Shown here: positions 1 to 64,000 of the stretch, in pieces
How the letters are laid out: every line of letters starts with the position of its first letter
Position numbering within the stretch: the stretch's first letter is position 1
Assembly: GCA_002742845.1 (NCBI GenBank)
Contig: DLUH01000005.1
Span: forward strand, 445,707-509,706
Length of the DNA: 64,000 nucleotides
Direction: 5' to 3'
Source: Sulfurovum sp. UBA12169
GTDB lineage: Bacteria; Campylobacterota; Campylobacteria; Campylobacterales; Sulfurovaceae
Position numbers and translations under genes: made by a program
The notes under the pieces: generated by a model
What the model was told of the DNA's origin: nothing
Seen by the model: only the letters and a program-made list of their open reading frames with translations
Databases searched by the model: none

Positions 1-374
1 TCGGCATAAAAACGGTCGATATGTGCTTGAAAAAGAAGAGGATTGTAAGAGTGATAAAAAAGTATAAATGCCGTCCCGTCAAACTCTAGCCTTGTTATTT
101 TTTGCGAATGGGCTACAAGCTCGAGAGTGTACTGCTCTCCTAAATAATAGAGACAATTATTTCCTAAAAAATCTAGCGGTTTGCCTTTTTTATTTTGTAT
201 TTTAGCCCTAGAACTTTGAATCCACTCTGCCTTTTTAAGCAAAAGATGCTCGATATGTTTTAGTGAGACTTTGGGAGATTTAATGATAAGATCTCCATTG
301 GCATCAAATGTGAGGTAGATGTGTTTGAGCTTTGGGTTGACAATATGGGTATAGCCTGGAAACAAAGAACTCAT
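1..374 (-). CDS. YgjP-type (M48/DUF45) metallopeptidase, N-terminal part, truncated by window edge
   Basis: The reading frame starts with ATG at 374 and runs off the left edge, giving 124 codons of the N-terminus. The residues fit the YgjP/DUF45 metallopeptidase family: an opening stretch ending in a run of Ile/Val-rich strands, then KKAEWIQSSRAK and LGEQYTLELV, which correspond to the helix-strand region before the catalytic domain. The zinc motif HExxH would lie outside the window, so catalytic competence cannot be judged. The gene starts 4 bp after the stop of the upstream lipoprotein gene and is probably co-transcribed with it. The family call comes from recalled sequence pattern only. 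Confidence 0.6.
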   Translation of the reverse strand, partial: MSSLFPGYTHIVNPKLKHIYLTFDANGDLIIKSPKVSLKHIEHLLLKKAEWIQSSRAKIQNKKGKPLDFLGNNCLYYLGEQYTLELVAHSQKITRLEFDGTAFILFYHSYNPLLFQAHIDRFYA

Positions 375-378
375 CTGA

Positions 379-840
379 TTAATTGATAATTTGCCCGTTT
401 CTAAAAATCACTTTTTGATGAATCGTGCCGTCTTTGTTGAAGGCGATAGCTTCTCCCTCTTTGATGTCATTTTTATAGGTTGTTGAGATCATCAAGCTGC
501 CATCTGGATAAAACGCTTTTTGTGCGCCCTCTTTTTTGCCGTTGACATATGGGATAGTCATCAAGATCTTCTCTTCTTTGTCGTACCATGTTTCTATACC
601 GTTTTTCATTCCGTCTTTGATTTGGGCTGTAGAGGTAACCCGACCATCGTATCCGTATTTTTTTAGTAACCCGTTTTTGCCTGTGTCGTCGCTCATGATA
701 AATTCGGAGCGGATTTTTCCTCCAGTAAAATACTCTCTTTCAACTTTTCCTCCAAAAAAGCTTGGCGAACTGCAACCGCTACATATAAAGATTAGCGCTA
801 TAAAAAAAGTAACAGAAGAGATAATTTTAAGTTTGGGCAT
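379..840 (-). CDS. MORN-variant repeat lipoprotein
   Basis: A 153-aa protein with a signal peptide ending in a lipobox (FICSGC, Cys about residue 23), so it should be lipid-anchored after export. The rest consists of repeated units of the form GxxxGxxxxYxxDGxxxxxxxYxNG (for example VNGKKEGAQKAFYPDG and KNDIKEGEAIAFNKDG), the MORN-variant repeat found in YwqK-like antitoxin/toxin-immunity and surface lipoproteins. No partner toxin gene is visible. A -10 like element (TACAAT, minus strand, 855-860) and AGGGAG ribosome binding site precede the start. Function is unknown; the repeat assignment is firm, the role is not. Confidence 0.75.
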   Translation of the reverse strand: MPKLKIISSVTFFIALIFICSGCSSPSFFGGKVEREYFTGGKIRSEFIMSDDTGKNGLLKKYGYDGRVTSTAQIKDGMKNGIETWYDKEEKILMTIPYVNGKKEGAQKAFYPDGSLMISTTYKNDIKEGEAIAFNKDGTIHQKVIFRNGQIIN

Positions 841-986
841 GCCACACTCCCTATATTGTATTTTAATAGTTAAAGTATACTGTGAAATTGCTTTGCAGAA
901 GAGTCAAAAGCCATAAAAATTTATTTCCAGAAAAAGGTGTTTTTTCGAGTTTGGTTAATTTTTTACAAATAATTGAAGTCTTGGTA

Positions 987-1074
987 TGGCAGAGAGGAAG
1001 GGATTCGAACCCTCGATGAGTTGCCCCATACACGAGTTCCAGTCGTGCGCCTTCGACCACTCGGCCACCTCTCT
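987..1074 (-). tRNA. tRNA-Ser (anticodon GGA)
   Basis: The reverse strand folds as a class II tRNA: acceptor AGAGAGG/CCTCTCT, D-arm with TGGCCGAGTGG, anticodon loop CTGGAAC giving anticodon GGA, a long variable arm typical of serine tRNA, T-arm GGTTCGAATCC and an encoded CCA end. It reads codons TCC/TCT. It stands alone between the lipoprotein gene and the SRP RNA gene. Confidence 0.95.
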
Positions 1075-1246
1075 ACACAATTCTTCTTAAAGATGAACAA
1101 AGTTCATTTTATTGATCCCACTAAAATGTCGGCTAATGCCCTGGATAGTTTAGTTTGGATTGAAGAACGGTATTATACAAAAGAGTATCTCTTAAAATCC
1201 TTAGAAATCTATAAATTTTTAAGACAAAGTTTGGTATCATTCCCTT

Positions 1247-1353
1247 GCCTCTTCTTAGACCTGTGCAACGGTACTGAGAGACAGCGGGTCAGGATGGGAA
1301 CATAGCAGCCCACCTTTCTTTACTGTGTGCCGCAGGGATCTGGGGAGAGGTGC
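1247..1353 (+). ncRNA. ffs: Bacterial small signal recognition particle RNA (4.5S type)
   Basis: The apical signature is present: GGGTCAGGATGGGAACATAG followed at once by CAGCCCACC, matching the Ffh-binding tetraloop and symmetric internal loop (GTCAGG...GGGAA...AGCAGCC). The 5' end GCCTCTTC pairs with the 3' end GGGAGAGGTGC, closing a single long hairpin of about 107 nt. This RNA forms the SRP with Ffh and targets membrane proteins co-translationally. The exact ends are inferred from the closing helix. It lies between tRNA-Ser and the AAA ATPase gene on the opposite strand. Confidence 0.88.
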
Positions 1354-1355
1354 TT

Positions 1356-2429
1356 TCACTCTTCGTTTAAAATACTCCACTCATAAAATGGCAATGCTTC
1401 AAAATGTATGTTTTTTATGTGAAATTCATATTGGTTGGCTACCGTAACGATCGTAACCTTGCGAATACCATATTTTTTATATAGAGAAAACTTATTTTGT
1501 GATTTGACCCAGAAGCTCTCTTCGCTTTCAAAGGGTGCCGCAATAACAAGCTCATCTTCTTGCGTCAGATAACCGTGATTTCCCAAGGTTTCAAAAATAA
1601 TATGGTGCTTGACCATGGCCAATGCAACCATGTTGTCAAATTGAAGCATAAAAGGTTGTCCGGTTGTAAAATATTTGGCAAAAGCAAAATCAAACAACAG
1701 CATCTTTTTCCCACTTTTTTGGTATCTGTCTTCGATGAAAAAAAGAAGCTTTTCGTCGCCAAAGGCTTTAATTGTTTTATAGAGCCAATCCTTTGAAACC
1801 TTGAACTTCTCCTTGGCAAAATTATAAATTTGATGTACGGTGAGATGCTGAGTGTGATGCTGCGCAAGAATCAAAAGCAGTTTTTGTTCATTGGGCTCAA
1901 AGCGGCTCTGCATGAAGATCTTCATTGCAGAAGTGTTTGATTTGTGAAGTTTTGCCATTTGCGGGAGCGTGCCTGTTTTAAGAAAATGGTTAAAAGCATT
2001 GGTGGCCGAAACAGAGCCTTCGAAAGCAAGAAACTCTTCGTAGTCTAAAGGAAAAAGCTCCAATGGATCAAGGGAAGTGTGATGCAGTTTGATCCGTGTT
2101 ACCACGATCAATCTTTCTACGCTGGGAAAAGAAGTGAGAGCGTTTTGCGTATAGTGATCCAAAACAAGCAGTTTGATTTGCATTTTGTCTATGTATTTTT
2201 GCAGTGTCTCCACTGCGAGGGAGGCAAAGATGAGGTTAGGATCCTCCATGTCAATATAGAGCGTGCATTCTTGAGGTTCTTCTTGAATGTAGTCTAGTAC
2301 CATCGCACTTTTGCCGCAGCCCCTTACACCATAGAGATTAATGTCCCCCTGGAGAGGAATTTGAGTTTTTCTTGGCACGTAATGTTCATTAAAATAGTGC
2401 TGATTTTGATAATATTCAAGTAAAAGCAT
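1356..2429 (-). CDS. AAA-type ATP-binding protein (archaeal-ATPase/DUF4143-like), function unknown
   Basis: A 357-aa protein with a Walker A motif GVRGCGKSA near residue 35 and a hydrophobic strand ending IKLLVLD near residue 90 as Walker B. A helical winged-helix-like region follows (KLLLILAQHHTQHLTVHQI), then a C-terminal segment like the nuclease-like tail of DUF4143/archaeal ATPases. Such proteins are often annotated only as ATP-binding protein. I chose ATG 2429 because the SD AAGGAAGG overlaps the earlier ATG at 2435 and sits 6 nt before this one. That SD is inside an inverted repeat (TTTCCTTTTTAAAAGGAA), so translation may be damped. No partner gene is adjacent. Confidence 0.6.
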   Translation of the reverse strand: MLLLEYYQNQHYFNEHYVPRKTQIPLQGDINLYGVRGCGKSAMVLDYIQEEPQECTLYIDMEDPNLIFASLAVETLQKYIDKMQIKLLVLDHYTQNALTSFPSVERLIVVTRIKLHHTSLDPLELFPLDYEEFLAFEGSVSATNAFNHFLKTGTLPQMAKLHKSNTSAMKIFMQSRFEPNEQKLLLILAQHHTQHLTVHQIYNFAKEKFKVSKDWLYKTIKAFGDEKLLFFIEDRYQKSGKKMLLFDFAFAKYFTTGQPFMLQFDNMVALAMVKHHIIFETLGNHGYLTQEDELVIAAPFESEESFWVKSQNKFSLYKKYGIRKVTIVTVANQYEFHIKNIHFEALPFYEWSILNEE

Positions 2430-2493
2430 AGCCATCCTTCCTTTTAAAAAGGAAATATTTTTTAAAATTATAGCATTTTTGGATTAAAAACTA

Positions 2494-2573
2494 TTGTCTG
2501 TAAAAAAAAGTTTAGATATAATTCGCGTTCCTAAATTTATGTTAGGTATATCCTTGCCTTGGTTTTGGATATA
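2494..2573 (+). promoter_or_regulatory. S10 operon promoter and leader hairpin
   Basis: TTGTCT (2494-2499), 17 bp, TATAAT (2517-2522) make a good sigma70 promoter 78 bp before rpsJ. The transcribed leader holds an inverted repeat TATATCC (2547-2553) / GGATATA (2567-2573) that could form a 7-bp hairpin. In E. coli the S10 leader mediates L4 autoregulation; whether this hairpin does so here is only a guess. Confidence 0.75.
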
Positions 2574-2600
2574 AATAACGAGTTCTTTAAAGGGTAAAAA

Positions 2601-2912
2601 ATGGAAAAAATTAGATTAAAGCTTAAAGCTTATGATCATCGCGTGTTAGACAGATCAGTTGCTGCTATTGTAGATGCAGTCAAACGTACTGGTGCAGAGA
2701 TTAGGGGCCCTATTCCAATGCCTACTAAACTCAAGCGTTATACGGTTCTTAGATCGCCGCATGTCAATAAAGACAGTCGTGAGCAATTTGAGATCAGAAC
2801 CCATGGAAGAATGATCGACATCGTTTCGGCTACTTCAGATACTATTGATTCACTTATGAAGTTGGATTTAGCACCTGAAATCGAAGTTGAAATCAGATCA
2901 ATGGACAAGTAG
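2601..2912 (+). CDS. rpsJ: 30S ribosomal protein S10
   Basis: 103 aa, full length for the family. Diagnostic stretches are RGPIPMPTK and the loop [21 protein letters not shown]'s core ([16 protein letters not shown]), which inserts into the 30S head. S10 also serves as NusE in antitermination. It is the first gene of the superoperon, preceded by AAAGGGTAAAAA as ribosome binding site, and is followed after 9 bp by rplC. The protein coding start is unambiguous. Confidence 0.98.
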
Positions 2913-2921
2913 GAGTAGGGA

Positions 2922-3503
2922 ATGGAATTTATTATAGAAAAAATTGGTATGAGTAGAACGATTGATGTACCAAGTGTTCCAGTTACGCTTCTTAAAGTCG
3001 TTGAGGCGAAAGTTTGTGAAGTGAGAGAAGACGGAAAAGCACTTGTAGCATACAACAGCAGCAAAAAACTAAACAGAAGCATCGAAGGTCAACAGACTAA
3101 GTACGGTGTGTCTAAAGAGTTTAATAAATTTATGACAATTGAAGTGGCCAAAGGTACCGAAGCTGGGGATTTGAATCTGGCAGTACTTGCAGAAGCCGCG
3201 GTTGTAAAAACATCTCTTAACACCAAGGGTAGAGGTTTCCAAGGCGGCATGAAGCGTCACGGATTCAGCGGAGGACCAGGTGCTCACGGGCATAGATTTG
3301 GTAGAAGAGTTGGTTCTATCGGTAATGCTGAATGGCCGGGACGTGTTCAAAAAGGCAAAAAGATGCCTGGACAATACGGAAACACTAAAATAACTGTAAA
3401 AAATGATGTTGTGTCTTTCGACGCTGAAAACGGCATCTTAGTATTAAAAGGTTCAATTCCTGGGCATAATGGCGCTAGAGGATTGGTAAGGATCGTGAAA
3501 TGA
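2922..3503 (+). CDS. rplC: 50S ribosomal protein L3
   Basis: 193 aa, slightly shorter than the E. coli protein. The central loop that reaches the peptidyl transferase centre is intact ([36 protein letters not shown]). L3 is an early assembly protein of the large subunit. An SD GTAGGG precedes ATG 2922. Its stop overlaps the rplD start by 4 bp (ATGA), which indicates translational coupling. Confidence 0.98.
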
Positions 3504-4093
3504 GTAACCCAATAGTAATTAAAACAACTGATCTTCCTAAGGCATTTCTGGAAGTTCATCCGCATAACCTTTATCTTTACTGCAAAGCATATGCAGCTGG
3601 CCTTAGAGCAAATACTGCAAAGGCCAAAACAAGAGCTGAAGTGAGCGGCGGAGGCAAAAAACCATTCGCTCAAAAAGGCGGCGGTAGAGCAAGACAGGGA
3701 TCAATCCGTGCTCCGCACTATAAAGGCGGGGGTGTTGCGTTTGGACCAAGCACAGACAGAAACTATGACCTCAAAGTCAATAAAAAGCAAAAGAAACTTG
3801 CACTTTACCATGCAGTAGCGGAAAAAGCAGCCAATGAAAGACTTTTTGTGGTAGATAATGTTGCAGTAGAATCAGGTAAAACCAAAGATGCTTTGGCATT
3901 TGTAAACAGTCTTGGACAAAGAGACGTACTTGTAGTAAAAGAGATGATTGATGACAAGAGTTTCTTGGCATTCAGAAATCTTCAAAATGCATATCTTGTT
4001 GAAGAAAATGAGCTTAACGCTTATCTTGCAGCCGCATATCACTCTATTGTGATCGAAAAAGCTGTATTTGAAAAATTGACTAAAGAGAGTTAA
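3500..4093 (+). CDS. rplD: 50S ribosomal protein L4
   Basis: 197 aa. The extended tunnel loop is recognisable ([19 protein letters not shown] and [13 protein letters not shown]). L4 lines the exit tunnel and, in enterobacteria, represses its own S10 operon at the leader; the equivalent regulation here is unproven. It overlaps rplC by 4 bp and is followed by rplW after 1 bp, so the three genes are translated as a coupled group. Confidence 0.98.
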
Positions 4094-4094
4094 G

Positions 4095-4376
4095 ATGGCA
4101 GATATTACAGATATTAAATCAATAATGTATACAGAGAAGAGCTTGTCTCTTCAAGAAGAGGGTGTCATCGTTGTTCAGACAACTCCAAGAATGACAAAAA
4201 ATGGTCTTAAAGAGGTATTCAAAGAGTTTTTTGGTATTAACCCACTCAGAGTAAACTCTATGAGAGTGAACGGAAAAGTGAAAAGATTTAAAGGTATCGA
4301 AGGTAAAAGGGCAGATTTGAAAAAATTCTATGTCAAGCTTCCTGAAGATGCTAAAATTGAAAGCTTAGCGGTATAA
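4095..4376 (+). CDS. rplW: 50S ribosomal protein L23
   Basis: 93 aa, normal length. Family features are the N-terminal [13 protein letters not shown] helix and the basic hairpin [16 protein letters not shown]23 sits at the tunnel exit and is the docking site for the SRP and trigger factor. It starts one base after the rplD stop and ends 10 bp before rplB. Confidence 0.97.
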
Positions 4377-4386
4377 GGAAGAAGAG

Positions 4387-5214
4387 ATGGCAATTAAATC
4401 ATATAAACCAACCACACCTTCACGTCGTTATATGACAAATCTTGACAGCAGTGATATTACTGCTAAAGCAAGTGTAAGAAGTCTACTTAAAAAATTACCA
4501 GCAGCAGCAGGTAGAAACAGCAACGGTAGAATCACGTCTAGACACAAAGAGGCAGGCGCAAAAAAGCTATATAGAATCATTGATTTTAAAAGAAACAAAT
4601 TTGGTATCGAAGGAACTGTTGCAACGGTTGAATACGATCCATACAGAAACTGTAGAATCTGTCTTGTCAAATATGTTGACGGAGACAGAAGATATGTACT
4701 TCAGTCAAAAGGCTTGAATGTTGGCGACAAAATCATGTCAGCAGAGTCCGGACTTGATATAAAAACCGGCAATGCAATGAAACTAAAAAGTATCCCTGTG
4801 GGTACCTTGGTACACAATATCGAACTCAATCCAGGTCGTGGCGGTCAAATGGCAAGATCAGCAGGAGGCTACGCGCAAATTATGGGTAGAGAGGGCAAAT
4901 ATGTTTCCTTGAGACTTCCTTCGGGCGAGATGAGATATGTTCTTGGCGAATGTCTTGCAACTATCGGTACAGTAGGAAATGAAGACTTTGCAAATATCGT
5001 GATCGGAAAAGCCGGCAGAAGCAGACACCTTGGTATAAGACCTCAGACAAGAGGTTCCGCAATGAACCCTGTAGATCACCCGCATGGTGGTGGTGAAGGT
5101 AAAACGGGTTCTTCAGGACATCCGGTTTCTCCTTGGGGTATGCCAACCAAAGGTTATAAGACACGTAAGAAAAAAGCTAGTGATAAGCTTATCATCTCTA
5201 AGAGAAAGAAGTAA
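4387..5214 (+). CDS. rplB: 50S ribosomal protein L2
   Basis: 275 aa, full length. It keeps the near-universal motif [13 protein letters not shown] containing the histidine close to the peptidyl transferase centre, and the SH3/OB fold segments [13 protein letters not shown] and [10 protein letters not shown]2 is required for subunit association and peptidyl transfer. A GGAAGAAG ribosome binding site precedes the ATG. rpsS follows after 9 bp. Confidence 0.98.
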
Positions 5215-5223
5215 GGGGCTAAA

Positions 5224-5502
5224 ATGGCAAGATCGACAAAAAAAGGTCCATTTATTGATGGTCACCTAATGAAAAAAGTGCTTAAAGCAAAAGAAGAAAA
5301 TTCAAACAAACCGATTAAGACATGGTCGAGAAGATCAGTGATCTTCCCTGAATTCATCGGTTTGACGATTAATGTACACAATGGTAGACAATTTGTGCCG
5401 GTATTTGTAACTGAAAACCATGTAGGTTATAAACTTGGTGAATTTGCGCCAACAAGAACATTCAAGGGCCATAAAGGTTCTGTTCAAAAGAAAATAGGCT
5501 AG
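5224..5502 (+). CDS. rpsS: 30S ribosomal protein S19
   Basis: 92 aa, typical length. The family core is visible ([14 protein letters not shown] near the N-terminus, then [31 protein letters not shown]). S19 binds S13 in the 30S head and contributes to bridge B1a. An SD AAGGGG precedes the start; rplV follows after 9 bp. Confidence 0.98.
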
Positions 5503-5511
5503 GGGTGAGAG

Positions 5512-5850
5512 ATGAGTAGAGCATTATTAAAATTCGTAAGAGTTTCACCTACAAAAGCAAGACTGATTGCTAAAGAAGTTCAGGGAATGAATGCCGAGCT
5601 TGCGCTTGCAAGTCTTGAGTTTATGCCAAACAAAGCAGCAGGAATTATCTCTAAAGTGATTGCATCAGCTGTAGCAAACGGCGACTATGAGCCCGAAGAA
5701 GTAACTATTACTTCATGCAGAGTAGATAAGGCAGCAGTAATGAAAAGATGGAGACCAAGAGCAAGAGGTACTGCATCAAGAATCATTAAGCCAACGGCAC
5801 ATATTTTGGTGGAAGTCGGCGTGGCTGAAAAAAAAGGGGAGGACGCTTAA
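5512..5850 (+). CDS. rplV: 50S ribosomal protein L22
   Basis: 112 aa. It contains the conserved beta-hairpin that reaches into the exit tunnel ([17 protein letters not shown]). Changes in this loop give macrolide resistance in other bacteria; the sequence here looks unremarkable. The start is set by the SD GGGGTGAGAG before ATG 5512. The C-terminus is a few residues longer than in E. coli (EKKGEDA). rpsC begins 1 bp after the stop. Confidence 0.97.
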
Positions 5851-5851
5851 T

Positions 5852-6550
5852 ATGGGTCAAAAAGTCAATCCAATAGGTCTTAGACTTGGAATCAATAGAA
5901 ATTGGGAGTCAAGATGGTTCCCTGCAAAAGGTAGGGCGTCTGATTTTATTGCTGAAGATTATAAAATTAGAAAATATTTGAAAAAAGAACTTTTCTATGC
6001 AGGCGTATCTAATATTATCATCGAAAGAACGGCTAAAAAACTAAGAGTAAATATCGTGACAGCACGTCCCGGCATTATTATTGGTAAAAAAGGTGCGGAT
6101 ATTGAAAAGCTTAAGTCAACATTGACAACGATGCTTGGCAAAGAAGTTGCGCTTAACATTAAAGAAGAAAAACGTCCACAGGCTTCAGGCCAGCTTGCTG
6201 CCGAAAATGTTGCAACGCAGCTTGAGCGAAGAGTAGCCTTCAGAAGAGCGATGAAAAAAGTGATTCAGGGTGCACTTAAGTCAGGGGCAAAAGGAATTAA
6301 AATTTCTGTTTCCGGTCGTCTTGGCGGTGCAGAAATGGCAAGAACTGAGTGGTATCTAGAAGGAAGAGTGCCTTTGCATACACTTAGAGCAAAAATTGAT
6401 TACGGTTTTGCAGAAGCACATACTACATACGGAATTATCGGTGTCAAGGTGTGGATCTTTAAAGGAGAAGTCCTCGCAAAAGGTATCCAGGCAGAACCGC
6501 AAGAAGAGAAAAAAGGTGGCAAAAGACCATCTAGAAAAAGAGGTGAATAG
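5852..6550 (+). CDS. rpsC: 30S ribosomal protein S3
   Basis: 232 aa with an N-terminal KH domain ([16 protein letters not shown], with the GxxG loop as GKKG) and the S3 C-terminal domain ([18 protein letters not shown]). S3 lines the mRNA entry channel and has helicase activity with S4 and S5. A basic C-terminal tail rich in Lys and Arg ends the protein. It sits 1 bp after rplV and 2 bp before rplP. Confidence 0.98.
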
Positions 6551-6552
6551 TT

Positions 6553-6978
6553 ATGTTGATGCCTAAAAGAACCAAATGGAGAAAGCAGCAAAAAGGCCGC
6601 AACCGCGGTAAAGCTTTCAGAGGTAACAAAATTGAGTTCGGTGATATCGCAATTAAAGCTACCGAAGCAGGTAGAATTGATTCTAGACAAATTGAAGCAG
6701 CGCGTATTACTATGACAAGAAAAATCAGCAGATCAGGTAAAACATGGATTAGAGTATTCCCTCATAAGCCACTGACTGCTAAGCCACTTGAAACAAGGAT
6801 GGGTAAAGGTAAAGGATCCGTTGAGAAATGGGTTATGAATATCAAGCCGGGCAGAATCATCTTTGAAATGGCAGGTGTTGAAGAGACTCTTGCAAGAGAA
6901 GCTTTGATGTTGGCAATCCACAAAATGCCATTCAAGTGTAAAATCATCACTGCAAAGGATAGTAATGAATTATATTGA
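6553..6978 (+). CDS. rplP: 50S ribosomal protein L16
   Basis: 141 aa. The start [11 protein letters not shown] matches the canonical MLxPKRTKxRK opening of L16, and the SD AGAGGTGA is positioned for ATG 6553 rather than the in-frame ATG 6559. Other family stretches are [14 protein letters not shown] and [13 protein letters not shown]16 contacts the A-site tRNA elbow. The 3' end overlaps rpmC by 14 bp. Confidence 0.97.
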
Positions 6979-7156
6979 TTTGAAAGATAAAAATGAAGCA
7001 GAACTTTTAGCAATGCTTAAAGAGAAAAAACTTGAAGTGTTTACGCTTAATGCAAAGCTAAGAACTATGCAGTTGACGAACACTTCAGAGTTAAGAGTAG
7101 CGAAAAAAGATATCGCAAGAATCCAAACAGCACTCACAGCTGTGAGATCGAAGTAA
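6965..7156 (+). CDS. rpmC: 50S ribosomal protein L29
   Basis: 63 aa, two long helices as expected for L29 ([20 protein letters not shown] and the conserved KKDIARIQT near the C-terminus). It binds next to L23 at the tunnel exit. The start lies inside the end of rplP (14-bp overlap), consistent with coupled translation; the SD AAAGGATAGTA is inside rplP. Confidence 0.95.
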
Positions 7157-7166
7157 AGGGTAAAAA

Positions 7167-7415
7167 ATGCCAAAAAGACAGATAACAGGAACGGTGATTA
7201 AAAAAGCTGGAGATAAAACAGCGACTGTTTTGGTTGAGAGAAGAGTTCTTCACCCAAGATATCACAAAACAGTAAAAAGATTTAAAAAATACCTTGTTCA
7301 TGATGAAAAGAATGCAGTGAATGTCGGTGATACGGTAAACGCAATTGAGTGCAGACCGCTTTCAAAAACAAAAAGCTTCAGACTTCTTGAAATCGTCAAG
7401 AGAGGAGAAGCGTAA
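7167..7415 (+). CDS. rpsQ: 30S ribosomal protein S17
   Basis: 82 aa OB-fold protein with the family pattern [20 protein letters not shown] and the C-terminal [13 protein letters not shown]17 is a primary 16S rRNA binder needed early in 30S assembly. SD AAAGGGTAAAAA. The stop overlaps the first base of rplN (TAATG). Confidence 0.97.
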
Positions 7416-7783
7416 TGATCCAGGCGTTTACAAGATTGAATGTTGCAGACAACAGTGGAGCAAAAGAAGTTATGTGTATCAAAGTACTTGGTGGTTCCAA
7501 GAGAAGATACGCATCGGTAGGCGACGTAATTATCGCTTCAGTTAAAAAAGCACTTCCGACAGGAAAAGTAAAAAAAGGTAAAGTGGTTAAGGCAGTTGTG
7601 GTAAGAACTAAAAAAGAGATTCAGAGAGAAAACGGATCGCTTATCAGATTTGATGACAACGCTGCTGTAATTATTGACGACAAAAGAGAGCCAATAGGTA
7701 CGCGTATCTTCGGTCCAGTAAGTCGTGAAACAAGATATGCAGGTTTTATGAAAATCGTATCACTTGCGCCGGAGGTATGGTAA
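7415..7783 (+). CDS. rplN: 50S ribosomal protein L14
   Basis: 122 aa, full length. Opens [22 protein letters not shown], of which [11 protein letters not shown] is near-invariant; it also has [15 protein letters not shown]14 is at the subunit interface and is the target of the silencing factor RsfS. It begins in a TAATG overlap with rpsQ and ends in another with rplX. Confidence 0.98.
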
Positions 7784-8016
7784 TGGCTACAAAGTTAAAA
7801 ATCAAAAAAGGTGACAAAGTATTGGTCATCGCTGGTGATGATAAAGGCAAAACGGGAGAAGTTCTTCAGGTATTGCCTAAGAAAGAAGCAGTGGTTGTTG
7901 CTGGATGTAAAATAGCTAAAAAAGCTGTTAAGCCAAGCGAACAAAACAAAGAGGGTGGATTTGCCAACAAAGAGATGCCAATCCATGTCTCAAATGTAAA
8001 AAAAGTAGAGGGTTAA
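7783..8016 (+). CDS. rplX: 50S ribosomal protein L24
   Basis: 77 aa KOW-domain protein ([20 protein letters not shown]). I place the start at ATG 7783, overlapping the rplN stop, because the SD GGAGGT (7771-7776) is 6 nt upstream of it but abuts the earlier in-frame ATG at 7777. L24 is an assembly initiator of the 50S subunit. Shorter than E. coli L24 (104 aa), lacking part of the C-terminal extension, as common in this phylum. Confidence 0.95.
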
Positions 8017-8020
8017 TCCT

Positions 8021-8566
8021 ATGAGTAGAATGAAGCAAAAGTACAATGACATCGTTCCTGCGCTTAGAGAAGAGTGTGGGATAGCTAATGCGATGCAGAC
8101 TCCGAAGCTTGAAAAAATCGTTATCTCTGTTGGTGCCGGCGAAGAGGGTAAAGATAGTAAGTTGATTCAAAATATGGCAGATACTATTTCTCTTATTGCA
8201 GGACAAAAAGCAGTGATTGTTATGGCGAAAAAATCTGTAGCCGGTTTTAAAGCAAGAGAAGGTTCACCAAGCGGTATTAAAGTAACGCTTAGAGGCGCAA
8301 ATATGTATAACTTCTTTGATAAACTTGTATCTATCGCACTTCCAAGAGTAAAAGACTTTAGAGGTACGCCAAGAAAAGGTTTTGATGGTAGAGGTAACTA
8401 TAACTTCGGTCTTCAAGAGCAATTGATGTTCCCGGAAGTGGTGTTTGATAAAATCATTAAAACTCACGGTATGAATATCACGATCGTTACAAATGTTGAA
8501 GATGATAAACAAGCATTCACGCTTTTAGAAAAGCTTGGTATGCCTTTCGCTAAAGGGAGAAACTAA
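8021..8566 (+). CDS. rplE: 50S ribosomal protein L5
   Basis: 181 aa. Conserved segments include [19 protein letters not shown], the RNA-binding loop [13 protein letters not shown] and the glycine-rich [11 protein letters not shown] / [15 protein letters not shown]5 binds 5S rRNA with L18 and forms bridge B1b. The stop overlaps the rpsN start by one base (TAATG). Confidence 0.98.
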
Positions 8567-8751
8567 TGGCAAAGAAATCAATGATTGCTAAGCAAAAGAG
8601 AAAACCAAAATTTTCTACTCAAGCCTATACAAGATGTAATATTTGCGGTAGACCGCACTCAGTATACAGAGATTTTGGTATCTGCCGTGTGTGTTTAAGA
8701 AAGATGGCCAACGAAGGTCTAATTCCTGGTATGCGTAAAGCAAGCTGGTAA
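8566..8751 (+). CDS. rpsN: 30S ribosomal protein S14, zinc-binding short form
   Basis: 61 aa, the short type Z form. Four cysteines in CNICGRPH and CRVCLR form the zinc site; the protein ends with the usual [11 protein letters not shown]. The C+ form is the primordial type and would be zinc dependent; no zinc-free paralogue is present in this window. It starts in a TAATG overlap with rplE. Confidence 0.97.
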
Positions 8752-8764
8752 GGAGAAGAAATAG

Positions 8765-9160
8765 ATGATGACAGATATAATTGCAGACTCTCTTACTCGT
8801 ATAAGAAATGCTGCGCAAAGAAAATTAGACGTAACAACGCTTCTTCACTCAAAAACCATTGAAGCAACAGTGGCTATTTTTGTTGAAAAAGGGTATCTTG
8901 AGGGATACAAAGTGTTGGAAGATGGCAATAAGAAAACAATTCAAGTAGTTCTTAAATATGACGAGAATGAAAAAAGCGTTATCAACGAAATAAAAAAGAT
9001 TTCTAAACCTGGTAGACGTGTTCACCAAGGTAAAGATGCAATTAGAACATTTAAAAACGGATATGGTTCTTTGGTTGTTTCAACAAGCCAAGGCGTACTT
9101 GCAAACGATGAGGCGTATAAGCGCGGTATCGGTGGCGAAGTAATCTGTAGTATTTGGTAA
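8765..9160 (+). CDS. rpsH: 30S ribosomal protein S8
   Basis: 131 aa. Start at 8765 aligns [16 protein letters not shown] with the canonical opening of this phylum and has SD AAGGAG 9 nt upstream; ATG 8768 is the alternative. C-terminal RNA-binding signature [14 protein letters not shown]...GGEVICSIW matches S8. S8 represses the spc operon in E. coli by binding near rplE; that site was not looked for here. Confidence 0.97.
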
Positions 9161-9170
9161 GGAATTAAAG

Positions 9171-9713
9171 ATGTCAAGAATAGGAAAAAGACCAGTAACT
9201 GTAGCAGGTGGTATTGAGGTATCACTCGACGGTACGACTCTCGTCGCTAAAAAAGGCAATCTTGAAAAAAGACTTGAAACTTACGGTAGAGTAGGCATCA
9301 GTATAGATGGTAATGAGGTTACTTTCTCAAGAGCAGGCGATGACAAACAAGATTCAGCGTTTTGGGGAACATACAGAGCGCTTTTTGATAATATTATTAT
9401 TGGTTTAGATCAGGGATTTAAAAAATCTTTGGAAATCAATGGTGTGGGTTACAGAGCAGCAGTTGAAGGCAATGCACTTAAGCTTCAGCTTGGGTATTCA
9501 CACGATATTCTATATCCAATCCCTGCAGGCGTTGATATTTCTGTAGAAAAGAACGTTATTACAATAAGCGGTACAGACAAACAGGTTATTGGACAGGTTG
9601 CAGCCGAAATCAGAGAATTTAGACCGCCAGAGCCGTATAAAGGCAAAGGTGTCAAATACAGTGATGAGACAATCATTAGAAAAGCTGGTAAATCAGCCGG
9701 CAAGAAAAAGTAG
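9171..9713 (+). CDS. rplF: 50S ribosomal protein L6
   Basis: 180 aa, two tandem L6 folds. Typical stretches are MSRIGKRPV at the start, INGVGYRA in the middle and [16 protein letters not shown] in the C-terminal domain. L6 lies near the factor-binding site and the sarcin-ricin loop. SD AAGGAATTAAAG precedes the ATG. rplR follows after 9 bp. Confidence 0.98.
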
Positions 9714-9722
9714 GAGTGACGG

Positions 9723-10079
9723 ATGTTAAAAAGTATTCAAAAAAGAAAAAATCAACTGCGCACTCAAAGAAAAGCTAGGGTTAGAGGTAAAATCTTTGGT
9801 ACCGAAGTAAAACCAAGATTGACCATCTTTAAATCCAACAAACATTTTTATGCACAAGCAATCGACGACAATGCAGGTGTAACATTGGCTTATGCTGACG
9901 GTAGAAAGCTTGGACTTAAAGCTAACAAAGACGATGTTAAGAGAGTGGCTGAGGAAATGGCGAAAAACCTTGCTTCTAAAAATATCGACAGTGTTGTATT
10001 TGACAGAAATGGTTACCTTTACCACGGTGTTGTAGCCTCTTTTGCTGATGCACTTAGAGAAGCCGGAATTAAGTTTTAA
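9723..10079 (+). CDS. rplR: 50S ribosomal protein L18
   Basis: 118 aa. Conserved pattern: RVRGKIFGTEVKPRLTIFKSNKH is the 5S rRNA-binding strand region (only parts shown here are RLTIFKSNKH), with VVFDRNGYLYHGVV and ALREAGIKF at the end. It binds 5S rRNA with L5. SD AGGAGTGACGG. Followed closely by rpsE. Confidence 0.97.
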   Translation: MLKSIQKRKNQLRTQRKARVRGKIFGTEVKPRLTIFKSNKHFYAQAIDDNAGVTLAYADGRKLGLKANKDDVKRVAEEMAKNLASKNIDSVVFDRNGYLYHGVVASFADALREAGIKF

Positions 10080-10088
10080 GGAAGCATG

Positions 10089-10529
10089 ATGGAAACTATT
10101 GAAAAAGAATTTGAAGAAGTAATCGTAAATATCGGACGTGTTACCAAGGTTGTTAAGGGCGGTAGAAGATTCAGATTTACTGCTCTTGTTGTCATAGGTG
10201 ACAAAAATGGTACAGTAGGATACGGATTTGGTAAAGCCAAAGAAGTACCTGATGCGATTAAAAAAGCGGTGGATGATGCACACAAGAACCTTGTGAAAGT
10301 CAATATCAAAGGTGCGACTATCGCACATGATATTGAACACAAATTCAATGCTAGCCGAATTGTACTAAGACCAGCAAGTGAAGGTACGGGCATTATTGCC
10401 GGCGGTGCAGCTAGACCGGTACTAGAGCTTGCAGGGATCCAAGATGTCCTTTCAAAATCAATCGGTTCAAACAATCCAAACAACCTAGTAAGGGCGACAA
10501 TCCAAGCACTTACTAGAATCAAAGCGTAA
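10089..10529 (+). CDS. rpsE: 30S ribosomal protein S5
   Basis: 146 aa. dsRNA-binding-like N-domain with [18 protein letters not shown] and the C-domain ending [18 protein letters not shown] prefer ATG 10089 over ATG 10086 because the SD AAGGA (10078-10082) is 6 nt from the former and only 3 from the latter. S5 helps decoding fidelity and mRNA unwinding. There is no rpmD (L30) between this gene and rplO, as usual in Campylobacterota. Confidence 0.97.
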
Positions 10530-10539
10530 GGGGTAAAAT

Positions 10540-10938
10540 ATGGGTTTACATAATTTACAACCAGCTCCAGGCTCAACTAAAAACAAAAAAAGAGTTGGAC
10601 GCGGTCAAGGTTCAGGTACAGGTAAAACAGCCGGGCGTGGTCATAAGGGTCAAAAAGCCAGAACAGGAAACAAAAGAAAAAGAGGTTTTGAGGGTGGTCA
10701 GCAGCCGCTTTACAAAAGATTGCCTAAAATCGGTTTCGTGTCAAGTGTGGAAAAACCATATGTGATCAATGTCGAAAAAATTAAAGCAATTGCTGAACTT
10801 TCTGAGATTACTCTTGAAAGTATCAAATCAGTACACAAGTTACAAAAAACAGTAACGAGAGTTAAATTGATTGGCGCAAGTGCAAAAGATCTTGCATCTA
10901 AAATCAAAGACGAAGCTGTTACTACAAGCGGAAAATAA
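10540..10938 (+). CDS. rplO: 50S ribosomal protein L15
   Basis: 132 aa. The glycine/arginine/lysine-rich N-terminal extension is clear ([19 protein letters not shown], then [18 protein letters not shown]). L15 is a late-assembly 23S rRNA binder. The start follows SD AAGGGGTAAAAT. The stop is 1 bp before secY. Confidence 0.97.
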
Positions 10939-10939
10939 G

Positions 10940-12202
10940 ATGGGCAATGCTTTAACTCAGAAAATTCTGATTACTTTGGGATTCCTTTTTGCGTATAGAG
11001 TTTTAGCTTATATCCCAACACCGGGTGTTGATTTGAATGTCATCAAAGAGTTCTTTGATGACAATACAAATAATGCTTTGGGATTAGCCAATATGTTTAG
11101 CGGTGGCGCAGTTGAGCGCTTAAGTATTATCTCCTTGGGCATCATGCCTTATATTACTGCTTCTATCGTAATGGAACTTCTCGCAGCTACTTTCCCTACA
11201 CTCGGTCAAATGAAAAAAGAACGTGACGGTATGCAAAAATACATGCAAATTATTCGTTATTTTACTATTTTTATTACAGTGGTGCAGGCGATTGGTGTAT
11301 CAATGGGATTGCAAAGCATGACAGGTCGAGGCGGCGAGAGTGCAGTGATGATTGACCCGATGATGTTTACAGCGTTGGCAACTTTCTCCATGTTGACCGG
11401 TACAATGTTACTGATGTGGATAGGTGAGCAGATCACACAAAAAGGTATTGGAAACGGTATTTCCTTGATCATTTTTGCCGGTATCGTTTCAGGGTTGCCT
11501 TCAGCCATATCCAATACGGTTAAAGCAGTGAATGCTGGAGAGATGAACTTTTTGGTTGTGCTTGGCATCTTGGCAATCATTTTGATTACTGTTTGGGCTA
11601 TCATCTATGTTGAATTGGGTGAGAGAAGAATCCCAATTTCCTATTCAAGAAAAACGATTATGCAAAATCAAAGCAAAAGAGTGATGAATTATATTCCTGT
11701 AAAAGTGAATCTTTCGGGAGTGATACCGCCAATTTTTGCCTCCGCTATATTAATGTTCCCTCTTACAATGCTGCAGGCAAGCACGCATCCTTGGATGACA
11801 GCAATTGCTGACACATTGGCGCCGGGGGGGATAGTATTTAATGTTGCGACATTTTTGCTGGTGATGTTCTTCGCATTTTTTTATGCTTCGATTGCATTTA
11901 ATGCCAAAGACATTGCAGATAGCCTCAAAAGACAAGGCGGATTTATACCGGGTGTTAGACCGGGAGTTCATACTAAAGAGTTTTTGAACGAAGTAGCAAG
12001 CAGACTCACCGGTTCAGGTGCAGTTTATTTGGCAATTGTCTCTACGGTACCTTTTTTACTTATTAGCGGAATGGGTGCAAGCTTTTACTTTGGGGGAGTT
12101 TCTGTGTTGATTATTGTTCAAGTGGCGCTTGACACCATGAGAAAGATTGAAGCACAAAGAACAATGAATCAATATGATACATTGGGCAATGTAGGTCTAT
12201 AA
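10940..12202 (+). CDS. secY: Protein translocase subunit SecY
   Basis: 420 aa, ten predicted membrane segments. SecY forms the Sec channel with SecE and SecG. Recognisable pieces are YIPTPGVD in the first periplasmic loop, NMFSGGA, GIMPYITASI in TM2, ITQKGIGNGISLIIFAGI, and GFIPGVRPG in the cytosolic loop 8-9 that touches the ribosome. ATG 10940 directly follows rplO; an upstream in-frame start inside rplO is not supported by any SD. It overlaps map by one base (TAATG). The adk gene that follows secY in many bacteria is absent. Confidence 0.97.
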   Translation: MGNALTQKILITLGFLFAYRVLAYIPTPGVDLNVIKEFFDDNTNNALGLANMFSGGAVERLSIISLGIMPYITASIVMELLAATFPTLGQMKKERDGMQKYMQIIRYFTIFITVVQAIGVSMGLQSMTGRGGESAVMIDPMMFTALATFSMLTGTMLLMWIGEQITQKGIGNGISLIIFAGIVSGLPSAISNTVKAVNAGEMNFLVVLGILAIILITVWAIIYVELGERRIPISYSRKTIMQNQSKRVMNYIPVKVNLSGVIPPIFASAILMFPLTMLQASTHPWMTAIADTLAPGGIVFNVATFLLVMFFAFFYASIAFNAKDIADSLKRQGGFIPGVRPGVHTKEFLNEVASRLTGSGAVYLAIVSTVPFLLISGMGASFYFGGVSVLIIVQVALDTMRKIEAQRTMNQYDTLGNVGL

Positions 12203-12957
12203 TGGCTATTGCGATTAGGAAATCCGACGAGATCGTCAAGCTTAAAAAAGCTGGCGAGATTGTAGGGAAAACACTTCAGCATCTTCAAAATATTATAAAA
12301 CCAGGAATGACTTTAGAGCAAATAGACAGTATTGGAGAAGCGTTTATTCGCCAGCATGGCGCAGAACCTTCTTTTAAAGGGCTTTATGGCTTCAAGGGCT
12401 CTGTGTGTACTTCCCTCAATCAAGTCTGTATCCATGGTGTGCCGGATGAAACCATTGTTAAAGAAGGTGATATCCTGGGCCTTGATATAGGTACCAAATT
12501 AGACGGCTATTATGGTGACGCAGCGATTACTATGGGAATAGGAAAAATATCCCCAGAAGACCAAGAGCTCATTAACTGCTCTAAAGATGCACTTTATCAC
12601 GCGATCAGTTTGATCAAAGAGGGTATGCGCTTTAAGGAATTGACAAAAATTCTTGAAGACTTCATTGTCTCCCGCGGTTTTGTGCCATTGAGAGAGTATT
12701 GCGGACACGGTATCGGCACAAGTCCTCATGGTGAACCCAATATTCCTAACTACCTTGAAGGCAAACCAAACCAGGGTCCCAAAATAAAAAATGGGATGGT
12801 TTTCTGCATAGAGCCTATGGTATGCAAAAAAAGTGGCAAACCGGTAATACTAGGGGATCATTGGTCGGTGGTGAGTGAGGATGGATTGCGAACGAGTCAT
12901 TATGAGCATCAAGTTGCTATCGTAGATGGCAAAGCGATGATATTGACTCAAGCATAA
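12202..12957 (+). CDS. map: Methionine aminopeptidase, type I
   Basis: 251 aa. Removes the initiator methionine from nascent proteins. The dinuclear metal ligands are in place: Asp of LGLDIGT, Asp of GYYGDAA, His of CGHGIG, Glu of FCIEPM and the late Glu of YEHQVAI; the substrate-contact His is in CIHGVPDE. It lacks the N-terminal zinc-finger extension of type Ic enzymes. Translationally coupled to secY by TAATG. infA follows after 47 bp. Confidence 0.96.
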   Translation: MAIAIRKSDEIVKLKKAGEIVGKTLQHLQNIIKPGMTLEQIDSIGEAFIRQHGAEPSFKGLYGFKGSVCTSLNQVCIHGVPDETIVKEGDILGLDIGTKLDGYYGDAAITMGIGKISPEDQELINCSKDALYHAISLIKEGMRFKELTKILEDFIVSRGFVPLREYCGHGIGTSPHGEPNIPNYLEGKPNQGPKIKNGMVFCIEPMVCKKSGKPVILGDHWSVVSEDGLRTSHYEHQVAIVDGKAMILTQA

Positions 12958-13004
12958 TATGGACAATGACAGTTTTAATAGCATACATTTCATAAAGGAA
13001 TATA

Positions 13005-13223
13005 ATGGCAAAAGATGACGTAATAGAGATAGACGGCAAAGTGGTAGAGGCGCTTCCCAATGCAACTTTTAGGGTAGAGCTTGAGAATGGTCATATTGTA
13101 CTTTGTCATATTGCAGGAAAAATGAGGATGCACTACATTAAAATCCTTCCGGGCGATAAAGTAAAAGTGGAGCTAACGCCATATAGTTTAGACAAGGGTC
13201 GTATTACATTTAGATATAAATAG
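13005..13223 (+). CDS. infA: Translation initiation factor IF-1
   Basis: 72 aa, the exact usual length, an S1/OB fold. Signature: [39 protein letters not shown] and the C-terminal [12 protein letters not shown]-1 blocks the A site during initiation. SD AAAGGAATATA is well placed. It appears to be the last gene of the S10-spc transcript, followed by a terminator-like hairpin. Confidence 0.98.
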
Positions 13224-13253
13224 TATTTTCTGGCAATATGTCTTTTTTCAAGA

Positions 13254-13290
13254 TGGTACCCAAGGTGAACCCGTGGGTATATTTTCAGTC
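13254..13290 (+). terminator. Hairpin after infA, possible terminator of the S10-spc unit
   Basis: TACCCA and TGGGTA form a 6-bp stem around an 11-nt loop about 35 bp after infA, followed by TATTTT. The stem is short and the U-run weak, so the terminator is only tentative; read-through into the alpha operon is possible. Confidence 0.45.
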
Positions 13291-13323
13291 CAAACTAAAT
13301 TTCATAAGCATTAATTAATAATT

Positions 13324-13463
13324 ATTTAGATAAAATCACTGTCCCTTAAACTCTAGGGATTTAAAACTGCGTGAAGAATCTTTGATTAAGTAGCACCGAT
13401 TACTCAAGGATTGGATTATGATACTCGATAGTCCACGCAAACAAAGAGTGCCTTGTGCACTCT
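13324..13463 (+). promoter_or_regulatory. Alpha operon promoter and structured leader before rpmJ
   Basis: A TAGATAAAAT element (13327-13336) gives a likely -10. The 155-nt leader to rpmJ can fold into several helices: TCCCT (13342-13346)/AGGGA (13355-13359); an outer helix TGCGTG (13368-13373)/CACGCA (13434-13439) enclosing AATCTTTGA (13377-13385)/TCAAGGATT (13404-13412, 9 bp with one G-U); and AGAGTGC (13445-13451)/GCACTCT (13457-13463). No U-run follows, so this is a leader structure, not a terminator. In E. coli S4 binds the alpha leader; this could be an analogous site, which is inference. Confidence 0.6.
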
Positions 13464-13491
13464 AGGTGCAAAAATATCGTAGGAGTAACCA

Positions 13492-13605
13492 ATGAAGGTT
13501 AGACCATCAGTGAAAAAAATGTGCGATGACTGTAAAGTTATTAAGCGCAAAGGTATCGTACGCGTGATTTGTAAAAATCCAAAACATAAACAAAGACAAG
13601 GATAA
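13492..13605 (+). CDS. rpmJ: 50S ribosomal protein L36
   Basis: 37 aa, the normal length. The zinc ribbon is complete: two Cys in CDDC, one in VICKNP and His in KHKQRQG. It follows SD TAGGAGTAACCA and precedes rpsM by 2 bp. It is the first gene of the alpha unit. Confidence 0.97.
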
Positions 13606-13607
13606 GT

Positions 13608-13970
13608 ATGGCACGTATAGCAGGTGTTGATTTACCTAAAAAGAAAAGAATGGAGTATGCCCTTACTTATATTTTTGGTATAGGGCTTACAACGTCAAGA
13701 CAAATTCTTGACAGAACTGGCATAGACTACAGCAAAAGAGTTTATGAACTTACAGATGCTGAAGCAGCAATAATTCGTAACGACATTCAAGAAAATGCCA
13801 TGGTGGAAGGTGATCTTCGCAAGAAAGTAGCACTTGACATCAAGGCACTTATGGATTTAGGAAACTATAGAGGTCTTAGACACAGAAGAGGACTTCCTGT
13901 TCGTGGACAAAGCACTAAGACTAACGCGCGTACTAGAAAAGGTAAGCGTAAAACTGTTGGCGCGGCATAA
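13608..13970 (+). CDS. rpsM: 30S ribosomal protein S13
   Basis: 120 aa. Starts [22 protein letters not shown]'s conserved opening (ARIAGVDLP), has a helix-two-turn-helix segment [14 protein letters not shown] and the basic tail [14 protein letters not shown]...[14 protein letters not shown]13 contacts tRNA in the P site and forms bridges B1a and B1b. Good SD (AAGGATAAGT). Confidence 0.98.
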
Positions 13971-13981
13971 GGAGTAAATGA

Positions 13982-14356
13982 ATGGCTAAGAAAAAAGCAA
14001 AAAAAAGTATTGCTAAAGGTATAGTGTACGTAGCTGCAACATTTAACAATACCGTAATTACAGTAACTGACGAAATGGGAAATGTTATTTCTTGGAGCAG
14101 TGCAGGCGCATTAGGCTTTAAGGGAAGTAAAAAATCCACACCTTTTGCAGCAGCAGAAGCTGTAGCAGACGCAATGGAAAAAGCAAAAGAAAACGGCATC
14201 AAAGAAGTGGGCATTAAGGTACAGGGCCCAGGTTCTGGTAGAGATACAGCAGTTAAATCTATTGGTGCAACAGAAGGTGTCCGTGTAACATTCCTCAAAG
14301 ATATTACACCGCTTCCTCACAACGGATGCAGACCTCCTAAAAAGAGAAGAGTGTAA
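13982..14356 (+). CDS. rpsK: 30S ribosomal protein S11
   Basis: 124 aa. Identified by [38 protein letters not shown] (shown in parts) and the C-terminal [16 protein letters not shown]11 forms the platform near the E site. The gene ends 87 bp before rpsD, the largest gap in the alpha unit, and that gap contains an attenuator-like hairpin. Confidence 0.98.
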
Positions 14357-14391
14357 TTTAATTAATAAATTAAAAATAGTAGTTTAGGTAT

Positions 14392-14419
14392 GCATTGCAG
14401 CGCAATGCTTATATTTTTT
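14392..14419 (+). terminator. Terminator-like hairpin between rpsK and rpsD
   Basis: GCATTGC (14392-14398) and GCAATGC (14402-14408) pair over a 3-nt loop and are followed by TTATATTTTTT. This is the form of an intrinsic terminator, but it sits in the middle of the ribosomal alpha operon, so it probably acts as a partial attenuator that lowers expression of rpsD-rpoA-rplQ. Confidence 0.6.
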
Positions 14420-14443
14420 ACGAAAAATAAAAAGGTAATATAG

Positions 14444-15070
14444 ATGGCAAGATATAGAGGTCCTGTTGAAAAACTAGAAAGAAGACTTGGTGTTGATCTT
14501 GGATTGAAAGGTGAGAGAAAACTTGCCGGCAAAAGTGCATTGGAGAAAAGACCATATGCACCAGGACAACATGGACAAAGAAGAACAAAAATTAGCGGAT
14601 ACGGTCTCCAGCTTAGAGAGAAACAGAAAGCTAAATTTATGTACGGCGTAAGTGAAAAACAATTTAGAACATTGTTTAAGGAAGCACATGCAAAAGAAGG
14701 AAATACGGGAAATATTTTGATCCAGCTTCTTGAGCAAAGACTTGATAATGTTGTGTATAGAATGGGATTTGCTACGACAAGAGCATCCGCAAGACAATTT
14801 GTTAATCATGGACATATTGTGGTGGACGGAAAAAGAGTAAATATTCCTTCATACAGAGTAAAAGCAGGTCAAAAAATTGAAATTAGAGAGAAAAGCAAAA
14901 GCAATTCTCAAATTCTTAGAGCAATCGAGTTGACTAACCAAACCGGTATGGTTGAGTGGGTTGATGTGGATAAAGAAAAACTTTTCGGACTTTTTACAAG
15001 AATTCCTGAAAGAGAAGAGATTTCAATCCCAGTTGAAGAGCGTCTAATCGTCGAGCTTTATTCTAAATAA
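14444..15070 (+). CDS. rpsD: 30S ribosomal protein S4
   Basis: 208 aa, full length. Opens [16 protein letters not shown]-like, has [17 protein letters not shown], and the S4 RNA-binding domain [20 protein letters not shown] then [18 protein letters not shown]4 nucleates 30S assembly and is the alpha-operon repressor in E. coli. Its own SD AAAAGGTAATATAG lies after the hairpin at 14392-14419. Confidence 0.98.
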
Positions 15071-15089
15071 TCTTAGTAAAGGCTAGTTA

Positions 15090-16091
15090 ATGAGAAAAAT
15101 TAAAGTTGCACCATATATGCCAACAGAGGTGGAAGTAAAAGAAATTGATGCCAATAGAGCTGAAATTATTGCTTATCCCTTTGAGAGTGGATATGCAGTT
15201 ACACTTGCGCATCCGCTAAGAAGACTTATCTTGGGAAGTTCTATCGGTTATGCACCTATTTCTGTAAAGATTGAAGGTGCTGCTCATGAGTTTGATAATA
15301 TCAGAGGTATGCATGAAGATGTTGCTGTTTTTATTATCAACCTTAAAAATATTCGTTTTAAAATCAAAGACGAAAGCGATAAGGTAGAACTTAAGTACAG
15401 TTTTAGTGGACATAAAGAAGTGACTGCGCTGGATCTTAACAATGATCAGATTGAAGTGGTGAACGGAGATCTTCCTCTTGCAACACTCAACGAGGATGCA
15501 GAACTTAACTTTACGGTGGTTATCGCAAAAGGGATCGGCTATGTGCCCAGTGAAGATCTTAGGGATGATGTAGACAGAGACAGCATTGCTTTGGATGCAT
15601 TTTTTACCCCGGTAAGAAAAGCAAACTATAAGATCGAACCGGTACTGGTAGAGGATAACCCTAATTATGAAAAAATTACGTTTGACATTGTAACAGATGG
15701 CCAGATCGGACCGGTAGAGGCATTTACCAATGCATTAGAGGTTATGAATAAGCAGCTTTCCGTATTTGGCGGTGTGCTCAATGTTGATATCGGCAATACT
15801 CCGGTGAAGAGAAACAACGATGACAGTGAACTTAAACTTTTCCTGCAGCCAGTGGATAGTCTTGGATTGAGTGCCAGATCATTTAACTCACTTGACAGAG
15901 CAGGATTAAAGTTTCTTGGCGAATTGGTATTGATGAGTGAAACAGAGATTAAAAATATCAAAAATCTTGGTAAAAAATCTCTAGATGAGATTAATGAGTG
16001 TCTTATCGAGCATGGATTTGGTTCAGAGTTTGAACTCCCGGACAATACAAGAGCAACTCTTGTAAAGAAATTAGAGCAACTAAAAGCATAG
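15090..16091 (+). CDS. rpoA: DNA-directed RNA polymerase subunit alpha
   Basis: 333 aa. N-terminal dimerisation domain (FESGYAVTLAHPLRRLILGSS region, with TLAHPLRRLIL) and C-terminal domain with LGLSARSFNSLDRAGL and LKNLGKKS-like helix-hairpin-helix (NIKNLGKKSLDEI) that contacts UP elements and activators such as PhoB. Normal size for the family. It lies 19 bp after rpsD and 24 bp before rplQ. Confidence 0.98.
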   Translation: MRKIKVAPYMPTEVEVKEIDANRAEIIAYPFESGYAVTLAHPLRRLILGSSIGYAPISVKIEGAAHEFDNIRGMHEDVAVFIINLKNIRFKIKDESDKVELKYSFSGHKEVTALDLNNDQIEVVNGDLPLATLNEDAELNFTVVIAKGIGYVPSEDLRDDVDRDSIALDAFFTPVRKANYKIEPVLVEDNPNYEKITFDIVTDGQIGPVEAFTNALEVMNKQLSVFGGVLNVDIGNTPVKRNNDDSELKLFLQPVDSLGLSARSFNSLDRAGLKFLGELVLMSETEIKNIKNLGKKSLDEINECLIEHGFGSEFELPDNTRATLVKKLEQLKA

Positions 16092-16115
16092 TTGTACAGA
16101 CAATAAAGGATTAAT

Positions 16116-16466
16116 ATGAGACATAAGCATGGTTACCGCAAATTGGGCAGAACGTCTTCTCATAGAGCGGCACTTCTAAAAAATCTTTCTATCGCTTTAA
16201 CAAAAGAAGGCAGAATAGAAACCACATTGCCAAAAGCAAAAGAACTTAGGGGTTACTACGAAAAGCTGATTACCAAAGCTTCCGTAGGTGATTTTAATGC
16301 CCATAGAGCTATTTTTGCGATGTTGCAAGATAAGGAGTGTACCAACAAACTTGTAAATGAAATTGCACCTACTTACAAAGAAAGAAACGGTGGATATACA
16401 AGAATTATCAAAACACGCATAAGAAAAGGTGATGCAGCACCTATGGCAATTATAGAACTCGTATAG
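16116..16466 (+). CDS. rplQ: 50S ribosomal protein L17
   Basis: 116 aa. [20 protein letters not shown] is the near-invariant opening ([17 protein letters not shown]), followed by [17 protein letters not shown] and the terminal [18 protein letters not shown]17 lies at the tunnel exit. SD AAAGGATTAAT. Last gene of the alpha unit. Confidence 0.97.
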
Positions 16467-16489
16467 TCGCCATTCTGCAAAACAGCAAC

Positions 16490-16528
16490 TCAGGGCTTTG
16501 CCTTGAATTGTACCTCGCCCTGAATTTT
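16490..16528 (+). terminator. Terminator of the alpha operon
   Basis: TCAGGGC (16490-16496) pairs with GCCCTGA (16517-16523), followed by ATTTTC. The loop of 20 nt can fold further. It lies 24 bp after rplQ, where the operon should end. Confidence 0.65.
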
Positions 16529-16622
16529 CAAAAAAATCTCTATGTTGTCAGTATTGACAAACTCAATCTTTTAGTGTATAAAACACAATAAAATTATATG
16601 GAAACATTTACGATGCTTCTGT

Positions 16623-16628
16623 TATAAT
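16623..16628 (+). promoter_or_regulatory. -10 element of the nifU-C/murE unit
   Basis: TATAAT 45 bp before the TTG start of the NifU-C gene; no good -35 hexamer, which is common for sigma70 promoters of this phylum. Confidence 0.6.
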
Positions 16629-16672
16629 TAAATGGTATTTATTTGCACCAATAATAAAACAAAGGAGAGACT

Positions 16673-16951
16673 TTGATCCCTTTTACAGATGAAGAATTAC
16701 AACCTGCGGTACAAGGAGTGGTAGAGAAGGTTAGGCCTTCTATCAAGCTTGACGGAGGCGATATTAAGCTAATAGCTATTAAAGAGGGTGTTGTATTTGT
16801 GCAACTACAGGGTGCATGTGTGGGATGCGCAAGCAGCAATACAACATTGAAATTTGGGGTAGAGAGACAAATGCAGACGCTGATTCATCCCGAACTTAAG
16901 GTGGTTAATGTGCCGGCCGGATTTGAAGATAAACTGGATCAATTGAATTAA
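16673..16951 (+). CDS. NifU C-terminal domain protein (Fe-S scaffold, Nfu type)
   Basis: 92 aa, consisting of the NifU-C/Nfu domain alone. The CVGC pair (Cys49, Cys52) is the site that holds a transferable 4Fe-4S cluster between two subunits; VRPSIKLDGGDI is the conserved strand before it. The start is TTG, set by AAAGGAGAGACT just upstream. It begins a unit with the TPR-like gene (1-bp gap) and murE (1-bp overlap), an order I recall from Campylobacter (Cj1639-Cj1642). Confidence 0.9.
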   Translation: MIPFTDEELQPAVQGVVEKVRPSIKLDGGDIKLIAIKEGVVFVQLQGACVGCASSNTTLKFGVERQMQTLIHPELKVVNVPAGFEDKLDQLN

Positions 16952-16952
16952 A

Positions 16953-17531
16953 ATGAGCAAAACAAGTAAACAAATCTTATTGCAAAGAGCAGAAAATGAA
17001 TTTCTAAGAGGTGAATATGCCAATGCTTTGAGAAATTATGGGCTTATACTTAAAGATTATCCAACACTTGATGAGGCAAAAGTAGGGGTATACCTGAGTG
17101 ACCTGGGCATTGAAAGAGAAGAAGAGGCGCAAGCATTATTTGATTATTATCAAATTATTAAATACCAAAAAGATAATGCCGCCCAAATTATTGACAGCAT
17201 TATCACTTCACTGGAAGATACCAAGCTAAAAGTGCAAGATCTTTTAGCCGATTCCCTGGAAGAAGAGGTTGAGTATGGGGAGGGAATACGCTACGGTGAT
17301 TTTCTTGAACTCGTCGAGCAAAGAGGCAGCTTTAAAAAAACATTTGAAGATATTATGTTTTCTACCAAAGTGGTAATTACAAATAAAGATGAATTTATTG
17401 ATTTTGTTACGAGACTCTCCGGAGAGGGATTTGATGAAATGGCACTTAACTATCTCGATGCAAGCGCAAATCTTTTTGGGAATGATCAGGATATTTTAGC
17501 TCTTTATCATATCGTCAAGGGAGTGAAATAG
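16953..17531 (+). CDS. TPR-like cytoplasmic protein of the murE cluster, function unknown
   Basis: 192 aa without signal peptide. The first 70 residues look like one to two TPR hairpins (RAENEFLRGEYANALRNYGL, in parts), the rest is acidic and helical. The gene has no assigned role that I know; its fixed place between nifU-C and murE in Campylobacterota is the only clue. It ends in the same base at which murE starts, so the two are coupled. Confidence 0.75.
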   Translation: MSKTSKQILLQRAENEFLRGEYANALRNYGLILKDYPTLDEAKVGVYLSDLGIEREEEAQALFDYYQIIKYQKDNAAQIIDSIITSLEDTKLKVQDLLADSLEEEVEYGEGIRYGDFLELVEQRGSFKKTFEDIMFSTKVVITNKDEFIDFVTRLSGEGFDEMALNYLDASANLFGNDQDILALYHIVKGVK

Positions 17532-18826
17532 TGAAAATACCTTTTGAAAAAGAAACATATCGCTTTTTAACCGACGATACCCACGAACTAGATGGTCATA
17601 CGCTTTTTTTAAAAACATCACAAAACAATCAATACTATGAGGCTCTAGAAGAAAAACCTTCTATTGTTACGCCCGAAGAGCTTATTGCTTTTTGGAAAAT
17701 AGACAAATTAAAGGTCGTGGGGGTAACGGGCACAAACGGCAAAACAACAGTAACTGCTGCTATATATTCTTTTTTGATCGATCTTGGAGAAAGACCTGCT
17801 TTACAGGGAACACGTGGGCTTTTTGCGCAAGAAAAGCGTATTGAAGAGAAGAGCATGACCACCCCGTCTGTTCTGGAAACACTTAACAATATGAAGAAGA
17901 CCATGGATTTAGGCTGCAACTATTTTATTATGGAAGTCAGTTCACATGCGATAGATCAAAAGCGTATCGAGGGAATAAAATTTGCACTCAAAGTGCATAC
18001 AAACGTGACAAGCGATCATCTTGATTATCATGGTACTGTAGAAGAATACAGAAGGGTTAAAAGTCTCTTTTTTGCCGATGAATCCCCAAAACTTCTCAAT
18101 AAAGATGATATTAAAAATATCGCCTACAATCCCATTGGAGCACAAAGCTATGGCGTTGATCAGCCTGCTACGTTTAAAGTGCAAGCCTTCTCGCTGCTTG
18201 ATGGTATTACGGCGGGAATCAAGCATTTAAAAGAAGAGGCGACCTTTCATTCTCCCATGGTTGGGCTTTTTAATCTTTTTAATCTAATGGCGGCGGTCGG
18301 TTCTGTAGCCATGCTTACCGGAAAAAAAGTAGAAGAAATCTGCGAAGTAGTAGAAAATTTTGCCGGAGTGGCAGGTCGCATGGAGGTGGTAAGCCGCGAC
18401 CCGCTTATCATTGTCGATTTTGCACATACTGATGATGGAATGTACCAAGTGCTTGATTCTATCAAAGATAGGGATATCTCTGTTGTGTTTGGAGCGGGAG
18501 GAAATCGTGATAAGAGCAAACGCCCCCGTATGGGTGCGGTGGCGGGTAAGTTTGCCAAGAAAATTTATGTTACAAGTGATAATCCACGCGATGAAGTGCC
18601 TGAGATGATACTCGAAGATATTTTGGCAGGCCTTGAAGGCAAAAATCATGTTGTAGCCACGCCGGACAGAAAGCTGGCGATTAAAATGGCACTTGATGAA
18701 CTTAAAAAAGGAGATGCGCTTTTAATCCTGGGTAAAGGGGATGAAGATTATCAAGAAATTAAAGGGGTTAAATATCATTTTGATGACAGGGAAGTTGTAA
18801 GAGCACTTTTGGCGCACGGCGCATAA
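17531..18826 (+). CDS. murE: UDP-MurNAc-L-alanyl-D-glutamate:meso-diaminopimelate ligase
   Basis: 431 aa, the short form seen in Campylobacterota. Adds meso-diaminopimelate to the peptidoglycan stem. ATP-binding loop VGVTGTNGKTTV near residue 59; MurE/MurC family Asp-His region VHTNVTSDHLDYHG; and the DNPR motif (TSDNPRDE), which marks meso-DAP rather than lysine specificity. The start codon is GTG, with SD GGGAG inside the preceding gene. Carbamylated lysine region lies near DVEEYRRVKSLFF-like residues (EEYRRVKSLFF). Confidence 0.95.
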   Translation: MKIPFEKETYRFLTDDTHELDGHTLFLKTSQNNQYYEALEEKPSIVTPEELIAFWKIDKLKVVGVTGTNGKTTVTAAIYSFLIDLGERPALQGTRGLFAQEKRIEEKSMTTPSVLETLNNMKKTMDLGCNYFIMEVSSHAIDQKRIEGIKFALKVHTNVTSDHLDYHGTVEEYRRVKSLFFADESPKLLNKDDIKNIAYNPIGAQSYGVDQPATFKVQAFSLLDGITAGIKHLKEEATFHSPMVGLFNLFNLMAAVGSVAMLTGKKVEEICEVVENFAGVAGRMEVVSRDPLIIVDFAHTDDGMYQVLDSIKDRDISVVFGAGGNRDKSKRPRMGAVAGKFAKKIYVTSDNPRDEVPEMILEDILAGLEGKNHVVATPDRKLAIKMALDELKKGDALLILGKGDEDYQEIKGVKYHFDDREVVRALLAHGA

Positions 18827-18934
18827 AGCCGAACTCTTATCAGGCGGTGAAATTTTACCTGTAGATAAATTGGTTAATCTGCAATTAAGCAATTAGGAGT
18901 AGAATACTCTTAATTAAAATTTAAAGGATTTGTG

Positions 18935-19312
18935 ATGATAGGCAGTATACCCCAACCAGCATTTTATATTTTCAAGTGTCAGCAGAGTGCACCTCCGGGA
19001 ATGCCGAAACCAAGCTGCGTAAGCCAAAATGATCCGGAATCCCAGCAGCTTTTTCAGCACTTGGCGCAAAGTCTGATGATGAAAGGAATTATCGGTACTG
19101 TGCAGCCGGTACAGACGGGATGCTTAAATCGTTGCCAGCAGGGACCCGTTATGCTTGTTGAGCCTGGACACACAATGTATGTAGGATTGACAAAAGAAAA
19201 AATTGACCGCATTATAGAAGAACATATTATCGGCGGAAATGTGGTGAAGGAATATGTAATAGCTGAAGAAATGTGGGGGGAACCTACCCCGCCGGCGAGC
19301 ATAGCCAGATAA
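18935..19312 (+). CDS. (2Fe-2S) ferredoxin domain protein, thioredoxin-like fold
   Basis: 125 aa. Cysteine pattern Cys-x12-Cys (KCQQSAPPGMPKPSCV) followed by GCLNRCQQGPVMLVEP matches the thioredoxin-like 2Fe-2S ferredoxins (Shethna type and NuoE C-domain). The last Cys pair is spaced C-x3-C as expected. An electron carrier role is likely but the partner is unknown. Start ATG 18935 has AAGGA 6 nt upstream; the GTG at 18932 is less well placed. A monocistronic gene: -10 like TAAAAT before it, stem-loop after it. Confidence 0.8.
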   Translation: MIGSIPQPAFYIFKCQQSAPPGMPKPSCVSQNDPESQQLFQHLAQSLMMKGIIGTVQPVQTGCLNRCQQGPVMLVEPGHTMYVGLTKEKIDRIIEEHIIGGNVVKEYVIAEEMWGEPTPPASIAR

Positions 19313-19338
19313 CAGCTGCTGTTAGTAAAAAATTGTTC

Positions 19339-19359
19339 GCCCCATACTTGCTTTGGGGC
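19339..19359 (+). terminator. Stem-loop after the ferredoxin gene
   Basis: GCCCCA (19339-19344) and TGGGGC (19354-19359) enclose 9 nt. Only a weak AACTTC follows, so termination strength is doubtful. Confidence 0.45.
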
Positions 19360-19464
19360 AACTTCATAGGTAATCATAAATTCAGAGACAAAATGAGAAG
19401 ACGACAATTATTGTTTCACCTTCACTCCACAATTTTGAGTATAATAGTAATGAACAGATTTTGG

Positions 19465-19470
19465 TATAAT
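19465..19470 (+). promoter_or_regulatory. -10 element of panD
   Basis: GGTATAAT ends 52 bp before the panD start and has the extended -10-like form. No obvious -35. Confidence 0.55.
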
Positions 19471-19522
19471 TGCAAAAAAGTAGAGAAATGCAAGGTGTCG
19501 CTTATTTTGAAGGAGAACAGAT

Positions 19523-19891
19523 ATGAACATTACGATGCTTTATAGCAAAATTCATAGAGCAACAGTTACGGATGCAAATTTGAATTATGTAGGTTCTATA
19601 ACAATAGATCAAGAACTTTTGGATGCTGCCAAGATGCGAGTGGGTCAAAAGATAGATATTGTCAATGTCAATAACGGCGAGAGGTTTTCTACCTATATTA
19701 TCGCCGGAGAACGGGGAAAGGGTGATATTTGTCTCAACGGGGCTGCAGCCAGAAAAGTGCATAGGGGTGATAAGATTATTATTATTGCCTATGCGATGAT
19801 GAGCGAAGAAGAGGCAGACAGCTATGTGCCAAAGATTGTGATCCTGGATGATGATAACACCATTTCACAAACTTTTGAAGGATTGAAATAG
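19523..19891 (+). CDS. panD: Aspartate 1-decarboxylase
   Basis: 122 aa proenzyme. Converts L-aspartate to beta-alanine for pantothenate and CoA. The autocleavage site Gly24-Ser25 (YVGSIT) that creates the pyruvoyl cofactor is intact, as are Lys9 (YSKIHRA) and the NGAAAR loop. SD AAGGAGAACAGAT. Its stop is followed directly by ebfC, so the two are one unit. Confidence 0.96.
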
Positions 19892-20206
19892 ATGTTTGAA
19901 GGATTAGATTTGGGCAATATGAGCAAAATGCTCGAACAGATGCAGGAAAAAGCCAAGACACTTCAGGAAGAAGCCAAAAATATTGAGTTGACAGCGAAAA
20001 GCGGCGGTGGGCTCGTCGTAGTAAAAGCCAATGGCGCAGGGGAGATTATAGATGTTGAGATCGATGACAGCCTATTGGAAGATAAAGAATCGCTGCAGAT
20101 TTTACTTATAAGTGCAATGAATGATGTGATCAAAATGGTAGAAGACAATAAAAAGTCTCAGGCGCTGGGAATGATGGGTGGATTCAATCCTTTCGGATCA
20201 AAATAG
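19892..20206 (+). CDS. ebfC: YbaB/EbfC family nucleoid-associated protein
   Basis: 104 aa. Typical features: an opening rich in Met and Gln ([18 protein letters not shown]), [18 protein letters not shown], and the DLLEDKE-like helix ([12 protein letters not shown]). Members form tweezer-like dimers that bind DNA. It abuts panD. It converges with the 42-aa gene on the other strand, 2 bp apart. Confidence 0.92.
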
Positions 20207-20208
20207 GT

Positions 20209-20337
20209 TTATAGTTTTTTGACATCGACAAGATAGTTGAATTCCTTGGATGATTGCAGTTTAACGATTGCTCTTGATGTTAACGAGTGATATCCATCTA
20301 ACTTAATCACTTTTTTAAGGATTTTGCTTATTTTCAT
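20209..20337 (-). CDS. 42-aa microprotein under a Pho-type promoter, function unknown
   Basis: A short reverse-strand gene starting MKISKILKKVIKLDGYH and ending LVDVKKL. The strong SD AAAGGAGAAATC is 3-4 nt from ATG 20337. Upstream on the same strand lies a Pho box with the same spacing to a -10 (TATGAT) as in pstS. The protein is basic with an amphipathic N-terminal helix and no signal peptide, Cys or clear membrane span. I know no homologue. Codon use, SD and promoter make a real gene likely; the product could also be the by-product of a small regulatory RNA. Confidence 0.6.
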   Translation of the reverse strand: MKISKILKKVIKLDGYHSLTSRAIVKLQSSKEFNYLVDVKKL

Positions 20338-20384
20338 CTTGATTTCTCCTTTATAGTTTTTTGATCTCTCTTTGAGATAATAAA

Positions 20385-20417
20385 ATCATACAATAGCAAG
20401 ATTACCAAACGGTAACA
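20385..20417 (-). promoter_or_regulatory. Pho box and -10 for the 42-aa gene
   Basis: Reverse strand: TGTTACC-GTTT-GGTAATC (20417-20400), 9 bp, TATGAT (20390-20385). The predicted leader is about 40 nt. The box ends 9 bp before the start codon of the divergent ankyrin gene, so bound PhoB could interfere with that gene. Confidence 0.7.
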
Positions 20418-20428
20418 TAGGATAGATG

Positions 20429-20959
20429 ATGAATGAAATGACAGAAGTGATAGCCAACGATTCTCTGGTAAAAATGAAATCAATGCTTGAAAACGGAGCA
20501 AGTGCAATCAAGCCGATCCTCATCGGGGAAGAGTATGATCTTGAAGAGTATGACGAGATCAGCCCGCTTTTTTATGCGATACGCAAATATGCTTCTATTG
20601 AAATGATAGAGCTTTTGCTTGCGCATGGAGCAAATATTTATGATGTCGATAGAGATGGAGTGAGTGCTCTTGATATCGCTATTAAGTTTAAGCGCAAAGA
20701 AGTTGTCAAACTTTGTATAAACAAAGGCATTGATCTAAATCAGACAAAACGAAAAAGCGGTATCTTGCCTCTGATGCTGGCTTCATGTTTTAGTGATTTA
20801 GAAATGATCGCACTTCTCATTGAGTCAGGCGCCAAGTTGGATGCAAAAGACGGCTCAGGAGCAACAGCAAAGGACTATGCAAAAAAACTAGGGCAGAAAA
20901 AGGTCGTTGAATTTTTAGAAGAAAAAGGAGCCAAGTTTAATCTCTATCCCAATGAATAA
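20429..20959 (+). CDS. Ankyrin repeat protein
   Basis: 176 aa from ATG 20429 (ATG 20426 is possible but only 3 nt from AGGA). Three to four ankyrin repeats are visible: ISPLFYAIRKYASIEMIELLLAHGA-type, VSALDIAIKFKRKEVVKLCI, and LPLMLASCFSDLEMIALLIE, ending GATAKDYAKKLGQKKVVEFL. No signal peptide, so a cytoplasmic binding protein of unknown partner. It is divergent from the 42-aa gene and followed by a strong palindrome. Confidence 0.85.
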   Translation: MNEMTEVIANDSLVKMKSMLENGASAIKPILIGEEYDLEEYDEISPLFYAIRKYASIEMIELLLAHGANIYDVDRDGVSALDIAIKFKRKEVVKLCINKGIDLNQTKRKSGILPLMLASCFSDLEMIALLIESGAKLDAKDGSGATAKDYAKKLGQKKVVEFLEEKGAKFNLYPNE

Positions 20960-20996
20960 TGTTGCCTGATTGAACCAATTCAATCTTTGAAAACAC

Positions 20997-21030
20997 AAGC
21001 AAGCCGCGGCTTGCTTCCGCATCCTTTTTA
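20997..21030 (+). terminator. Terminator after the ankyrin gene
   Basis: AAGCAAGCCG (20997-21006) and CGGCTTGCTT (21007-21016) form a perfect palindrome. As a hairpin the centre opens. A CCGCATCCTTTTT tail follows. Confidence 0.7.
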
Positions 21031-21095
21031 ACCTTCGGTTTATCATCGTGTAAAAACTTCATCTCAAAATACTCTGATTTTATATATTGCCAAAA

Positions 21096-21148
21096 TGTTA
21101 TCAAATGGTCTCGTTTGTTATCAATATGTTACGCCTGTTATTTATGAT
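21096..21148 (+). promoter_or_regulatory. Double Pho box and -10 of the Ig-like lipoprotein operon
   Basis: Main box TGTTATC-AATA-TGTTACG (21116-21133), 9 bp, TATGAT (21143-21148). A further TGTTATC lies 20 bp upstream (21096-21102), about two helical turns away, with a poor second half-site. Confidence 0.75.
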
Positions 21149-21179
21149 TCATGGCAAATTTGACAACAAGGAATACGCA

Positions 21180-22559
21180 ATGAGTAAAAAAATAATTTTG
21201 TCGGCATGTGTTGCTTCGGCAATATTTATGTTTTCAGGATGCGACAGCAGCAACAGCGAAGCAGACGCGGAGGCAACCGGAACATTTATTGATGCGGCAG
21301 TTGTGGGGTTATCGTATACATGCGACAAATCAAACAAAAGCGGCGTAACGGACGGGGAGGGAAAATTTACCTGTAAAGTGGGAGACAGCATCTCATTTAA
21401 GCTTGGCGCTATGGAATTTGGGCCGGTTGAAGTGGAAGACGGCATGATCGTAACACCTTATATACTGTATCCTAAAAATGATACAGCAGCAGTCAATCTG
21501 GCGCAGCTTCTCCTGACGCTTGACAGTGATAATAATCCTGATAATGAAATTGTACTTGATCCAAAACAGGTAGAAGAAATTATAACCAATCCGCTTGATG
21601 CAGCAAGCAGCGAGTTTGAAGGAGATGCCCAAACGCTTCTTCGTCAGGCAGACCTTGTGCTGGTTGACGAGAAAACAGCGGTAGATCACCTTAAGAAATC
21701 CGATACAGAAGCACCTATTGTAACACTGCTCGGCGAAGAAACAGTTACTATCATGGCAAACGCGGCAAAAACAAGTTATGCAGATGCAGGCGCAACAGCC
21801 TATGATGCTTTTGAGGGCGCAATGGATCCTAAAAAGTCCGGTTCGGTCGATACTGCAACAGCAGGCACTTATATTATAACGTATACTGCGACGGACAAAG
21901 CAGGCAATAGCGCAAGCAAAACAAGAACCGTGATTGTTCAAGAAGCGCCAGTAGCCGATACGACACCGCCTACGGTAATACTAAACGGGGAAACGACCGT
22001 CACCATAATGGTGGGCGCAACGTATAGTGATGCAGGAGCGACGGCAAGCGACAACGTAGACGGCACATTGACACCGATCATGAGCGGAAGTGTCAATACA
22101 GCTGCAGCGGGTACCTATGTGATTACATGGACAGCTACGGATGCAGCAGGCAATGTGGGCACGGCAACTAGAACGGTCATTGTTGAAGAGGCACCTGTTG
22201 TTGAAGATACAACACCCCCGCAAATCACCCTAAACGGAGAAGAGCTGATAACGGTTTACAAGGGAACAGTCTTTACAGATCCGGGAGCAAGTGCAATCGA
22301 TGAGGTTGACGGAAGCATCAATGTGGTATCAAGTGGTATAGTAGATACCCAAACGGTCGGAGAATACACGATAACGTATACTGCAACGGATGCAGCAGGG
22401 AATACAGCGACCCTAACAAGAACGGTTAAGGTAGTCGAATGCCAGAATGTTAACCCGATTACGGGCGGATGCGAAGACGAGCCCACGGCGCCAACGGAAC
22501 CTACAGAGCCTACTGAGTGTCAAAATGTTAACCCGATTACGGGCGGATGCGAAGACTAA
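21180..22559 (+). CDS. Secreted lipoprotein with three Ig-like (DUF5011/HYR-type) domains
   Basis: 459 aa from ATG 21180; the longer frame upstream crosses the promoter and has no SD. Signal peptide with lipobox FSGC (Cys about residue 19). An N-terminal domain (FIDAAVVGLSYTC ... LLLTLDSDNNPDN) of a kind common in surface lipoproteins is followed by three repeats of about 80 aa, each opening D(T)xPP.(V/I)TLNGE and closing YTATDxAGN...TRTV. The end carries two copies of CQNVNPITGGCED separated by a Pro/Thr/Glu linker. Probably an extracellular adhesive or ligand-binding stalk. First gene after a double Pho box; the beta-helix gene follows after 22 bp. Confidence 0.8.
   Translation: MSKKIILSACVASAIFMFSGCDSSNSEADAEATGTFIDAAVVGLSYTCDKSNKSGVTDGEGKFTCKVGDSISFKLGAMEFGPVEVEDGMIVTPYILYPKNDTAAVNLAQLLLTLDSDNNPDNEIVLDPKQVEEIITNPLDAASSEFEGDAQTLLRQADLVLVDEKTAVDHLKKSDTEAPIVTLLGEETVTIMANAAKTSYADAGATAYDAFEGAMDPKKSGSVDTATAGTYIITYTATDKAGNSASKTRTVIVQEAPVADTTPPTVILNGETTVTIMVGATYSDAGATASDNVDGTLTPIMSGSVNTAAAGTYVITWTATDAAGNVGTATRTVIVEEAPVVEDTTPPQITLNGEELITVYKGTVFTDPGASAIDEVDGSINVVSSGIVDTQTVGEYTITYTATDAAGNTATLTRTVKVVECQNVNPITGGCEDEPTAPTEPTEPTECQNVNPITGGCED
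22440..22556 (+). repeat. Direct repeat encoding a duplicated Cys-containing motif
   Basis: Two copies of the 13-codon unit for CQNVNPITGGCED (22440-22478 and 22518-22556). Their last 33 bp are identical in DNA sequence, indicating recent duplication or gene conversion. Confidence 0.85.
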
Positions 22560-22581
22560 AACAAATAATAAAGGAGAAAAA

Positions 22582-24126
22582 ATGTATTTTAAATCAAGAT
22601 TTTTAGCCAGTTCAGTTGTTGCAGCCTCTGTTTTAAGTGGGTCGCTTTATGCAGCCGAGTATGCCAATACGAGTTTTTATGTTGCGTATGATAGCGCCGA
22701 TAAAACGCAATATGCGCTAGTTATGCCTTCTGTAAATAAAATTTATACACATAAGGCAGGGCAAATCCAAGTTGAGGATCTTACGCAAATCGATAATCAG
22801 TTCAGCAGTTTTCCTGCTTACAATAACGGAGAACTTTGTTTCCCTGCCCTTAAAGAGGGCGCTACGGGAGATGGCGGTGCATCGACAATGGCCAATCATT
22901 GTTATGATGTAAATTTTTATTATATTCAAAAAGAGATCATTCCTACAGGTGCCGCATTCATGCTTTATTATGATGTTGGAGAGAAGGTTTATGAAGGGCT
23001 TGCGGGAAAACCGGATACCTTCCTTGTGGTTAAAGACGGGGAGACGATCAGCAATGAAAACAGTATCACCGAAGACGATTATGAAAATTTCAGTTTTGAT
23101 CATACAACGGCTACAGCAACGATAGTGGACTCTGCTGTCAAACCCCAAGAGGCACTGCCAAGCAGCATTGCGGGAGAAATGATATTAACAAAAGACAAAC
23201 TATGGCTGATCGATGGGCTGGTAGTGGTAGAGAGCGGCGCGACATTGACAATCGAGCCCGGTACGACGATTGCGGCTTATGACGGTACGGGAGAACAAAC
23301 TTCTTATATGATCGTAGATAAAGGTGCGAAGATCATGGCTGATGGTACGGAAACTGAGCCGATTATATTTACTTCTACAAAAGCAGCGATTGACGGCGAA
23401 GCGCCTGCAATAGGACAGTGGGGCGGCTTGACAATCATCGGACATGCGGCTAACGATCAGGTTAAAGCGTATGAAGTCAATGCGGACTTTGTAGCGGATG
23501 CTACCAATATGGAAGATAACTCGGGTATCCTCAGACATGTGAAGATCCTCAACTCAGGTATCACAATGGAAGTCGATAAAGAGATCAACGGCCTTTCTAT
23601 GGTGGGCGTAGGTTCGGGAACAGTCGTGGAGAATATTACAGTGGATCTTTCAGATGATGACGGTATCGAGCTATGGGGCGGCACAGTTAATCTGACAAAT
23701 GTCAATATTACAAGATGTACAGATGACTATTTCGATGTTGATGACGGATTCTCCGGAACCGTAAAAAACCTCAATATCGCAACCACCACAGGCAACGCTG
23801 CAGTTGAGATGTCAGGTACGACACATGCGACGTTCGACGGATTTAACATTGTGCAAAACGGTTCGGCAAAAGAAGGCGGTATTTACTTTAAAGGTGATGG
23901 CATAGGCGGACATTTTAAAAACGGTACAATCGCAGACAACGTAAACGATACTTACGGCGCGTTCTATTCAATGAGCGGCGACAAAACTTCTGATACCGTC
24001 GATGCGGCCAACATTTCATTTGCCAATGTGACAATCGAAGGCACTTCTACAGGCGCTAGATTTACAGGTACTTCAGCGGCTACGCTTGAGGGGATTTTTG
24101 ATAACGGTACAGAAAATACGAAATAA
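22582..24126 (+). CDS. Secreted right-handed beta-helix protein, Pho-operon member
   Basis: 514 aa starting at ATG 22582 (SD AAAGGAGAAAAA). Signal peptide with cleavage near SLYA-AEY. After an N-terminal domain of about 170 aa comes a segment LTKDKLWLIDGLVVVESGATL followed by IEPGTTI, then GQWGGLTIIG and many short strand-turn repeats rich in Gly, Asn and Asp (for example ISGT/NGTIADN types), the form of a parallel beta-helix. Such proteins sit beside TonB-dependent receptors in many proteobacteria and are often mislabelled. Likely surface-exposed binding or processing of the receptor's ligand; the ligand is unknown. Earlier in-frame ATGs lie inside the lipoprotein gene and are artefacts of its repeat. 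Confidence 0.75.
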   Translation: MYFKSRFLASSVVAASVLSGSLYAAEYANTSFYVAYDSADKTQYALVMPSVNKIYTHKAGQIQVEDLTQIDNQFSSFPAYNNGELCFPALKEGATGDGGASTMANHCYDVNFYYIQKEIIPTGAAFMLYYDVGEKVYEGLAGKPDTFLVVKDGETISNENSITEDDYENFSFDHTTATATIVDSAVKPQEALPSSIAGEMILTKDKLWLIDGLVVVESGATLTIEPGTTIAAYDGTGEQTSYMIVDKGAKIMADGTETEPIIFTSTKAAIDGEAPAIGQWGGLTIIGHAANDQVKAYEVNADFVADATNMEDNSGILRHVKILNSGITMEVDKEINGLSMVGVGSGTVVENITVDLSDDDGIELWGGTVNLTNVNITRCTDDYFDVDDGFSGTVKNLNIATTTGNAAVEMSGTTHATFDGFNIVQNGSAKEGGIYFKGDGIGGHFKNGTIADNVNDTYGAFYSMSGDKTSDTVDAANISFANVTIEGTSTGARFTGTSAATLEGIFDNGTENTK

Positions 24127-24132
24127 CTCTTC

Positions 24133-24158
24133 CAACAAGCAGTATCAGCTGCTTGTTG
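24133..24158 (+). terminator. Stem-loop after the beta-helix gene
   Basis: CAACAAGCAG (24133-24142) and CTGCTTGTTG (24149-24158), a perfect 10-bp stem with 6-nt loop. There is no U-run, so it may be a processing or partial-termination site. Confidence 0.5.
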
Positions 24159-24206
24159 TAACTGCAAAACCCCAATCATACAAATCCTTAAAAAATATTT
24201 TCATTC

Positions 24207-24239
24207 TGTAACCATTACGTTACAGGTTTTCATTAGAAT
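24207..24239 (+). promoter_or_regulatory. Pho box and -10 of the DUF3450-TonB system operon
   Basis: TGTAACC-ATTA-CGTTACA (24207-24224), 9 bp, TAGAAT (24234-24239). The predicted transcript starts about 24 nt before the DUF3450 gene. Confidence 0.75.
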
Positions 24240-24269
24240 TTCGCAAAATTACATCCTTTGGAGTATATA

Positions 24270-25037
24270 ATGATTACTACACCCAAAAAGCTGCTGTTTT
24301 TGCTGGCAGCTTCACAGACTATCTTGTCTCCTATGCTTATGGCTGAAGATCAGATGGTTCAATCAATTATGCAATTAAGATCGGAAGTAGAGAAACTCTA
24401 TACACAGATTGATGACAATAGAGATGCATACAAGTCGCAAATGAAGTCAAATGCATTGCAGGTTTCAGACAATGAAGCACAGATCAATCGCCAGGAAACC
24501 TCCTTGAAGCTTACAAATCAAAATATCGAGAAGGTGCAGAAAAAAATTGAAATGTTGGGAAATTCAACCATGGATTTTAAACCTATTGTTTTTGATGCGT
24601 TGGATGCACTTGAAAATGTGATCAAAGCAGGGGTGCCGTTCAAGATAGATGAACGAGTATCAGCTCTTCGCCAAATCAAAAACGATCTTCAAAGCGGTAA
24701 TATTACCCAAGAAAAGGCGTTGGCACTTACATGGTCAAGCTATGATGATGCATTGCGCCTGACTAAAGAGATAGGCCAGTTCAAACAAGAGATTGTACTT
24801 GAGGGTAAATCTACTATGGCAAAGATCGCAAAAATCGGTTCTGTAATGATGTTCTTTGCAACTCCTGATAATAAAGTAGGGTATGTCAAACAAAACGGAA
24901 ATCAGTATAGCTATGTTATTGCCAAAGATGACACAGAGCGTTCACAGATTATCGATTTTTTTGATTCTTTGCAAAAACAGATCCGTACCGGATATTTTAC
25001 GCTGCCAAATGCACTACTACTTAGAGGAGCAAACTAA
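24270..25037 (+). CDS. DUF3450 periplasmic coiled-coil protein of a TonB2-type system
   Basis: 255 aa with signal peptide (start MITTPKKLLFLLAAS, cleavage near LMAED) and a long coiled coil at about residues 25-95, then a small alpha/beta domain. The fit to DUF3450 rests on this architecture and on its place first in a DUF3450-TtpC-ExbB-ExbD-TonB-TPR series, the order I know from the Vibrio TonB2 locus. GGAG lies 6 nt before ATG 24270. The stop shares a base with the next start (TAATG). Probable role: periplasmic part of an energised outer-membrane uptake machine. Confidence 0.8.
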   Translation: MITTPKKLLFLLAASQTILSPMLMAEDQMVQSIMQLRSEVEKLYTQIDDNRDAYKSQMKSNALQVSDNEAQINRQETSLKLTNQNIEKVQKKIEMLGNSTMDFKPIVFDALDALENVIKAGVPFKIDERVSALRQIKNDLQSGNITQEKALALTWSSYDDALRLTKEIGQFKQEIVLEGKSTMAKIAKIGSVMMFFATPDNKVGYVKQNGNQYSYVIAKDDTERSQIIDFFDSLQKQIRTGYFTLPNALLLRGAN

Positions 25038-26371
25038 TGAAAGCATCATCTATGATTAAATTATTTTATATGATAGCAGCATTACTGATGGTATCAACAG
25101 CCGCATATTCAAATGAACTTGAAAGAGCATATCAAAAAGAGTATGCCTATTTGAAAGCGCAGAAAGAAGAATTGGAAAAACGATTGATATCAGACAAGGT
25201 GCAGCAAGAAAAAGACCTGAATGCCTCAAAGCAGAAGATAGAAGAACTTCAAAAAAAGTTATTGGAGATATCCGAAGCATCAAAAGTCAGTGGCGAAAAA
25301 CTTGAAAAACTCAATAAAGAACTTTCAGAAAGGGAAGAAAACGGCGGATTTGCAGGCGACGTAGTAAATCAGGCACGCATGACGCTTGAACCTTACGGGA
25401 TTGTACTTGCCGATGACAATAAAACGACTGATCTCCAAAAGATTCAACAGGCATTTTCCTCGTCGATAAAGCTTTATGGCGAACTCTCTTCCCTGAGAAA
25501 TGAAAAAGGCGAATTTTACCTTCCGGATGGGAAAAAGGCACAAGGAGATATCGTTAAAGTTGGGAATATCGCTGCCTACGGTATCTCAAAAATGGCCGCA
25601 GGTGCGCTGGCCCCGGCAGGAGACAGCGCTTACAAGCTGTGGAATGCAGCAGGATCGTCTGATGATGCAAAAGCAATGTTTGCCAAGGAAAAGACGGGCA
25701 ATATCGATATCTTTGTATATGAAAACCTTGATAAAGAGGTGGATTATGTAAAAGAAAAAACCATAGAAGATACGCTTGCGGACGGAGGGATGATCGGGTA
25801 TATCACTTTTGGTCTTGGTCTTTTCGGGTTGATACTTTTGGGATTGAGAGCGATTAATCTGATTCAGGCAAGTTCCAATGTCAATGAAATTACGTCGATT
25901 GTCGTTGAAAAGGTTCAAAGCGGAAAAATACATGAAGCACTTGAGGCGATCAAAAAGTATGAAGGCTCAACCGCAAGGGTGATCAAGTCGGCGCTGAGAA
26001 ATATCGATAAAGACAGAGAACATATCGAAGATGTCATTATGGAAAATATCCTTAATGAAAGCAGCCAAATTGACAAGTTTGGAAGTTTTGTGCTGGTGAT
26101 TGCAGCCGTTGCACCGTTGTTGGGTCTGCTTGGCACAGTGACGGGTATGATTGAAACATTTGATGTTATTACGGAGTTCGGTACGGGTGATCCAAAACTT
26201 CTTTCGGGAGGAATCTCCGCTGCGTTGGTGACGACTATGCAGGGTCTGATCGTAGCAATCCCGCTGCTTTTACTTGGAAACCTGCTCTCAGGATGGGCAC
26301 AGAATATCAAAAATTCAATGGAGCAGAATGCCCTGCATATTGTAAACCTTTATGAGAAACATAGGGGTTGA
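25037..26371 (+). CDS. TtpC-like MotA/TolQ/ExbB proton channel protein
   Basis: 444 aa. Signal peptide (cleaved near TAAYSNE), then a periplasmic coiled coil (about residues 25-100) and globular part, one membrane helix near residue 250 (MIGYITFGLGLFGLILLGL), and a C-terminal MotA/TolQ/ExbB domain with two helices (FVLVIAAVAPLLGLLGTVTG and MQGLIVAIPLLLLGN). The extra periplasmic domain distinguishes TtpC from ordinary ExbB. In Vibrio TtpC is needed for TonB2 function. Coupled to the DUF3450 gene by TAATG, 1 bp before exbB-like. Confidence 0.85.
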   Translation: MKASSMIKLFYMIAALLMVSTAAYSNELERAYQKEYAYLKAQKEELEKRLISDKVQQEKDLNASKQKIEELQKKLLEISEASKVSGEKLEKLNKELSEREENGGFAGDVVNQARMTLEPYGIVLADDNKTTDLQKIQQAFSSSIKLYGELSSLRNEKGEFYLPDGKKAQGDIVKVGNIAAYGISKMAAGALAPAGDSAYKLWNAAGSSDDAKAMFAKEKTGNIDIFVYENLDKEVDYVKEKTIEDTLADGGMIGYITFGLGLFGLILLGLRAINLIQASSNVNEITSIVVEKVQSGKIHEALEAIKKYEGSTARVIKSALRNIDKDREHIEDVIMENILNESSQIDKFGSFVLVIAAVAPLLGLLGTVTGMIETFDVITEFGTGDPKLLSGGISAALVTTMQGLIVAIPLLLLGNLLSGWAQNIKNSMEQNALHIVNLYEKHRG

Positions 26372-26372
26372 T

Positions 26373-26987
26373 ATGCTCTCTCTACTTGAATTTATCAGCA
26401 GATTTGTTGAGCTTATGAATGCCGGAGGATCAGTAATGTGGGTCCTTTTTGTGCTGAACCTGTTTCTTTGGTATGGGCTTGGATACCGGTATTTGCTGCT
26501 CCAGAGAGGAACACAAGGAAATGTCCGCCGTTTGATAGACAAGCATTTATCCAGAGGCGAAAACCAATCTATGCGCGGCGTGCTCGATTATGCTATTGCT
26601 GATGCATTGAGCGCTGCCAACGAAGCAAAAGCTATCGGTGCAGATATACGAAAACATATCGACGGTGCTTTGCTTCCATACTATTCTGAAGTGAATACCT
26701 ACAGAATTTTAACCAAGACGATTGTCGTACTTGCGCCACTGGTCGGACTTCTCGGAACCGTTATAGGGATGATAGAAACGTTCGATGCGCTTCAAAACAG
26801 TTCGATGTTTTCGCAGGGCACAAGCATATCGGGAGGTATTTCCAAAGCGCTCTTTACTACAGAATTGGGGCTGGTTGTAGCAGTACCAGGCCTTATCATC
26901 GGACGTATCTTCGATCGTAAGGCTGAGCGTTTTGAACTTGAATTTGAACAGATCACAGATATTATCGCTACGAAGGATGCAGCATGA
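26373..26987 (+). CDS. exbB: ExbB-like biopolymer transport protein
   Basis: 204 aa with three membrane helices: near residue 25 (VMWVLFVLNLFLWYGLG), then APLVGLLGTVIGMIETFD and TTELGLVVAVPGLIIG, the TM2/TM3 pair of ExbB/TolQ. Start ATG 26373 directly after the preceding stop with AGGGG upstream. Forms the proton-conducting stator with ExbD. Overlaps exbD by 4 bp. Confidence 0.9.
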   Translation: MLSLLEFISRFVELMNAGGSVMWVLFVLNLFLWYGLGYRYLLLQRGTQGNVRRLIDKHLSRGENQSMRGVLDYAIADALSAANEAKAIGADIRKHIDGALLPYYSEVNTYRILTKTIVVLAPLVGLLGTVIGMIETFDALQNSSMFSQGTSISGGISKALFTTELGLVVAVPGLIIGRIFDRKAERFELEFEQITDIIATKDAA

Positions 26988-27388
26988 GAATTAGGCCTAA
27001 AAAACAAGAAGTGGACAATATTGACGTATCCCCTCTGATCGACATGGTATTTATCCTGTTGATCTTTTTTATGGTAACAACAACATTTGTCAAAGATATG
27101 AAGCTGGACATCAACCGCCCCTCTGCAACAAGTGCCAGCAAGGCTGACTCTAAAGTGATACGTGTTTATATTGACAATACGAGCCAGGTCTATATAGACA
27201 ATCAGCCTATACAGCTATGGGCGACCCAGAGTAAGATCAGAGATTTGCTCCGTACGTCTACCGATAAATCTGTACTAGTGATAACCGACGAGACCATTCC
27301 TGTTGAAACCCTCATAGACGTGGTTGACGAATGTCGTATGTCGGGTGCAAAAGATGTAGCAGTTTCTACCTCCAAAGAGATGGGATAA
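26984..27388 (+). CDS. exbD: ExbD-like biopolymer transport protein
   Basis: 134 aa, one N-terminal membrane helix carrying the essential aspartate (SPLIDMVFILLIFFMV) and a periplasmic domain (VLVITDETIPVETLIDVVD). This Asp carries protons in the ExbBD stator. Starts by ATGA overlap with exbB and ends 7 bp before tonB. Confidence 0.92.
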   Translation: MRIRPKKQEVDNIDVSPLIDMVFILLIFFMVTTTFVKDMKLDINRPSATSASKADSKVIRVYIDNTSQVYIDNQPIQLWATQSKIRDLLRTSTDKSVLVITDETIPVETLIDVVDECRMSGAKDVAVSTSKEMG

Positions 27389-27395
27389 TCCTGTC

Positions 27396-28034
27396 ATGAA
27401 TCGTGAAAAGTTTATAAAACGCAGAGCAAAGAACTATGCATTTCTGACAATGTTGGCCGGAATGGCCCTCATGGTGATACTGGTTGTCTCTTTTAATGCA
27501 AAGGTTGAGAAAAAAGAGAAAAAAGTAAAAGAACCTATGCGTTACGTAAAGGTTGCCAAACAGCCTCAAAAAGTGGAGAAACCCAAACCCAAACCCAAGC
27601 CGCAGCCCAAAGCGCAGCCAAAAGCACCGCTTCCGGATATTGGCGCAATGCTGGGAGGCATCGAAATGAACATACCGGAATTTGCCTCATCAGACATCAT
27701 GGAAGATGGCAAGAATATATTGGGCGATGTGGCATCAGATGCGGCGATGAGCGAAGGAGCTGTCGATACAAAACCCAGGGTTGTTTCACGCGGACCGCTT
27801 GAATATCCCCAAGAAGCAGCAAAAAAGCGCATCAAGGGATTTGTGATGGTCAATTTGCTGATCGGGAAAGACGGAAGCGTAGAGATTGCCAAGGTGATTG
27901 CTTCCTCCCCTGCCGGTATATTTGATCAAGCGGCTTTAAGCGGTGTACGAAGTTGGCGTTTTGCTCCGGCCAAATATAAAGGCAATCCTGTCAAAGTATG
28001 GGCGAAACAGAAAGTTCGCTTCGATTTTAATTAA
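27396..28034 (+). CDS. tonB: TonB energy transducer
   Basis: 212 aa. N-terminal membrane anchor (FLTMLAGMALMVILVVSF), a short Pro/Lys spacer (KPKPKPKPQPKAQPKAP) and a C-terminal TonB domain with YPQEAAKKRIKGFVMV and SGVRSWRFAPAKYKG. The periplasmic spacer is short compared with E. coli TonB, as in TonB2-type proteins; the additional TtpC would be expected to help it reach the receptor. Followed by the TPR gene after 9 bp. Confidence 0.9.
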   Translation: MNREKFIKRRAKNYAFLTMLAGMALMVILVVSFNAKVEKKEKKVKEPMRYVKVAKQPQKVEKPKPKPKPQPKAQPKAPLPDIGAMLGGIEMNIPEFASSDIMEDGKNILGDVASDAAMSEGAVDTKPRVVSRGPLEYPQEAAKKRIKGFVMVNLLIGKDGSVEIAKVIASSPAGIFDQAALSGVRSWRFAPAKYKGNPVKVWAKQKVRFDFN

Positions 28035-28043
28035 GGTGAAAAG

Positions 28044-29327
28044 ATGTTAAAAACACTATTTATGTTATCGCTTGTTCCTTTTTTACTCTATTCACTTGAG
28101 GCAAAGGAACCTGCTGAACAAACGATCAACCATATGGAAATAGCAACCATTATGTATTATGACGGGAAATATGATAAAGCGCTTGAAGAACTCCAGGAAG
28201 CCAAGAACTCCCATATAGACATAGAGTGGGACAAATATTATTCAATGAGAGGTTTGATTTTTCTCAAAGAGGAGAAATACCAGGAATCCGTTCATGAATT
28301 TTTAGAGGCAATCAGGGCCCTTCAAAAGAAAGTCTATACTCCGCCGGCTGAAGAAAAACCTAAAAAAGAGGTTCTCTTTTCAGTCTTTTCAAAGGACAAA
28401 AAAGCAGATGAGGCAAGGGTTAAAAAGCCTATTTTTGACCCGGAAAAACTAAGAAAAGACCAAATTGAAGAAATTTATATTTATTTGTCTCAAGCCTATT
28501 ATAAATCCGGCCAATATCTCAACGCCGTCCAGGCATTAGATGCTGCAGGAGATAAGGGGAGCGAACATGCTTCGCTGTTTACACTTAGAGCAGAATGTTA
28601 CTGGAAAGCAGATCAAAAAGGGTCAGCGATAGAAGCTTTAAACCGTGGCACGCTGCTTTTCCCCGATGACGTCACTTTATTGAAACAAAAATTTTATTAT
28701 TTCGGAGAGTTAAAGCTGTACCAAGCAGCAATTAAGGCAGCAAAAGCCTATATGAAAAAAGTTCCCGCAAAAGCCGAGGAATATATTCTCCTGGCACAAA
28801 TGCTCGCCGGCGGCGGAGAATCCAATGAAGCGATTAAGATTTTGGAAGAGGCAAAGCTGAAATTCCCCTCATCGGCAAACATATATATCCTATTGGGACA
28901 CTATTACAATCAAAATAATATGCCCTATACGACTGCGGATTTGTTTGAAAAAGGATCGTATTATGATTCAAAATATACAAAAGAAGCTGCCGAAATGTAT
29001 AGAAGGAACGGTTTGCTTGCACATGCTCTTTATTTGAATTCAAAAATGACAGACAAGATCGAGAAAACGAAACAAAAAGTAGCCATCTATGTAAGCAGGG
29101 GCGAGTTTGAGATGATTATCGGACTTAGGGATGCATTGGATCGTTACGGATTGCTTAATGATGACAATATTCGTTATGCGTTGGCCTATTCTTATTATGT
29201 AGTTAAAGATTATGAGAGTGCAGAAACACATTTGAAGAAAATTCAAGATGATGAACTTTTCTCCAAAGCAACGGTGATACGTAAAAATATAGAGAAATGC
29301 AGAAGCAACAGCATGGAGTGTATCTAG
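28044..29327 (+). CDS. Periplasmic TPR protein of the TonB2-type operon
   Basis: 427 aa, signal peptide (LSLVPFLLYSLEAKE) followed by TPR hairpins through most of the length (MYYDGKYDKALEELQEA, YKSGQYLNAVQALDAAG, EYILLAQMLAGGGESNEAI). It holds the position of the TPR gene (VC1543) of the Vibrio TonB2 locus as I recall it. Its stop abuts the TonB-dependent receptor start, so the proteins are made together. Likely scaffold between TonB and the receptor; not proven. Confidence 0.8.
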   Translation: MLKTLFMLSLVPFLLYSLEAKEPAEQTINHMEIATIMYYDGKYDKALEELQEAKNSHIDIEWDKYYSMRGLIFLKEEKYQESVHEFLEAIRALQKKVYTPPAEEKPKKEVLFSVFSKDKKADEARVKKPIFDPEKLRKDQIEEIYIYLSQAYYKSGQYLNAVQALDAAGDKGSEHASLFTLRAECYWKADQKGSAIEALNRGTLLFPDDVTLLKQKFYYFGELKLYQAAIKAAKAYMKKVPAKAEEYILLAQMLAGGGESNEAIKILEEAKLKFPSSANIYILLGHYYNQNNMPYTTADLFEKGSYYDSKYTKEAAEMYRRNGLLAHALYLNSKMTDKIEKTKQKVAIYVSRGEFEMIIGLRDALDRYGLLNDDNIRYALAYSYYVVKDYESAETHLKKIQDDELFSKATVIRKNIEKCRSNSMECI

Positions 29328-32300
29328 ATGAAAAAAGCAGTACGTTTTTTGCTTGTAATGATCTTGCCGGTCATTATTTTTGCCAGTGAATCAAAAGAGG
29401 GTACGCTTTCTGTATTGCTCTTTAGTGATGGAAAACCGCTTGTCTCCAATGAAGTGAAGATAGATGGCAGCAGTATATATAAAACAGATGCAGACGGAGC
29501 AGTGAAAGTAACGCTGTCAGCCGGGAAGCATCAGGTGGAAATTTTTGGCAAAACCCCCTCACGTGAAAATCTTGGGTATTTTAAAAAACCGGTTTTGGTC
29601 AAAGAAAATAGAAATACCGAAGTGATCGCGACGTTATCCAAAAGAGACGGCAACAGTATTGATATCGATACGCCTGTAGCTGTTTCCGTCATAAAGGACA
29701 AAGAGGAAGAAAAAGCGACAGGAACCGGAATTTTAAGCGGCAGGGTAATGTCTTCAGAAGGCAATATACCAATAGGCGGTGCAAGAGTATTTGTAAGAGG
29801 TACCGATGTCGATATGCGAACCGATGAGAGCGGATATTTTACCGCAACCGTACCATCCGGAAAAGCATTAAGCATTTCAGTCGTACACTCGGCATACAGT
29901 GCAGCTACGATAGGGGGAATAGTAGTCAAAAAAGACGGGAAAACATCCAAAACGGTCAAGTTGACTCCGGCCAGTATGGAATTGGAGGAGTTTGTCGTGC
30001 TTGCCCCAAAAGTAGAAGGGAGTATCGCCGATATCATGCAAGAAGAGAAAAAGAGCAGTGCCGTAACCAATATACTCGGCTCCGAAGAGATGTCGAAAAA
30101 AGGTGACAGTGATGCGGCAAGTGCGCTAAAAAGAGTGACGGGTGTAACGCTGATCGGCGGAAAGAGTATTTATGTGCGGGGGTTAGGCGATAGATACAGC
30201 AATATAGAAATGAACTCTATGCCCCTGCCTTCTCCGGATCCGACCAAAAGAGTGGTACCTTTGGATATTTTCCCTTCCGGTGTTATCGGTTCTATGAAAG
30301 TTCAAAAAAGCGCAACGGCAGATATCCCGGCAAGTTTTGGAGGGGGATATGTGGATATCAGGACAAAAGACAATGCAAACGATGATTATGTCAAAGTCAC
30401 CTTGGGTTTAAAGGGCAACAGCAATACGGGAAAAAATGTAGTAGACTATCAAGGAAGCAGTACCGATTGGACCGGTTTTGATGACGGGTATAGGGACATT
30501 GACCAGAGCATACTGGATGAAACACGCATTGTTATCGGAGAGAGCCCCACTTCATTTACGACTCGGTACTATCTCAAGGAAGAGCTTTCTGAGTTTATAC
30601 AGAACTATGTAGGCGACAGAAAATACAACATTGAATACAATCCGCTTCCTCTTGGCGGCAGTGCGGGGATCGAATTTTCTAAGCATTATGATATAGACGA
30701 CGAGAACAAGATTACTGTTTTTGGAAACTATGAATATTCACAGGAGCATGAGTATCGTGAAGAAACAATCGCAAAATATGAATATGACCAAGAAAATGGC
30801 ACCATGTATGACAACCCGAGCAGCACCGGATTTGCACTAAGATCCTTCTCGGACTATTCTCAGGCGGGAATATTTAATATCGGGTATAGTTTTGCAGATG
30901 TTTTTAATGTCAAATATACCAAGCTTTATACCCATAACGGACTGAAGGGAACTAAATTGTCCGTAGGAGAATTCGGTTCAAACCCCAATGAGATCTTTAA
31001 TTATTACGATTTGGAATGGGAAGAGAGAACCTTGCTCGCAGACCAGATAAACGGAGACCTTAAATATGAAATTTTTGATACAAAAAGCGAGTTTGGCTTT
31101 GGATATGAAAAAGCATCCGCGCAATTGAACCAACCAAATAATTTTAGGTATATCTATGTAGATGACGACGGTTTGGACAGCGGGGAGCCTGCATATCTAC
31201 AGAAGACATCAAACCAGTTTGCCAAAAGACTCGCTTCAAATGACGATGTAGATGCATTCTACCTTAAAAATAAACTTTTTATAGACATTTTTAGCGAAGA
31301 GGATTATCTTGATATCGGTTATGCCGGAAGTATCAAAAAAAGAAAATCACAACTTGACTCATATGGTATCAAAATCAATGGGGATGAAACAGAGTTCACT
31401 GATCCTATTGATACGATCTATGATGAGTATGTCCGTCCGGATATCTGGTTTGATGATCGACGCTTTACCTTGGAAAATAATACGCAGGCCAAGAACTATT
31501 TTGATGCGAATGTCGATGAGTCAGACTGGTATCAAAGTATTTTTTTAAAACCGGTTGAGTCTTTGGAGGTATTATTAGGATTAAGAGAAGTCAATGTTGA
31601 GCAGAAAACCACTTCTTATTATTTATATTCGCGCAGGGAACATCCTGGGGAAGAGTATGACCCAAGCAAAAATAATACCTATCAGAAATATGACCGTATT
31701 CTTGAGCTGGAAAACGAACTGTTCCCGAGCGCATCTTTTAAATACATAGTTGATGAAAATAATACGATAGATGTGGCATATGCAAAAACCTATATTCTTC
31801 CGGATTTGCGCGAAGCATCAAGCGGTATATATTCGCATCCTTACGAAATTGCCGACGTAAAAGGAAACCCGGATTTAAACTATACGATGATAGAGAGCTA
31901 TGATATCAAGTACAGTCATTATTTCTCGTCAACAGAAAATATCAAAGTCGGTTTATTTTACAAAAAACTTGATCAGCCGATTGAGGATACCATGGTGCCT
32001 TCTTCGTCATTGCCAATATATTCATTTATGAACTCCCAAAACGCTACAATGTATGGAATTGAGTTTGACGGGAGAAAAAAACTCGATTTCATCAGTGAAC
32101 GGATGAATGATTTTTACGTGTCAGGAAACTTTACCTATACAGATTCTGATGTGACCATAGGCCAGGCGCAAGAAGAGCTCCTGACATCAAATCATAGACA
32201 GCTGCAAGGCCTCTCCCAGATGGTAATCAATCTTGGACTGTCCTACGAAATAAGCGAAAGAAGTATAACGCTGGCATACAATAAAATGGGTGAAAGAATT

Positions 32301-32540
32301 CGGAAATTGGGAATGAAGGAAGATGGAGGAGAAGTAGTATACCCTGACTATATGGAGAATCCTGCTGCCATTTTTGATGTGGTATGGATTGAAAATTTTG
32401 ATAACGGGTTTAATCTCAAGATGAAGTTTGGCAATTTGCTTGACGGCGAAACCGTTTGGTATCAGCAGGATGAAGATCATGCAACAAATAGATATAAGAC
32501 AGGCAGAACATTCAGCTTCAGCGCCTCGTATAAATTTTGA
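29328..32540 (+). CDS. TonB-dependent receptor with carboxypeptidase-regulatory-like domain
   Basis: 1070 aa. Signal peptide (to about residue 20), a PEGA-like beta domain (residues 25-100), a second CarboxypepD_reg-like domain (about 135-215, [18 protein letters not shown]), a possible TonB box (LEEFVVLAP, about 222-230), a plug ([32 protein letters not shown]) and a 22-strand-type barrel ending in Phe (FSFSASYKF). Imports a large or scarce ligand across the outer membrane. Because the operon carries a Pho box the ligand may contain phosphorus (nucleic acid, phytate, polyphosphate or phosphoester); this is inference. No iron-siderophore cues are adjacent. Confidence 0.88.
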
Positions 32541-32638
32541 TATACGTTTTCAATCAAATTTGAATACAATAGGCTAAGCGATATAAATAAGAGGATATAT
32601 TGATTGAAATAAGAAAAATTTTAAATTTTTGAATGGAT

Positions 32639-32671
32639 TGTTACCGTTTTGTAACTTTTTTATTTTAAACT
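32639..32671 (+). promoter_or_regulatory. Pho box and -10 of the porin gene
   Basis: TGTTACC-GTTT-TGTAACT (32639-32656), 9 bp, TAAACT (32666-32671), with the porin ATG 31 bp further on. Confidence 0.75.
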
Positions 32672-32701
32672 TTCAGCCAAACAAAACAAGGAAAAGAGAT
32701 A

Positions 32702-33871
32702 ATGAAAAAAATCGTACTTTCTGCGGTCGCTATTGCAATGATGGCAACCGCAGCAACTGCAAGCACAAGTTCTGAACTCAAAGAACTGAAAGCGCAAATG
32801 GCAGCCATGGCCGAAAAAATAGCCCAGCTGGAAGCAAAACAGGTCAAAGCAACCGAGGCTATTGAAGTGCAAAAGGTTGAAAATGCATCGCAGCTTACTT
32901 CCAAATCGCCGGTCATTGAACTCAGCGGCAAGCACTATCTTGGGTTTGTCAGCGATAATGCAGACGATACAAATGAGTTTGAAACTAGAAGAAACTACCT
33001 TCAGGTGAAAGGTTTCTTTGAGGACAATCCGAAGAATTACTTCAGGATCACACTTGATACGTTCCAAAATACAGGCGAAACAGACGCAGAAGATGGAGAT
33101 AGCTGGGAAGTCAGGCTGAAGTATGCCTATCTCTATCTTGACAACGTGCTGCCTTATACGGGCGTAGAGATCGGCCAGTCGCACAGGCCGTGGATCGACT
33201 ATGAGGAGCATGGCGGATGGAACTACCGTTCGATCTCCAAAGTTTTTGTTGAGGCAGATGAGGGAGCACACTTGACAAACTCGGCAGACCTCGGTGTAAA
33301 CTTCAAGACAAAAATGCCTCATTTCTCATCTGAGCTTGGACTCTTTAACGGCGAAGGGTATCACGACTTGGAAAACGGAGACGGGCTCAGTGCCGAGTGG
33401 AGACTGACAGGCCACCTCCTCGGTACAGGCAAAGAGAAGAGAAAAGATGATATGACTTACGCGGACATATCGTTCTTTGGGCAGTGGAATGATGAGAGCA
33501 ACAAACACAAAAACGAAGATCTAAACTGGTACGGGATGCATGCAGTGTACAACCAGCCGGAGTTTTTGGTGGCGGCTCAGTATGTCAGTACCGAAGATGC
33601 GAATGCAAAATATGCCGGTGACGGATGGTCTGTCAACGGCGAGTTCAGGCTGGCAACGCTTTCTAAAAGCATGAAAGACTACGGCATCATCGGCAGATAC
33701 GACAGCTGGGACCTTGACAACTACACAGAAAAAGAAAGAAGAAGAACCATCGCCGGCCTTACCTACCAGTACAACAAATATGTAGAGTTTATTGCCAACT
33801 ATATGAATGAAGAGATAGACGGCACTGATGAAACTGATGCCTTCATGCTTACGACAGAGGTAAACTGGTAA
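32702..33871 (+). CDS. Pho-regulated outer-membrane porin (OprO/P-like role)
   Basis: 389 aa, signal peptide (MKKIVLSAVAIAMMATAATA), a short N-terminal coiled coil (ELKELKAQMAAMAEKIAQLEAK, in parts) typical of trimeric porins of Campylobacterota, then amphipathic strands rich in Tyr/Asn/Asp ending in W (TTEVNW). The barrel is of the phosphate-selective porin O/P class by general look (WEVRLKYAYLYLDN, GQSHRPWIDYEE), not verified. It would admit phosphate or phosphoesters. Single gene between a Pho promoter and a terminator. Confidence 0.7.
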   Translation: MKKIVLSAVAIAMMATAATASTSSELKELKAQMAAMAEKIAQLEAKQVKATEAIEVQKVENASQLTSKSPVIELSGKHYLGFVSDNADDTNEFETRRNYLQVKGFFEDNPKNYFRITLDTFQNTGETDAEDGDSWEVRLKYAYLYLDNVLPYTGVEIGQSHRPWIDYEEHGGWNYRSISKVFVEADEGAHLTNSADLGVNFKTKMPHFSSELGLFNGEGYHDLENGDGLSAEWRLTGHLLGTGKEKRKDDMTYADISFFGQWNDESNKHKNEDLNWYGMHAVYNQPEFLVAAQYVSTEDANAKYAGDGWSVNGEFRLATLSKSMKDYGIIGRYDSWDLDNYTEKERRRTIAGLTYQYNKYVEFIANYMNEEIDGTDETDAFMLTTEVNW

Positions 33872-33903
33872 CGTTTGTTTTTAGGGCGTAACTCTCATTT
33901 GAG

Positions 33904-33928
33904 AAGGCATCATTTTTGGTGCCTTTTT
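33904..33928 (+). terminator. Terminator after the porin gene
   Basis: AAGGCATCA (33904-33912) pairs with TGGTGCCTT (33917-33925) with one G-U pair, loop TTTT, followed by more T. Classic intrinsic terminator. Confidence 0.85.
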
Positions 33929-34042
33929 CTGCTTTTTACTTATAATTGTTTAATATTCTCTTCTTTTTCTTTTTTTGTTCATCACTTTATGCGCCAAGAG
34001 ATGCTATACTTTACTCTATAGATTTGAAACAGGGGTAAATGC

Positions 34043-35581
34043 ATGAATCACATGCTGAAGATAGGTTTGGGTGCGGGGTTTGCTATGGTTGTGGCATTTT
34101 ATGTTCACAAAACAATGGGTAGTATGCCTCATGGCGGATTTTTGGTTCTGGCAGCGGTATTTGGCGCTTACATGGCGATGAATATCGGAGCCAATGATGT
34201 AGCAAATAATGTAGGACCCGCGGTGGGTGCGGGAGCACTTAGTATCGGCGGTGCCATTTTGGTTGCTTCTGTTTTTGAGGCGGCCGGCGCACTGATAGCC
34301 GGCGGCGATGTGGTGGGAACTATTAAAGAGGACATTATAGATCCTGCTGTTTTTGGCGATAATTCAAGCATGTTTGTCTATGCAATGAGCGCCGCACTTT
34401 TGGCTGCCGCACTTTGGCTTAATCTTGCAACATGGATGAAGGCGCCTGTTTCAACAACACACTCGATTGTCGGAGGTGTTGTGGGGGCAGGGATTGCCGC
34501 AGGAGGTTTGTCTGTTGTTTCATGGGGAACCATGGGAGGTATAGTGGCTTCATGGGTTATTTCTCCTGTTTTAGGAGGAGTGATTGCCGCAGGTTTTCTT
34601 TATATCATCAAATCAAAAATTTTATATAAAGAGGATAAGCTTGCAGCCGCCAAAAAAGTGATTCCTCTGCTTGTTGCTATTATGGTGGCTGCATTTGTCA
34701 CCTATTTGACACTCAAGGGACTGAAGCACGTCTGGAAAGACTTGGTGGGGGCAGTGAGTTTTTTGCCGCAAAGTGATAAGCCCAGCTTTTCTCTTGCGCT
34801 CATTTTCGGCTTTATAGGAGGGGTGATAACCTATATTGCAGTTAAACCTCGGGTTGCAATGAAAATTGCAGGCATGAATGATGACAGAAGCGATTTGAAT
34901 CTTCTTTTCACGCTCCCGCTTGTGTTCGCAGCCGCGCTGCTTAGTTTTGCTCACGGGGCAAACGATGTTGCCAACGCGGTAGGGCCTCTTGCTGCGATTT
35001 ATGATGCGATGGCCAACATGGCGGTTTCCCAAAAAGCAGCCATACCTCCGTGGATCATGGTAGTAGGAGGCTTGGGCATCTCCATAGGGTTGGCATTGTT
35101 TGGTCCCAGGCTTATCAGAACGGTAGGAACCGAAATCACCGAACTTGATCAGATGAGAGCCTTTTCCATCATGATGGCAGCAGCAATAACCGTTGTGGTT
35201 GCTTCACAGCTTGGGCTGCCGGTTTCTTCTACGCACATTGCTGTAGGTGCAGTATTTGGCGTAGGTTTTTTAAGAGAATGGCTTGACAGTCAAAACATGA
35301 AAGAAAAACAAAAAGTATTGTTTGTTGAAGTAGAAAAACATCGCATGCTAAAAGAAAGACTAGAAGTGTTGACCCACGAGGAGTACAAAGACCGCATTGA
35401 GCTTCTAGAGGAGATTAAGGCGCAAAAGAAAAAGGTTAAAAAGATCAAAAATATTTTGAGAGAAAACTATGTAAAGAGGGACATGATAAAAAAAATCATA
35501 GCAGCATGGGTGATCACAGTTCCTGCCGCAGCAATGCTCTCCGCAATCATTTTTTATGTGCTTAAGGGAATGGGCGCATAA
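34043..35581 (+). CDS. PiT family inorganic phosphate transporter
   Basis: 512 aa. Two copies of the PiT signature, GANDVANNVGPAVG near residue 54 and HGANDVANAVGPLA near residue 312, around some ten membrane helices; a charged cytosolic stretch sits near residues 415-475. Low-affinity symport of (metal-)phosphate. The promoter has TATACT (about 34010) but no Pho box, so it seems constitutive, and no terminator separates it from phoB 51 bp downstream, giving a basal supply of PhoB by read-through. Confidence 0.92.
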   Translation: MNHMLKIGLGAGFAMVVAFYVHKTMGSMPHGGFLVLAAVFGAYMAMNIGANDVANNVGPAVGAGALSIGGAILVASVFEAAGALIAGGDVVGTIKEDIIDPAVFGDNSSMFVYAMSAALLAAALWLNLATWMKAPVSTTHSIVGGVVGAGIAAGGLSVVSWGTMGGIVASWVISPVLGGVIAAGFLYIIKSKILYKEDKLAAAKKVIPLLVAIMVAAFVTYLTLKGLKHVWKDLVGAVSFLPQSDKPSFSLALIFGFIGGVITYIAVKPRVAMKIAGMNDDRSDLNLLFTLPLVFAAALLSFAHGANDVANAVGPLAAIYDAMANMAVSQKAAIPPWIMVVGGLGISIGLALFGPRLIRTVGTEITELDQMRAFSIMMAAAITVVVASQLGLPVSSTHIAVGAVFGVGFLREWLDSQNMKEKQKVLFVEVEKHRMLKERLEVLTHEEYKDRIELLEEIKAQKKKVKKIKNILRENYVKRDMIKKIIAAWVITVPAAAMLSAIIFYVLKGMGA

Positions 35582-35592
35582 GGACAAGCACA

Positions 35593-35625
35593 TGTTATCA
35601 AAATGTAATCATAAAACAGTAGTAT
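35593..35625 (+). promoter_or_regulatory. Pho box and -10 of phoB
   Basis: TGTTATC-AAAA-TGTAATC (35593-35610), 9 bp, TAGTAT (35620-35625). The start codon of phoB is only 8 bp after the -10, so this transcript should be leaderless. Autoregulation of phoB is implied. Confidence 0.8.
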
Positions 35626-35632
35626 CGGGCGA

Positions 35633-36313
35633 ATGAAAAAAAATATAGAAATCATTTTGATAGAAGACGAAGAGGATATTTTAGAATTGCTTGAGTATCA
35701 TCTTGCCAAAGAGGGATACGAGGTAACCGGTTTTCTCTCTACGGAAAATGTAGAACAGTTTTTAGAAGAAGAGAGTCCTTCGCTTATGATTGTAGACCGT
35801 AATCTTCCCGGGATGGAAGGGAGCGAATTTGTTTGCAAGTTGCGACAATTGGGCTATGAGATCCCTATTATTTTTTTAACCGCAAGGGATCAGGAAGGTG
35901 ATCTTGAGGAGGGATTTAGAAGCGGGGGCGATGACTATATAACAAAACCGTTTAGCATTAAAGAACTTTTGCTGCGAATAGAAGCATTACTCAGAAGAAG
36001 CGGTGCCACAACAAATAATACAGTCCGATACAAAGATATGATGCTCGATCTTCAAAAACATCAGCTTTTCATCAATGAAGAGCCTGTTGATCTAACCAAC
36101 TTGGAGTTTAGACTGCTTCATGCATTCATAAAAAATCCAAAACGGCCGCTAGACAGAGATTTTTTGCGAGACAAGGTGTGGGGGAACGACAGTGCAACCT
36201 TTCATGATAAAACGATCAATGTGGCACTCAATAGACTGAAGAAAAAAATAGATCCTATGAATAAAAAGAACTATTTTGCTCCTGTGTGGGGCATAGGATA
36301 TAAATTGCTTTAA
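35633..36313 (+). CDS. phoB: PhoB-type response regulator (OmpR family)
   Basis: 226 aa. Receiver domain with acidic pocket (LIEDEED), phosphoacceptor Asp55 (IVDRNLPG), Thr (FLTARD) and Lys (ITKPFS), then an OmpR/PhoB winged-helix domain (LTNLEFRLLHAFI, HDKTINVALNRLKKKI, GIGYKLL). The context, upstream of pstS with a Pho box in front, makes it the Pho regulator. No histidine kinase gene (phoR or phosS) is adjacent or anywhere in the window. ATG 35633 lacks an SD; the conserved N-terminus leaves no later start. Confidence 0.88.
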   Translation: MKKNIEIILIEDEEDILELLEYHLAKEGYEVTGFLSTENVEQFLEEESPSLMIVDRNLPGMEGSEFVCKLRQLGYEIPIIFLTARDQEGDLEEGFRSGGDDYITKPFSIKELLLRIEALLRRSGATTNNTVRYKDMMLDLQKHQLFINEEPVDLTNLEFRLLHAFIKNPKRPLDRDFLRDKVWGNDSATFHDKTINVALNRLKKKIDPMNKKNYFAPVWGIGYKLL

Positions 36314-36384
36314 TTGTTTCTAAAATTTTTAGTTGCCTTGCAAATCTCATGCCCCATTTTTTTATCAAAACCTCTCATTAAATC

Positions 36385-36450
36385 ATAAACCAGAGTGCGG
36401 ATCACGTCTGCAATGACAGAATTTCCGTCATCCAAAATTTGATTCCGTTA
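36385..36450. repeat. Possible degenerate palindromic repeat between phoB and pstS
   Basis: The 267-bp gap holds a hairpin ATGACAGAA/TTCCGTCAT (one mismatch) next to GTGCGGATCACGTCTGC. It resembles the scattered dispersed palindromes of many genomes. No gene is supported: a reverse-strand frame of about 40 codons exists here but lacks a good start. Confidence 0.35.
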
Positions 36451-36504
36451 TTCTAAACTATATTTTGGATTCAATAAATGAATTATTAAGAGGGCTCAAT
36501 TTTT

Positions 36505-36537
36505 TGTAATCAAAATGTTATCGACTTATTTTATACT
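36505..36537 (+). promoter_or_regulatory. Pho box and -10 of pstS
   Basis: TGTAATC-AAAA-TGTTATC (36505-36522), 9 bp, TATACT (36532-36537). One of the two best matches to the shared pattern. Confidence 0.85.
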
Positions 36538-36580
36538 TTACACAATCCAAACGGATAACCTATTTTCTCAAGGAAAACAC

Positions 36581-37582
36581 ATGACATTTAAAAAAGTAAT
36601 GACGACACTGGCGGCAGCGTCGTTTGTGCTTAGTGCCGCAAATGCCGACGAAATCAAAGGAAGAGGCGCATCGTTTCCCGGACCTGTGTATCAGGCATGG
36701 ACATCAGAATATTACAATGCAACCCAAAACCAAGTAAACTATACACCTACAGGATCCGGAGACGGGATCTCTTCAGCTTCAAAAAGAATGGTAGACTTTG
36801 GCGGATCAGACAGCCCTTTAAAATCAGAAATTCTTAAAAAAGCTAAACTATTTATGTTTCCTACAGTAATAGGCTCCATTACACTATCATACAATATTGA
36901 GGGAGTGAAAGACGGCGAACTAAAACTGAGCCGTGCGGCAATTTCTGCGATTTTTTCAGGGAAAGCATCTTTCTGGGATGATGAAATCATTGCAAAAGAC
37001 AATAAAGATCTTAAGCTTCCTCATGAGCCTATTACGGTAGCGGTTAGAGCAGATGAGTCAGGAACCACTTACAATTTTACCTATTTTTTAAATCAGATCG
37101 ATCCTTCATTCAAGGTAAGCAAACAGCCTACCTGGAAAGCTGCAAAATTGGTAGCAGGTAAATCAAATTCAGGCGTATCTGCAAATATCCAGCAGATTAA
37201 AAATTCTATCGGCTATATTGAATATTCTTATAAAATTAAGCTCGGATTGCCTGCGGCGCAGATAGAGAACAAAGAAGGCAAATTTATCGTTCCGACTTTA
37301 GAGTCTTTCCAGGATGCGGCAAAATATGCTACATGGTCACCTGAAAATGACTTTTATGCGGTTATCGGGGATCCTGCAGGTGCAACTTCCTATCCTATCG
37401 TAGCGGCAACATTCATTTTGCTTCCTTCGGAAAAAGCAGATACCAACAAAAAAGTCACAGCGTTTTTTGATTGGGTGTTTGCAAACGGAGACAAGGCGGC
37501 GGAAGAACTTGGATATGTACCGCTTCCCGCATCGACAAAAGATCAGATAAGAGCATATTGGGAAAACAAAAAGATCAAATAA
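36581..37582 (+). CDS. pstS: Phosphate-binding protein PstS
   Basis: 333 aa from ATG 36581 (AAGGAAAACAC upstream). Signal peptide cleaved near SAANADE. Ligand-site motifs of PstS: GRGASFPGPVYQAW, YTPTGSGDGISS (phosphate loop), FGGSDSPL, RADESGTTYNFTYFL and KSNSGVSANIQ. Periplasmic receptor for the Pst ABC importer. It has its own promoter and its own terminator, separated from pstC. Confidence 0.96.
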   Translation: MTFKKVMTTLAAASFVLSAANADEIKGRGASFPGPVYQAWTSEYYNATQNQVNYTPTGSGDGISSASKRMVDFGGSDSPLKSEILKKAKLFMFPTVIGSITLSYNIEGVKDGELKLSRAAISAIFSGKASFWDDEIIAKDNKDLKLPHEPITVAVRADESGTTYNFTYFLNQIDPSFKVSKQPTWKAAKLVAGKSNSGVSANIQQIKNSIGYIEYSYKIKLGLPAAQIENKEGKFIVPTLESFQDAAKYATWSPENDFYAVIGDPAGATSYPIVAATFILLPSEKADTNKKVTAFFDWVFANGDKAAEELGYVPLPASTKDQIRAYWENKKIK

Positions 37583-37597
37583 TTTTTCTCCTTCGAT

Positions 37598-37627
37598 ACA
37601 ATGGTGCAACGTCACCATTGTTTTTTT
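37598..37627 (+). terminator. Terminator between pstS and pstC
   Basis: ACAATGGTG (37598-37606) and CACCATTGT (37613-37621) form a 9-bp stem with a 6-nt loop, followed by a T-run to 37627. Its U-run touches the Pho box of pstC. Confidence 0.88.
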
Positions 37628-37659
37628 GTTATCAAAATGTAACCCTTTTCCTATAAAAT
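37627..37659 (+). promoter_or_regulatory. Pho box and -10 of pstCAB-phoU
   Basis: TGTTATC-AAAA-TGTAACC (37627-37644), 9 bp, TAAAAT (37654-37659). It allows pstCAB-phoU to be driven apart from pstS. Confidence 0.82.
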
Positions 37660-37686
37660 TCCCATAATTTAAAATTAAGGTTAAGC

Positions 37687-38541
37687 ATGAACGGAAAAGT
37701 CTTTAGGCAGCTCTCTTTGCTTTCTGCAACACTCACATTTTTCTTGCTGATCGGTATTTTTGCAATACTTTTTACCTATGCGCAGCAATCAATGCAAACA
37801 TTCGGCTTTGACTTTTTAACGATTGAACACTGGGAAACGGATGAAGATGGCTATGGCGGTATATTCGGAGGATGGGTGCCCATTGTCGGTACGCTTTTAA
37901 GTACGCTGATTGCCATGGCTATTGCCACTCCGCTAGCGATGGGAATTGCAATTTTTTTAACTGAAATAGCCCACAGTAATCTCGTCAAACCTGTTTCTAT
38001 GGCGATAGAGCTGCTTGCTGCTATCCCCAGCATTATTTATGGCATGTGGGGACTTTTTTATTTTGCTCCTATTATTCAAGAGTTGTTCGGCGGGAATGGT
38101 GTAGGATTGTTGACAGCAGGGGTCGTTTTGGCCATCATGATCCTTCCTTTTATGGCAGCGATCACCAAAGACGCAATGAATACAACACCGGGAATTCTTA
38201 AAGAGTCGGCCTATGCTATGGGAGCAACGACATTTGAAGTAATTAAAGATGTGGTGATGCCATATTCAAAAGCCGGCATTATTGGATCGGTTATACTGGC
38301 TCTGGGACGTGCGCTGGGTGAAACGATGGCTGTAGCCTTCTTGATAGGTTCAGTGATGAGCGTTGCGCAGAAGGTGACTGATTCAACTATCTCTATCCCT
38401 GTTTTGCTTGCCAACAATTTTTCCGAAGCGCAAGATTTGCAGCTTTCAAGTATGTACTATTTGGCGCTCATTCTTTTTGTTGTCAGTTTTGCCGTTATTT
38501 CTCTTGCGAAATTTTATTTTTTAAGAAGGGGAGTAAAATGA
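37687..38541 (+). CDS. pstC: Phosphate ABC transporter permease PstC
   Basis: 284 aa, six membrane helices. N-terminal segment LLIGIFAILFTYAQQS, periplasmic FGFDFLTIEHW, and the EAA-loop consensus with the glycine (ESAYAMGATTFEVIKDVVMP). Pairs with PstA. A short leader with AAGG precedes ATG 37687. Overlaps pstA by 4 bp. Confidence 0.95.
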   Translation: MNGKVFRQLSLLSATLTFFLLIGIFAILFTYAQQSMQTFGFDFLTIEHWETDEDGYGGIFGGWVPIVGTLLSTLIAMAIATPLAMGIAIFLTEIAHSNLVKPVSMAIELLAAIPSIIYGMWGLFYFAPIIQELFGGNGVGLLTAGVVLAIMILPFMAAITKDAMNTTPGILKESAYAMGATTFEVIKDVVMPYSKAGIIGSVILALGRALGETMAVAFLIGSVMSVAQKVTDSTISIPVLLANNFSEAQDLQLSSMYYLALILFVVSFAVISLAKFYFLRRGVK

Positions 38542-39353
38542 ACCGCTTGCTGCTCAATAAAGTGATTCTGCTGGTTTCAACCGCATCGGCAATCATAGGA
38601 ATAGGTTTTCTTTTTTGGATTTTGATTACTCTGGGCTATAAGGGGATAGACAGTATCTCGTTGACAACATTTACAAATGATTTGGTCAACGGGGGGATAC
38701 GAAATTTACTTGTAGGTCAGTTTACTATGGCGCTGATTGCTACGCTGATCGCGGTTCCTCTGGGTATGATGGCAGGTATCTATTTGCGAGAATATAGCGG
38801 AGGAGGGAAGCTTGCGATGGTGCTTCGAAACCTCAATGATGTGATGATGAGCGCGCCTTCTATTGTGATTGGGGTATTTGTTTATGCCTTTATGGTCGCA
38901 CCGTTTAATACTTATAATGGATGGGCAGGGAGTGCGGCTTTGGCTATCATGATGATTCCTATTATTGTCAACACCACCGACAACATGCTTTCCCTGGTGC
39001 CACAAGAACTCAGAGAGGCAGGTATTGCATTGGGCGGGAGCAGGCACAAGATTATCGTCCAAATTGTACTAAGGTCTGCAAAAACAGGAATAACTACAGG
39101 TATTTTGCTCTCTTTCGCACGTATTATCGGAGAAACTGCACCCTTGCTGTTTACCTCGGCAAACAATCAGTTTTTTACAATGGATATGAATGAGCAGTTT
39201 CCTTCTTTGACGGTCAGTATCTATAATCTGGCTACCTATCCGGATGAATCAAGCAGACAATTGGCGTGGGCCGCCTCATTTATTTTGACAGTGATCGTTT
39301 TGACAATCAATCTTTTGGGCCGCTATGCCACAAGAAACAAGAAAGGCAAATAA
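38538..39353 (+). CDS. pstA: Phosphate ABC transporter permease PstA
   Basis: 271 aa, six membrane helices and the EAA-type loop [20 protein letters not shown]. The periplasmic loop [24 protein letters not shown] and ISGGG-like turn match PstA. Second permease subunit; ATGA overlap with pstC; pstB starts 1 bp after the stop. Confidence 0.95.
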
Positions 39354-39354
39354 T

Positions 39355-40146
39355 ATGAAACAAAACATTATGGCTATGAAAGCAGAAAATCTTACTTTTA
39401 CCTATGCCGGAGCTGCGTCCTCCTCTTTAAACAGCGTGACCTTGCCGATCGAACGCAATAAAATCACTGCGCTGATAGGACCAAGCGGATGCGGCAAATC
39501 CACACTGCTTCGCTGCATGAACCGAATCCATGATGTATATCCGGGAAATAAGTATGAAGGGAAAATTACACTTCATACCGCGTCTGGAAAAAATCAAAAT
39601 GTACTAGAACTTAAGAAAGAGAATGAACTGATTGCGCTTCGTCAAACCGTAGGAATGATTTTTCAAAAGCCTACCCCTTTTCCTATGAGTATTTTTGATA
39701 ATGTGGCCTATGGCCTAAAACTTTCAGGCATCAAAAATAAAACTGAACTGCAAGACCGTGTAGAAAAAGCGCTTAAGGGCGCAGCGATATGGGAGGAAAC
39801 CAAGGATAGGCTGGGCGGGAGCGCAATGGGATTGAGCGGCGGACAGCAGCAAAGACTTTGTATTGCCCGAGCAGTAGCGCTTAAGCCTGAAGTGCTGCTT
39901 TTTGATGAGCCTACTTCGGCATTGGATCCTATCTCGACAGGAGCAATAGAAGAGTTGATTGCAGAGCTTAAATCGGAAATATCGGTGGCTATCGTGACTC
40001 ACAATATGCAGCAAGCCAGCCGATTGAGTGATTATACGGCATTTATGTATCTTGGCGAACTTATAGAATTTGACAAAACAGAATCGGTATTCCTCAATCC
40101 TTCCAATAAAATGACAGAGGATTACGTAACCGGCAGATTTGGATAA
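39355..40146 (+). CDS. pstB: Phosphate ABC transporter ATPase PstB
   Basis: 263 aa from ATG 39355 (AAGG and a TAATATG junction with pstA). Walker [11 protein letters not shown]-loop [15 protein letters not shown] signature [16 protein letters not shown], Walker [13 protein letters not shown], and H-loop [12 protein letters not shown]-loop QKPTPFP is typical of PstB. Energises phosphate import. phoU follows after 52 bp. Confidence 0.97.
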
Positions 40147-40198
40147 AAACACTGCTTTTTGCGTAAATTACATAACAACCAAATACCAAGGAGAATTG

Positions 40199-40861
40199 AT
40201 GCTAAGTATAGAAAATAAAGTTATACAGGTACGAGAAAAAACCGCTGCTGTATTGGAAGAGATGATGATTTCACAAAAGCTTGCCTTGCATGCATTGAGG
40301 GTCTGCGATGAACAAAGTTTTGAGCAGGCAAATATTCCTCTTGATTCAATCGATAAAAAAGTTGAAGAGATAGACAATCTTGTCTTGACAGCATTTGTAC
40401 GCTTTTCCCCCGAAGCAAAAGATCTCAGGGAGATGGTCGCATTTTTAAAGATTACTTCCTCTTTGCAGCGCATTGCATCGAACGAAACAAATTATATAAA
40501 AAATATGAAAATCTGTAATCCCAAGGCGGATCCGCAAATAAAACGTATCATAAAAGAATCTCTTTCGATCAATCAGTGCACGATTCAAGCCATGAATTAT
40601 ACGATTGAAATGATCCGTGAGACAGAAGACAAAAATAAACTTTTAGATCTTGAAAGCAAGATTGATGTGGAGTTTAGTAAAACAGACGATATCTATTCAA
40701 TGCTTGAAAAAGATGTGCTGCAAATCATGCATCAAACCCACGAAGTCAATGATGAATTTATCAATTTGCTTAAGTATATCAGAAAAAATATGAAGATTAT
40801 CGACAGGCTTCAGGATATTGCTTCCAAATTACTCTTTGCCAGAATTGGCGGCAAACTTTAA
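40199..40861 (+). CDS. phoU: PhoU-type phosphate signalling protein
   Basis: 220 aa, all helical, two PhoU three-helix repeats (DSIDKKVEEIDNLVL and ESKIDVEFSKTDDIYSML carry the metal-binding E/DxxxD motifs). Mediates signalling from the Pst complex to the kinase. ATG 40199 with SD AAGGAGAATTG. The 3' end overlaps the convergent patatin gene by 33 bp. Confidence 0.9.
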   Translation: MLSIENKVIQVREKTAAVLEEMMISQKLALHALRVCDEQSFEQANIPLDSIDKKVEEIDNLVLTAFVRFSPEAKDLREMVAFLKITSSLQRIASNETNYIKNMKICNPKADPQIKRIIKESLSINQCTIQAMNYTIEMIRETEDKNKLLDLESKIDVEFSKTDDIYSMLEKDVLQIMHQTHEVNDEFINLLKYIRKNMKIIDRLQDIASKLLFARIGGKL

Positions 40862-41599
40862 TTTTTGCTTTGATAACTCCATAGTGGTTTCATAGCCAAG
40901 ATGAAACATCTCTTTAAAATTTTTAAAACGCAAGAGCGCGTAGTTTGAGAGCTTGGGGTCGGTGATGTAAAAATCACACAGTTTGAGGTGCTCTTGAATG
41001 GAGGCATGCCATGTCAAAAAGAGGGTGCGTTTTATGCCGCCGATGAAAGAAGGGGTAAACCCGTGAAAGAGCGGATGCAGATCCACTCCGATGATAGGAT
41101 GATTGTACTTTAGCAGCGGCGCAACGGGAAGATTGTCCATGACACCCCCGTCTGCTAGATAGTATGCCCCATAAAGGAGCGGTTCAAAAAGGGGCAAGAC
41201 GGCGCTGGAGGCAACACACAAAGGAATGGCTTCTCCTTTATCGAAACGTATAATCTCCCCGCTGATAAGATCCACAGCCGTAATATGCAATTTGATACGC
41301 GTTTTTTCAATATGCGAGATGGGGATAAGCTTCTTGAGAATATCTTGCTGCTGATCAATACGAAAGAAACCATTGCGAAACCCTTTGAGTTTAAAAATTT
41401 TCTTAAAAGCTTTGGATTCAAAAATTTCTAGTTGTTCTCTGGGTGCTACTCCGGCCGCATAGCTTGTGCCGATAATCGCTCCAATACTGGTCCCCGAAAT
41501 GGCTTCAATAGAAAAACCGTTCTTTTCCAGTGCTTCAAGTACACCAAGATGAAAAGCACCCCGTGCAGCCCCACCCGATAATGCTAAACTAATTTTCAT
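40829..41599 (-). CDS. Patatin-like phospholipase
   Basis: 256 aa from ATG 41599. Oxyanion-hole loop GGAARG (residues 9-14), nucleophile Ser38 in GTSIGA, and the catalytic Asp in LADGGVMDN. Hydrolyses acyl chains of phospholipids or lysophospholipids. A longer start (up to 41797) is possible, adding an extension YPEYKRYNDIIM, but has no SD; a TATAAT between (minus strand, about 41686) suggests the shorter transcript. Convergent with phoU with a 33-bp overlap and next to a probable ornithine-lipid operon, suggesting lipid turnover under phosphate stress. Confidence 0.82.
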   Translation of the reverse strand: MKISLALSGGAARGAFHLGVLEALEKNGFSIEAISGTSIGAIIGTSYAAGVAPREQLEIFESKAFKKIFKLKGFRNGFFRIDQQQDILKKLIPISHIEKTRIKLHITAVDLISGEIIRFDKGEAIPLCVASSAVLPLFEPLLYGAYYLADGGVMDNLPVAPLLKYNHPIIGVDLHPLFHGFTPSFIGGIKRTLFLTWHASIQEHLKLCDFYITDPKLSNYALLRFKNFKEMFHLGYETTMELSKQKLKFAANSGKE

Positions 41600-41815
41600 G
41601 ACCCAACCACTCGGTAATTTCTGTTCATTCTCTCGCCCCTCAACCGCGATTTTACGGATATGCTCCATAATGATATCATTATATCTTTTATATTCCGGGT
41701 ACTGTGGAAGTAGCGCTTCAAAGTCTGAAAAAGAAGAGAAATTATTTAAAGGATTGCAGCAGAAAAGGGAACGAAAAACAGCATTATATTCATGCAAGAA
41801 AAAAATATAGCTTTA

Positions 41816-41848
41816 TGTTATTGAAATGTAATCAGCCTTTTTTATAAT
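41816..41848 (+). promoter_or_regulatory. Pho box and -10 of the 69-aa gene and olsF-like gene
   Basis: TGTTATT-GAAA-TGTAATC (41816-41833), 9 bp, TATAAT (41843-41848). Start codon at 41878. Confidence 0.75.
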
Positions 41849-41877
41849 GATGAAACTTATCTCTAGGAGAGCTATCC

Positions 41878-42087
41878 ATGCAAGCGGAATGTAACGTTTC
41901 AGATGAACATCTTGAAGAACTTTCAGCCAGAATCGCTAAATCATTTTTTATTACCGAAGAAGAAGCTTTAGAACTTATTTATGAAGAGTGGGAGAGAGTC
42001 GAAGCATTATTTGCAATTCATAAAAAAATAAACTTGGTACATCTGTATCTTATCGGCGAGATCAATGAGCTTTATAGGATAGCCTAA
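41878..42087 (+). CDS. 69-aa acidic protein cotranscribed with olsF-like gene, unknown
   Basis: A small helical protein (MQAECNVSDEHLEELS..., with EEEALELIYEEWERVEA) with no signal peptide. First gene after a Pho promoter and overlapping the olsF-like start by 1 base (TAATG). I recognise no family. The end (LVHLYLIGEINELYRI) could be a helix binding the acyltransferase or the membrane. Confidence 0.7.
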   Translation: MQAECNVSDEHLEELSARIAKSFFITEEEALELIYEEWERVEALFAIHKKINLVHLYLIGEINELYRIA

Positions 42088-43799
42088 TGCAGATAAGTAT
42101 AGAAAATTATATAGAGCACCACTACCCGCAAATCACACAGGCCCCTCGGGCTTTAAAGCAATTGCTTTTCACCGGTTTGAAAAAATTTTTTCATGAAGAC
42201 CAGATCAATATTTTTTTACGGGAAAATGTACAAAAGGATGCGTTTAGTTTCATCGAAGCAACGATAGATTATTTCGATATTTCAATTGGGCTAAAAAAAG
42301 AAGAACTCCGCCATATTCCCACCTATGGAAGGGTCGTAATCATTGCCAATCATCCTTTGGGCGCGTTGGACGCGATGGCGCTTATGCATCTGCTTAAAGA
42401 CATCAGAAGCGATATCAAGATCGTAGCAAACGATTTTCTTTTAGGACTTGAAAATCTTAACGATGTACTTATTCCTGTGGATAATATCACCGGAGGGATG
42501 AATAAAGAGACGATTAGAAGCATATACCATGCTCTTGAAGAAGAACAGGCAGTCATCATTTTTCCTTCCGGGGAAGTCAGTCGGGCCCGACCAAGCGGCA
42601 TTAAAGACACATCATGGAAGAGCGGTTTTTTAAAGATTGCTTCGAAGATGAAAGCACCGATCCTTCCGGTCTATATCAAGGCAAAAAATTCAAATCATTT
42701 TTATATCCTTTCTATGCTCAATCGCTCTTTGGCAACCATAACGCTTCCTCATGAAATGTTTAAGGCCAAAGGTAAAAAAATAGAATTTACGATAGGAAAA
42801 TCCATACCGTTTGATGCCTATCATGTTCCTTCTTTGGGAAGCAATGATGTCGTAAAGCTTTTACGAAAACATTTTTATCATGTTGCCAAACATAAAAAAC
42901 CGCTTTTTAAAACACAAAATGAGATTTCGATACCCGAATCTAGAAGCGAACTTAAGGCCGAACTGAAATATGGAAAGATTTTGGGAGAGACTTTTGACGG
43001 CAAAAAAATCATCCTGTACGAATCACCCATCGAAAACTGCGTGCTTAAAGAGATAGGAAGATTAAGAGAAGTGAGTTTTCGCCATGTGGGAGAAGGGAGC
43101 GGTAAAAAACGTGACCTTGACGAGTACGACTATTATTATAAGCATCTCATTATTTGGGATGATGAGGCTTTGGAGATAGCCGGGGCATACCGTTTGGGCG
43201 AGTCAAGAGAGATCATAGAAGAGTTTGATACAGAGGGGCTTTATACCAAAACACTTTTTGATTTTGATGAAAACTTTTTGCTCTATCTGGGCAGAGGATT
43301 GGAGCTTGGAAGAAGTTTTGTTCAACCCAAATACTGGAATAGCCGGGCACTGGATTATCTGTGGCAAGGCATTGGCGCATATGTGAAGCAAAATCCCCAA
43401 ATCCGCTACTTGTTCGGGGCAGTAAGTTTGAGCAATGCATTCAATGACAAGGCCAAAGCGTTGATGATTTATTTTTTTCAACATTATTTTGGCTCGTCGG
43501 AGAAATTGGTTGTTCATAAAGTTTCCTATAGCATCCCTTTGGAGCTGAAGGCATATTGCCAAAGTTTGTTTGCGGGAGATAATTACAGAGAAGATCAGCG
43601 CAGGCTTAAGGAAGAACTGAGTTTAATGGGGTATGCAATTCCAACGCTCTATAAACAGTATGCGGAAGTGTGCGAAGAGGGCGGAGTGAAGTTTTTAGAT
43701 TTTGGGTATGATAAAGATTTTAACAATTGTATTGATGGGCTTATCGTCGTGGATTTAAACTATCTCAAACCTGCAAAAGCAGAAAGGTATTTTAGATAA
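42087..43799 (+). CDS. olsF: Bifunctional acyltransferase, probable ornithine lipid synthase OlsF
   Basis: 570 aa. N-terminal LPLAT/PlsC-like domain (about residues 60-270) with NHPLGALDA (His89, Asp95) and FPSGEVSRARPSG in place of the FPEGT motif. C-terminal GNAT-like domain of the OlsB/putative haemolysin type (about 300-530) with LGRGLELGRSFV, YLWQGIGAYV and FGAVSLS. OlsF of Serratia and others combines O- and N-acyltransferase steps to make ornithine lipid, a phosphorus-free membrane lipid induced by phosphate limitation. The Pho box in front supports this. OlsF is my best call from domain order; a separate GNAT-PlsC enzyme for another aminolipid cannot be excluded. Confidence 0.75.
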   Translation: MQISIENYIEHHYPQITQAPRALKQLLFTGLKKFFHEDQINIFLRENVQKDAFSFIEATIDYFDISIGLKKEELRHIPTYGRVVIIANHPLGALDAMALMHLLKDIRSDIKIVANDFLLGLENLNDVLIPVDNITGGMNKETIRSIYHALEEEQAVIIFPSGEVSRARPSGIKDTSWKSGFLKIASKMKAPILPVYIKAKNSNHFYILSMLNRSLATITLPHEMFKAKGKKIEFTIGKSIPFDAYHVPSLGSNDVVKLLRKHFYHVAKHKKPLFKTQNEISIPESRSELKAELKYGKILGETFDGKKIILYESPIENCVLKEIGRLREVSFRHVGEGSGKKRDLDEYDYYYKHLIIWDDEALEIAGAYRLGESREIIEEFDTEGLYTKTLFDFDENFLLYLGRGLELGRSFVQPKYWNSRALDYLWQGIGAYVKQNPQIRYLFGAVSLSNAFNDKAKALMIYFFQHYFGSSEKLVVHKVSYSIPLELKAYCQSLFAGDNYREDQRRLKEELSLMGYAIPTLYKQYAEVCEEGGVKFLDFGYDKDFNNCIDGLIVVDLNYLKPAKAERYFR

Positions 43800-43802
43800 A
43801 AG

Positions 43803-43820
43803 ATGTCAATTTGACATTTT
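43803..43820 (+). terminator. Terminator-like hairpin after olsF
   Basis: ATGTC-AATTT-GACAT with flanking A/T extending the stem, followed by TTTTT. Weak but well placed, 3 bp after the stop. Confidence 0.5.
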
Positions 43821-43845
43821 TATAGGATCTTTTCTTTCAACTCGC

Positions 43846-43857
43846 TACAATTGCATC
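43846..43857 (+). promoter_or_regulatory. -10 of recQ, leaderless start
   Basis: TACAAT (43846-43851) ends 6 bp before ATG 43858, and no SD precedes the ATG. Confidence 0.45.
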
Positions 43858-45642
43858 ATGGACAAACAACAGACCCTCGAATATTATTTTGGATACAGCG
43901 CATTCAGGCCCCTGCAAGAAGAGATTGTAGATGCCATTTTGGCAAAGCGGGATGTTTTGATGGTCTTGCCTACGGGAGGAGGCAAATCCCTTTGCTATCA
44001 GCTTCCTACGCTTTTACTAGAGGGAATAACAGTCGTTATCTCCCCGCTGCTTGCACTCATGTATGATCAGGTGACCGCACTCAGAGCCAACGGCATTAGT
44101 GCGGCAATGCTAAGCTCTATGCAGGATCTCGAAGAGAGTATGCAGATACAAGAACAGCTCAAAAAAGGTGAGATCAAGCTGTTGTATGTTGCCCCGGAAC
44201 GATTAACCAATGAATATTTTTTAGCACTTTTGCGTCAACTGCCTGTCAATTTCTTTGTGGTGGATGAGGCGCACTGCGTAAGTGAGTGGGGGCATGAATT
44301 TAGAGAAAATTATAGACGGCTCTCTTTGCTCAAGGAGCAGTTTCCTTCTGTACCGGTTGCAGCTTTTACAGCAACGGCGACCAAAGCAGTTGAGCAAGAT
44401 ATCATCGCAAATCTAGGTTTGATAGGCCCCAAGCGTGTGAGAGGTTCGCTCTTTCGCAGCAATTTGACGATAAATGCCCGACACCGCATTGGGGATGGCA
44501 GAGAACAATTGATAGAATTTCTTAAAGAGTATCAAGGTGATTCAGGAATCATCTATACTCTTTCTCGCAAATCCACCCAATCAGTTGCGCATTTCTTGCA
44601 AACCAAAGGCATTGTGGCAAAAGCCTACCACGCAGGCTTGCCAACTGAAGAAAAAAATAGTGTATATAGCGATTTCGTTGCTGACAGAGTGCAAATAGTG
44701 GTCGCTACCATTGCCTTTGGGATGGGTATAGACAAGAGCAATATTCGTTTTGTCGTACACATGAGTTTGCCTAAAACATTGGAAAATTTTTATCAAGAGA
44801 TAGGCCGGGCAGGCCGGGATGGACTGCCATCAGAAACATTGCTGCTCTTCTCTGCTCAGGATATTGTTCAGCAAAAGATGTTTATTGATGATTTGCCCCA
44901 AATGCCCTACAAGGACCATGCGTACTATAAACTTGAGAGCATGGTGCGTTTTGCCAATTCCGAGGGATGCAGACACCAAAGCATTGCTGCGTATTTTGAT
45001 GACAGGATTGAAACATGCAAAGATGGGTGTGACAATTGCGGTACGCCTTCGGCTGAAAAGATAGATATTACCAAGGCTGCACAAAAGCTCCTGTCTGCTA
45101 TTTGGCGCACCGAACAAGCGTACGGCTTGCATTATGTGATCGATGTGTTGCGCGGAAGCAAAGAGCAGCGTATTGTGAAAAACGGGCACCATAAACTCTC
45201 TGTATATGGCATAGGAGAAGAGTATTCAAAAAGCCAGTGGCTTACCATAGGGGACAAATTACTGGAGCTTAATGCCATTGAAATGGGGGAATTTAAGGTG
45301 TATAGATTAACATCTTTTGGCGCAGAAGTGATCAGGGGCATGCATTGCATTGATTTAAAAAAAGAGAGGCTCAGCGTTAAAAAAGCGGAACTTAAAAAAG
45401 CCATAAGTTCTTTTCATGATTATGATGAGGAAATATACGGCAAACTCAAAGAGCTACGCATGCGCATTGCATCGGTTAACAATATCCCTCCCTATATCAT
45501 TTTTTCAGACAAAACACTTAAGGATCTCAGCATAAAGTTGCCGCAAAACAAACATGAAATGCTCGAAGTGCATGGTGTTGGGGATATAAAATTTGAGCGC
45601 TATGGCGAAGAATTTTTGACACTGCTTGCTTCGAGGGTTTGA
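43858..45642 (+). CDS. recQ: ATP-dependent DNA helicase RecQ
   Basis: 594 aa. Walker A LPTGGGKSLCYQLP, DEAH box VVDEAHCVSEWGHEFR, helicase C domain SLPKTLENFYQEIGRAGRDG, zinc-binding CRHQ ... CDNCG, then an RQC winged helix (SKSQWLTIGDKLLEL) and C-terminal HRDC domain (LRMRIASVNNIPPYIIF). Unwinds DNA 3' to 5' for recombination and fork restart. The gene directly abuts rnhB. No SD before the ATG. Confidence 0.95.
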   Translation: MDKQQTLEYYFGYSAFRPLQEEIVDAILAKRDVLMVLPTGGGKSLCYQLPTLLLEGITVVISPLLALMYDQVTALRANGISAAMLSSMQDLEESMQIQEQLKKGEIKLLYVAPERLTNEYFLALLRQLPVNFFVVDEAHCVSEWGHEFRENYRRLSLLKEQFPSVPVAAFTATATKAVEQDIIANLGLIGPKRVRGSLFRSNLTINARHRIGDGREQLIEFLKEYQGDSGIIYTLSRKSTQSVAHFLQTKGIVAKAYHAGLPTEEKNSVYSDFVADRVQIVVATIAFGMGIDKSNIRFVVHMSLPKTLENFYQEIGRAGRDGLPSETLLLFSAQDIVQQKMFIDDLPQMPYKDHAYYKLESMVRFANSEGCRHQSIAAYFDDRIETCKDGCDNCGTPSAEKIDITKAAQKLLSAIWRTEQAYGLHYVIDVLRGSKEQRIVKNGHHKLSVYGIGEEYSKSQWLTIGDKLLELNAIEMGEFKVYRLTSFGAEVIRGMHCIDLKKERLSVKKAELKKAISSFHDYDEEIYGKLKELRMRIASVNNIPPYIIFSDKTLKDLSIKLPQNKHEMLEVHGVGDIKFERYGEEFLTLLASRV

Positions 45643-46215
45643 ATGTTTAGTAAACCTCTTTGCGGCATCGATGAGGCGGGAAGAGGCCCTTTAGCGGGTC
45701 CACTTGTCATGGCCGGAGTAGTACTGGGTGTATCCATGAAAGGTGCGGGATTGATGGATTCCAAAAAGCTCACTGAAAAAAAAAGAGAAGCACTTTATGA
45801 GGAGATCGTTAAAAATGCCCGTTTCCATATTGTCTCTTTTTCGGCGGCACAAATTGATGCATGGGGACTTTCAAAATGTTTACAAAAAGGTTTACAGAGT
45901 ATACAGGAGCACTTGCCGCAGTGTGATTATCTTTTTGATGGAAACAGCACGTTTGGAGCAAAGCAGATAAATACTATGGTTAAGGCAGACGAAAAGATAG
46001 CCGAGGTCAGTGCGGCGAGTATTTTGGCAAAAGTAACGCGAGACAGAGAGATGAAAGCTTTGGCTCAAAAATATCCGCAATACGGTTTTGAAAATCACAA
46101 AGGATATGGAACCAGAGAGCATATTCAGGCGCTCCGCAAGTATGACAGATGCGAGGTGCATCGCCGAACCTTTCGGATAAAAGAACTCGATGAGCCGTCG
46201 TTGTTCAAATTTTAA
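45643..46215 (+). CDS. rnhB: Ribonuclease HII
   Basis: 190 aa. Active site GIDEAGRGPLAGPLV at the start (Asp, Glu), then DSKKLTEKKREALYEEI, and D-containing ADEKIAEVSAASILAKVTRD. Removes RNA and single ribonucleotides from DNA. ATG immediately follows the recQ stop, so it is co-transcribed. Converges with aroC, about 150 bp apart. Confidence 0.93.
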   Translation: MFSKPLCGIDEAGRGPLAGPLVMAGVVLGVSMKGAGLMDSKKLTEKKREALYEEIVKNARFHIVSFSAAQIDAWGLSKCLQKGLQSIQEHLPQCDYLFDGNSTFGAKQINTMVKADEKIAEVSAASILAKVTRDREMKALAQKYPQYGFENHKGYGTREHIQALRKYDRCEVHRRTFRIKELDEPSLFKF

Positions 46216-46365
46216 AATAGCATTTTATCAATAGATACAATAAAAACGAGTTTTTGATAATACTTCATTTTTTCTTCGGGCAGAAATATCATGGACGCCA
46301 CATCCTCACTTTGGTTTCTTGCATAAAAAAACATACAAAGCTCAGATGAGAGATAAATATTTTCT

Positions 46366-47445
46366 TTATTTTTTGCTATAAAGCGCTTTGAGATGTTCCA
46401 TTTTTTTACCCATATTAAGAAGCACCATATCGGCAAGCACCAGTGCCATCATTGTTTCACAGACAACGGCACCTCGGATTGCCACGCAGGGGTCATGACG
46501 GCCTTTGAGTTCGCATATAACCTCATTGTTCTGCGTTGTAATGGTTTGCTGCGGTTTAAAGATGGACGGGGTGGGTTTAAAGTGTGTTTTAACGATAACG
46601 GTATCGCCATTGCTGATGCCTCCGAGTATGCCACCGGCATGATTGCTTTTAAATCCGTTCAAAGTAATTTCGTCATTATTTTGGCTGCCTTTGAGGTGGG
46701 TGCTGGCGATGCCCTCGCCGATCTCTACAGCTTTGGCAGCATTGATACCCATCATTGCTTCAGCTAGCGCCGCATCAAGTTTGTAATAAAGGGGTTCACC
46801 TAGTCCCACAGGAACGCCTGTGGCTGTGGTCAGCACAACGCCTCCTACGGAGTCATGGTTATTTTTGGCATTAAGAATGGCTGCCTCCTGCGCTTTTTCC
46901 ATAACGGGATCAAGGGCGTAGAGTTTGCTGGTTTTTGCATGGGCAAAATCCTGCACATGGCTTTTGATGCCGTCCACTTCACAAAGCCCGCTTTGTATGA
47001 TGATACCAAGTTCCCGCAGCATCAGTTTGGCTATCGCTCCGCCTGCGACTCTTGCGGCAGTCTCTCTGGCCGAGCTGCGGCCTCCGCCTCTATGATCCCT
47101 TAATCCGTATTTGTGAAAGTAGGTAAAATCTGCATGCCCGGGCCGAAAAAGATCTTTGATATTGTCATAATCTTTGGACTTTTGATTGGCATTATAGATG
47201 ACCATTGCAATAGGTGTGCCCGTGCTTAACCCTTCAAAGACACCGGAGAGTATCTCTACTTTGTCTTCTTCTTTCCTTCCTGTTTCAAGAGGGCTTTTGC
47301 CCGGCTTTCTGCGATCAAGTTCAGACTGGATAAATTCCTCATCTATGGGCAAACCGGCAGGCAAACCGTCAAGGATGCAGCCAATTGCTTTTCCGTGAGA
47401 TTCTCCAAAAGTGGTAAGCGTGAGTTTTTTGCCAAAAGTATTCAT
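46366..47445 (-). CDS. aroC: Chorismate synthase
   Basis: 359 aa. Motifs [18 protein letters not shown] (start; GESHG), [33 protein letters not shown] (parts), and [13 protein letters not shown]. Final shikimate pathway step, requires reduced FMN. Start overlaps the rnc stop by 4 bp. The block aroC-rnc-rnhA-TPR is transcribed leftward, opposite to recQ-rnhB and to dnaG, the order I recall from C. jejuni. Confidence 0.96.
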
Positions 47446-48113
47446 ATCTTTAATGCCTCCAGTGCGATCTGTGCTGCTCTTTGTTGCGCCTCTTTTTTGC
47501 TTTTTCCTTTTGCCGTTGCAATGGTGGTATTGTCTAAAATAACTGCAATTTCAAATTCTTTTTTATGATCGGGGCCAAAAGAGCTCAACAACTCATAAGA
47601 AGGGGTCACCCCATGTGTCGCCTGTGTCAATTCCTGTAAAGCAGTTTTGTAATCTTTTGAAAGCGATTGCAAATCGATTTGAGGATAATTTTCTTCGAGT
47701 AAGGCAACTGCAATTTCTCTTGCAGCCTGCAGACCGCCCTCAAGGTAAATCGCCCCAATGATGGCTTCAAAAGCGTTGGAAAGCAAAGAAGGCTTTTTTC
47801 GTCCGTTGTTATTTTCCTCAGCCGGAGAAAGAAAAATGTAGTTGCCTAAATTGATCGCTTTTGCCAGTAGCGTAAAGCCGCTTTCGTTGACAAGTGATGC
47901 CCGTATTTTCGACAAAAAACCTTCATTAGAATTTGGAAATTTACTAAAGAGATACTCACCTACGATCAGATCAAGGACGGCATCTCCCAAAAATTCAAGC
48001 CGCTCATTATTGTAAGGCTTTTTGTAACTTTTATGGGTTAAAGCCTCAATAATCAATTGCTTATTTTTAAATGTATAATTCAACCGTTTTTCAAGTTGAC
48101 TGTAGTTGTTCAT
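47442..48113 (-). CDS. rnc: Ribonuclease III
   Basis: 223 aa. Signature [14 protein letters not shown] near residue 38 and the second Glu site, then a dsRNA-binding domain ([35 protein letters not shown], in parts). Cleaves double-stranded RNA in rRNA and mRNA processing. Overlaps both neighbours by 4 bp, showing coupled translation. Confidence 0.96.
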
Positions 48114-48562
48114 GATAAACCCTCTTTCTTTTTTATTTTTTCCGCTTCATATTTTGCCAGTTCATCGCATCTTTCGTTTTCAGGATGTCCGTTATGGCCT
48201 CGCACCCATGTTCCTTTTATGGTATGCAAAGCGGAAACATCAAGATATTCCTGCCATAGATCTACGTTTTTAACTTTTGCGAAATTTCTATTCACCCAAC
48301 CGGGAAGCCATTCATTGATGGCTTTAATGACGTAAGAACTGTCAGAGATGATTTCGACGTCACAAGGCTCTTTGAGCAGCTTAAGTCCTTCAATGACGCC
48401 TTGAAGTTCCATACGGTTATTGGTTGTATGCGCGTCGCTTCCACTGTATTCTTTGCGATGGCCTTTAAACTCCAGTATACCCCCATAGCCGCCCGGACCG
48501 GGATTGCCAAGGCTGGAGCCATCAGAATAGAGAGTAATCTGTTTGCGGGTTTGCTTTTGCAA
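48110..48562 (-). CDS. rnhA: Ribonuclease HI
   Basis: 150 aa. Catalytic residues in [14 protein letters not shown] (Asp), [11 protein letters not shown] (Glu), ISDSSYV (Asp) and [12 protein letters not shown] (His, Asp). I place the start at TTG 48562, which has GAGG 6 nt upstream; TTG 48574 is in-frame but overlaps that SD. It overlaps the upstream TPR gene by about 40 bp. Degrades RNA of RNA/DNA hybrids. Confidence 0.9.
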
Positions 48563-49565
48563 TATTTTCCTCAACTTTTATAGAATTAATCGCCATACAG
48601 TTTGGACACCGGTTAAAGGATACCGGAAAGCTTTGTTTGCATTTATTGCACAAATAAGTAAAGCTTAAATCTCCACCTTCAAATCCGCCCTGCTTGGCTG
48701 TTGCCAGCAAATCAAGCGTAAAAATACCGCTTTGGGTGCAGGGATCTTGCAGATATCCTTTCGCATAGTAAAGTGTTGACAACGCCTTATGGGATGTAAT
48801 TATATCCAAATCGAGTTGAGCCTGGGGTAAGAACCATAGGATGTCCATGATCTCCTTTAGTCGGCGAGTATCGACGTATCTCCATGCGCATTGAGTATCG
48901 AGTTGAAACATTGCATGTATTGCCGCCCTATAGAGTACATTTTTTTCTTCAAGAAGAGCGGTAAGACGAGCTATTTTTTCTTTTGCGGAAATTTTTTTAT
49001 TTGAAATCAGTGCCAAAAAAGTAAGATAGTTTTTAAGATCATGCGTTTCTTCATTGAGCATTTCGAGCGGGTCCATCACCTCTTTTGCACGATCATACTC
49101 ATGCATCATTTCATAAACCACGCCAAGCTCATAGAGTACTTTAGAGTTGCGGGGCTTGAGACGGAGTATCTCGGTATAAATAGATTTTGCCCGCTCCAAA
49201 AAACCTGCATTAAGATAGGTTTTCCCCAACCTTTCCATCAATTCAAGTTTACCGAACTGTTCAGGTACATTTTTCATCAGATACAAATAGATGCTGATTG
49301 CTTTGGGGTATTCACCGCTGTTCTCAAAAGCTTTGGCGAGCAGCGTAAGAGGCTTTAGCATATGGGGCTCAAAAGGCATGGTCGCTGTTTCAAGAGTACA
49401 TTCTGCCCCATCAAATTTTTCTAAAAATTTTAAGAAATTTCCCTCTTCTTTTTGTTGTCTGTAAAGTCCCCATCCATACGTGGCAACTGCAATAATAAGA
49501 CTGACAACCACAATAAGAAGGATGCTAAAAAGCGGATCATTATAGGCGGGTAAAATCTGTTCCAA
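48522..49565 (-). CDS. Membrane-anchored TPR protein with C-terminal zinc ribbon (LapB/YciM-like)
   Basis: 347 aa. N-terminal membrane helix (LFSILLIVVVSLIIAVATYGW), six or more TPR repeats (SGEYPKAISIYLYLMKNV, LNAGFLERAKSIYTEILRLKPRN), and a C-terminal rubredoxin-type ribbon with two Cys pairs (CNKC and CPNC). This is the architecture of E. coli LapB/YciM, which controls LpxC and hence LPS. An LPS role here is inference by architecture. Its 3' end holds the rnhA start. Confidence 0.75.
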   Translation of the reverse strand: MEQILPAYNDPLFSILLIVVVSLIIAVATYGWGLYRQQKEEGNFLKFLEKFDGAECTLETATMPFEPHMLKPLTLLAKAFENSGEYPKAISIYLYLMKNVPEQFGKLELMERLGKTYLNAGFLERAKSIYTEILRLKPRNSKVLYELGVVYEMMHEYDRAKEVMDPLEMLNEETHDLKNYLTFLALISNKKISAKEKIARLTALLEEKNVLYRAAIHAMFQLDTQCAWRYVDTRRLKEIMDILWFLPQAQLDLDIITSHKALSTLYYAKGYLQDPCTQSGIFTLDLLATAKQGGFEGGDLSFTYLCNKCKQSFPVSFNRCPNCMAINSIKVEENIAKANPQTDYSLF

Positions 49566-49610
49566 ATGTTGCCTTTGTGGTGAGCTTTATAGCCTAACCT
49601 CTTTAGAGTT

Positions 49611-49641
49611 TGGCAATAGATTATAGCAAATTAGATATAAT
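49611..49641 (+). promoter_or_regulatory. dnaG promoter, leaderless
   Basis: TTGGCA (49611-49616), 19 bp, TATAAT (49636-49641), ending 6 bp before the dnaG ATG 49648, so the mRNA probably begins at the start codon. No SD is present. Confidence 0.55.
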
Positions 49642-49647
49642 GTTAAA

Positions 49648-51309
49648 ATGATAGATAATACCTCGATAGAATCTTTAAAAGCCAGCATTGATATCGTGGA
49701 TGTGATAGGCCATTATATAGAATTAAAAAAGACTGGAGCCAATTACAAGGCATGCTGTCCGTTTCACGGAGAAAAAACACCCTCTTTTGTGGTAAGTCCT
49801 TCCAAGCAGATTTATCACTGTTTTGGGTGCGGAGCAGGTGGAGACAGTATTAAATTTGTGATGGAGTTTGAAAAGCTTTCTTACCCTGAAGCGATTGAGA
49901 AAGTGGCATCGATGTATAGCTTTTCTTTGGCGTACACGCAGGGAAGCAGTGATTATAGCGATACAAAACGTGTGCTTGAAGCTTTGGAAAAATGGTATAT
50001 AAAAAACCTTGATAGAAATCCTACAGCGACAAAGTATCTTTTAGGCAGGGGGGTAAGCCATGCTTCCATAGAGGCATTTGGGATAGGATACGCGCCTGGA
50101 GGAGCAGAAGTGATGCAGTTTTTACAAAGCAGTCTTCTGCCGTTACCAAAAGCAGAAGATGCGGGGATCATTGCTAAAGGAGAAGGCGGGAGGATGTATG
50201 CCAGACTGGTTGAGCGTATCACTTTTCCTATCTATTCGCCTAGCGGGGGATTGGTAGGATTTGGAGGGCGAACCATCACAAACCATCCCGCCAAATATAT
50301 CAACTCGCCTCAAACGAAACTTTTTAATAAGTCAAAACTGCTTTATGGATATGAGCGTGCCAAAGACACTATCTATAAGCATAAAAAATTGATCGTATGC
50401 GAAGGCTATCTTGATGTGGTGATGTTCCATCAGGCAGGATTTCATGAGGCTGTTGCTACAATGGGTACTGCGTTGACAGCGGAACATTTGCCACTGCTGC
50501 GCAAGGGGGATCCTACAATCATCTTGGCATACGACGGTGACAATGCCGGAGTGGCAGCGGCACTGAAGGCAGCGCAAATGTTAAGTGTTGCGGGATTTGA
50601 CGGCGGGGTTGTTCTGTTCCCTGGAGAGCAAGATCCCGCAGATCTTATTGCCAAAGGAGAAACACAAGCTGTCGCCAAGCTTCTTCGTGAAGCGAAACCG
50701 CTCATCCCTTTTGTGCTGGAAAAATTGATCCAAAGGCACGATCTCTATAGCCCCAGAGAAAAAGAGGCAGCTTTTAGCGAAGTTAAACAGTATCTTGAGG
50801 GATTAAGCCAGATCATCAAGGAGGCCTACATGCCTATGGCAGCCACACTTTTGGGCGTAGCTCCTGTGCATTTTGGCAATCAGGCAAATACGGTTAAAAC
50901 AAAAGAGCGTTTCAGCCAAAAAAGAGACGACGTAGCACAGCTAAGCATTCTCAAAACGCTTTTGGAAAAACCGAATCTCATAGATGATGTCTTAAATGTG
51001 GTTGACGTGAATATGTTTGGAAAATATACAGAACTTTTTAGGGCACTCATTAAGGGAGAAAAGGAACATCCTTATCTGATGGGTCTTTCTATCAATGAGA
51101 GTTTGCAGGTAATGAGTGAATCAGAACTCAAAGACATTTTGCGCAATTTTTTAATCAAGCACTACGATGTGAGGCTCAAACATATCGTTGCAGACGCAAC
51201 TATTCCTTTTGCAAAAAAGAGTTTTTTGATACGTAAAATAAAAACCGATATAATACCCAGATTAAAACGAGGAGAGCTGGTAGCCTATGAGAGCGATATC
51301 TCTATTTAG
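49648..51309 (+). CDS. dnaG: DNA primase DnaG
   Basis: 553 aa. CHC2 zinc finger (CCPFHGEKTPSF ... CFGCGAGG), RNA polymerase domain with GFGGRTITNHPAKYINSP, and TOPRIM motifs (VCEGYLDVVMFHQ, AYDGDNAG). C-terminal helicase-binding part is short and diverged, as in this phylum. Makes RNA primers at the fork. Start aligns with other DnaG openings. Overlaps the next gene by 23 bp. Confidence 0.95.
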   Translation: MIDNTSIESLKASIDIVDVIGHYIELKKTGANYKACCPFHGEKTPSFVVSPSKQIYHCFGCGAGGDSIKFVMEFEKLSYPEAIEKVASMYSFSLAYTQGSSDYSDTKRVLEALEKWYIKNLDRNPTATKYLLGRGVSHASIEAFGIGYAPGGAEVMQFLQSSLLPLPKAEDAGIIAKGEGGRMYARLVERITFPIYSPSGGLVGFGGRTITNHPAKYINSPQTKLFNKSKLLYGYERAKDTIYKHKKLIVCEGYLDVVMFHQAGFHEAVATMGTALTAEHLPLLRKGDPTIILAYDGDNAGVAAALKAAQMLSVAGFDGGVVLFPGEQDPADLIAKGETQAVAKLLREAKPLIPFVLEKLIQRHDLYSPREKEAAFSEVKQYLEGLSQIIKEAYMPMAATLLGVAPVHFGNQANTVKTKERFSQKRDDVAQLSILKTLLEKPNLIDDVLNVVDVNMFGKYTELFRALIKGEKEHPYLMGLSINESLQVMSESELKDILRNFLIKHYDVRLKHIVADATIPFAKKSFLIRKIKTDIIPRLKRGELVAYESDISI

Positions 51310-52276
51310 CGGAGGACTTGACAGCATGATTGCTATCAAGTTGATGAGGGATCAGGGTATCGATGTGACCGCGGTACATATCAAGACAGGATTTGGCGGT
51401 ACAAAAGATATCGGTGTGATACTCAAAGAACGTGCTAAGATGGCAGGAGCTGATTTTCGTACAATCGATGTACGGGAGGAGTATATCCAAAAGGTATTGT
51501 TTTCGCCCAAATACGGTTATGGAAAAAACTTCAATCCCTGTATAGATTGTCACGGCTATATGTTCCGTGTAGGCAAAGCCGTCATGGAAGAGTTGGACGC
51601 TTCATTTATCTTCTCGGGCGAAGTTATCGGTCAGCGTCCGATGAGCCAGCGTCATGACGCGCTCAAGCAAGTCAGCACGATTGCTGAGGATAAAGAGGAG
51701 AAACTTATCCTGCGTCCGTTGTCTGCGAAATTGATGGAGCCGACAACGCCCGAACTTGAAGGGTGGGTCGACAGAGAAAAACTTCTTGATATTTCAGGAA
51801 GAAGCAGAGAGCGCCAGCTGGCGCTGGCAGCATCGTATGGATGGGAAGACTACGAGAGCCCGGGCGGAGGGTGCCTGCTCACAGAAGCTCACTACTCTGA
51901 GCGTATCCGCGAGTTTATAGCGTATGATGAATTTGAGGTTGAAGATATCGAGATCCTGAAATTTGGCAGACAATTCAGGCTGCCAGACGGAGCCAAACTG
52001 ACAGTAGGAAGAGACCAAGAGGACAACGCAGGATTGGAGCGCATCCAAAGCGATAAGTACGTCAGTGTAAAACTTCCTATATCCGGACCTTTTTCGCTTT
52101 TAAGTGCCGATGCGAGCAAAGAAGAAAGAGTTTTGGCCGCCAGAGTGGCCATTACGTATGCAAAAAGCAAATCCGAAGAGCGTTATGCCGTTGAGGTAAA
52201 CGGCGAGACGATAACCGTCTCTCCTTTTGCCAAAAAAGAAGAGGCCCAACGATACTTTTTTAATGCGAAAAAATAA
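51287..52276 (+). CDS. PP-loop ATPase, MnmA/ThiI-like tRNA thiolation family
   Basis: 329 aa. PP-loop FSGGLDSMIA at residues 7-16, Cys pair CIDCHGY, and GGGCLLTE containing a further Cys, followed by a C-terminal domain (KFGRQFRLPDGAKLTVGR) like the NFACT-R-type tail. The Cys set suggests sulfur transfer to tRNA, but this family is poorly annotated and is not the true mnmA. Starts 23 bp inside dnaG, so translationally linked. Function beyond PP-loop chemistry is inferred. Confidence 0.65.
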   Translation: MRAISLFSGGLDSMIAIKLMRDQGIDVTAVHIKTGFGGTKDIGVILKERAKMAGADFRTIDVREEYIQKVLFSPKYGYGKNFNPCIDCHGYMFRVGKAVMEELDASFIFSGEVIGQRPMSQRHDALKQVSTIAEDKEEKLILRPLSAKLMEPTTPELEGWVDREKLLDISGRSRERQLALAASYGWEDYESPGGGCLLTEAHYSERIREFIAYDEFEVEDIEILKFGRQFRLPDGAKLTVGRDQEDNAGLERIQSDKYVSVKLPISGPFSLLSADASKEERVLAARVAITYAKSKSEERYAVEVNGETITVSPFAKKEEAQRYFFNAKK

Positions 52277-52312
52277 AAAACAAAACGATAAAATCAAAAA
52301 AAGGAAAATAGT

Positions 52313-52594
52313 ATGAAAACAGCAAGTGCCAGACATATTTTAGTAAAAGACGAAGTCCTCTGTAATGAACTTAAAAAGAAGATCAATGCAGGAGAAATCA
52401 GTTTTGAAGAGGCCGCAAGAGACCATTCGCTCTGTCCATCGGGAACTAAAGGCGGGGAGCTTGGAAATTTCAGACAAGGACAGATGGTTCCTGAATTTGA
52501 TAAAGTGGTTTTCAGCGATGAGGTCGGAGTTGTTCACGGACCGGTAAAGACACAGTTTGGCTATCATCTTTTAGAAATCACAAGACGTTCATAA
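52313..52594 (+). CDS. ppiC: Peptidyl-prolyl cis-trans isomerase, parvulin type
   Basis: 93 aa, the same length as E. coli PpiC, a single parvulin domain: ARHILVKDEVLC, CPSGTKGGELGNFRQGQMVP-like core (GGELGNFRQGQMVPEFDKVVF, in parts) and FGYHLLEIT. Cytoplasmic; no signal peptide. Followed by a strong stem-loop. Confidence 0.93.
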   Translation: MKTASARHILVKDEVLCNELKKKINAGEISFEEAARDHSLCPSGTKGGELGNFRQGQMVPEFDKVVFSDEVGVVHGPVKTQFGYHLLEITRRS

Positions 52595-52604
52595 AATGTA
52601 AAAA

Positions 52605-52629
52605 AAGATAGGTAATTTTTACCTATCTT
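52605..52629 (+). terminator. Stem-loop after ppiC
   Basis: AAGATAGGTAA (52605-52615) pairs perfectly with TTACCTATCTT (52619-52629) over 3 nt. The A-tract before it would give a U-run only on the reverse strand; on the plus strand no T-tract follows. Confidence 0.55.
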
Positions 52630-52657
52630 GTGGTAAAATTCTATTCTTCCAACTTGT

Positions 52658-52733
52658 GGGGCATTAGCTCAGCTGGGAGAGCGCTTCGCTGGCAGCGAAG
52701 AGGTCAGCGGTTCGAGCCCGCTATGCTCCACCA
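52658..52733 (+). tRNA. tRNA-Ala (anticodon GGC)
   Basis: Cloverleaf with acceptor GGGGCAT/ATGCTCC (one G-U), D-arm GCTCAGCTGGGAGAGC, anticodon stem CTTCG/CGAAG with loop CTGGCAG (anticodon GGC), T-arm GCGGTTCGAGCCCGC and encoded CCA. A TAAAAT -10 (about 52633) precedes it. Reads GCC. Confidence 0.96.
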
Positions 52734-52984
52734 TATAATAATCTTAATTCTCCAAATAAATCTTAAAGACAATAAAAATTATTTACACTGCAAACTCTAA
52801 TCTCGTCTTGTTTTGATGTATATGTTTTATGCTTATGAAAAATATATATTAAATTTAATAAATTTATTAAATCATTTTATTGCATAGTAAATACATCTAT
52901 TTTTTTAATAAAATATAATAAATTTATATTTAAAACAAAAATATTATGCTAAAATGAATTTCAATAAAAAAAAGGAGTCAGATC
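52734..52984. other. AT-rich intergenic region before a cytochrome gene
   Basis: 251 bp of strongly AT-rich DNA with no gene. A TAAAAT near 52950 is a likely -10 for the following cytochrome. Several A/T runs may be bent DNA or a metal-regulator site, but I cannot specify one. Confidence 0.4.
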
Positions 52985-53407
52985 ATGTTAAGAAAAATAG
53001 CAGTAATAGGTTTCATGGCATTCTTGTCCACATCACTTTTTGCGTATGATCTTAAATCGAATATGCAGCTTCTCAATTCAGAGCTTGGCGAAGTGCATAA
53101 TGGATTTATCACAAGCGACAAAGAAAAGGTAAAAAGTGCCATTAAGAATTTTGCCAAACATTCGCAAGAATTGTTGGGAAATAAAGATAAATTTTCTGAA
53201 ATGCTTCCGGAAAATAAAAAACATAAAGCCGGCGAAGCTGTTATGAGTGCACAGATTATAGCCCACAATGTTCAAATTATCCTGGATGCCATTGACAATA
53301 AATACAACCAGTCAGGCTTGGTGCGCAGAGAAGAGTCTCAAAGGGCTTATACTTACATAGAGCATGCATGTTTTCGTTGTCACAATATTCTGCGCGATGA
53401 ATACTAA
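52985..53407 (+). CDS. Small periplasmic c-type cytochrome, cytochrome c-prime-like
   Basis: 140 aa. Signal peptide (cleaved near SLFA-YD), then an all-helical body and a single heme motif CFRCH (Cys129-His133) close to the C-terminus, which is the layout of cytochrome c-prime/c556. SD AAAAAGGAGTC. Its role (electron carrier or gas sensor) is unknown. Isolated gene after tRNA-Ala. Confidence 0.75.
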   Translation: MLRKIAVIGFMAFLSTSLFAYDLKSNMQLLNSELGEVHNGFITSDKEKVKSAIKNFAKHSQELLGNKDKFSEMLPENKKHKAGEAVMSAQIIAHNVQIILDAIDNKYNQSGLVRREESQRAYTYIEHACFRCHNILRDEY

Positions 53408-54005
53408 GATATAAAAAATTCTCTCCTGGTAGAATCCACTTTCGGTGAGGGTGGACGCCAAAAGAGAGTCTCGATCTCCAGTAAATAAAGGGATACGAGC
53501 ATTCTTTTTTGTTTCCCTCATTCCCATCTCGGAGACGATGGGAATGAGGGAATGCATACTTGTATTTCGCACCACCAGAACTTCCCAATACCAAGCAGCC
53601 CTTTAATGCCTTCAAAAGCGAAAGAAACAGCCTTGTTCAGAAAGCGTATCAAGGAGGATCTTCGTATAAGATAAAGTATTAGAGCCGAACCAGTTGATAG
53701 TGCAGAAGATTATTAGGAGAGGGAAGCAATGATAGCATTGGCATCGCCTGGTTTCTTGTCTCGGTACGTTTCTGGGCCTATGGTTTAGCTTTTTCTTTAT
53801 GGTAATGATTTTTTTACATATGTGATTAGACCTGTTTTTTTGGGAAAGATTGACGGATGAGTCCATTCGTATGTATAATGTTGATATGGGGGAATTTGAA
53901 ATAAATTAAAAAAACCGATGATAAATTTACAGAATTATTCAGACACTATCGTGAAATGACTGTGTTTTAAGAAATACACATATCTTTAAAGAGGCAGATG
54001 TTAAG
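53408..54005. other. 598-bp region without an intact gene
   Basis: Contains the palindrome at 53513-53552, several short frames without good starts, and near 53909-53971 the frame KKTDDKFTELFRHYREMTVF ended by TAA but without a start, which may be a gene remnant. No transposase is recognisable. No promoter or RNA is convincing apart from the AT-rich start of the following gene. Confidence 0.5.
53513..53552. repeat. 16-bp perfect inverted repeat, REP-like
   Basis: TTCCCTCATTCCCATC (53513-53528) and GATGGGAATGAGGGAA (53537-53552) with an 8-nt loop TCGGAGAC. Resembles the CATTCCCA-type REP palindromes mobilised by RAYT transposases in other proteobacteria. Confidence 0.7.
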
Positions 54006-54611
54006 ATGAAAACTATAAAATACTTATGGCTGCTGATACTCTTTACCACTTCTTTTTCACCTCTCTTCTCGGCTTCGAAAGCAGAAATCAGCAGTATAAA
54101 AACAGCGGTTATTTTTAATACACTCTGTGCAAGGTGTCATGAGGGCCAATGCAGCGGGAGACTCAGTTACGACACGGGGAGCAGCACAGTGGTCAGGCAT
54201 ATAAAACGCTATGCAGAAGATGCAAACATTTCCAAAGAGGAGACAGAAGAGCTTTTTAACCTTTTAAATCACATGAAAACAGAGTGCGCATTGTGGATGC
54301 CGGATAACAGGAAGTGGGATTCAAAGAACCTTGCGTCTTTTGCCCTGTCTTCGGCCAAAGGTTATTTTATTCCTCTGGGCATTCTGAAAGAGGGCAAATA
54401 TCACGTCGAGATCAAGATAAAAGATAAGATTCTCTTCAAGGTTGAAGTCCTTTCAGATGATTTTGAGCATTATCTTTATGTATCGGTTTGTCCTGATGAA
54501 AAAGAAAAGACGCTTCAGTTTACGATAGACAAGCCCGCCAATATTTTTTTACGTATTCAAAGTATGGAGTCTTTGCAGATTATCGATCTGGAGATTAAAA
54601 AGGACAACTAG
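54006..54611 (+). CDS. Periplasmic c-type cytochrome with a beta domain
   Basis: 201 aa. Signal peptide (SFSPLFSASKA), heme motif CARCH (Cys41-His45) followed by a further Cys at 49, then helices and, after residue 100, a beta-rich tail (GYFIPLGILKEGKYHVEIKI). A monoheme carrier with an appended domain. No SD-perfect but ATG 54006 follows GAGGCAGATGTTAAG. Beside the cyt/PhoX pair but with no visible Pho box. Confidence 0.7.
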   Translation: MKTIKYLWLLILFTTSFSPLFSASKAEISSIKTAVIFNTLCARCHEGQCSGRLSYDTGSSTVVRHIKRYAEDANISKEETEELFNLLNHMKTECALWMPDNRKWDSKNLASFALSSAKGYFIPLGILKEGKYHVEIKIKDKILFKVEVLSDDFEHYLYVSVCPDEKEKTLQFTIDKPANIFLRIQSMESLQIIDLEIKKDN

Positions 54612-54806
54612 AAAATTGTTTGCGCACAATTCTATCACAATCGAAATTTAAACTTCCGGAAGTCCGTATTTTAGATGTTTTTTGTACTTTTAAAAAGATT
54701 GATGGCGGGAGCAGAGGGGATTAAGGCTTCTATTTTTTGGCGGCTTTAAAGCGTGCGAACGAATAAATCTATGACCGCGGATAGATATGGTCACTTCTGC
54801 TTTCTT

Positions 54807-57761
54807 TTAATGCCCCAAATTTTCGTTTATTCTGCTTGTTGAAAAAATCCCTGTCGGCGTCATGATATTGTCTATCGTTTTGACAAGTTCCAGAGTTTCG
54901 TCGTCGTAAACTCTGATCTTGTCGTCGTCCCAATCGCTCACAAAAACATAATCCCCGTCGGCGTCGGGTTCGGGGTGCAGGGTATATGTTCCGTCTGTTA
55001 TTCTCTTGAGTACGTTAAACGGCGTAGTTTTTTCATGAACTGTGATCTCATTTTTTGAAGGCCCAAACATTGTGTCAAACCAAACATACTTCATCAGCGC
55101 CGTAGTCCTTGGATGCATTCCGCCGGCACTTGCGCTCACGCTTCCTAAAATTTCGAGGGTGTCCGGAGCGAAGATCGTATTTTTGCCCTCGCCCATATGG
55201 ACGATCGAAGTATATTTTTTCCCATCAACCTCCCATGTTGCTGCGGATCCAGGGTGAGGCATAAGCCCTGTTTGTAGTTTTGCTTTGATTTGCATCGTGT
55301 TTGTATCTATGGCGGCTAAATGATCGTAAGAGGCTACAAAATAGGTGGAATTATCGTTTGAAAAATATCCATCGTGGAGCATCTCTCCCACGTCGGTTGC
55401 TTTCGTGATTGCAAAAGAGGGATCGTTATAATCTATTTTCCAAACCTCTCCGCCCTCTTTCATCGCCAAAAAGAAAAATCCCTCTGTATCGTTGACCGAG
55501 CAAACTCTCGAATGTATATCACTTGAATTTATAAATTTTATAAATTCAAGTGTTTTCGCATCAAGGATGACCGCCCCCTTTGGAACATAAAGTCCTGCAA
55601 TCAAATATTTGCCGTCATTTGAAATCGCAATCCCCCTTGCATCAATCCCGACTCTTGTTTTGGTAGTAGCTTTGAGCGAATACAGGTCATATCTGTAAAG
55701 CCAGCCGTCTCTTCCAAGGTTGTAGGCAAATCTTCCGTCGGGGCTGAAAGTGTAGCCGTGTGCCCTGTATCCGGATTCAAACCTTCCGGCGATGCTTAGC
55801 GTATCGCCGTCGATGATCGCTATGCGCGAATAATCGCTCTCCGTCACAAGGAGCAAATCGCTCACCCTATGGGAGTGGATTGGGGCTGAAGGGAGGTTTG
55901 ATTCTTCTATTAAGACTGATCTTGAGGCATTGATGTCGCCCTCATTCCATTCATAGAGTTCGTGTGAAATATCAGCATACCATTTATCGCTCTTTGAGCC
56001 GTAGCTACTAAAATTTTTTGCCAAAATTTCGTCGGTGATTTCGTCATAAACATTTTTTACCGGCTCCAAAACAGTATCTCTGCCGTAAATAAAACTTTGC
56101 TCCCCCACGATTGTTTTATAAGCTTTATTTAGAACCAATGCCCTCTGCACAGACGGATACAATAGGTGCGAAATATCGGCGTGAAGGGTTTTTATCTCGT
56201 CGGCTTTCAAAATACCCTCTTCATTAAAAAACTTTTCGTAAGCCTCTTTGTTTTCTCTAAATTCATCAGCCCCGCCGGTTGTGTCAAGATAAACGCTAAA
56301 TTCATACGAGCCGTCTTCCATCACTCTTTCGGCGATTCCCTCAAGTCCTTTTTGGCTCCAGTGGCTCCACCCTTTTTGGAAAGCTTTATCGTCAAATTTG
56401 CGCTTGAATGCAAAAGTTCCGTCATCTGTGGCTCCGATCCCCGTATGGCAGCCGATACAAGATAGAGTCTCTTCATAAGTTTGTGGCCTTAAAAAGCCTT
56501 TTTCATCTTCGATAAATCCCTGATATGTCCATCCAAGACCGCCCATGAGACCATCTTCGCTGTTCCCTTCGACTTTTTTGAGCCTTTCAGGAAAATCGGC
56601 CTTTTCTTTTTCTTCGGCCATTACTGAGTTGAAAAGTTGCGGATATGTGCTCCAATATGTTTTTTTGCCGTATCGCAACTCTTTTAGCCGGGGGGAGAGT
56701 TTGGTTTTGTTTTGATCGTCAAAATCAACATATCGCACAGTATGCAAAAACTCGGTATTTTCAGGATAAAGCCCCGGCGCTATGTGGATTGCGTTTTTTT
56801 CAAGTTCTGTTTTTGCTTTTCCGACGTACGACATTGAAAAATCGTAATATTTCGAACCGTCATATTTTGGTGTGACCCATTTGTAAACGATTTTGTTGCT
56901 TTTGTCGAGTCTGCCGTTTTGGTTAAGGTCGACACCATAAAGATTTTCGTCTATTTCATCGATTGGGATATCTTTTCTTTTTATAAGGGCTTCAATGATT
57001 GCCAGGTTGATTTTGTAGATATTTATATCAAGCTCCCCTCGATTGTTTTGCATAAAAATTTCACCAAGCCGTATCAAAACATCATCCGTCGATCCGTTTG
57101 TAGGCCAAAAAGTTCCCAAAAAAGGATAATACGCAAACGCTCTCCATCCCGTATAGCCGCCGTCGTATTTTCTGTCAAACCCTTCGTTATCGAAATTGAA
57201 ATAACAATCGGGCGTATAGCCTCCCCATTTACCGTCCTGATTGTAATCCCATTGCGCAGGGGGATTTTGGAGTATTTGGGCAAGTTCGATCGAACCGTCT
57301 TCTTTTAAATAATTGTTTGTTCTAACGTATGAAAGAATTTCATCATCGTTTATTTGTGAAATTAAAGTGCTTTTGTCTTTGAAAAGATTTGACCACCTGT
57401 TTTTGAGGGCATATTCCGGAAATTCGTAGCTTGTCTGCAAATCGTCGTCGTTAAGGTAGTTTGGCTCTATTCCTTTTGTGTGACAGCTATAGCATGGGTT
57501 TAGGATGTTTCCTTTTTCATCCTCTTTTTTGGTGTAGCATTGGGAGGGGATATAAGCTGCTTCGTTTTCGACTATCGTGCGGCTGGTTAGATCTAAGAAT
57601 TGGCGTTCGCCGGTTTGATATGAACCGCTACTTTTGAAGGAGTATTGATCGGTTAGCTCTAAAGAATTTGTGTCCGAACCTTCGCTGCCGCATCCGATGG
57701 CGGCAAATAGCGTTCCTATCCCAAGCAAAGCCGGCAAAATAATAAAATTATTTCTTTTCAT
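54807..57761 (-). CDS. Diheme lipoprotein with C-terminal NirS-like d1 propeller, Pho-regulated
   Basis: 984 aa. Lipobox FAAIGC (Cys24). Two c-heme motifs, CYSCH (90-94) and CIGCH (435-439), in a long N-terminal part of about 620 aa. Residues about 630-975 look like the eight-bladed d1-type propeller of cytochrome cd1 nitrite reductase, NirN and NirF: GYTFSPDGR, GIDARGIAI, GRDGWLYRYD, TPTGIF at the end, with His668 (YRAHGYT), His796 (MLHDGY) and His836 (MPHPGS), the positions of the d1-ligand and the two active-site histidines. Whether heme d1 is bound is unknown. Starts from a Pho promoter divergent to the PhoX-like gene. Confidence 0.7.
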   Translation of the reverse strand: MKRNNFIILPALLGIGTLFAAIGCGSEGSDTNSLELTDQYSFKSSGSYQTGERQFLDLTSRTIVENEAAYIPSQCYTKKEDEKGNILNPCYSCHTKGIEPNYLNDDDLQTSYEFPEYALKNRWSNLFKDKSTLISQINDDEILSYVRTNNYLKEDGSIELAQILQNPPAQWDYNQDGKWGGYTPDCYFNFDNEGFDRKYDGGYTGWRAFAYYPFLGTFWPTNGSTDDVLIRLGEIFMQNNRGELDINIYKINLAIIEALIKRKDIPIDEIDENLYGVDLNQNGRLDKSNKIVYKWVTPKYDGSKYYDFSMSYVGKAKTELEKNAIHIAPGLYPENTEFLHTVRYVDFDDQNKTKLSPRLKELRYGKKTYWSTYPQLFNSVMAEEKEKADFPERLKKVEGNSEDGLMGGLGWTYQGFIEDEKGFLRPQTYEETLSCIGCHTGIGATDDGTFAFKRKFDDKAFQKGWSHWSQKGLEGIAERVMEDGSYEFSVYLDTTGGADEFRENKEAYEKFFNEEGILKADEIKTLHADISHLLYPSVQRALVLNKAYKTIVGEQSFIYGRDTVLEPVKNVYDEITDEILAKNFSSYGSKSDKWYADISHELYEWNEGDINASRSVLIEESNLPSAPIHSHRVSDLLLVTESDYSRIAIIDGDTLSIAGRFESGYRAHGYTFSPDGRFAYNLGRDGWLYRYDLYSLKATTKTRVGIDARGIAISNDGKYLIAGLYVPKGAVILDAKTLEFIKFINSSDIHSRVCSVNDTEGFFFLAMKEGGEVWKIDYNDPSFAITKATDVGEMLHDGYFSNDNSTYFVASYDHLAAIDTNTMQIKAKLQTGLMPHPGSAATWEVDGKKYTSIVHMGEGKNTIFAPDTLEILGSVSASAGGMHPRTTALMKYVWFDTMFGPSKNEITVHEKTTPFNVLKRITDGTYTLHPEPDADGDYVFVSDWDDDKIRVYDDETLELVKTIDNIMTPTGIFSTSRINENLGH

Positions 57762-57790
57762 AATTTACCTTATAAATGTTATTAATTGCC

Positions 57791-57823
57791 ATAATATTCA
57801 AAAAAGATTACGAAATTAAAACA
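57791..57823 (-). promoter_or_regulatory. Pho-type box and -10 for the diheme d1-propeller gene
   Basis: Reverse strand: TGTTTTA-ATTT-CGTAATC (57823-57806), 9 bp, TATTAT (57796-57791). Half-sites are weaker than elsewhere but spacing is identical. Start codon 30 bp downstream of the -10. Confidence 0.55.
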
Positions 57824-57838
57824 TTTGCTGCTTGAAAT

Positions 57839-57871
57839 TGTAGTCAAAAAGTAATTTTTTATTTGTAAATT
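57839..57871 (+). promoter_or_regulatory. Pho-type box and -10 for the PhoX-like gene
   Basis: TGTAGTC-AAAA-AGTAATT (57839-57856), 9 bp, TAAATT (57866-57871). One G and two T deviations from the consensus, same spacing. Confidence 0.6.
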
Positions 57872-57904
57872 TTTGAGGAAATTTATCTAAAAAAAGGAGT
57901 TCAT

Positions 57905-59692
57905 GTGAGAAAACATATATCTATAATTGCGGCAGCTTCAATAGCTGCCATGTTAAGCGGATGCGGAGATACAGGAAGCGATGATTCGGTTACAGTAGCC
58001 ACTGCCACAAATCCGCAAGAGACGATTTCAGGAACAAATACGGTTTCTTTTACATCGATCCCAACCCCTACAACCGACGCTCAAAAACTAACTTTGCAGC
58101 ATTCGGAAACGGTAACGATTAACGGCACGGTAAAACCTATCGATTTTTCGGTCATTATGGCAACAGACACAGCCGATAACGGCGAAATTTTTGGCCAAGC
58201 AAAAGATCAAAATGATCAGCCTATAACTTTTGCTGACGGAAGTCCGTATATTTGCAACGGAACAAACGACGGGGTGGGATCGGGGCTTGATTTTTCATCG
58301 ATTTTGCAAAAAAACGGCAAACTTTACATGGTAAGCCAGTTTGAGTGTCAAATCGGTGCCATGTATAAATTTGAGCTTAACCAGGACACGACAACCGGAG
58401 CGTTAAGTGCAAAACCGGGAACGCTTGAATTTGTCAGCCAAAAAGATGAATTTGGCGGATTTGTCCACTGTGCCGGACAGGCAACCCCATGGAATTCGCA
58501 CCTTGGATCAGAAGAGTACGAAACGGACGCCAGAATGGTGGAAGAGACTGCCGGAGCCGACGGCAAAACCGGAGATATTTATTACGATGAAACGGCTAAA
58601 TTTTTTGGCGGAGATGCAACAAAATTAAGTCCTTATTTTTACGGCTGGAGCCCGGAGGTGAAAATCGGAGCCGACGGTAAAGCAGTTTATGCAAAACATT
58701 ATGCAATGGGGCGTTTTTCTCATGAGCTTTCGTTTGTAATGCCCGATAAAAAAACCGTATATATGTCGGATGACGGCACCAACGTAGGTCTTTTTATGTT
58801 TAAGGCCGACAAGGAAGAGGATTTAAGTGCCGGAACTTTATATGCTGCAAAATTCATCCAAACAAGCACTGAAAATGGCGGAACTTTTACGGTTGAATGG
58901 ATCGAGCTTGCCCATTTAAATGATTCTGCAGTTAGGGCTGAGGTTACAAAAATGCCGAAATTTTCGAATCTTTTTGATGCAGTCGATCCGGTTGATGGTG
59001 TTTGTGCCGAGGGTTATACCTCTGTCAATACCTCTTGGGGACATGAGTGTTTGAAGGTAAAAGCAGGCATAAGCGAAAGTACTGTTGCCGCCCTTGAAAC
59101 CAGAAGATATGCGGCGATGAAAGGGGCTACGACGGAGCTTAGAAAAGAGGAAGGCATTTCTTATGATCCGGTGCGTAAAAAGCTTTATGTAGCTATGAGC
59201 GAAATTGATAAAGGGATGCTTGACAATGGGACCGGCAAATATGACATTGGCGGCCCAAACCATATTAAACTCTCAAAAAATGTTTGCGGAGCGGTTTATG
59301 AGTTTAGTGTTAACGAATCTATGATTACTACTGATATGCAAGCGGTTGTTTTGGGTGAAACGATAGAAACAGATGCCAACGGCAATAAATGCCACCTCGA
59401 TAAAATTTCAAATCCGGACAACGTAACAATGTTGCCCGGAACTGATATTTTGATGATCGGCGAAGATACAAGCAGTCATGAAAACAATATTATCTGGGCT
59501 TTTAATACCCAAACAAAACAGCTTGATAGGGTTATTGCGACTTCAAGAGGTGCTGAAACTACATCGCCGTTTTGGTATACAAATGTAAACGGCTGGGGTT
59601 ATATGACGGCTGTCACTCAGCATCCAGACGCAGATGCCGCCGAGACGGGGCAATCAACGGTGGGAGTTTTAGGGCCGATCAAGTTTAAATAA
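57905..59692 (+). CDS. phoX: PhoX-like (DUF839) lipoprotein, probable alkaline phosphatase
   Basis: 595 aa starting at GTG 57905 (SD AGGAG 5 nt upstream). Lipobox LSGC (Cys20). DUF839/PhoX stretches: CAGQATPWNSHLGSEEYE, GRFSHELSFVMPDKKTVYMSDDG, GISYDPVRKKLYVAMSE, NPDNVTMLPG and LMIGEDTSSHENN. Hydrolyses phosphomonoesters in PhoX of other bacteria with Ca and Fe. The motif that carries the iron-binding Cys in classical PhoX (TCEE) is GSEE here, so catalysis might differ or be lost. Pho box upstream fits scavenging. Confidence 0.78.
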   Translation: MRKHISIIAAASIAAMLSGCGDTGSDDSVTVATATNPQETISGTNTVSFTSIPTPTTDAQKLTLQHSETVTINGTVKPIDFSVIMATDTADNGEIFGQAKDQNDQPITFADGSPYICNGTNDGVGSGLDFSSILQKNGKLYMVSQFECQIGAMYKFELNQDTTTGALSAKPGTLEFVSQKDEFGGFVHCAGQATPWNSHLGSEEYETDARMVEETAGADGKTGDIYYDETAKFFGGDATKLSPYFYGWSPEVKIGADGKAVYAKHYAMGRFSHELSFVMPDKKTVYMSDDGTNVGLFMFKADKEEDLSAGTLYAAKFIQTSTENGGTFTVEWIELAHLNDSAVRAEVTKMPKFSNLFDAVDPVDGVCAEGYTSVNTSWGHECLKVKAGISESTVAALETRRYAAMKGATTELRKEEGISYDPVRKKLYVAMSEIDKGMLDNGTGKYDIGGPNHIKLSKNVCGAVYEFSVNESMITTDMQAVVLGETIETDANGNKCHLDKISNPDNVTMLPGTDILMIGEDTSSHENNIIWAFNTQTKQLDRVIATSRGAETTSPFWYTNVNGWGYMTAVTQHPDADAAETGQSTVGVLGPIKFK

Positions 59693-59696
59693 TCGA

Positions 59697-59718
59697 GAGG
59701 GGCACTTTCCCCTCATTT
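59697..59718 (+). terminator. Terminator after the PhoX-like gene
   Basis: GAGGGG (59697-59702), loop CACTTT, CCCCTC (59709-59714), then ATTTC. 4 bp after the stop codon. Confidence 0.65.
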
Positions 59719-60017
59719 CAATTTGTAGCTTATAATCATTGGGGGCAAATGCAGTAAGTGCGGCAAGCAAGACCTGATGTACTGCACTGCAATTTCTTTC
59801 ACATTTTTTATTTTGTTGCTTTTTAAAGATTTTGCTCTATGCTTGACAAAAGGAATATCGGCATCATCTCACACCCATTATTCCATTATATTTCAGGGAT
59901 AATTTTCTTTGTTCGGTGATAGATTTGAACCAATAAGCTTTGGATTATAAGAAGTCTGTTTTTGGTTTTTTTGTTATAATTGAAAAGTTTTATAAATAAG
60001 ACATAGTAGAGTGGCAC
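59715..60017. other. Intergenic region, 303 bp
   Basis: No gene is supported. A TATAAT (59985-59990) is a likely -10 for the next gene, 28 bp before its start. GGCAAGCAAG and a few short repeats but nothing else recognised. Confidence 0.5.
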
Positions 60018-60323
60018 ATGAAAAATAGCGGCATCCTTATTGTCATTACGTTATTAAGTATTTTTTTATTTAAAACTTGCGGAAAAGAGACACAAGAAAA
60101 TTATGCAAATACTATAGAAAGCCTTAAAAAAACGGATCTTGATAGTCCTAAAAATACCTACGACAGTCGTGTCGAGGCGCTTAATATAGCCAATACAATA
60201 CAAAATCCTGATACTTATCTAAATAGTCGTGTCAATGCGCGGGAGTCAGCAAAGAGGTCGGTACAGGAGAGCAACAAATGGATGGAAGAACAGGATAAAG
60301 CCATCAAGGCTTTAACAAAGTAA
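60018..60323 (+). CDS. Small exported or membrane-anchored coiled-coil protein, unknown
   Basis: 101 aa. N-terminal hydrophobic helix (ILIVITLLSIFLFKTCG) with a Cys in a weak lipobox position (FKTC, not a consensus), then a polar helical tail with a duplicated motif (YDSRVEALNIANTIQNPDTY and NSRVNARESA). The repeated Asn/Asp-Ser-Arg-Val suggests internal duplication. TATAAT promoter upstream. No family recognised. Confidence 0.55.
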   Translation: MKNSGILIVITLLSIFLFKTCGKETQENYANTIESLKKTDLDSPKNTYDSRVEALNIANTIQNPDTYLNSRVNARESAKRSVQESNKWMEEQDKAIKALTK

Positions 60324-60703
60324 GTGCAGAAAAAGTTACTCTCATCAGAAAATAAGAGGACGGGCGATAATAATTGTTTTGACTCGTTTGCGTTTTGGTA
60401 ATTCTTTTAAGGTCAGAAAGAATCATTTTATCTATGACGATACAAAAGCAGTTGCAAATTTTAACTGCTTTGAGTTTGATGATAGAGAGAACATTGAGGT
60501 AGCGTATGATTTTTACAGGATTGCCCAGATAGTTGCCTTTGCCTGCCCGACAAGATGTCTTGGTGACGGCAGAGAGGACGGTAAATGCTGCAAGAGTTTG
60601 AGTTTCGGGCCAAAAAGGGAGGAAGAGAAGGATAGCCTTCAATCTCAAACTCTAAAAACATCTTACTTTTTCAAGCTTAACCAAATGTTAACGTTGGCTT
60701 TCT
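60324..60703. other. Region without a confident gene
   Basis: 380 bp. Frames of about 110-125 codons exist on both strands but neither has an SD or recognisable domain. The plus frame from 60379 (MTRLRFGNSFKVRK) has some protein-like composition and might be a decayed gene. Left unannotated. Confidence 0.4.
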
Positions 60704-60949
60704 TTACTTGCGGGATTTGTTTTTACGCCATTGGTAAATACCGTATAGGCTGATGGTTATCCAAAAAAATTCTATGACAAAAGAGGCCAGATTCCAATTG
60801 TGCATAAGAGAATACGCGATCAGTATAGAGCCAAATGCATTTAAAAAAGAGTACCAAAACCCTTTTGCGTCCATCTTTTGGATTTGGAGTAAAAAATAAG
60901 TGCTTACAACGATACTTACGCCTATGATGCCGATGATGTTTGCTATCAT
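60704..60949 (-). CDS. Small membrane protein, CBU_0592-like
   Basis: 81 aa from ATG 60949. Three membrane helices: MIANIIGIIGVSIVVSTYFLL, FWYSFLNAFGSILIAYSL and FVIEFFWITISLYGIYQW, with a basic tail. This pattern (N-A-F-G-S ... E-F-F-W) matches the CBU_0592 family of small uncharacterised membrane proteins. A longer start at 60994 lacks an SD. Function unknown. Confidence 0.65.
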   Translation of the reverse strand: MIANIIGIIGVSIVVSTYFLLQIQKMDAKGFWYSFLNAFGSILIAYSLMHNWNLASFVIEFFWITISLYGIYQWRKNKSRK

Positions 60950-61044
60950 GCTTCTCTGTCTTTTTGAGATGCATTGTAGCATAATGTATGGCAAAAGAGA
61001 ATTTATAAAAAACGTACCGTTTGGGTTTATTTTTTTAAAATAGA

Positions 61045-61050
61045 TATAAT
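61045..61050 (+). promoter_or_regulatory. -10 element of the carbonic anhydrase gene
   Basis: TATAAT about 108 bp before ATG 61159; a second candidate TACAAT lies at about 61073. Confidence 0.4.
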
Positions 61051-61158
61051 CTTTTATTTATCGTTCTAGCGATACAATCATACGTTTAAAAACAGCCATA
61101 TTTTATGAAAAATCCTAAAATTCTGCAGCTTTTTATAATACAAAATAAAGGAAACAGA

Positions 61159-61806
61159 ATGTTTGAAAAAAGTGTATTGCTCGAAGGCAATGAAATGTTT
61201 GCAAACAGCTACTTTAAAAAACACGAGACGCAATTGCTCGAGTTGGTCAAAAACGGACAAAATCCCAAAGCATTGTTTATCGGCTGTTCTGATTCGAGGG
61301 TGGTTCCCGACCTTATCATTCAAACAAATCCGGGCGATCTTTTTGTGATTAGAAATGTCGGCAATTTCGTGGCTCCCTATAAGCCTGATGAAGATTATCA
61401 CTCAACGGCGGCAGGGATAGAGTATGCAGTCACAGAGCTTGAAGTTTCAGAGATCATCATATGCGGGCATACGCATTGCGGCGCTATCGCAGCGCTTTAC
61501 AAGGACATGGAGGACAAACCGTTTATCCATACGAAAAAATGGCTGACGCTTGGCAATAAAGCAAAGTCTCTGGCTATTTTGGCGCTTGGAAAAGATGCCC
61601 ACGAAGAGGAGTTGAGAAAATTGACGGAAAAATTTTCCGTCATTTCACAGATAGAAAATCTGCTTACCTATCCTTATGTAAAGAAAAAAGTCGACAGAGG
61701 AGAGCTGCATATCCATGGCTGGATGTATGATATCCAAACAGGGGCCATAGAATATTATGACCCCGATGAGTGTGAGTTTAGATCTCTGAATGAAGCTTCG
61801 GAGTAG
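61159..61806 (+). CDS. Beta-class carbonic anhydrase
   Basis: 215 aa from ATG 61159 (AAAGGAAACAG). Zinc ligands Cys43 and the Asp-Arg dyad in CSDSRVVP, His104 and Cys107 in GHTHCG. Interconverts CO2 and bicarbonate, useful to a CO2-fixing autotroph. Single gene. An earlier frame start at 61105 lacks an SD. Confidence 0.93.
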   Translation: MFEKSVLLEGNEMFANSYFKKHETQLLELVKNGQNPKALFIGCSDSRVVPDLIIQTNPGDLFVIRNVGNFVAPYKPDEDYHSTAAGIEYAVTELEVSEIIICGHTHCGAIAALYKDMEDKPFIHTKKWLTLGNKAKSLAILALGKDAHEEELRKLTEKFSVISQIENLLTYPYVKKKVDRGELHIHGWMYDIQTGAIEYYDPDECEFRSLNEASE

Positions 61807-61876
61807 CCCGGGAAGGGAAGACACGTATTTTAAAGAGTTTTGGGGATAAAAAATCTTTTGACGCTTGACCAAAAGA

Positions 61877-63175
61877 TTAGAATCTATAGGAAATTTGGGT
61901 AAAAAGTCCATAAGCATCGTCATCAGTGATAGATGCATTGCTCCGGCTCGCTTCTTTAATATAATCTCCGCTTTTAAAATACCCTATGCCGGCAAGAAGA
62001 TGAATGGACGGACTGTATTGGTACGCTGCAACGATGTCGATCTCATCTCCGTATTTATCAGACTGGATGGAGGGAATCGTGTAGCTCATCCATTTATTGG
62101 CGGGTTCATCGGCATAAAAGGCATGGTATTCGAGTTTGATATTGGTTTTTGGCAATGGTTCTATGATCGCAAAAAGTTCGTAATCTTTGAGATTTGACCA
62201 GGACATCAAATTGAGCCTCCCGTAGTACACGTCGCTTGCTCCAAAGGCGGAATCAAAAGTTTCGCGATCAGCTGTGGCAGGATCATCTCCGCTTGCATAG
62301 GTGTAGCCTAGCCCAAGTTTTGTAGAGAGGCCTTCAAAACGATATCCGCCGTCTAGATGAAAACCAAAACCGTCGATATCCGTAGCAATTGCACTAAGAT
62401 CCGTGTATTCTCCAAAAGATTTGAGACAGGTCATGTCGTAGAAATATCCATAAAAGTCTGTATCGTATATTCTTACACCCGCATAGTAATTTCGGAGTGA
62501 CTGATAATTTTCATTGCCTGTTTTGTTTTCTTTGTAAGCAAATATCGGCTCGATAGCACCGGTTTTTCCATAGGCATAGTGTCCGTACATCCCGCCCCCA
62601 TAATATCCGTGGCGATGATCCAAACTAAACTCATCAGGGTCATGAAGTATCGTGCCGCCGTAAAAAAAGTCTAAAAAATTACCCTCATCTTTAAAAGAAA
62701 CCTTAACCGCATCCCATATCCATTTTCCTGAATTTTTCCATTCCCCGGGACCAAATACCCTGCCGTCTCCGTAGGTAATTTTCTGACGACCCGCTTTGAC
62801 TGTTAAATGGGAGGCTGCATAGTGAAGATACGTTTCGTAAAGCTCAAGGGTATCTTTTTGCGGATTATGCTCTTGCATAAACTCTTTGTTGTACCAATCT
62901 TGATCATCAAAACCCCACCCTAGGACTCTTGAATCCTGCATAGAGAGTCTGGCTGTCCAGTGTTCATCAAATAGATATGTCATTCCCAGTCTTAATCTTG
63001 TGAACAAATAACCGTCTTCGCTTTCACCCAATTTTGGAGCGGCACCATAGTATTTTTCATTCATATGGTTAAAATACTCAAATCTAAGTCTTATCTCTCC
63101 GTCAAATTGCAAATCCGCACAAAGAAAGCTTTGAGATAAAAGTAGGGCCAAAAGCGGCAGTTTGGTTTGTTTCAT
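61877..63175 (-). CDS. Alginate-export-type outer-membrane porin with ModE-like sites
   Basis: 432 aa. Signal peptide (LLLSQSFLCADL), barrel of the alginate_exp (PF13372-like) type: FDGEIRLRFEYFNHM, the loop KAGRQKITYGDGRVFGPGEW, and Phe at the C-terminus (FTQISYRF). Such porins carry many small solutes, not only alginate. It follows modC on the same strand and its promoter has two ModE-type boxes, so a molybdate- or tungstate-related role is suspected. Confidence 0.75.
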   Translation of the reverse strand: MKQTKLPLLALLLSQSFLCADLQFDGEIRLRFEYFNHMNEKYYGAAPKLGESEDGYLFTRLRLGMTYLFDEHWTARLSMQDSRVLGWGFDDQDWYNKEFMQEHNPQKDTLELYETYLHYAASHLTVKAGRQKITYGDGRVFGPGEWKNSGKWIWDAVKVSFKDEGNFLDFFYGGTILHDPDEFSLDHRHGYYGGGMYGHYAYGKTGAIEPIFAYKENKTGNENYQSLRNYYAGVRIYDTDFYGYFYDMTCLKSFGEYTDLSAIATDIDGFGFHLDGGYRFEGLSTKLGLGYTYASGDDPATADRETFDSAFGASDVYYGRLNLMSWSNLKDYELFAIIEPLPKTNIKLEYHAFYADEPANKWMSYTIPSIQSDKYGDEIDIVAAYQYSPSIHLLAGIGYFKSGDYIKEASRSNASITDDDAYGLFTQISYRF

Positions 63176-63200
63176 GCGGTTCCTTTTTTTTTACGGCCAG

Positions 63201-63224
63201 TGGTATATAAAAATATATATAACG
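63201..63224 (-). promoter_or_regulatory. ModE-type box, proximal
   Basis: Reverse strand CGTTATATA-N6-TATATACCA, 26 bp before the porin start codon. The first half matches the ModE site CGnTATATA well, the second half is imperfect. Confidence 0.5.
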
Positions 63225-63270
63225 CTCAATAAAACAATAAGTTTTAATTTCAAATTTTAACACGTTAAAA

Positions 63271-63294
63271 CTTTATATATTTTTATATATAACG
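63271..63294 (-). promoter_or_regulatory. ModE-type box, distal
   Basis: Reverse strand CGTTATATA-N6-TATATAAAG; consensus second half would be TATATAACG. About 96 bp before the porin start codon. Confidence 0.55.
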
Positions 63295-63319
63295 AATATA
63301 CGGGATCTTTTTGTGTCTT

Positions 63320-64000
63320 TTAAATGGGGGTAATGATCGGATTGAATGCTTTTGATGACAGAGTAACCCTTTGTCCTATCCTTAAATCTTCAATCTCCTC
63401 TTTTGTCGAGACCACCTTCACCACATCCTGTCCCACCAAAATACTCACGATAAAAATGATATCGCTTTGAGCGATATCTACAATTTCACCCGTAAATTTG
63501 AACTTGCCGCTTATCCTGCTTCCGCCGAATATATCGTTTGGCGTTCCTTTTCTGAGCACTTTTCCTTCTGCAAGCTCCAGGACAAAATTTGCCAACTTGT
63601 AGACTTCGCTTATATCGTGACTGACTAAAATGGTAGTGAGATTAAAATATCTTTGGATTTTAAGCAGTTCATCTTGGAGTTTGGCTCTCATCACAAAATC
63701 AAGGGCCGAAAGAGGCTCGTCAAGAAGAAGTATTTTTGGCTCTCTCACCAATGCTCTTGCAAGCGCTACTCTTTGTTTTTGGCCTCCGGAAAGAGAATCC
63801 GGTTTTTCATTCGCTAGATTTGTTAACTCGGTAATTTCAAGTATCTCATCCGCTTTAAATGTTTTTTTCTTGTCTTCAAGCGCATAAAGGAGATTTTGTC
63901 TGACACTCATATTGGGGAAGAGGGCATAATCTTGAAAAACAAAACCGACTTTTCTTTTTTGCGGAGGAAGGTTGATTTTTTTGCTGCTGTCGTACCAAAC
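63320..64000 (-). CDS. modC: Molybdate ABC transporter ATPase ModC, 3' part, start beyond the window
   Basis: The frame is open to the right edge. Visible ABC elements: Q-loop VGFVFQDYALFP, signature SLSGGQKQRVALARALVREP (in parts), Walker B LLLDEPLSALD, H-loop VSHDISE, then a C-terminal TOBE/Mop-type domain (SSKAFNPIITPI end). The Mop-like tail suggests molybdate or tungstate transport. The porin gene follows on the same strand after a 144-bp gap holding two ModE-type boxes. Walker A lies outside the window. Confidence 0.8.
   Translation of the reverse strand, partial: VWYDSSKKINLPPQKRKVGFVFQDYALFPNMSVRQNLLYALEDKKKTFKADEILEITELTNLANEKPDSLSGGQKQRVALARALVREPKILLLDEPLSALDFVMRAKLQDELLKIQRYFNLTTILVSHDISEVYKLANFVLELAEGKVLRKGTPNDIFGGSRISGKFKFTGEIVDIAQSDIIFIVSILVGQDVVKVVSTKEEIEDLRIGQRVTLSSKAFNPIITPI

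Follow-up and report, generated by a model that had tools for sequence, protein, structure and literature searches.

The locus considered here lies in Sulfurovum sp. UBA12169, on a window of 64,000 nucleotides of contig DLUH01000005.1, by which the whole stretch of DNA that was analysed is meant. Between the convergent gene of the nucleoid-associated protein YbaB/EbfC (19892-20206, plus strand) and the divergent gene of an ankyrin-repeat protein (20426-20959, plus strand), a frame of 42 codons is found on the minus strand behind a promoter that appears to be of the Pho type. This raises the question whether a phosphate-starvation microprotein is made from this locus, and if so, on what it might act.

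The minus-strand sequence was read directly. The ATG is at 20337, the frame (MKISKILKKVIKLDGYHSLTSRAIVKLQSSKEFNYLVDVKKL, 20209-20337) ends with TAA at 20209, and a ribosome-binding site, AAAGGAG (20346-20352, minus strand), lies 8 nt before the ATG, so that start, ribosome-binding site and length agree with the sequence-only reading of this DNA. Such short frames are common; dozens of at least 30 amino acids lie near this one. Here, 48 distinct orthologs of 41-43 amino acids remained after duplicate removal. Their median pairwise dN/dS is 0.23 and the mean differences at codon positions one, two and three amount to 0.29, 0.24 and 0.52, an excess at the third position, which points to strong purifying selection at the amino-acid level. 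Together with the ribosome-binding site, the start and the stop, this substitution pattern marks the frame as a real protein-coding gene. Conservation past the promoter, on which the earlier reading had staked itself, is thereby found, and the Pho-type promoter is conserved alongside.

The E. coli-type Pho box is a direct repeat, TGTCAT-N5-TGTCAT. Upstream of the 42-codon gene and on its strand, a direct repeat of 11-bp period is present (TGTTAC-N5-GGTAAT, 20401-20417), with the half-sites TGTTAC at 20417-20412 and GGTAAT at 20406-20401 and the spacer CGTTT. The -10 element TATGAT (20385-20390, minus strand) follows 10 nt after GGTAAT; counted after GGTAATC this is the 9-bp spacing that had been claimed, at the correct coordinates. 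In the window, pstS has a promoter built in the same way (TGTAAT-CAAAA-TGTTAT, ten bases, TATACT), and counted in the same manner (TGTAATCAAAATGTTATC, 9 nt, TATACT) its spacing is identical, in line with the claim that the microprotein promoter is as good as that of pstS. The box is thus like the E. coli type in being a repeat of 11-bp period upstream of a -10 element and ahead of pstS and phoB, whereas the half-site in Sulfurovum is TGTWAY and PhoB binding there is only predicted.

Conservation of the box was scored by a left-out weight-matrix scan of the 250 bases upstream of each ortholog. The arrangement TGTWAY-N5-KGTWAY-N10-TANNNT is strictly kept in 40 of 48 orthologs and in 47 of 48 if the first base of a half-site is left free; the spacing is identical in these 47, and TANNNT is invariant in position. 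The sole ortholog without the arrangement, L062, has a leader that appears to carry inserted DNA. Apparent insertions between the Pho promoter and the ORF are seen in L036, L061 and L062, those in L036 and L061 being bounded by inverted repeats (MITE-like). Within the window, the pattern of box and -10 element has 8 matches versus 0.10 in shuffled sequences, well above what chance would give. Over the 1.86-Mb genome there are likewise 8 matches, all in one 21-kb island, versus 1 for the reversed pattern, in a scan that is not fully blind since the pattern was built mainly from the orthologs and the pstS promoter had been seen beforehand. If one mismatch is allowed, the extra genome matches fall to the control level. 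A promoter-proximal direct-repeat box is therefore common to the ORF, pst and phoB, and it is kept or lost with the gene (see below). From this we infer that the box upstream of the ORF is of the PhoB type and a predicted PhoB target.

The seven other strict boxes lie between 21116 and 41848 and belong to an Ig-like lipoprotein gene (21116), a DUF3450-ExbB-TonB-TonB-receptor operon (24192), a porin-like gene upstream of PHO4 (32639), phoB (35593), pstS (36505), pstC (37627) and an operon of a 69-amino-acid ORF and olsF (41816). By Pfam and NCBIfam, the island encodes a PhoB-like regulator, PstS, two ABC permeases, an ABC ATPase, PhoU, PHO4, OlsF and a TonB system; the porin was named from the look of its sequence and from its neighbours, its gene being without a Pfam model match. 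The box at 24192-24223 is nearly palindromic: its strict match points away from the TonB operon and a one-mismatch copy on the plus strand faces it; this operon may encode a TonB uptake system under Pho control. Directly behind its strict box, the 69-amino-acid ORF (41878-42087, plus strand) is conserved beside olsF in L150, L153 and L156 and may represent a second Pho-regulated small protein. Since no histidine kinase gene adjoins phoB (35633-36313, plus strand) in the window or in the related locus L146, the partner kinase of PhoB must be encoded elsewhere; 13 kinase-like matches are present in the genome, none of them over the PhoR cut-off. The slot of the island is fixed between panD-ybaB and recQ-rnhB-aroC (20426-46215 in the window, and in L146), and pst and olsF are absent from it in genome G050. 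The sequence of this window allows an almost complete reading of the Sulfurovum Pho regulon.

All orthologs, which are not statistically independent of one another, are from Sulfurovaceae. When 100 related genomes were searched at the protein level, most congeners proved to have the ORF; a profile search placed it in 43 of the 61 Sulfurovum genomes, its own counted, and in 0 of 39 genomes of other families, and among 397 genomes drawn evenly from the phylum it was confined to Sulfurovum and a second Sulfurovaceae genus. Weak matches in other families are pieces of unrelated or antisense frames and were rejected as distant homologs; a candidate paralog at C1:60.7 kb of this genome turned out to be a chance frame, and no relatives were found in viral contigs. 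Around 30% of the congeneric genomes searched are without the ORF, including the near-complete, PstS-bearing G011 and G039, and the gene is therefore not essential to Pho signalling. Every ortholog with known flanks occupies a single chromosomal site, with panD convergent and nearly always ybaB as well, which form the fixed flank, and in most cases with the ankyrin gene divergent on the other side, between the ORF and the next Pho-box unit. The microprotein evolves faster than its neighbours. Its distances nevertheless follow the panD and ybaB distances (Mantel r 0.53, p 0.001), as would fit vertical inheritance of the gene.

The box does not outlast the gene. No minus-strand box was found between ybaB and the gene that follows it in 16 genomes from the same family or order that keep ybaB and lack the ORF, of which L173 is uninformative as it ends just after ybaB. 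Since the box disappears together with the ORF while ybaB stays, box and ORF form one cassette, gained or lost as a unit. The cassette is also linked to phosphate genes. In 18 genomes the ORF lies 3.6-31 kb from PstS, and among the 61 congeners ORF and PstS co-occur (Fisher p = 0.004; 0.018 in the 34 genomes at least 90% complete) with exceptions in both directions. The ORF also stands beside porin, PHO4 and phoB in four near-complete genomes without a detected PstS (G050, G014, G022 and G040). In a strict scan of 22 congeners, these four have 2-3 boxes genome-wide, always including those of the microprotein and the porin, the latter lying across the ankyrin gene from the microprotein. Their reduced island consists of ORF, ankyrin, porin, PHO4 and phoB (L146-L149). 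In G050 the next genes are those of a RecQ-like helicase, RNase HII and chorismate synthase, whose counterparts in the window come after olsF. In the second genus (L164) the order is ORF-ankyrin-porin-PHO4-phoB-olsF-pst.

The encoded protein is basic, with a net charge of +4 to +9 in all orthologs. Two AlphaFold runs, with 30 and 48 sequences, predict helices at residues 3-14, 19-28 and 31-36/37 with a mean pLDDT of 84 and 83, respectively, packed as a three-helix mini-fold. G15, S30, E32, F33, Y35, L36 and D38 are invariant across the 48 orthologs and K12, S18 and K31 nearly so. Most of the invariant residues lie in the near-invariant C-terminal motif SKEFxYL[VI]D and not in the N-terminal helix, and a binding surface is best sought in this segment. 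Since no hydrophobic stretch is long enough for a membrane helix or a signal peptide, the microprotein is predicted to be cytosolic. Sequence searches of Pfam, NCBIfam, PHROGs and the PDB gave no match, and Foldseek against the PDB returned nothing credible for either AlphaFold model; the family is apparently undescribed.

Taken together, the conserved 42-amino-acid frame, the PhoB-type promoter of fixed spacing, the leader hairpin described below, the syntenic locus at the edge of the phosphate island and the joint gain and loss make it very probable that this is a translated microprotein gene of the Pho regulon, activated by PhoB and retained with its promoter over a long span of evolution. 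Under phosphate shortage PhoB, whose gene lies 15 kb away in this island, would bind the direct repeat in its phosphorylated form and activate transcription, as judged from the promoter type. The transcript would open with a small stem-loop, probably protecting its 5′ end, and yield a basic, soluble three-helix microprotein. This might then bind a larger partner in the cytosol or at the inner face of the membrane via the SKEFxYL[VI]D helix and tune the starvation response.

The identity of this partner can be named only tentatively. Binding via SKEFxYL[VI]D and a tuning of the starvation response, most plausibly through the module of PhoB and the PHO4 permease, is proposed with low confidence; this module is favoured because its genes are the island members that stay beside the ORF in the near-complete genomes in which PstS was not detected. 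These companions point towards PhoB, PHO4 or the kinase encoded elsewhere as candidate partners. Nevertheless, the linkage to PhoB and PHO4 could be simple co-location, and location alone is no proof. A more far-reaching and rather doubtful version would be that the lineage-specific microprotein is a dedicated regulator of a circuit of PHO4 and a PhoB whose locus has no kinase gene, acting via SKEFxYL[VI]D also where PstSCAB-PhoU is absent, and thereby replacing or supplementing the Pst/PhoU/PhoR signalling known from E. coli.

It is a possibility to be taken seriously, if short of probable, that the protein acts outside the Pho circuit as an effector of starvation in general. Here, a PhoB-controlled protein would bind the ribosome, RNA or DNA, or regulate (p)ppGpp synthesis, and so slow growth when phosphate is short. 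The positive net charge of all orthologs would fit this, and a precedent exists in YtfK of E. coli, which is induced by PhoB and binds SpoT (PMC8600398). Furthermore, the presence of the ORF where no PstS was found makes a target in Pst/PhoU unlikely. On the other hand, no relation in sequence or fold to any such protein was found, and the invariant acidic and hydrophobic residues of the motif (E32, F33, Y35, L36, D38) look more like a protein-protein interface.

The earlier reading had suggested that the basic amphipathic N-terminus could bind membrane or nucleic acid. Unlikely is the membrane version of this idea, in which a cationic amphipathic N-terminal helix lies in or on the inner membrane, from where the peptide would act on the membrane itself or on a membrane transporter. 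Residues 3-14 are indeed predicted to form an amphipathic helix, with a moment of 0.69 that 3.5% of shuffles attain and with K12 and L7 nearly invariant, and a PHO4 permease is encoded close by. However, the hydrophobic face is short, the helix is packed by AlphaFold as the first of three, and the strictly invariant part of the protein is the C-terminal motif.

The leader of the transcript deserves separate consideration. A 5′-terminal hairpin, ATCTC-AAAGA-GAGAT (20364-20378, minus strand), starts at about the predicted transcription start. Among 45 ortholog leaders, 43 have a stem of 4 bp or more that begins 3-10 bases after the -10 element, and since the stem sequences differ with compensatory changes (ATCTC/GAGAT, GTCTC/GAGAC, GTTTAGA/TCTAAAC, TTGCT/AGCAA and TGTTCT/AGAACA), selection appears to act on the pairing. 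The mean stem score is 10.5 versus 4.2 in shuffled leaders. The effect is, on these scores, real; it should not be overstated because an upstream control stretch also shows a mild stem excess (8.0 versus 6.0). Stem-loops at the 5′ end of leaders can slow mRNA decay, and by analogy this is the likely role here. A 14-base string of the leader, CAAAAAACTATAAA, is found again, as TCAAAAAACTATAAA, at the 3′ terminus of the ORF (20209-20365, minus strand). A weak similarity of the leader to the Rfam family freshwater-2 (RF02980; E 0.14-0.36) was rejected as chance, with 21.2 bits against a gathering threshold of 49.9 and no match in the leaders of 20 relatives.

This hairpin would also suit an RNA as the functional product, either a Pho-induced small RNA or an antisense to ybaB, with the short ORF being incidental. 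No intrinsic terminator was found between the ORF and ybaB, whose convergent frame ends 2 bp away, so that the transcript may run antisense into ybaB. Yet the selection acts at the amino-acid level (dN/dS 0.23), the gene persists beside panD in L044 and L078, where ybaB was not found, and the hairpin is the only conserved RNA element seen, with no credible match in Rfam, all of which leaves this reading very improbable. Of the microprotein or RNA with coding capacity that had first been proposed, the protein half is thus favoured, by coding conservation, and neither a terminator nor an Rfam family points to a separate RNA. Common as such short frames are, a chance ORF behind a chance promoter-like sequence is refuted by the orthologs, the dN/dS, the fixed box spacing and the genome-wide specificity of the box, and its probability is negligible.

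The Pho-regulon microprotein thereby offers a handle on the phosphate response of Sulfurovum, which is common among the sulfide-oxidising bacteria of vents and sediments. It may also matter for phosphate control without Pst, because the genomes in which PstS was not detected retain only 2-3 boxes and always those of microprotein and porin.

Within the Campylobacterota, the phosphate two-component system PhosS/PhosR of Campylobacter jejuni controls pst (PMC3197622). The Sulfurovum system differs in that phoB has no adjoining kinase gene, and no microprotein ortholog was found outside Sulfurovaceae. That small proteins can tune phosphate responses is shown by two published cases. One is the DUF1127 proteins, the SDPs of Agrobacterium and YjiS of E. 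coli, which bind the kinase PhoR (PMC12501420). They are likewise shorter than 50 amino acids, positively charged and linked to the control of phosphate uptake, a link that for the Sulfurovum protein is predicted. In contrast, the scanned orthologs have no Pfam match to PF06568 even at E 10, so that an assignment to DUF1127 was rejected; no DUF1127 protein exceeds the cut-off in this genome, and no kinase gene stands beside phoB in the window. The other is YtfK of E. coli, a small protein of the PhoB regulon that activates SpoT (PMC8600398). The 42-amino-acid family differs from it in matching no Pfam or NCBIfam model, and resembles it in being small, preceded by a Pho box, monocistronic and divergently oriented to its neighbour. 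With these features, the Sulfurovum protein would join the small set of phosphate-starvation microproteins.

Follow-up and report, generated by a model that had tools for sequence, protein, structure and literature searches.

A PhoX-linked diheme lipoprotein fused to a cytochrome d1-type propeller in Sulfurovum

To our knowledge, heme d1 is known only from NirS and from the proteins that make it. In Pseudomonas aeruginosa NirS the carboxylates of heme d1 are contacted by Arg156, Arg198 and Arg372 (PMC7278500), and a C1-C2-NirS fusion in which NirS is joined to extra c-type domains has been described in Chloroflexi (PMC8756737). The other relevant precedent comes from Flavobacterium, where a PhoX lipoprotein is encoded together with a MauG-like diheme protein (Fjoh_2478/Fjoh_2477); both are repressed by inorganic phosphate and made at low phosphate, the PhoX was inactive alone in P. 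putida, and the authors propose that the partner makes a cofactor (PMC8812569, PMC8115612).

We describe here a gene in a 64,000-nucleotide stretch of Sulfurovum sp. UBA12169 (contig DLUH01000005.1; hereafter the window) that joins a diheme lipoprotein module to a d1 propeller (Table 1). A preliminary description of this DNA had claimed two CxxCH motifs, which are present at residues 90 and 435, together with H668 in YRAHGYT, H796 in MLHDGY, H836 in MPHPGS and a closing TPTGIF, all of which were found. Full-length fusions occur in four genomes, three of them Sulfurovum-like and one a MAG labelled Sulfurimonas. Among 100 relatives the full-length gene is present only in G000, G034 and G037, and a one-genome-per-species scan for near relatives added the copy of Sulfurimonas sp. 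BM502 (the MAG; about 76% identity over most of its length). The copies in two related genomes are 93–94% identical to that of the window and the third is about 76% identical overall; the lipobox-like ending can be read likewise in fusion-locus copies L051-L053. Estimates of dN/dS from three close copies are 0.10–0.19 over both halves of the fusion and 0.12–0.19 for the d1 part. Judged from these comparisons of sequence, the fusion gene is real, under purifying selection and rare. The BM502 copy has an in-frame TAA after about 130 codons (L053:8361-8363), possibly a sequencing error. Tail-to-tail with the fusion gene lies a gene for a small CxxCH protein (54006-54611, plus strand), which is in the same place in G034 and G037 and absent from the BM502 locus, and whose product is a possible electron partner of the fusion.

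Table 1. Features of the fusion locus and of the phosphate genes in the window (residue numbers are those of the fusion protein).
Feature	Position	Strand	Basis or remark
PhoB-like regulator	35633-36313		alongside pst operon
PhoB box before pstS	36504..36521	+	box scan
pstS-pstC-pstA-pstB-phoU	36515..40861	+	gene calls in window
Fusion gene, diheme lipoprotein + d1 propeller, 984 aa	54807..57761	-	ORF intact, ATG start
Signal peptide, residues 1-24, lipobox-like end ..AAIGC24	57690..57761	-	direct reading of sequence
Diheme module, residues 56-578	56028..57596	-	homologous to stand-alone PhoX-linked lipoproteins of ~540-650 aa
First heme c site CYSCH, residues 90-94	57480..57494	-	invariant across diheme family
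Invariant His340 (TEFLH), candidate heme ligand	56742..56744	-	family alignments
Weak cytochrome P460-like stretch, residues 377-446, around second heme	56424..56633	-	Pfam, hhalign
Second heme c site CIGCH, residues 435-439	56445..56459	-	invariant across diheme family
Linker, residues 603-625	55887..55955	-	homologous to c-to-d1 linker of NirN/NirS
d1 propeller, residues 634-977	54831..55862	-	Pfam PF02239, phmmer vs PDB, model, Foldseek
His668, proximal heme d1 ligand position (P. aeruginosa NirS His182)	55758..55760	-	alignment
Arg684, heme d1 carboxylate contact (P. aeruginosa NirS Arg198)	55710..55712	-	alignment
His796, NirS active-site His327; Asp in NirN	55374..55376	-	alignment
His836, NirS active-site His369	55254..55256	-	alignment
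Weak PhoB-box-like site TTGTAGT-CAAA-AAGTAAT, fusion/phoX intergenic	57838..57855	+	points toward phoX
PhoX-family lipoprotein, 595 aa, divergent partner of fusion	57905..59692	+	PF05787 E=9.7e-24; PhoX Cys, Glu motifs kept

The N-terminal 600 residues, regarded at first as unusual, belong instead to a recurrent and unnamed family of diheme lipoproteins that is linked to PhoX and stands alone elsewhere. Without a d1 domain the module is found in about 20 genomes among the 100 relatives (53–60% identity) and on Pseudoalteromonas plasmids (36–38%), and 37 of the 397 genomes in a sample of the phylum Campylobacterota carry it, two of the 37 as part of a fusion. At both CxxCH motifs and at His340, conservation across the family alignment reaches 95% or more, and an alignment of 15 members shows no variation at them. 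A PhoX-family gene lies within about 2.3 kb of 38 of the 39 stand-alone copies whose gene context could be used, in most cases immediately upstream and on the same strand, and phoX adjoins the fusion in all four genomes in divergent orientation. Aligned with P. fluorescens PhoX, these proteins retain the Cys and Glu-Glu motifs and, in most cases, the His-Glu motif, residues that bind metal in the P. fluorescens protein; a lipoprotein-like signal stands at the N-terminus of most of them. PhoX-family proteins of about 1170–1270 residues also adjoin the diheme gene (L039:10595-14101, which starts with GTDGIDG-type repeats, L146:1698-5414 and L149:6313-10116), and in G051 a second, longer diheme paralogue of 683 residues (L040:2231-4282) lies between phoX and the diheme gene, with proteins of 620–700 residues resembling it in G001, G026 and G028.

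A resemblance to cytochrome P460 near the second heme is weak, being partial and mostly sub-threshold, and our main explanation does not draw on it. Every one of the 15 family members reaches E<=0.1 against PF16694 (lowest value 7.5e-7), in each case over part of the profile, with the fusion at 21.8–23.6 bits and some relatives at 27.3–27.6 bits against a cut-off of 27 bits; hhalign to P460 gives a probability of 68% over 41 columns, and in a manual comparison, by eye, His340 sits where P460 proteins have the Lys of PEGSKIVK. None of the 15 members matches the MauG/CCP profile PF03150 at E<=0.1, PDB searches with the diheme module returned nothing meaningful, and the N-terminal region of the fusion has no match above cut-off to a cytochrome c domain in Pfam.

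For the family, the evidence bears out the Pho control that the preliminary description assigned to this gene; the box beside the fusion itself is weak and faces phoX. Good PhoB boxes precede the stand-alone PhoX-diheme units of G011, G005, G012 and Pseudoalteromonas (p<=0.007), other stand-alone units being without one, and in the window, where the locus is accompanied by pstSCAB and phoB, good boxes precede pstS, phoB and a porin; besides the pstS box, boxes lie at 32638 and 35592. The box model was trained on the boxes of relatives and on the window's own pst-type boxes, with the intergenic site excluded; this site scores 10.3, where the training boxes score 13.3–22.2 (p about 0.02 in comparison with shuffled sequence), and is kept in G034 and G037. 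No E. coli-type Pho box was found beside the fusion. Because of the relatives' boxes and the pst operon, phosphate regulation of the fusion appears likely even with a weak site of its own, although we infer this control rather than observe it, and the PhoX-fusion unit is probably made under phosphate limitation. Strong PhoB-box-like sites on the plus strand also precede a lipoprotein gene (21115-21132) and a TonB/ExbB-like gene set (24206-24223), which suggests that a TonB system may belong to the Pho regulon.

The assignment of the C-terminal third to the d1 propellers is far beyond chance, as judged by the Pfam and phmmer E-values. PF02239 (Cytochrom_D1) matches with E=1.1e-68 and 231.9 bits against a cut-off of 25.5, spanning profile positions 4–367 of 368, and phmmer searches of the PDB return NirN (6rtd, 1.6e-47), P. 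aeruginosa NirS (1bl9, 1.3e-26) and NirF (6tv2, 1.5e-21). The phmmer alignments begin at query residue 603–604, which is the basis for the homology of the linker. A model of the propeller built from four sequences (pLDDT 71, pTM 0.72) has NirN, NirS and NirF as its best Foldseek matches, with NirN 6rte on top at TM 0.83, NirS entries at 0.79–0.83, NirF at 0.76, and an overall range to the three of 0.76–0.84. The preliminary description held that a generic YVTN propeller as best match, lacking a cavity at the three histidines, would count against it; the first such propeller, YVTN 1l0q, reaches only TM 0.58, far behind NirN, and as far as the modelled fold is concerned the propeller does not appear to be of the generic kind. 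In a full-length model from five sequences the diheme half has a pLDDT of about 25, and residues 1–630 of that model are uninformative.

In a tree of d1 domains the fusions split off as a deep branch of their own, as do NirF, NirN, canonical NirS, the Campylobacterota NirS-like proteins and a haloarchaeal sequence. Support for the fusion branch is 100/100, it is without a resolved sister, and the tree places it in none of the NirS, NirN and NirF clades. As a separate deep branch, the d1 part gives no grounds for inferring nitrite reduction by orthology. Derivation of the d1 part from the NirS copies of the same genome was considered and discarded, the tree grouping it with neither copy. The Campylobacterota NirS-like branch (L032:9704-11464 and relatives, including L024, L029 and L101) stands apart from the canonical NirS of Pseudomonas, Roseibium and Azospirillum.

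The three histidines that the preliminary description took for the d1 ligand and two active-site residues do align with NirS His182, His327 and His369, and they are kept in all four fusions, including the copy that is about 76% identical overall. Of the three NirS arginines that contact the carboxylates only Arg198 is kept, the Arg156 and Arg372 positions being occupied by Ser642 and Ser839. The pocket thus mixes features of the two proteins, with the His triad of NirS and, at the Arg372 position, Ser as in NirN; NirF has neither LHDG nor PHPG. Genes for making heme d1 are also at hand, and the genome encodes NirJ, NirF, SUMT and an AhbA/AhbB-type decarboxylase, the biosynthesis genes whose presence had been proposed as a check, as well as two NirS-type proteins and a cytochrome resembling NirC. 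Each of the four fusion genomes has NirF and one or more further NirS-type genes, the NirS-type gene of BM502 being split. The reading of the protein as d1-derived and probably d1-binding is supported by the conserved triad, the NirN/NirS/NirF-like fold and the heme d1 genes, and we consider it quite probable that the propeller binds heme d1. One NirS-type protein, of 640 residues (L031:9228-11147, G000 contig C1), is of canonical type with two cytochrome c domains before d1; this c-c-d1 form is found in G000, G034 and G037 and groups with NirS in the tree, and a layout resembling it has been reported as unique to Chloroflexi (PMC8756737).

We propose, as the most economical reading, that the fusion arose by a domain swap: a NirS/NirN-like protein would have exchanged its cytochrome c domain for the PhoX-linked diheme module and retained the linker. 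With propeller and linker attached at its C-terminus, the two-heme module occupies the place that in NirS belongs to a single cytochrome c domain. The two c hemes and heme d1 would exchange electrons, and the diheme module would service PhoX, for instance through oxidative maturation or by holding the iron of PhoX in the ferric state. The d1 domain would act as an anaerobic electron sink, with electrons dumped on nitrite in these denitrifying-type genomes. To this explanation as a whole, in which a redox-active d1 domain works together with a diheme module that services PhoX, we give a probability of roughly 0.45, and each step beyond the linkage of the diheme module to PhoX is one that we infer. 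As to its parts, the notion that the propeller is a redox catalyst, acting most likely on nitrite or NO and in electron exchange with both c-type hemes, falls a little short of an even chance, and the notion that the diheme module serves PhoX with the d1 domain as its anaerobic electron sink is doubtful. The most specific version, in which the d1 domain reduces nitrite or NO, draws its electrons through a possibly P460-like diheme module and so matures PhoX or keeps its iron ferric under anoxia, is unlikely.

Several other explanations are plausible to different degrees. The protein could be a variant respiratory cd1-like nitrite reductase, with the diheme module as electron entry and a position beside phoX that is inherited and carries no role in PhoX function. 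The active-site motifs LHDG and PHPG, shared with NirS, the NirS/NirN-type linker and the markers of d1 biosynthesis in all four fusion genomes are in keeping with such an enzyme, but the same genomes already have one or two NirS-type proteins, the fusion is beside phoX in four of four, and the linkage of the module to PhoX crosses phyla, so that we regard it as rather unlikely. It is improbable that the propeller has lost heme d1 and become a structural, binding or sensory domain: although two of the three arginine contacts are gone and the d1 part is on its own deep branch, the proximal and both active-site histidines persist in every fusion, dN/dS is low, and generic propellers fit the model much worse. 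Distinctly improbable is a NirN/NirF-type biosynthesis or carrier protein that stores or finishes heme d1, since the NirN Asp is replaced by His796, the gene is away from the nir cluster and beside phoX, and the fusion falls outside the NirN clade, even though NirN is the top single match by sequence and fold and shares the Ser at the Arg372 position. An assembly artefact or neutral read-through, which might be suspected with three relatives that are MAGs, a window genome that is possibly one too, and an early stop in the L053 copy, is discarded as very remote, given the recurrence of the identical junction and the divergent phoX in four separate assemblies, one of a distinctly diverged lineage, and purifying selection on both halves.

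A separate d1 branch joined to a PhoX partner would be a new setting for heme d1, and a redox d1 domain coupled to a PhoX-servicing module would link the chemistry of denitrification to phosphorus scavenging. If true, servicing of PhoX driven by nitrite or NO would give heme d1 its first function beyond denitrification and the making of heme d1 itself. Apart from the fusion, a widespread and unnamed diheme lipoprotein travels with PhoX-family lipoproteins, and this family bears on the inactivity of some PhoX lipoproteins that are expressed on their own (PMC8812569).

Compared with NirS (PDB 1nir, 1bl9, 1aof), the fusion shares the fold, the linker and the positions of His182, His327, His369 and Arg198, but NirS has a single cytochrome c domain of its own where the fusion has the diheme lipoprotein module, Arg156 and Arg372 are lost in the fusion, and the two are on separate branches of the tree. 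NirN (dihydro-heme d1 dehydrogenase; PDB 6rtd, 6rte) is closest in sequence and fold, with 31% identity in the Foldseek match and the PH-x-GS motif in common; it differs in the Asp at His796, in the absence of a diheme N-terminal module and in forming a separate clade. NirF is a single-domain propeller without c-type heme and in its own clade, whereas the fusion has two CxxCH motifs and lies on another branch. The PhoX-linked diheme lipoproteins that stand alone in Campylobacterota and Pseudoalteromonas (e.g. WP_308363490.1) lack the d1 domain, but are homologous to residues 56–578 at 36–60% identity and share both CxxCH motifs and His340. The Chloroflexi C1-C2-NirS resembles the fusion in having a d1 reductase joined to an extra c-type cytochrome region, but there cytochrome c domains precede a true NirS and a PhoX-partner module is absent. 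The Flavobacterium pair is similar in combining a PhoX-like lipoprotein with a c-type diheme protein under phosphate regulation, and by analogy the diheme module of the fusion could take the corresponding role and oxidise PhoX or its iron; the Flavobacterium partner, however, is a PF03150 (MauG/CCP) protein with no d1 domain reported, and because the diheme family is without a Pfam CCP_MauG match the parallel is an analogy only. In the literature searched, which was mostly that available without subscription, we found no system joining d1 to a lipoprotein or multiheme protein, or PhoX to a diheme protein, other than these two. The preliminary description knew of no described system with this combination, and for a d1 domain with a PhoX partner this stands, while partial precedents exist in Flavobacterium and Chloroflexi.
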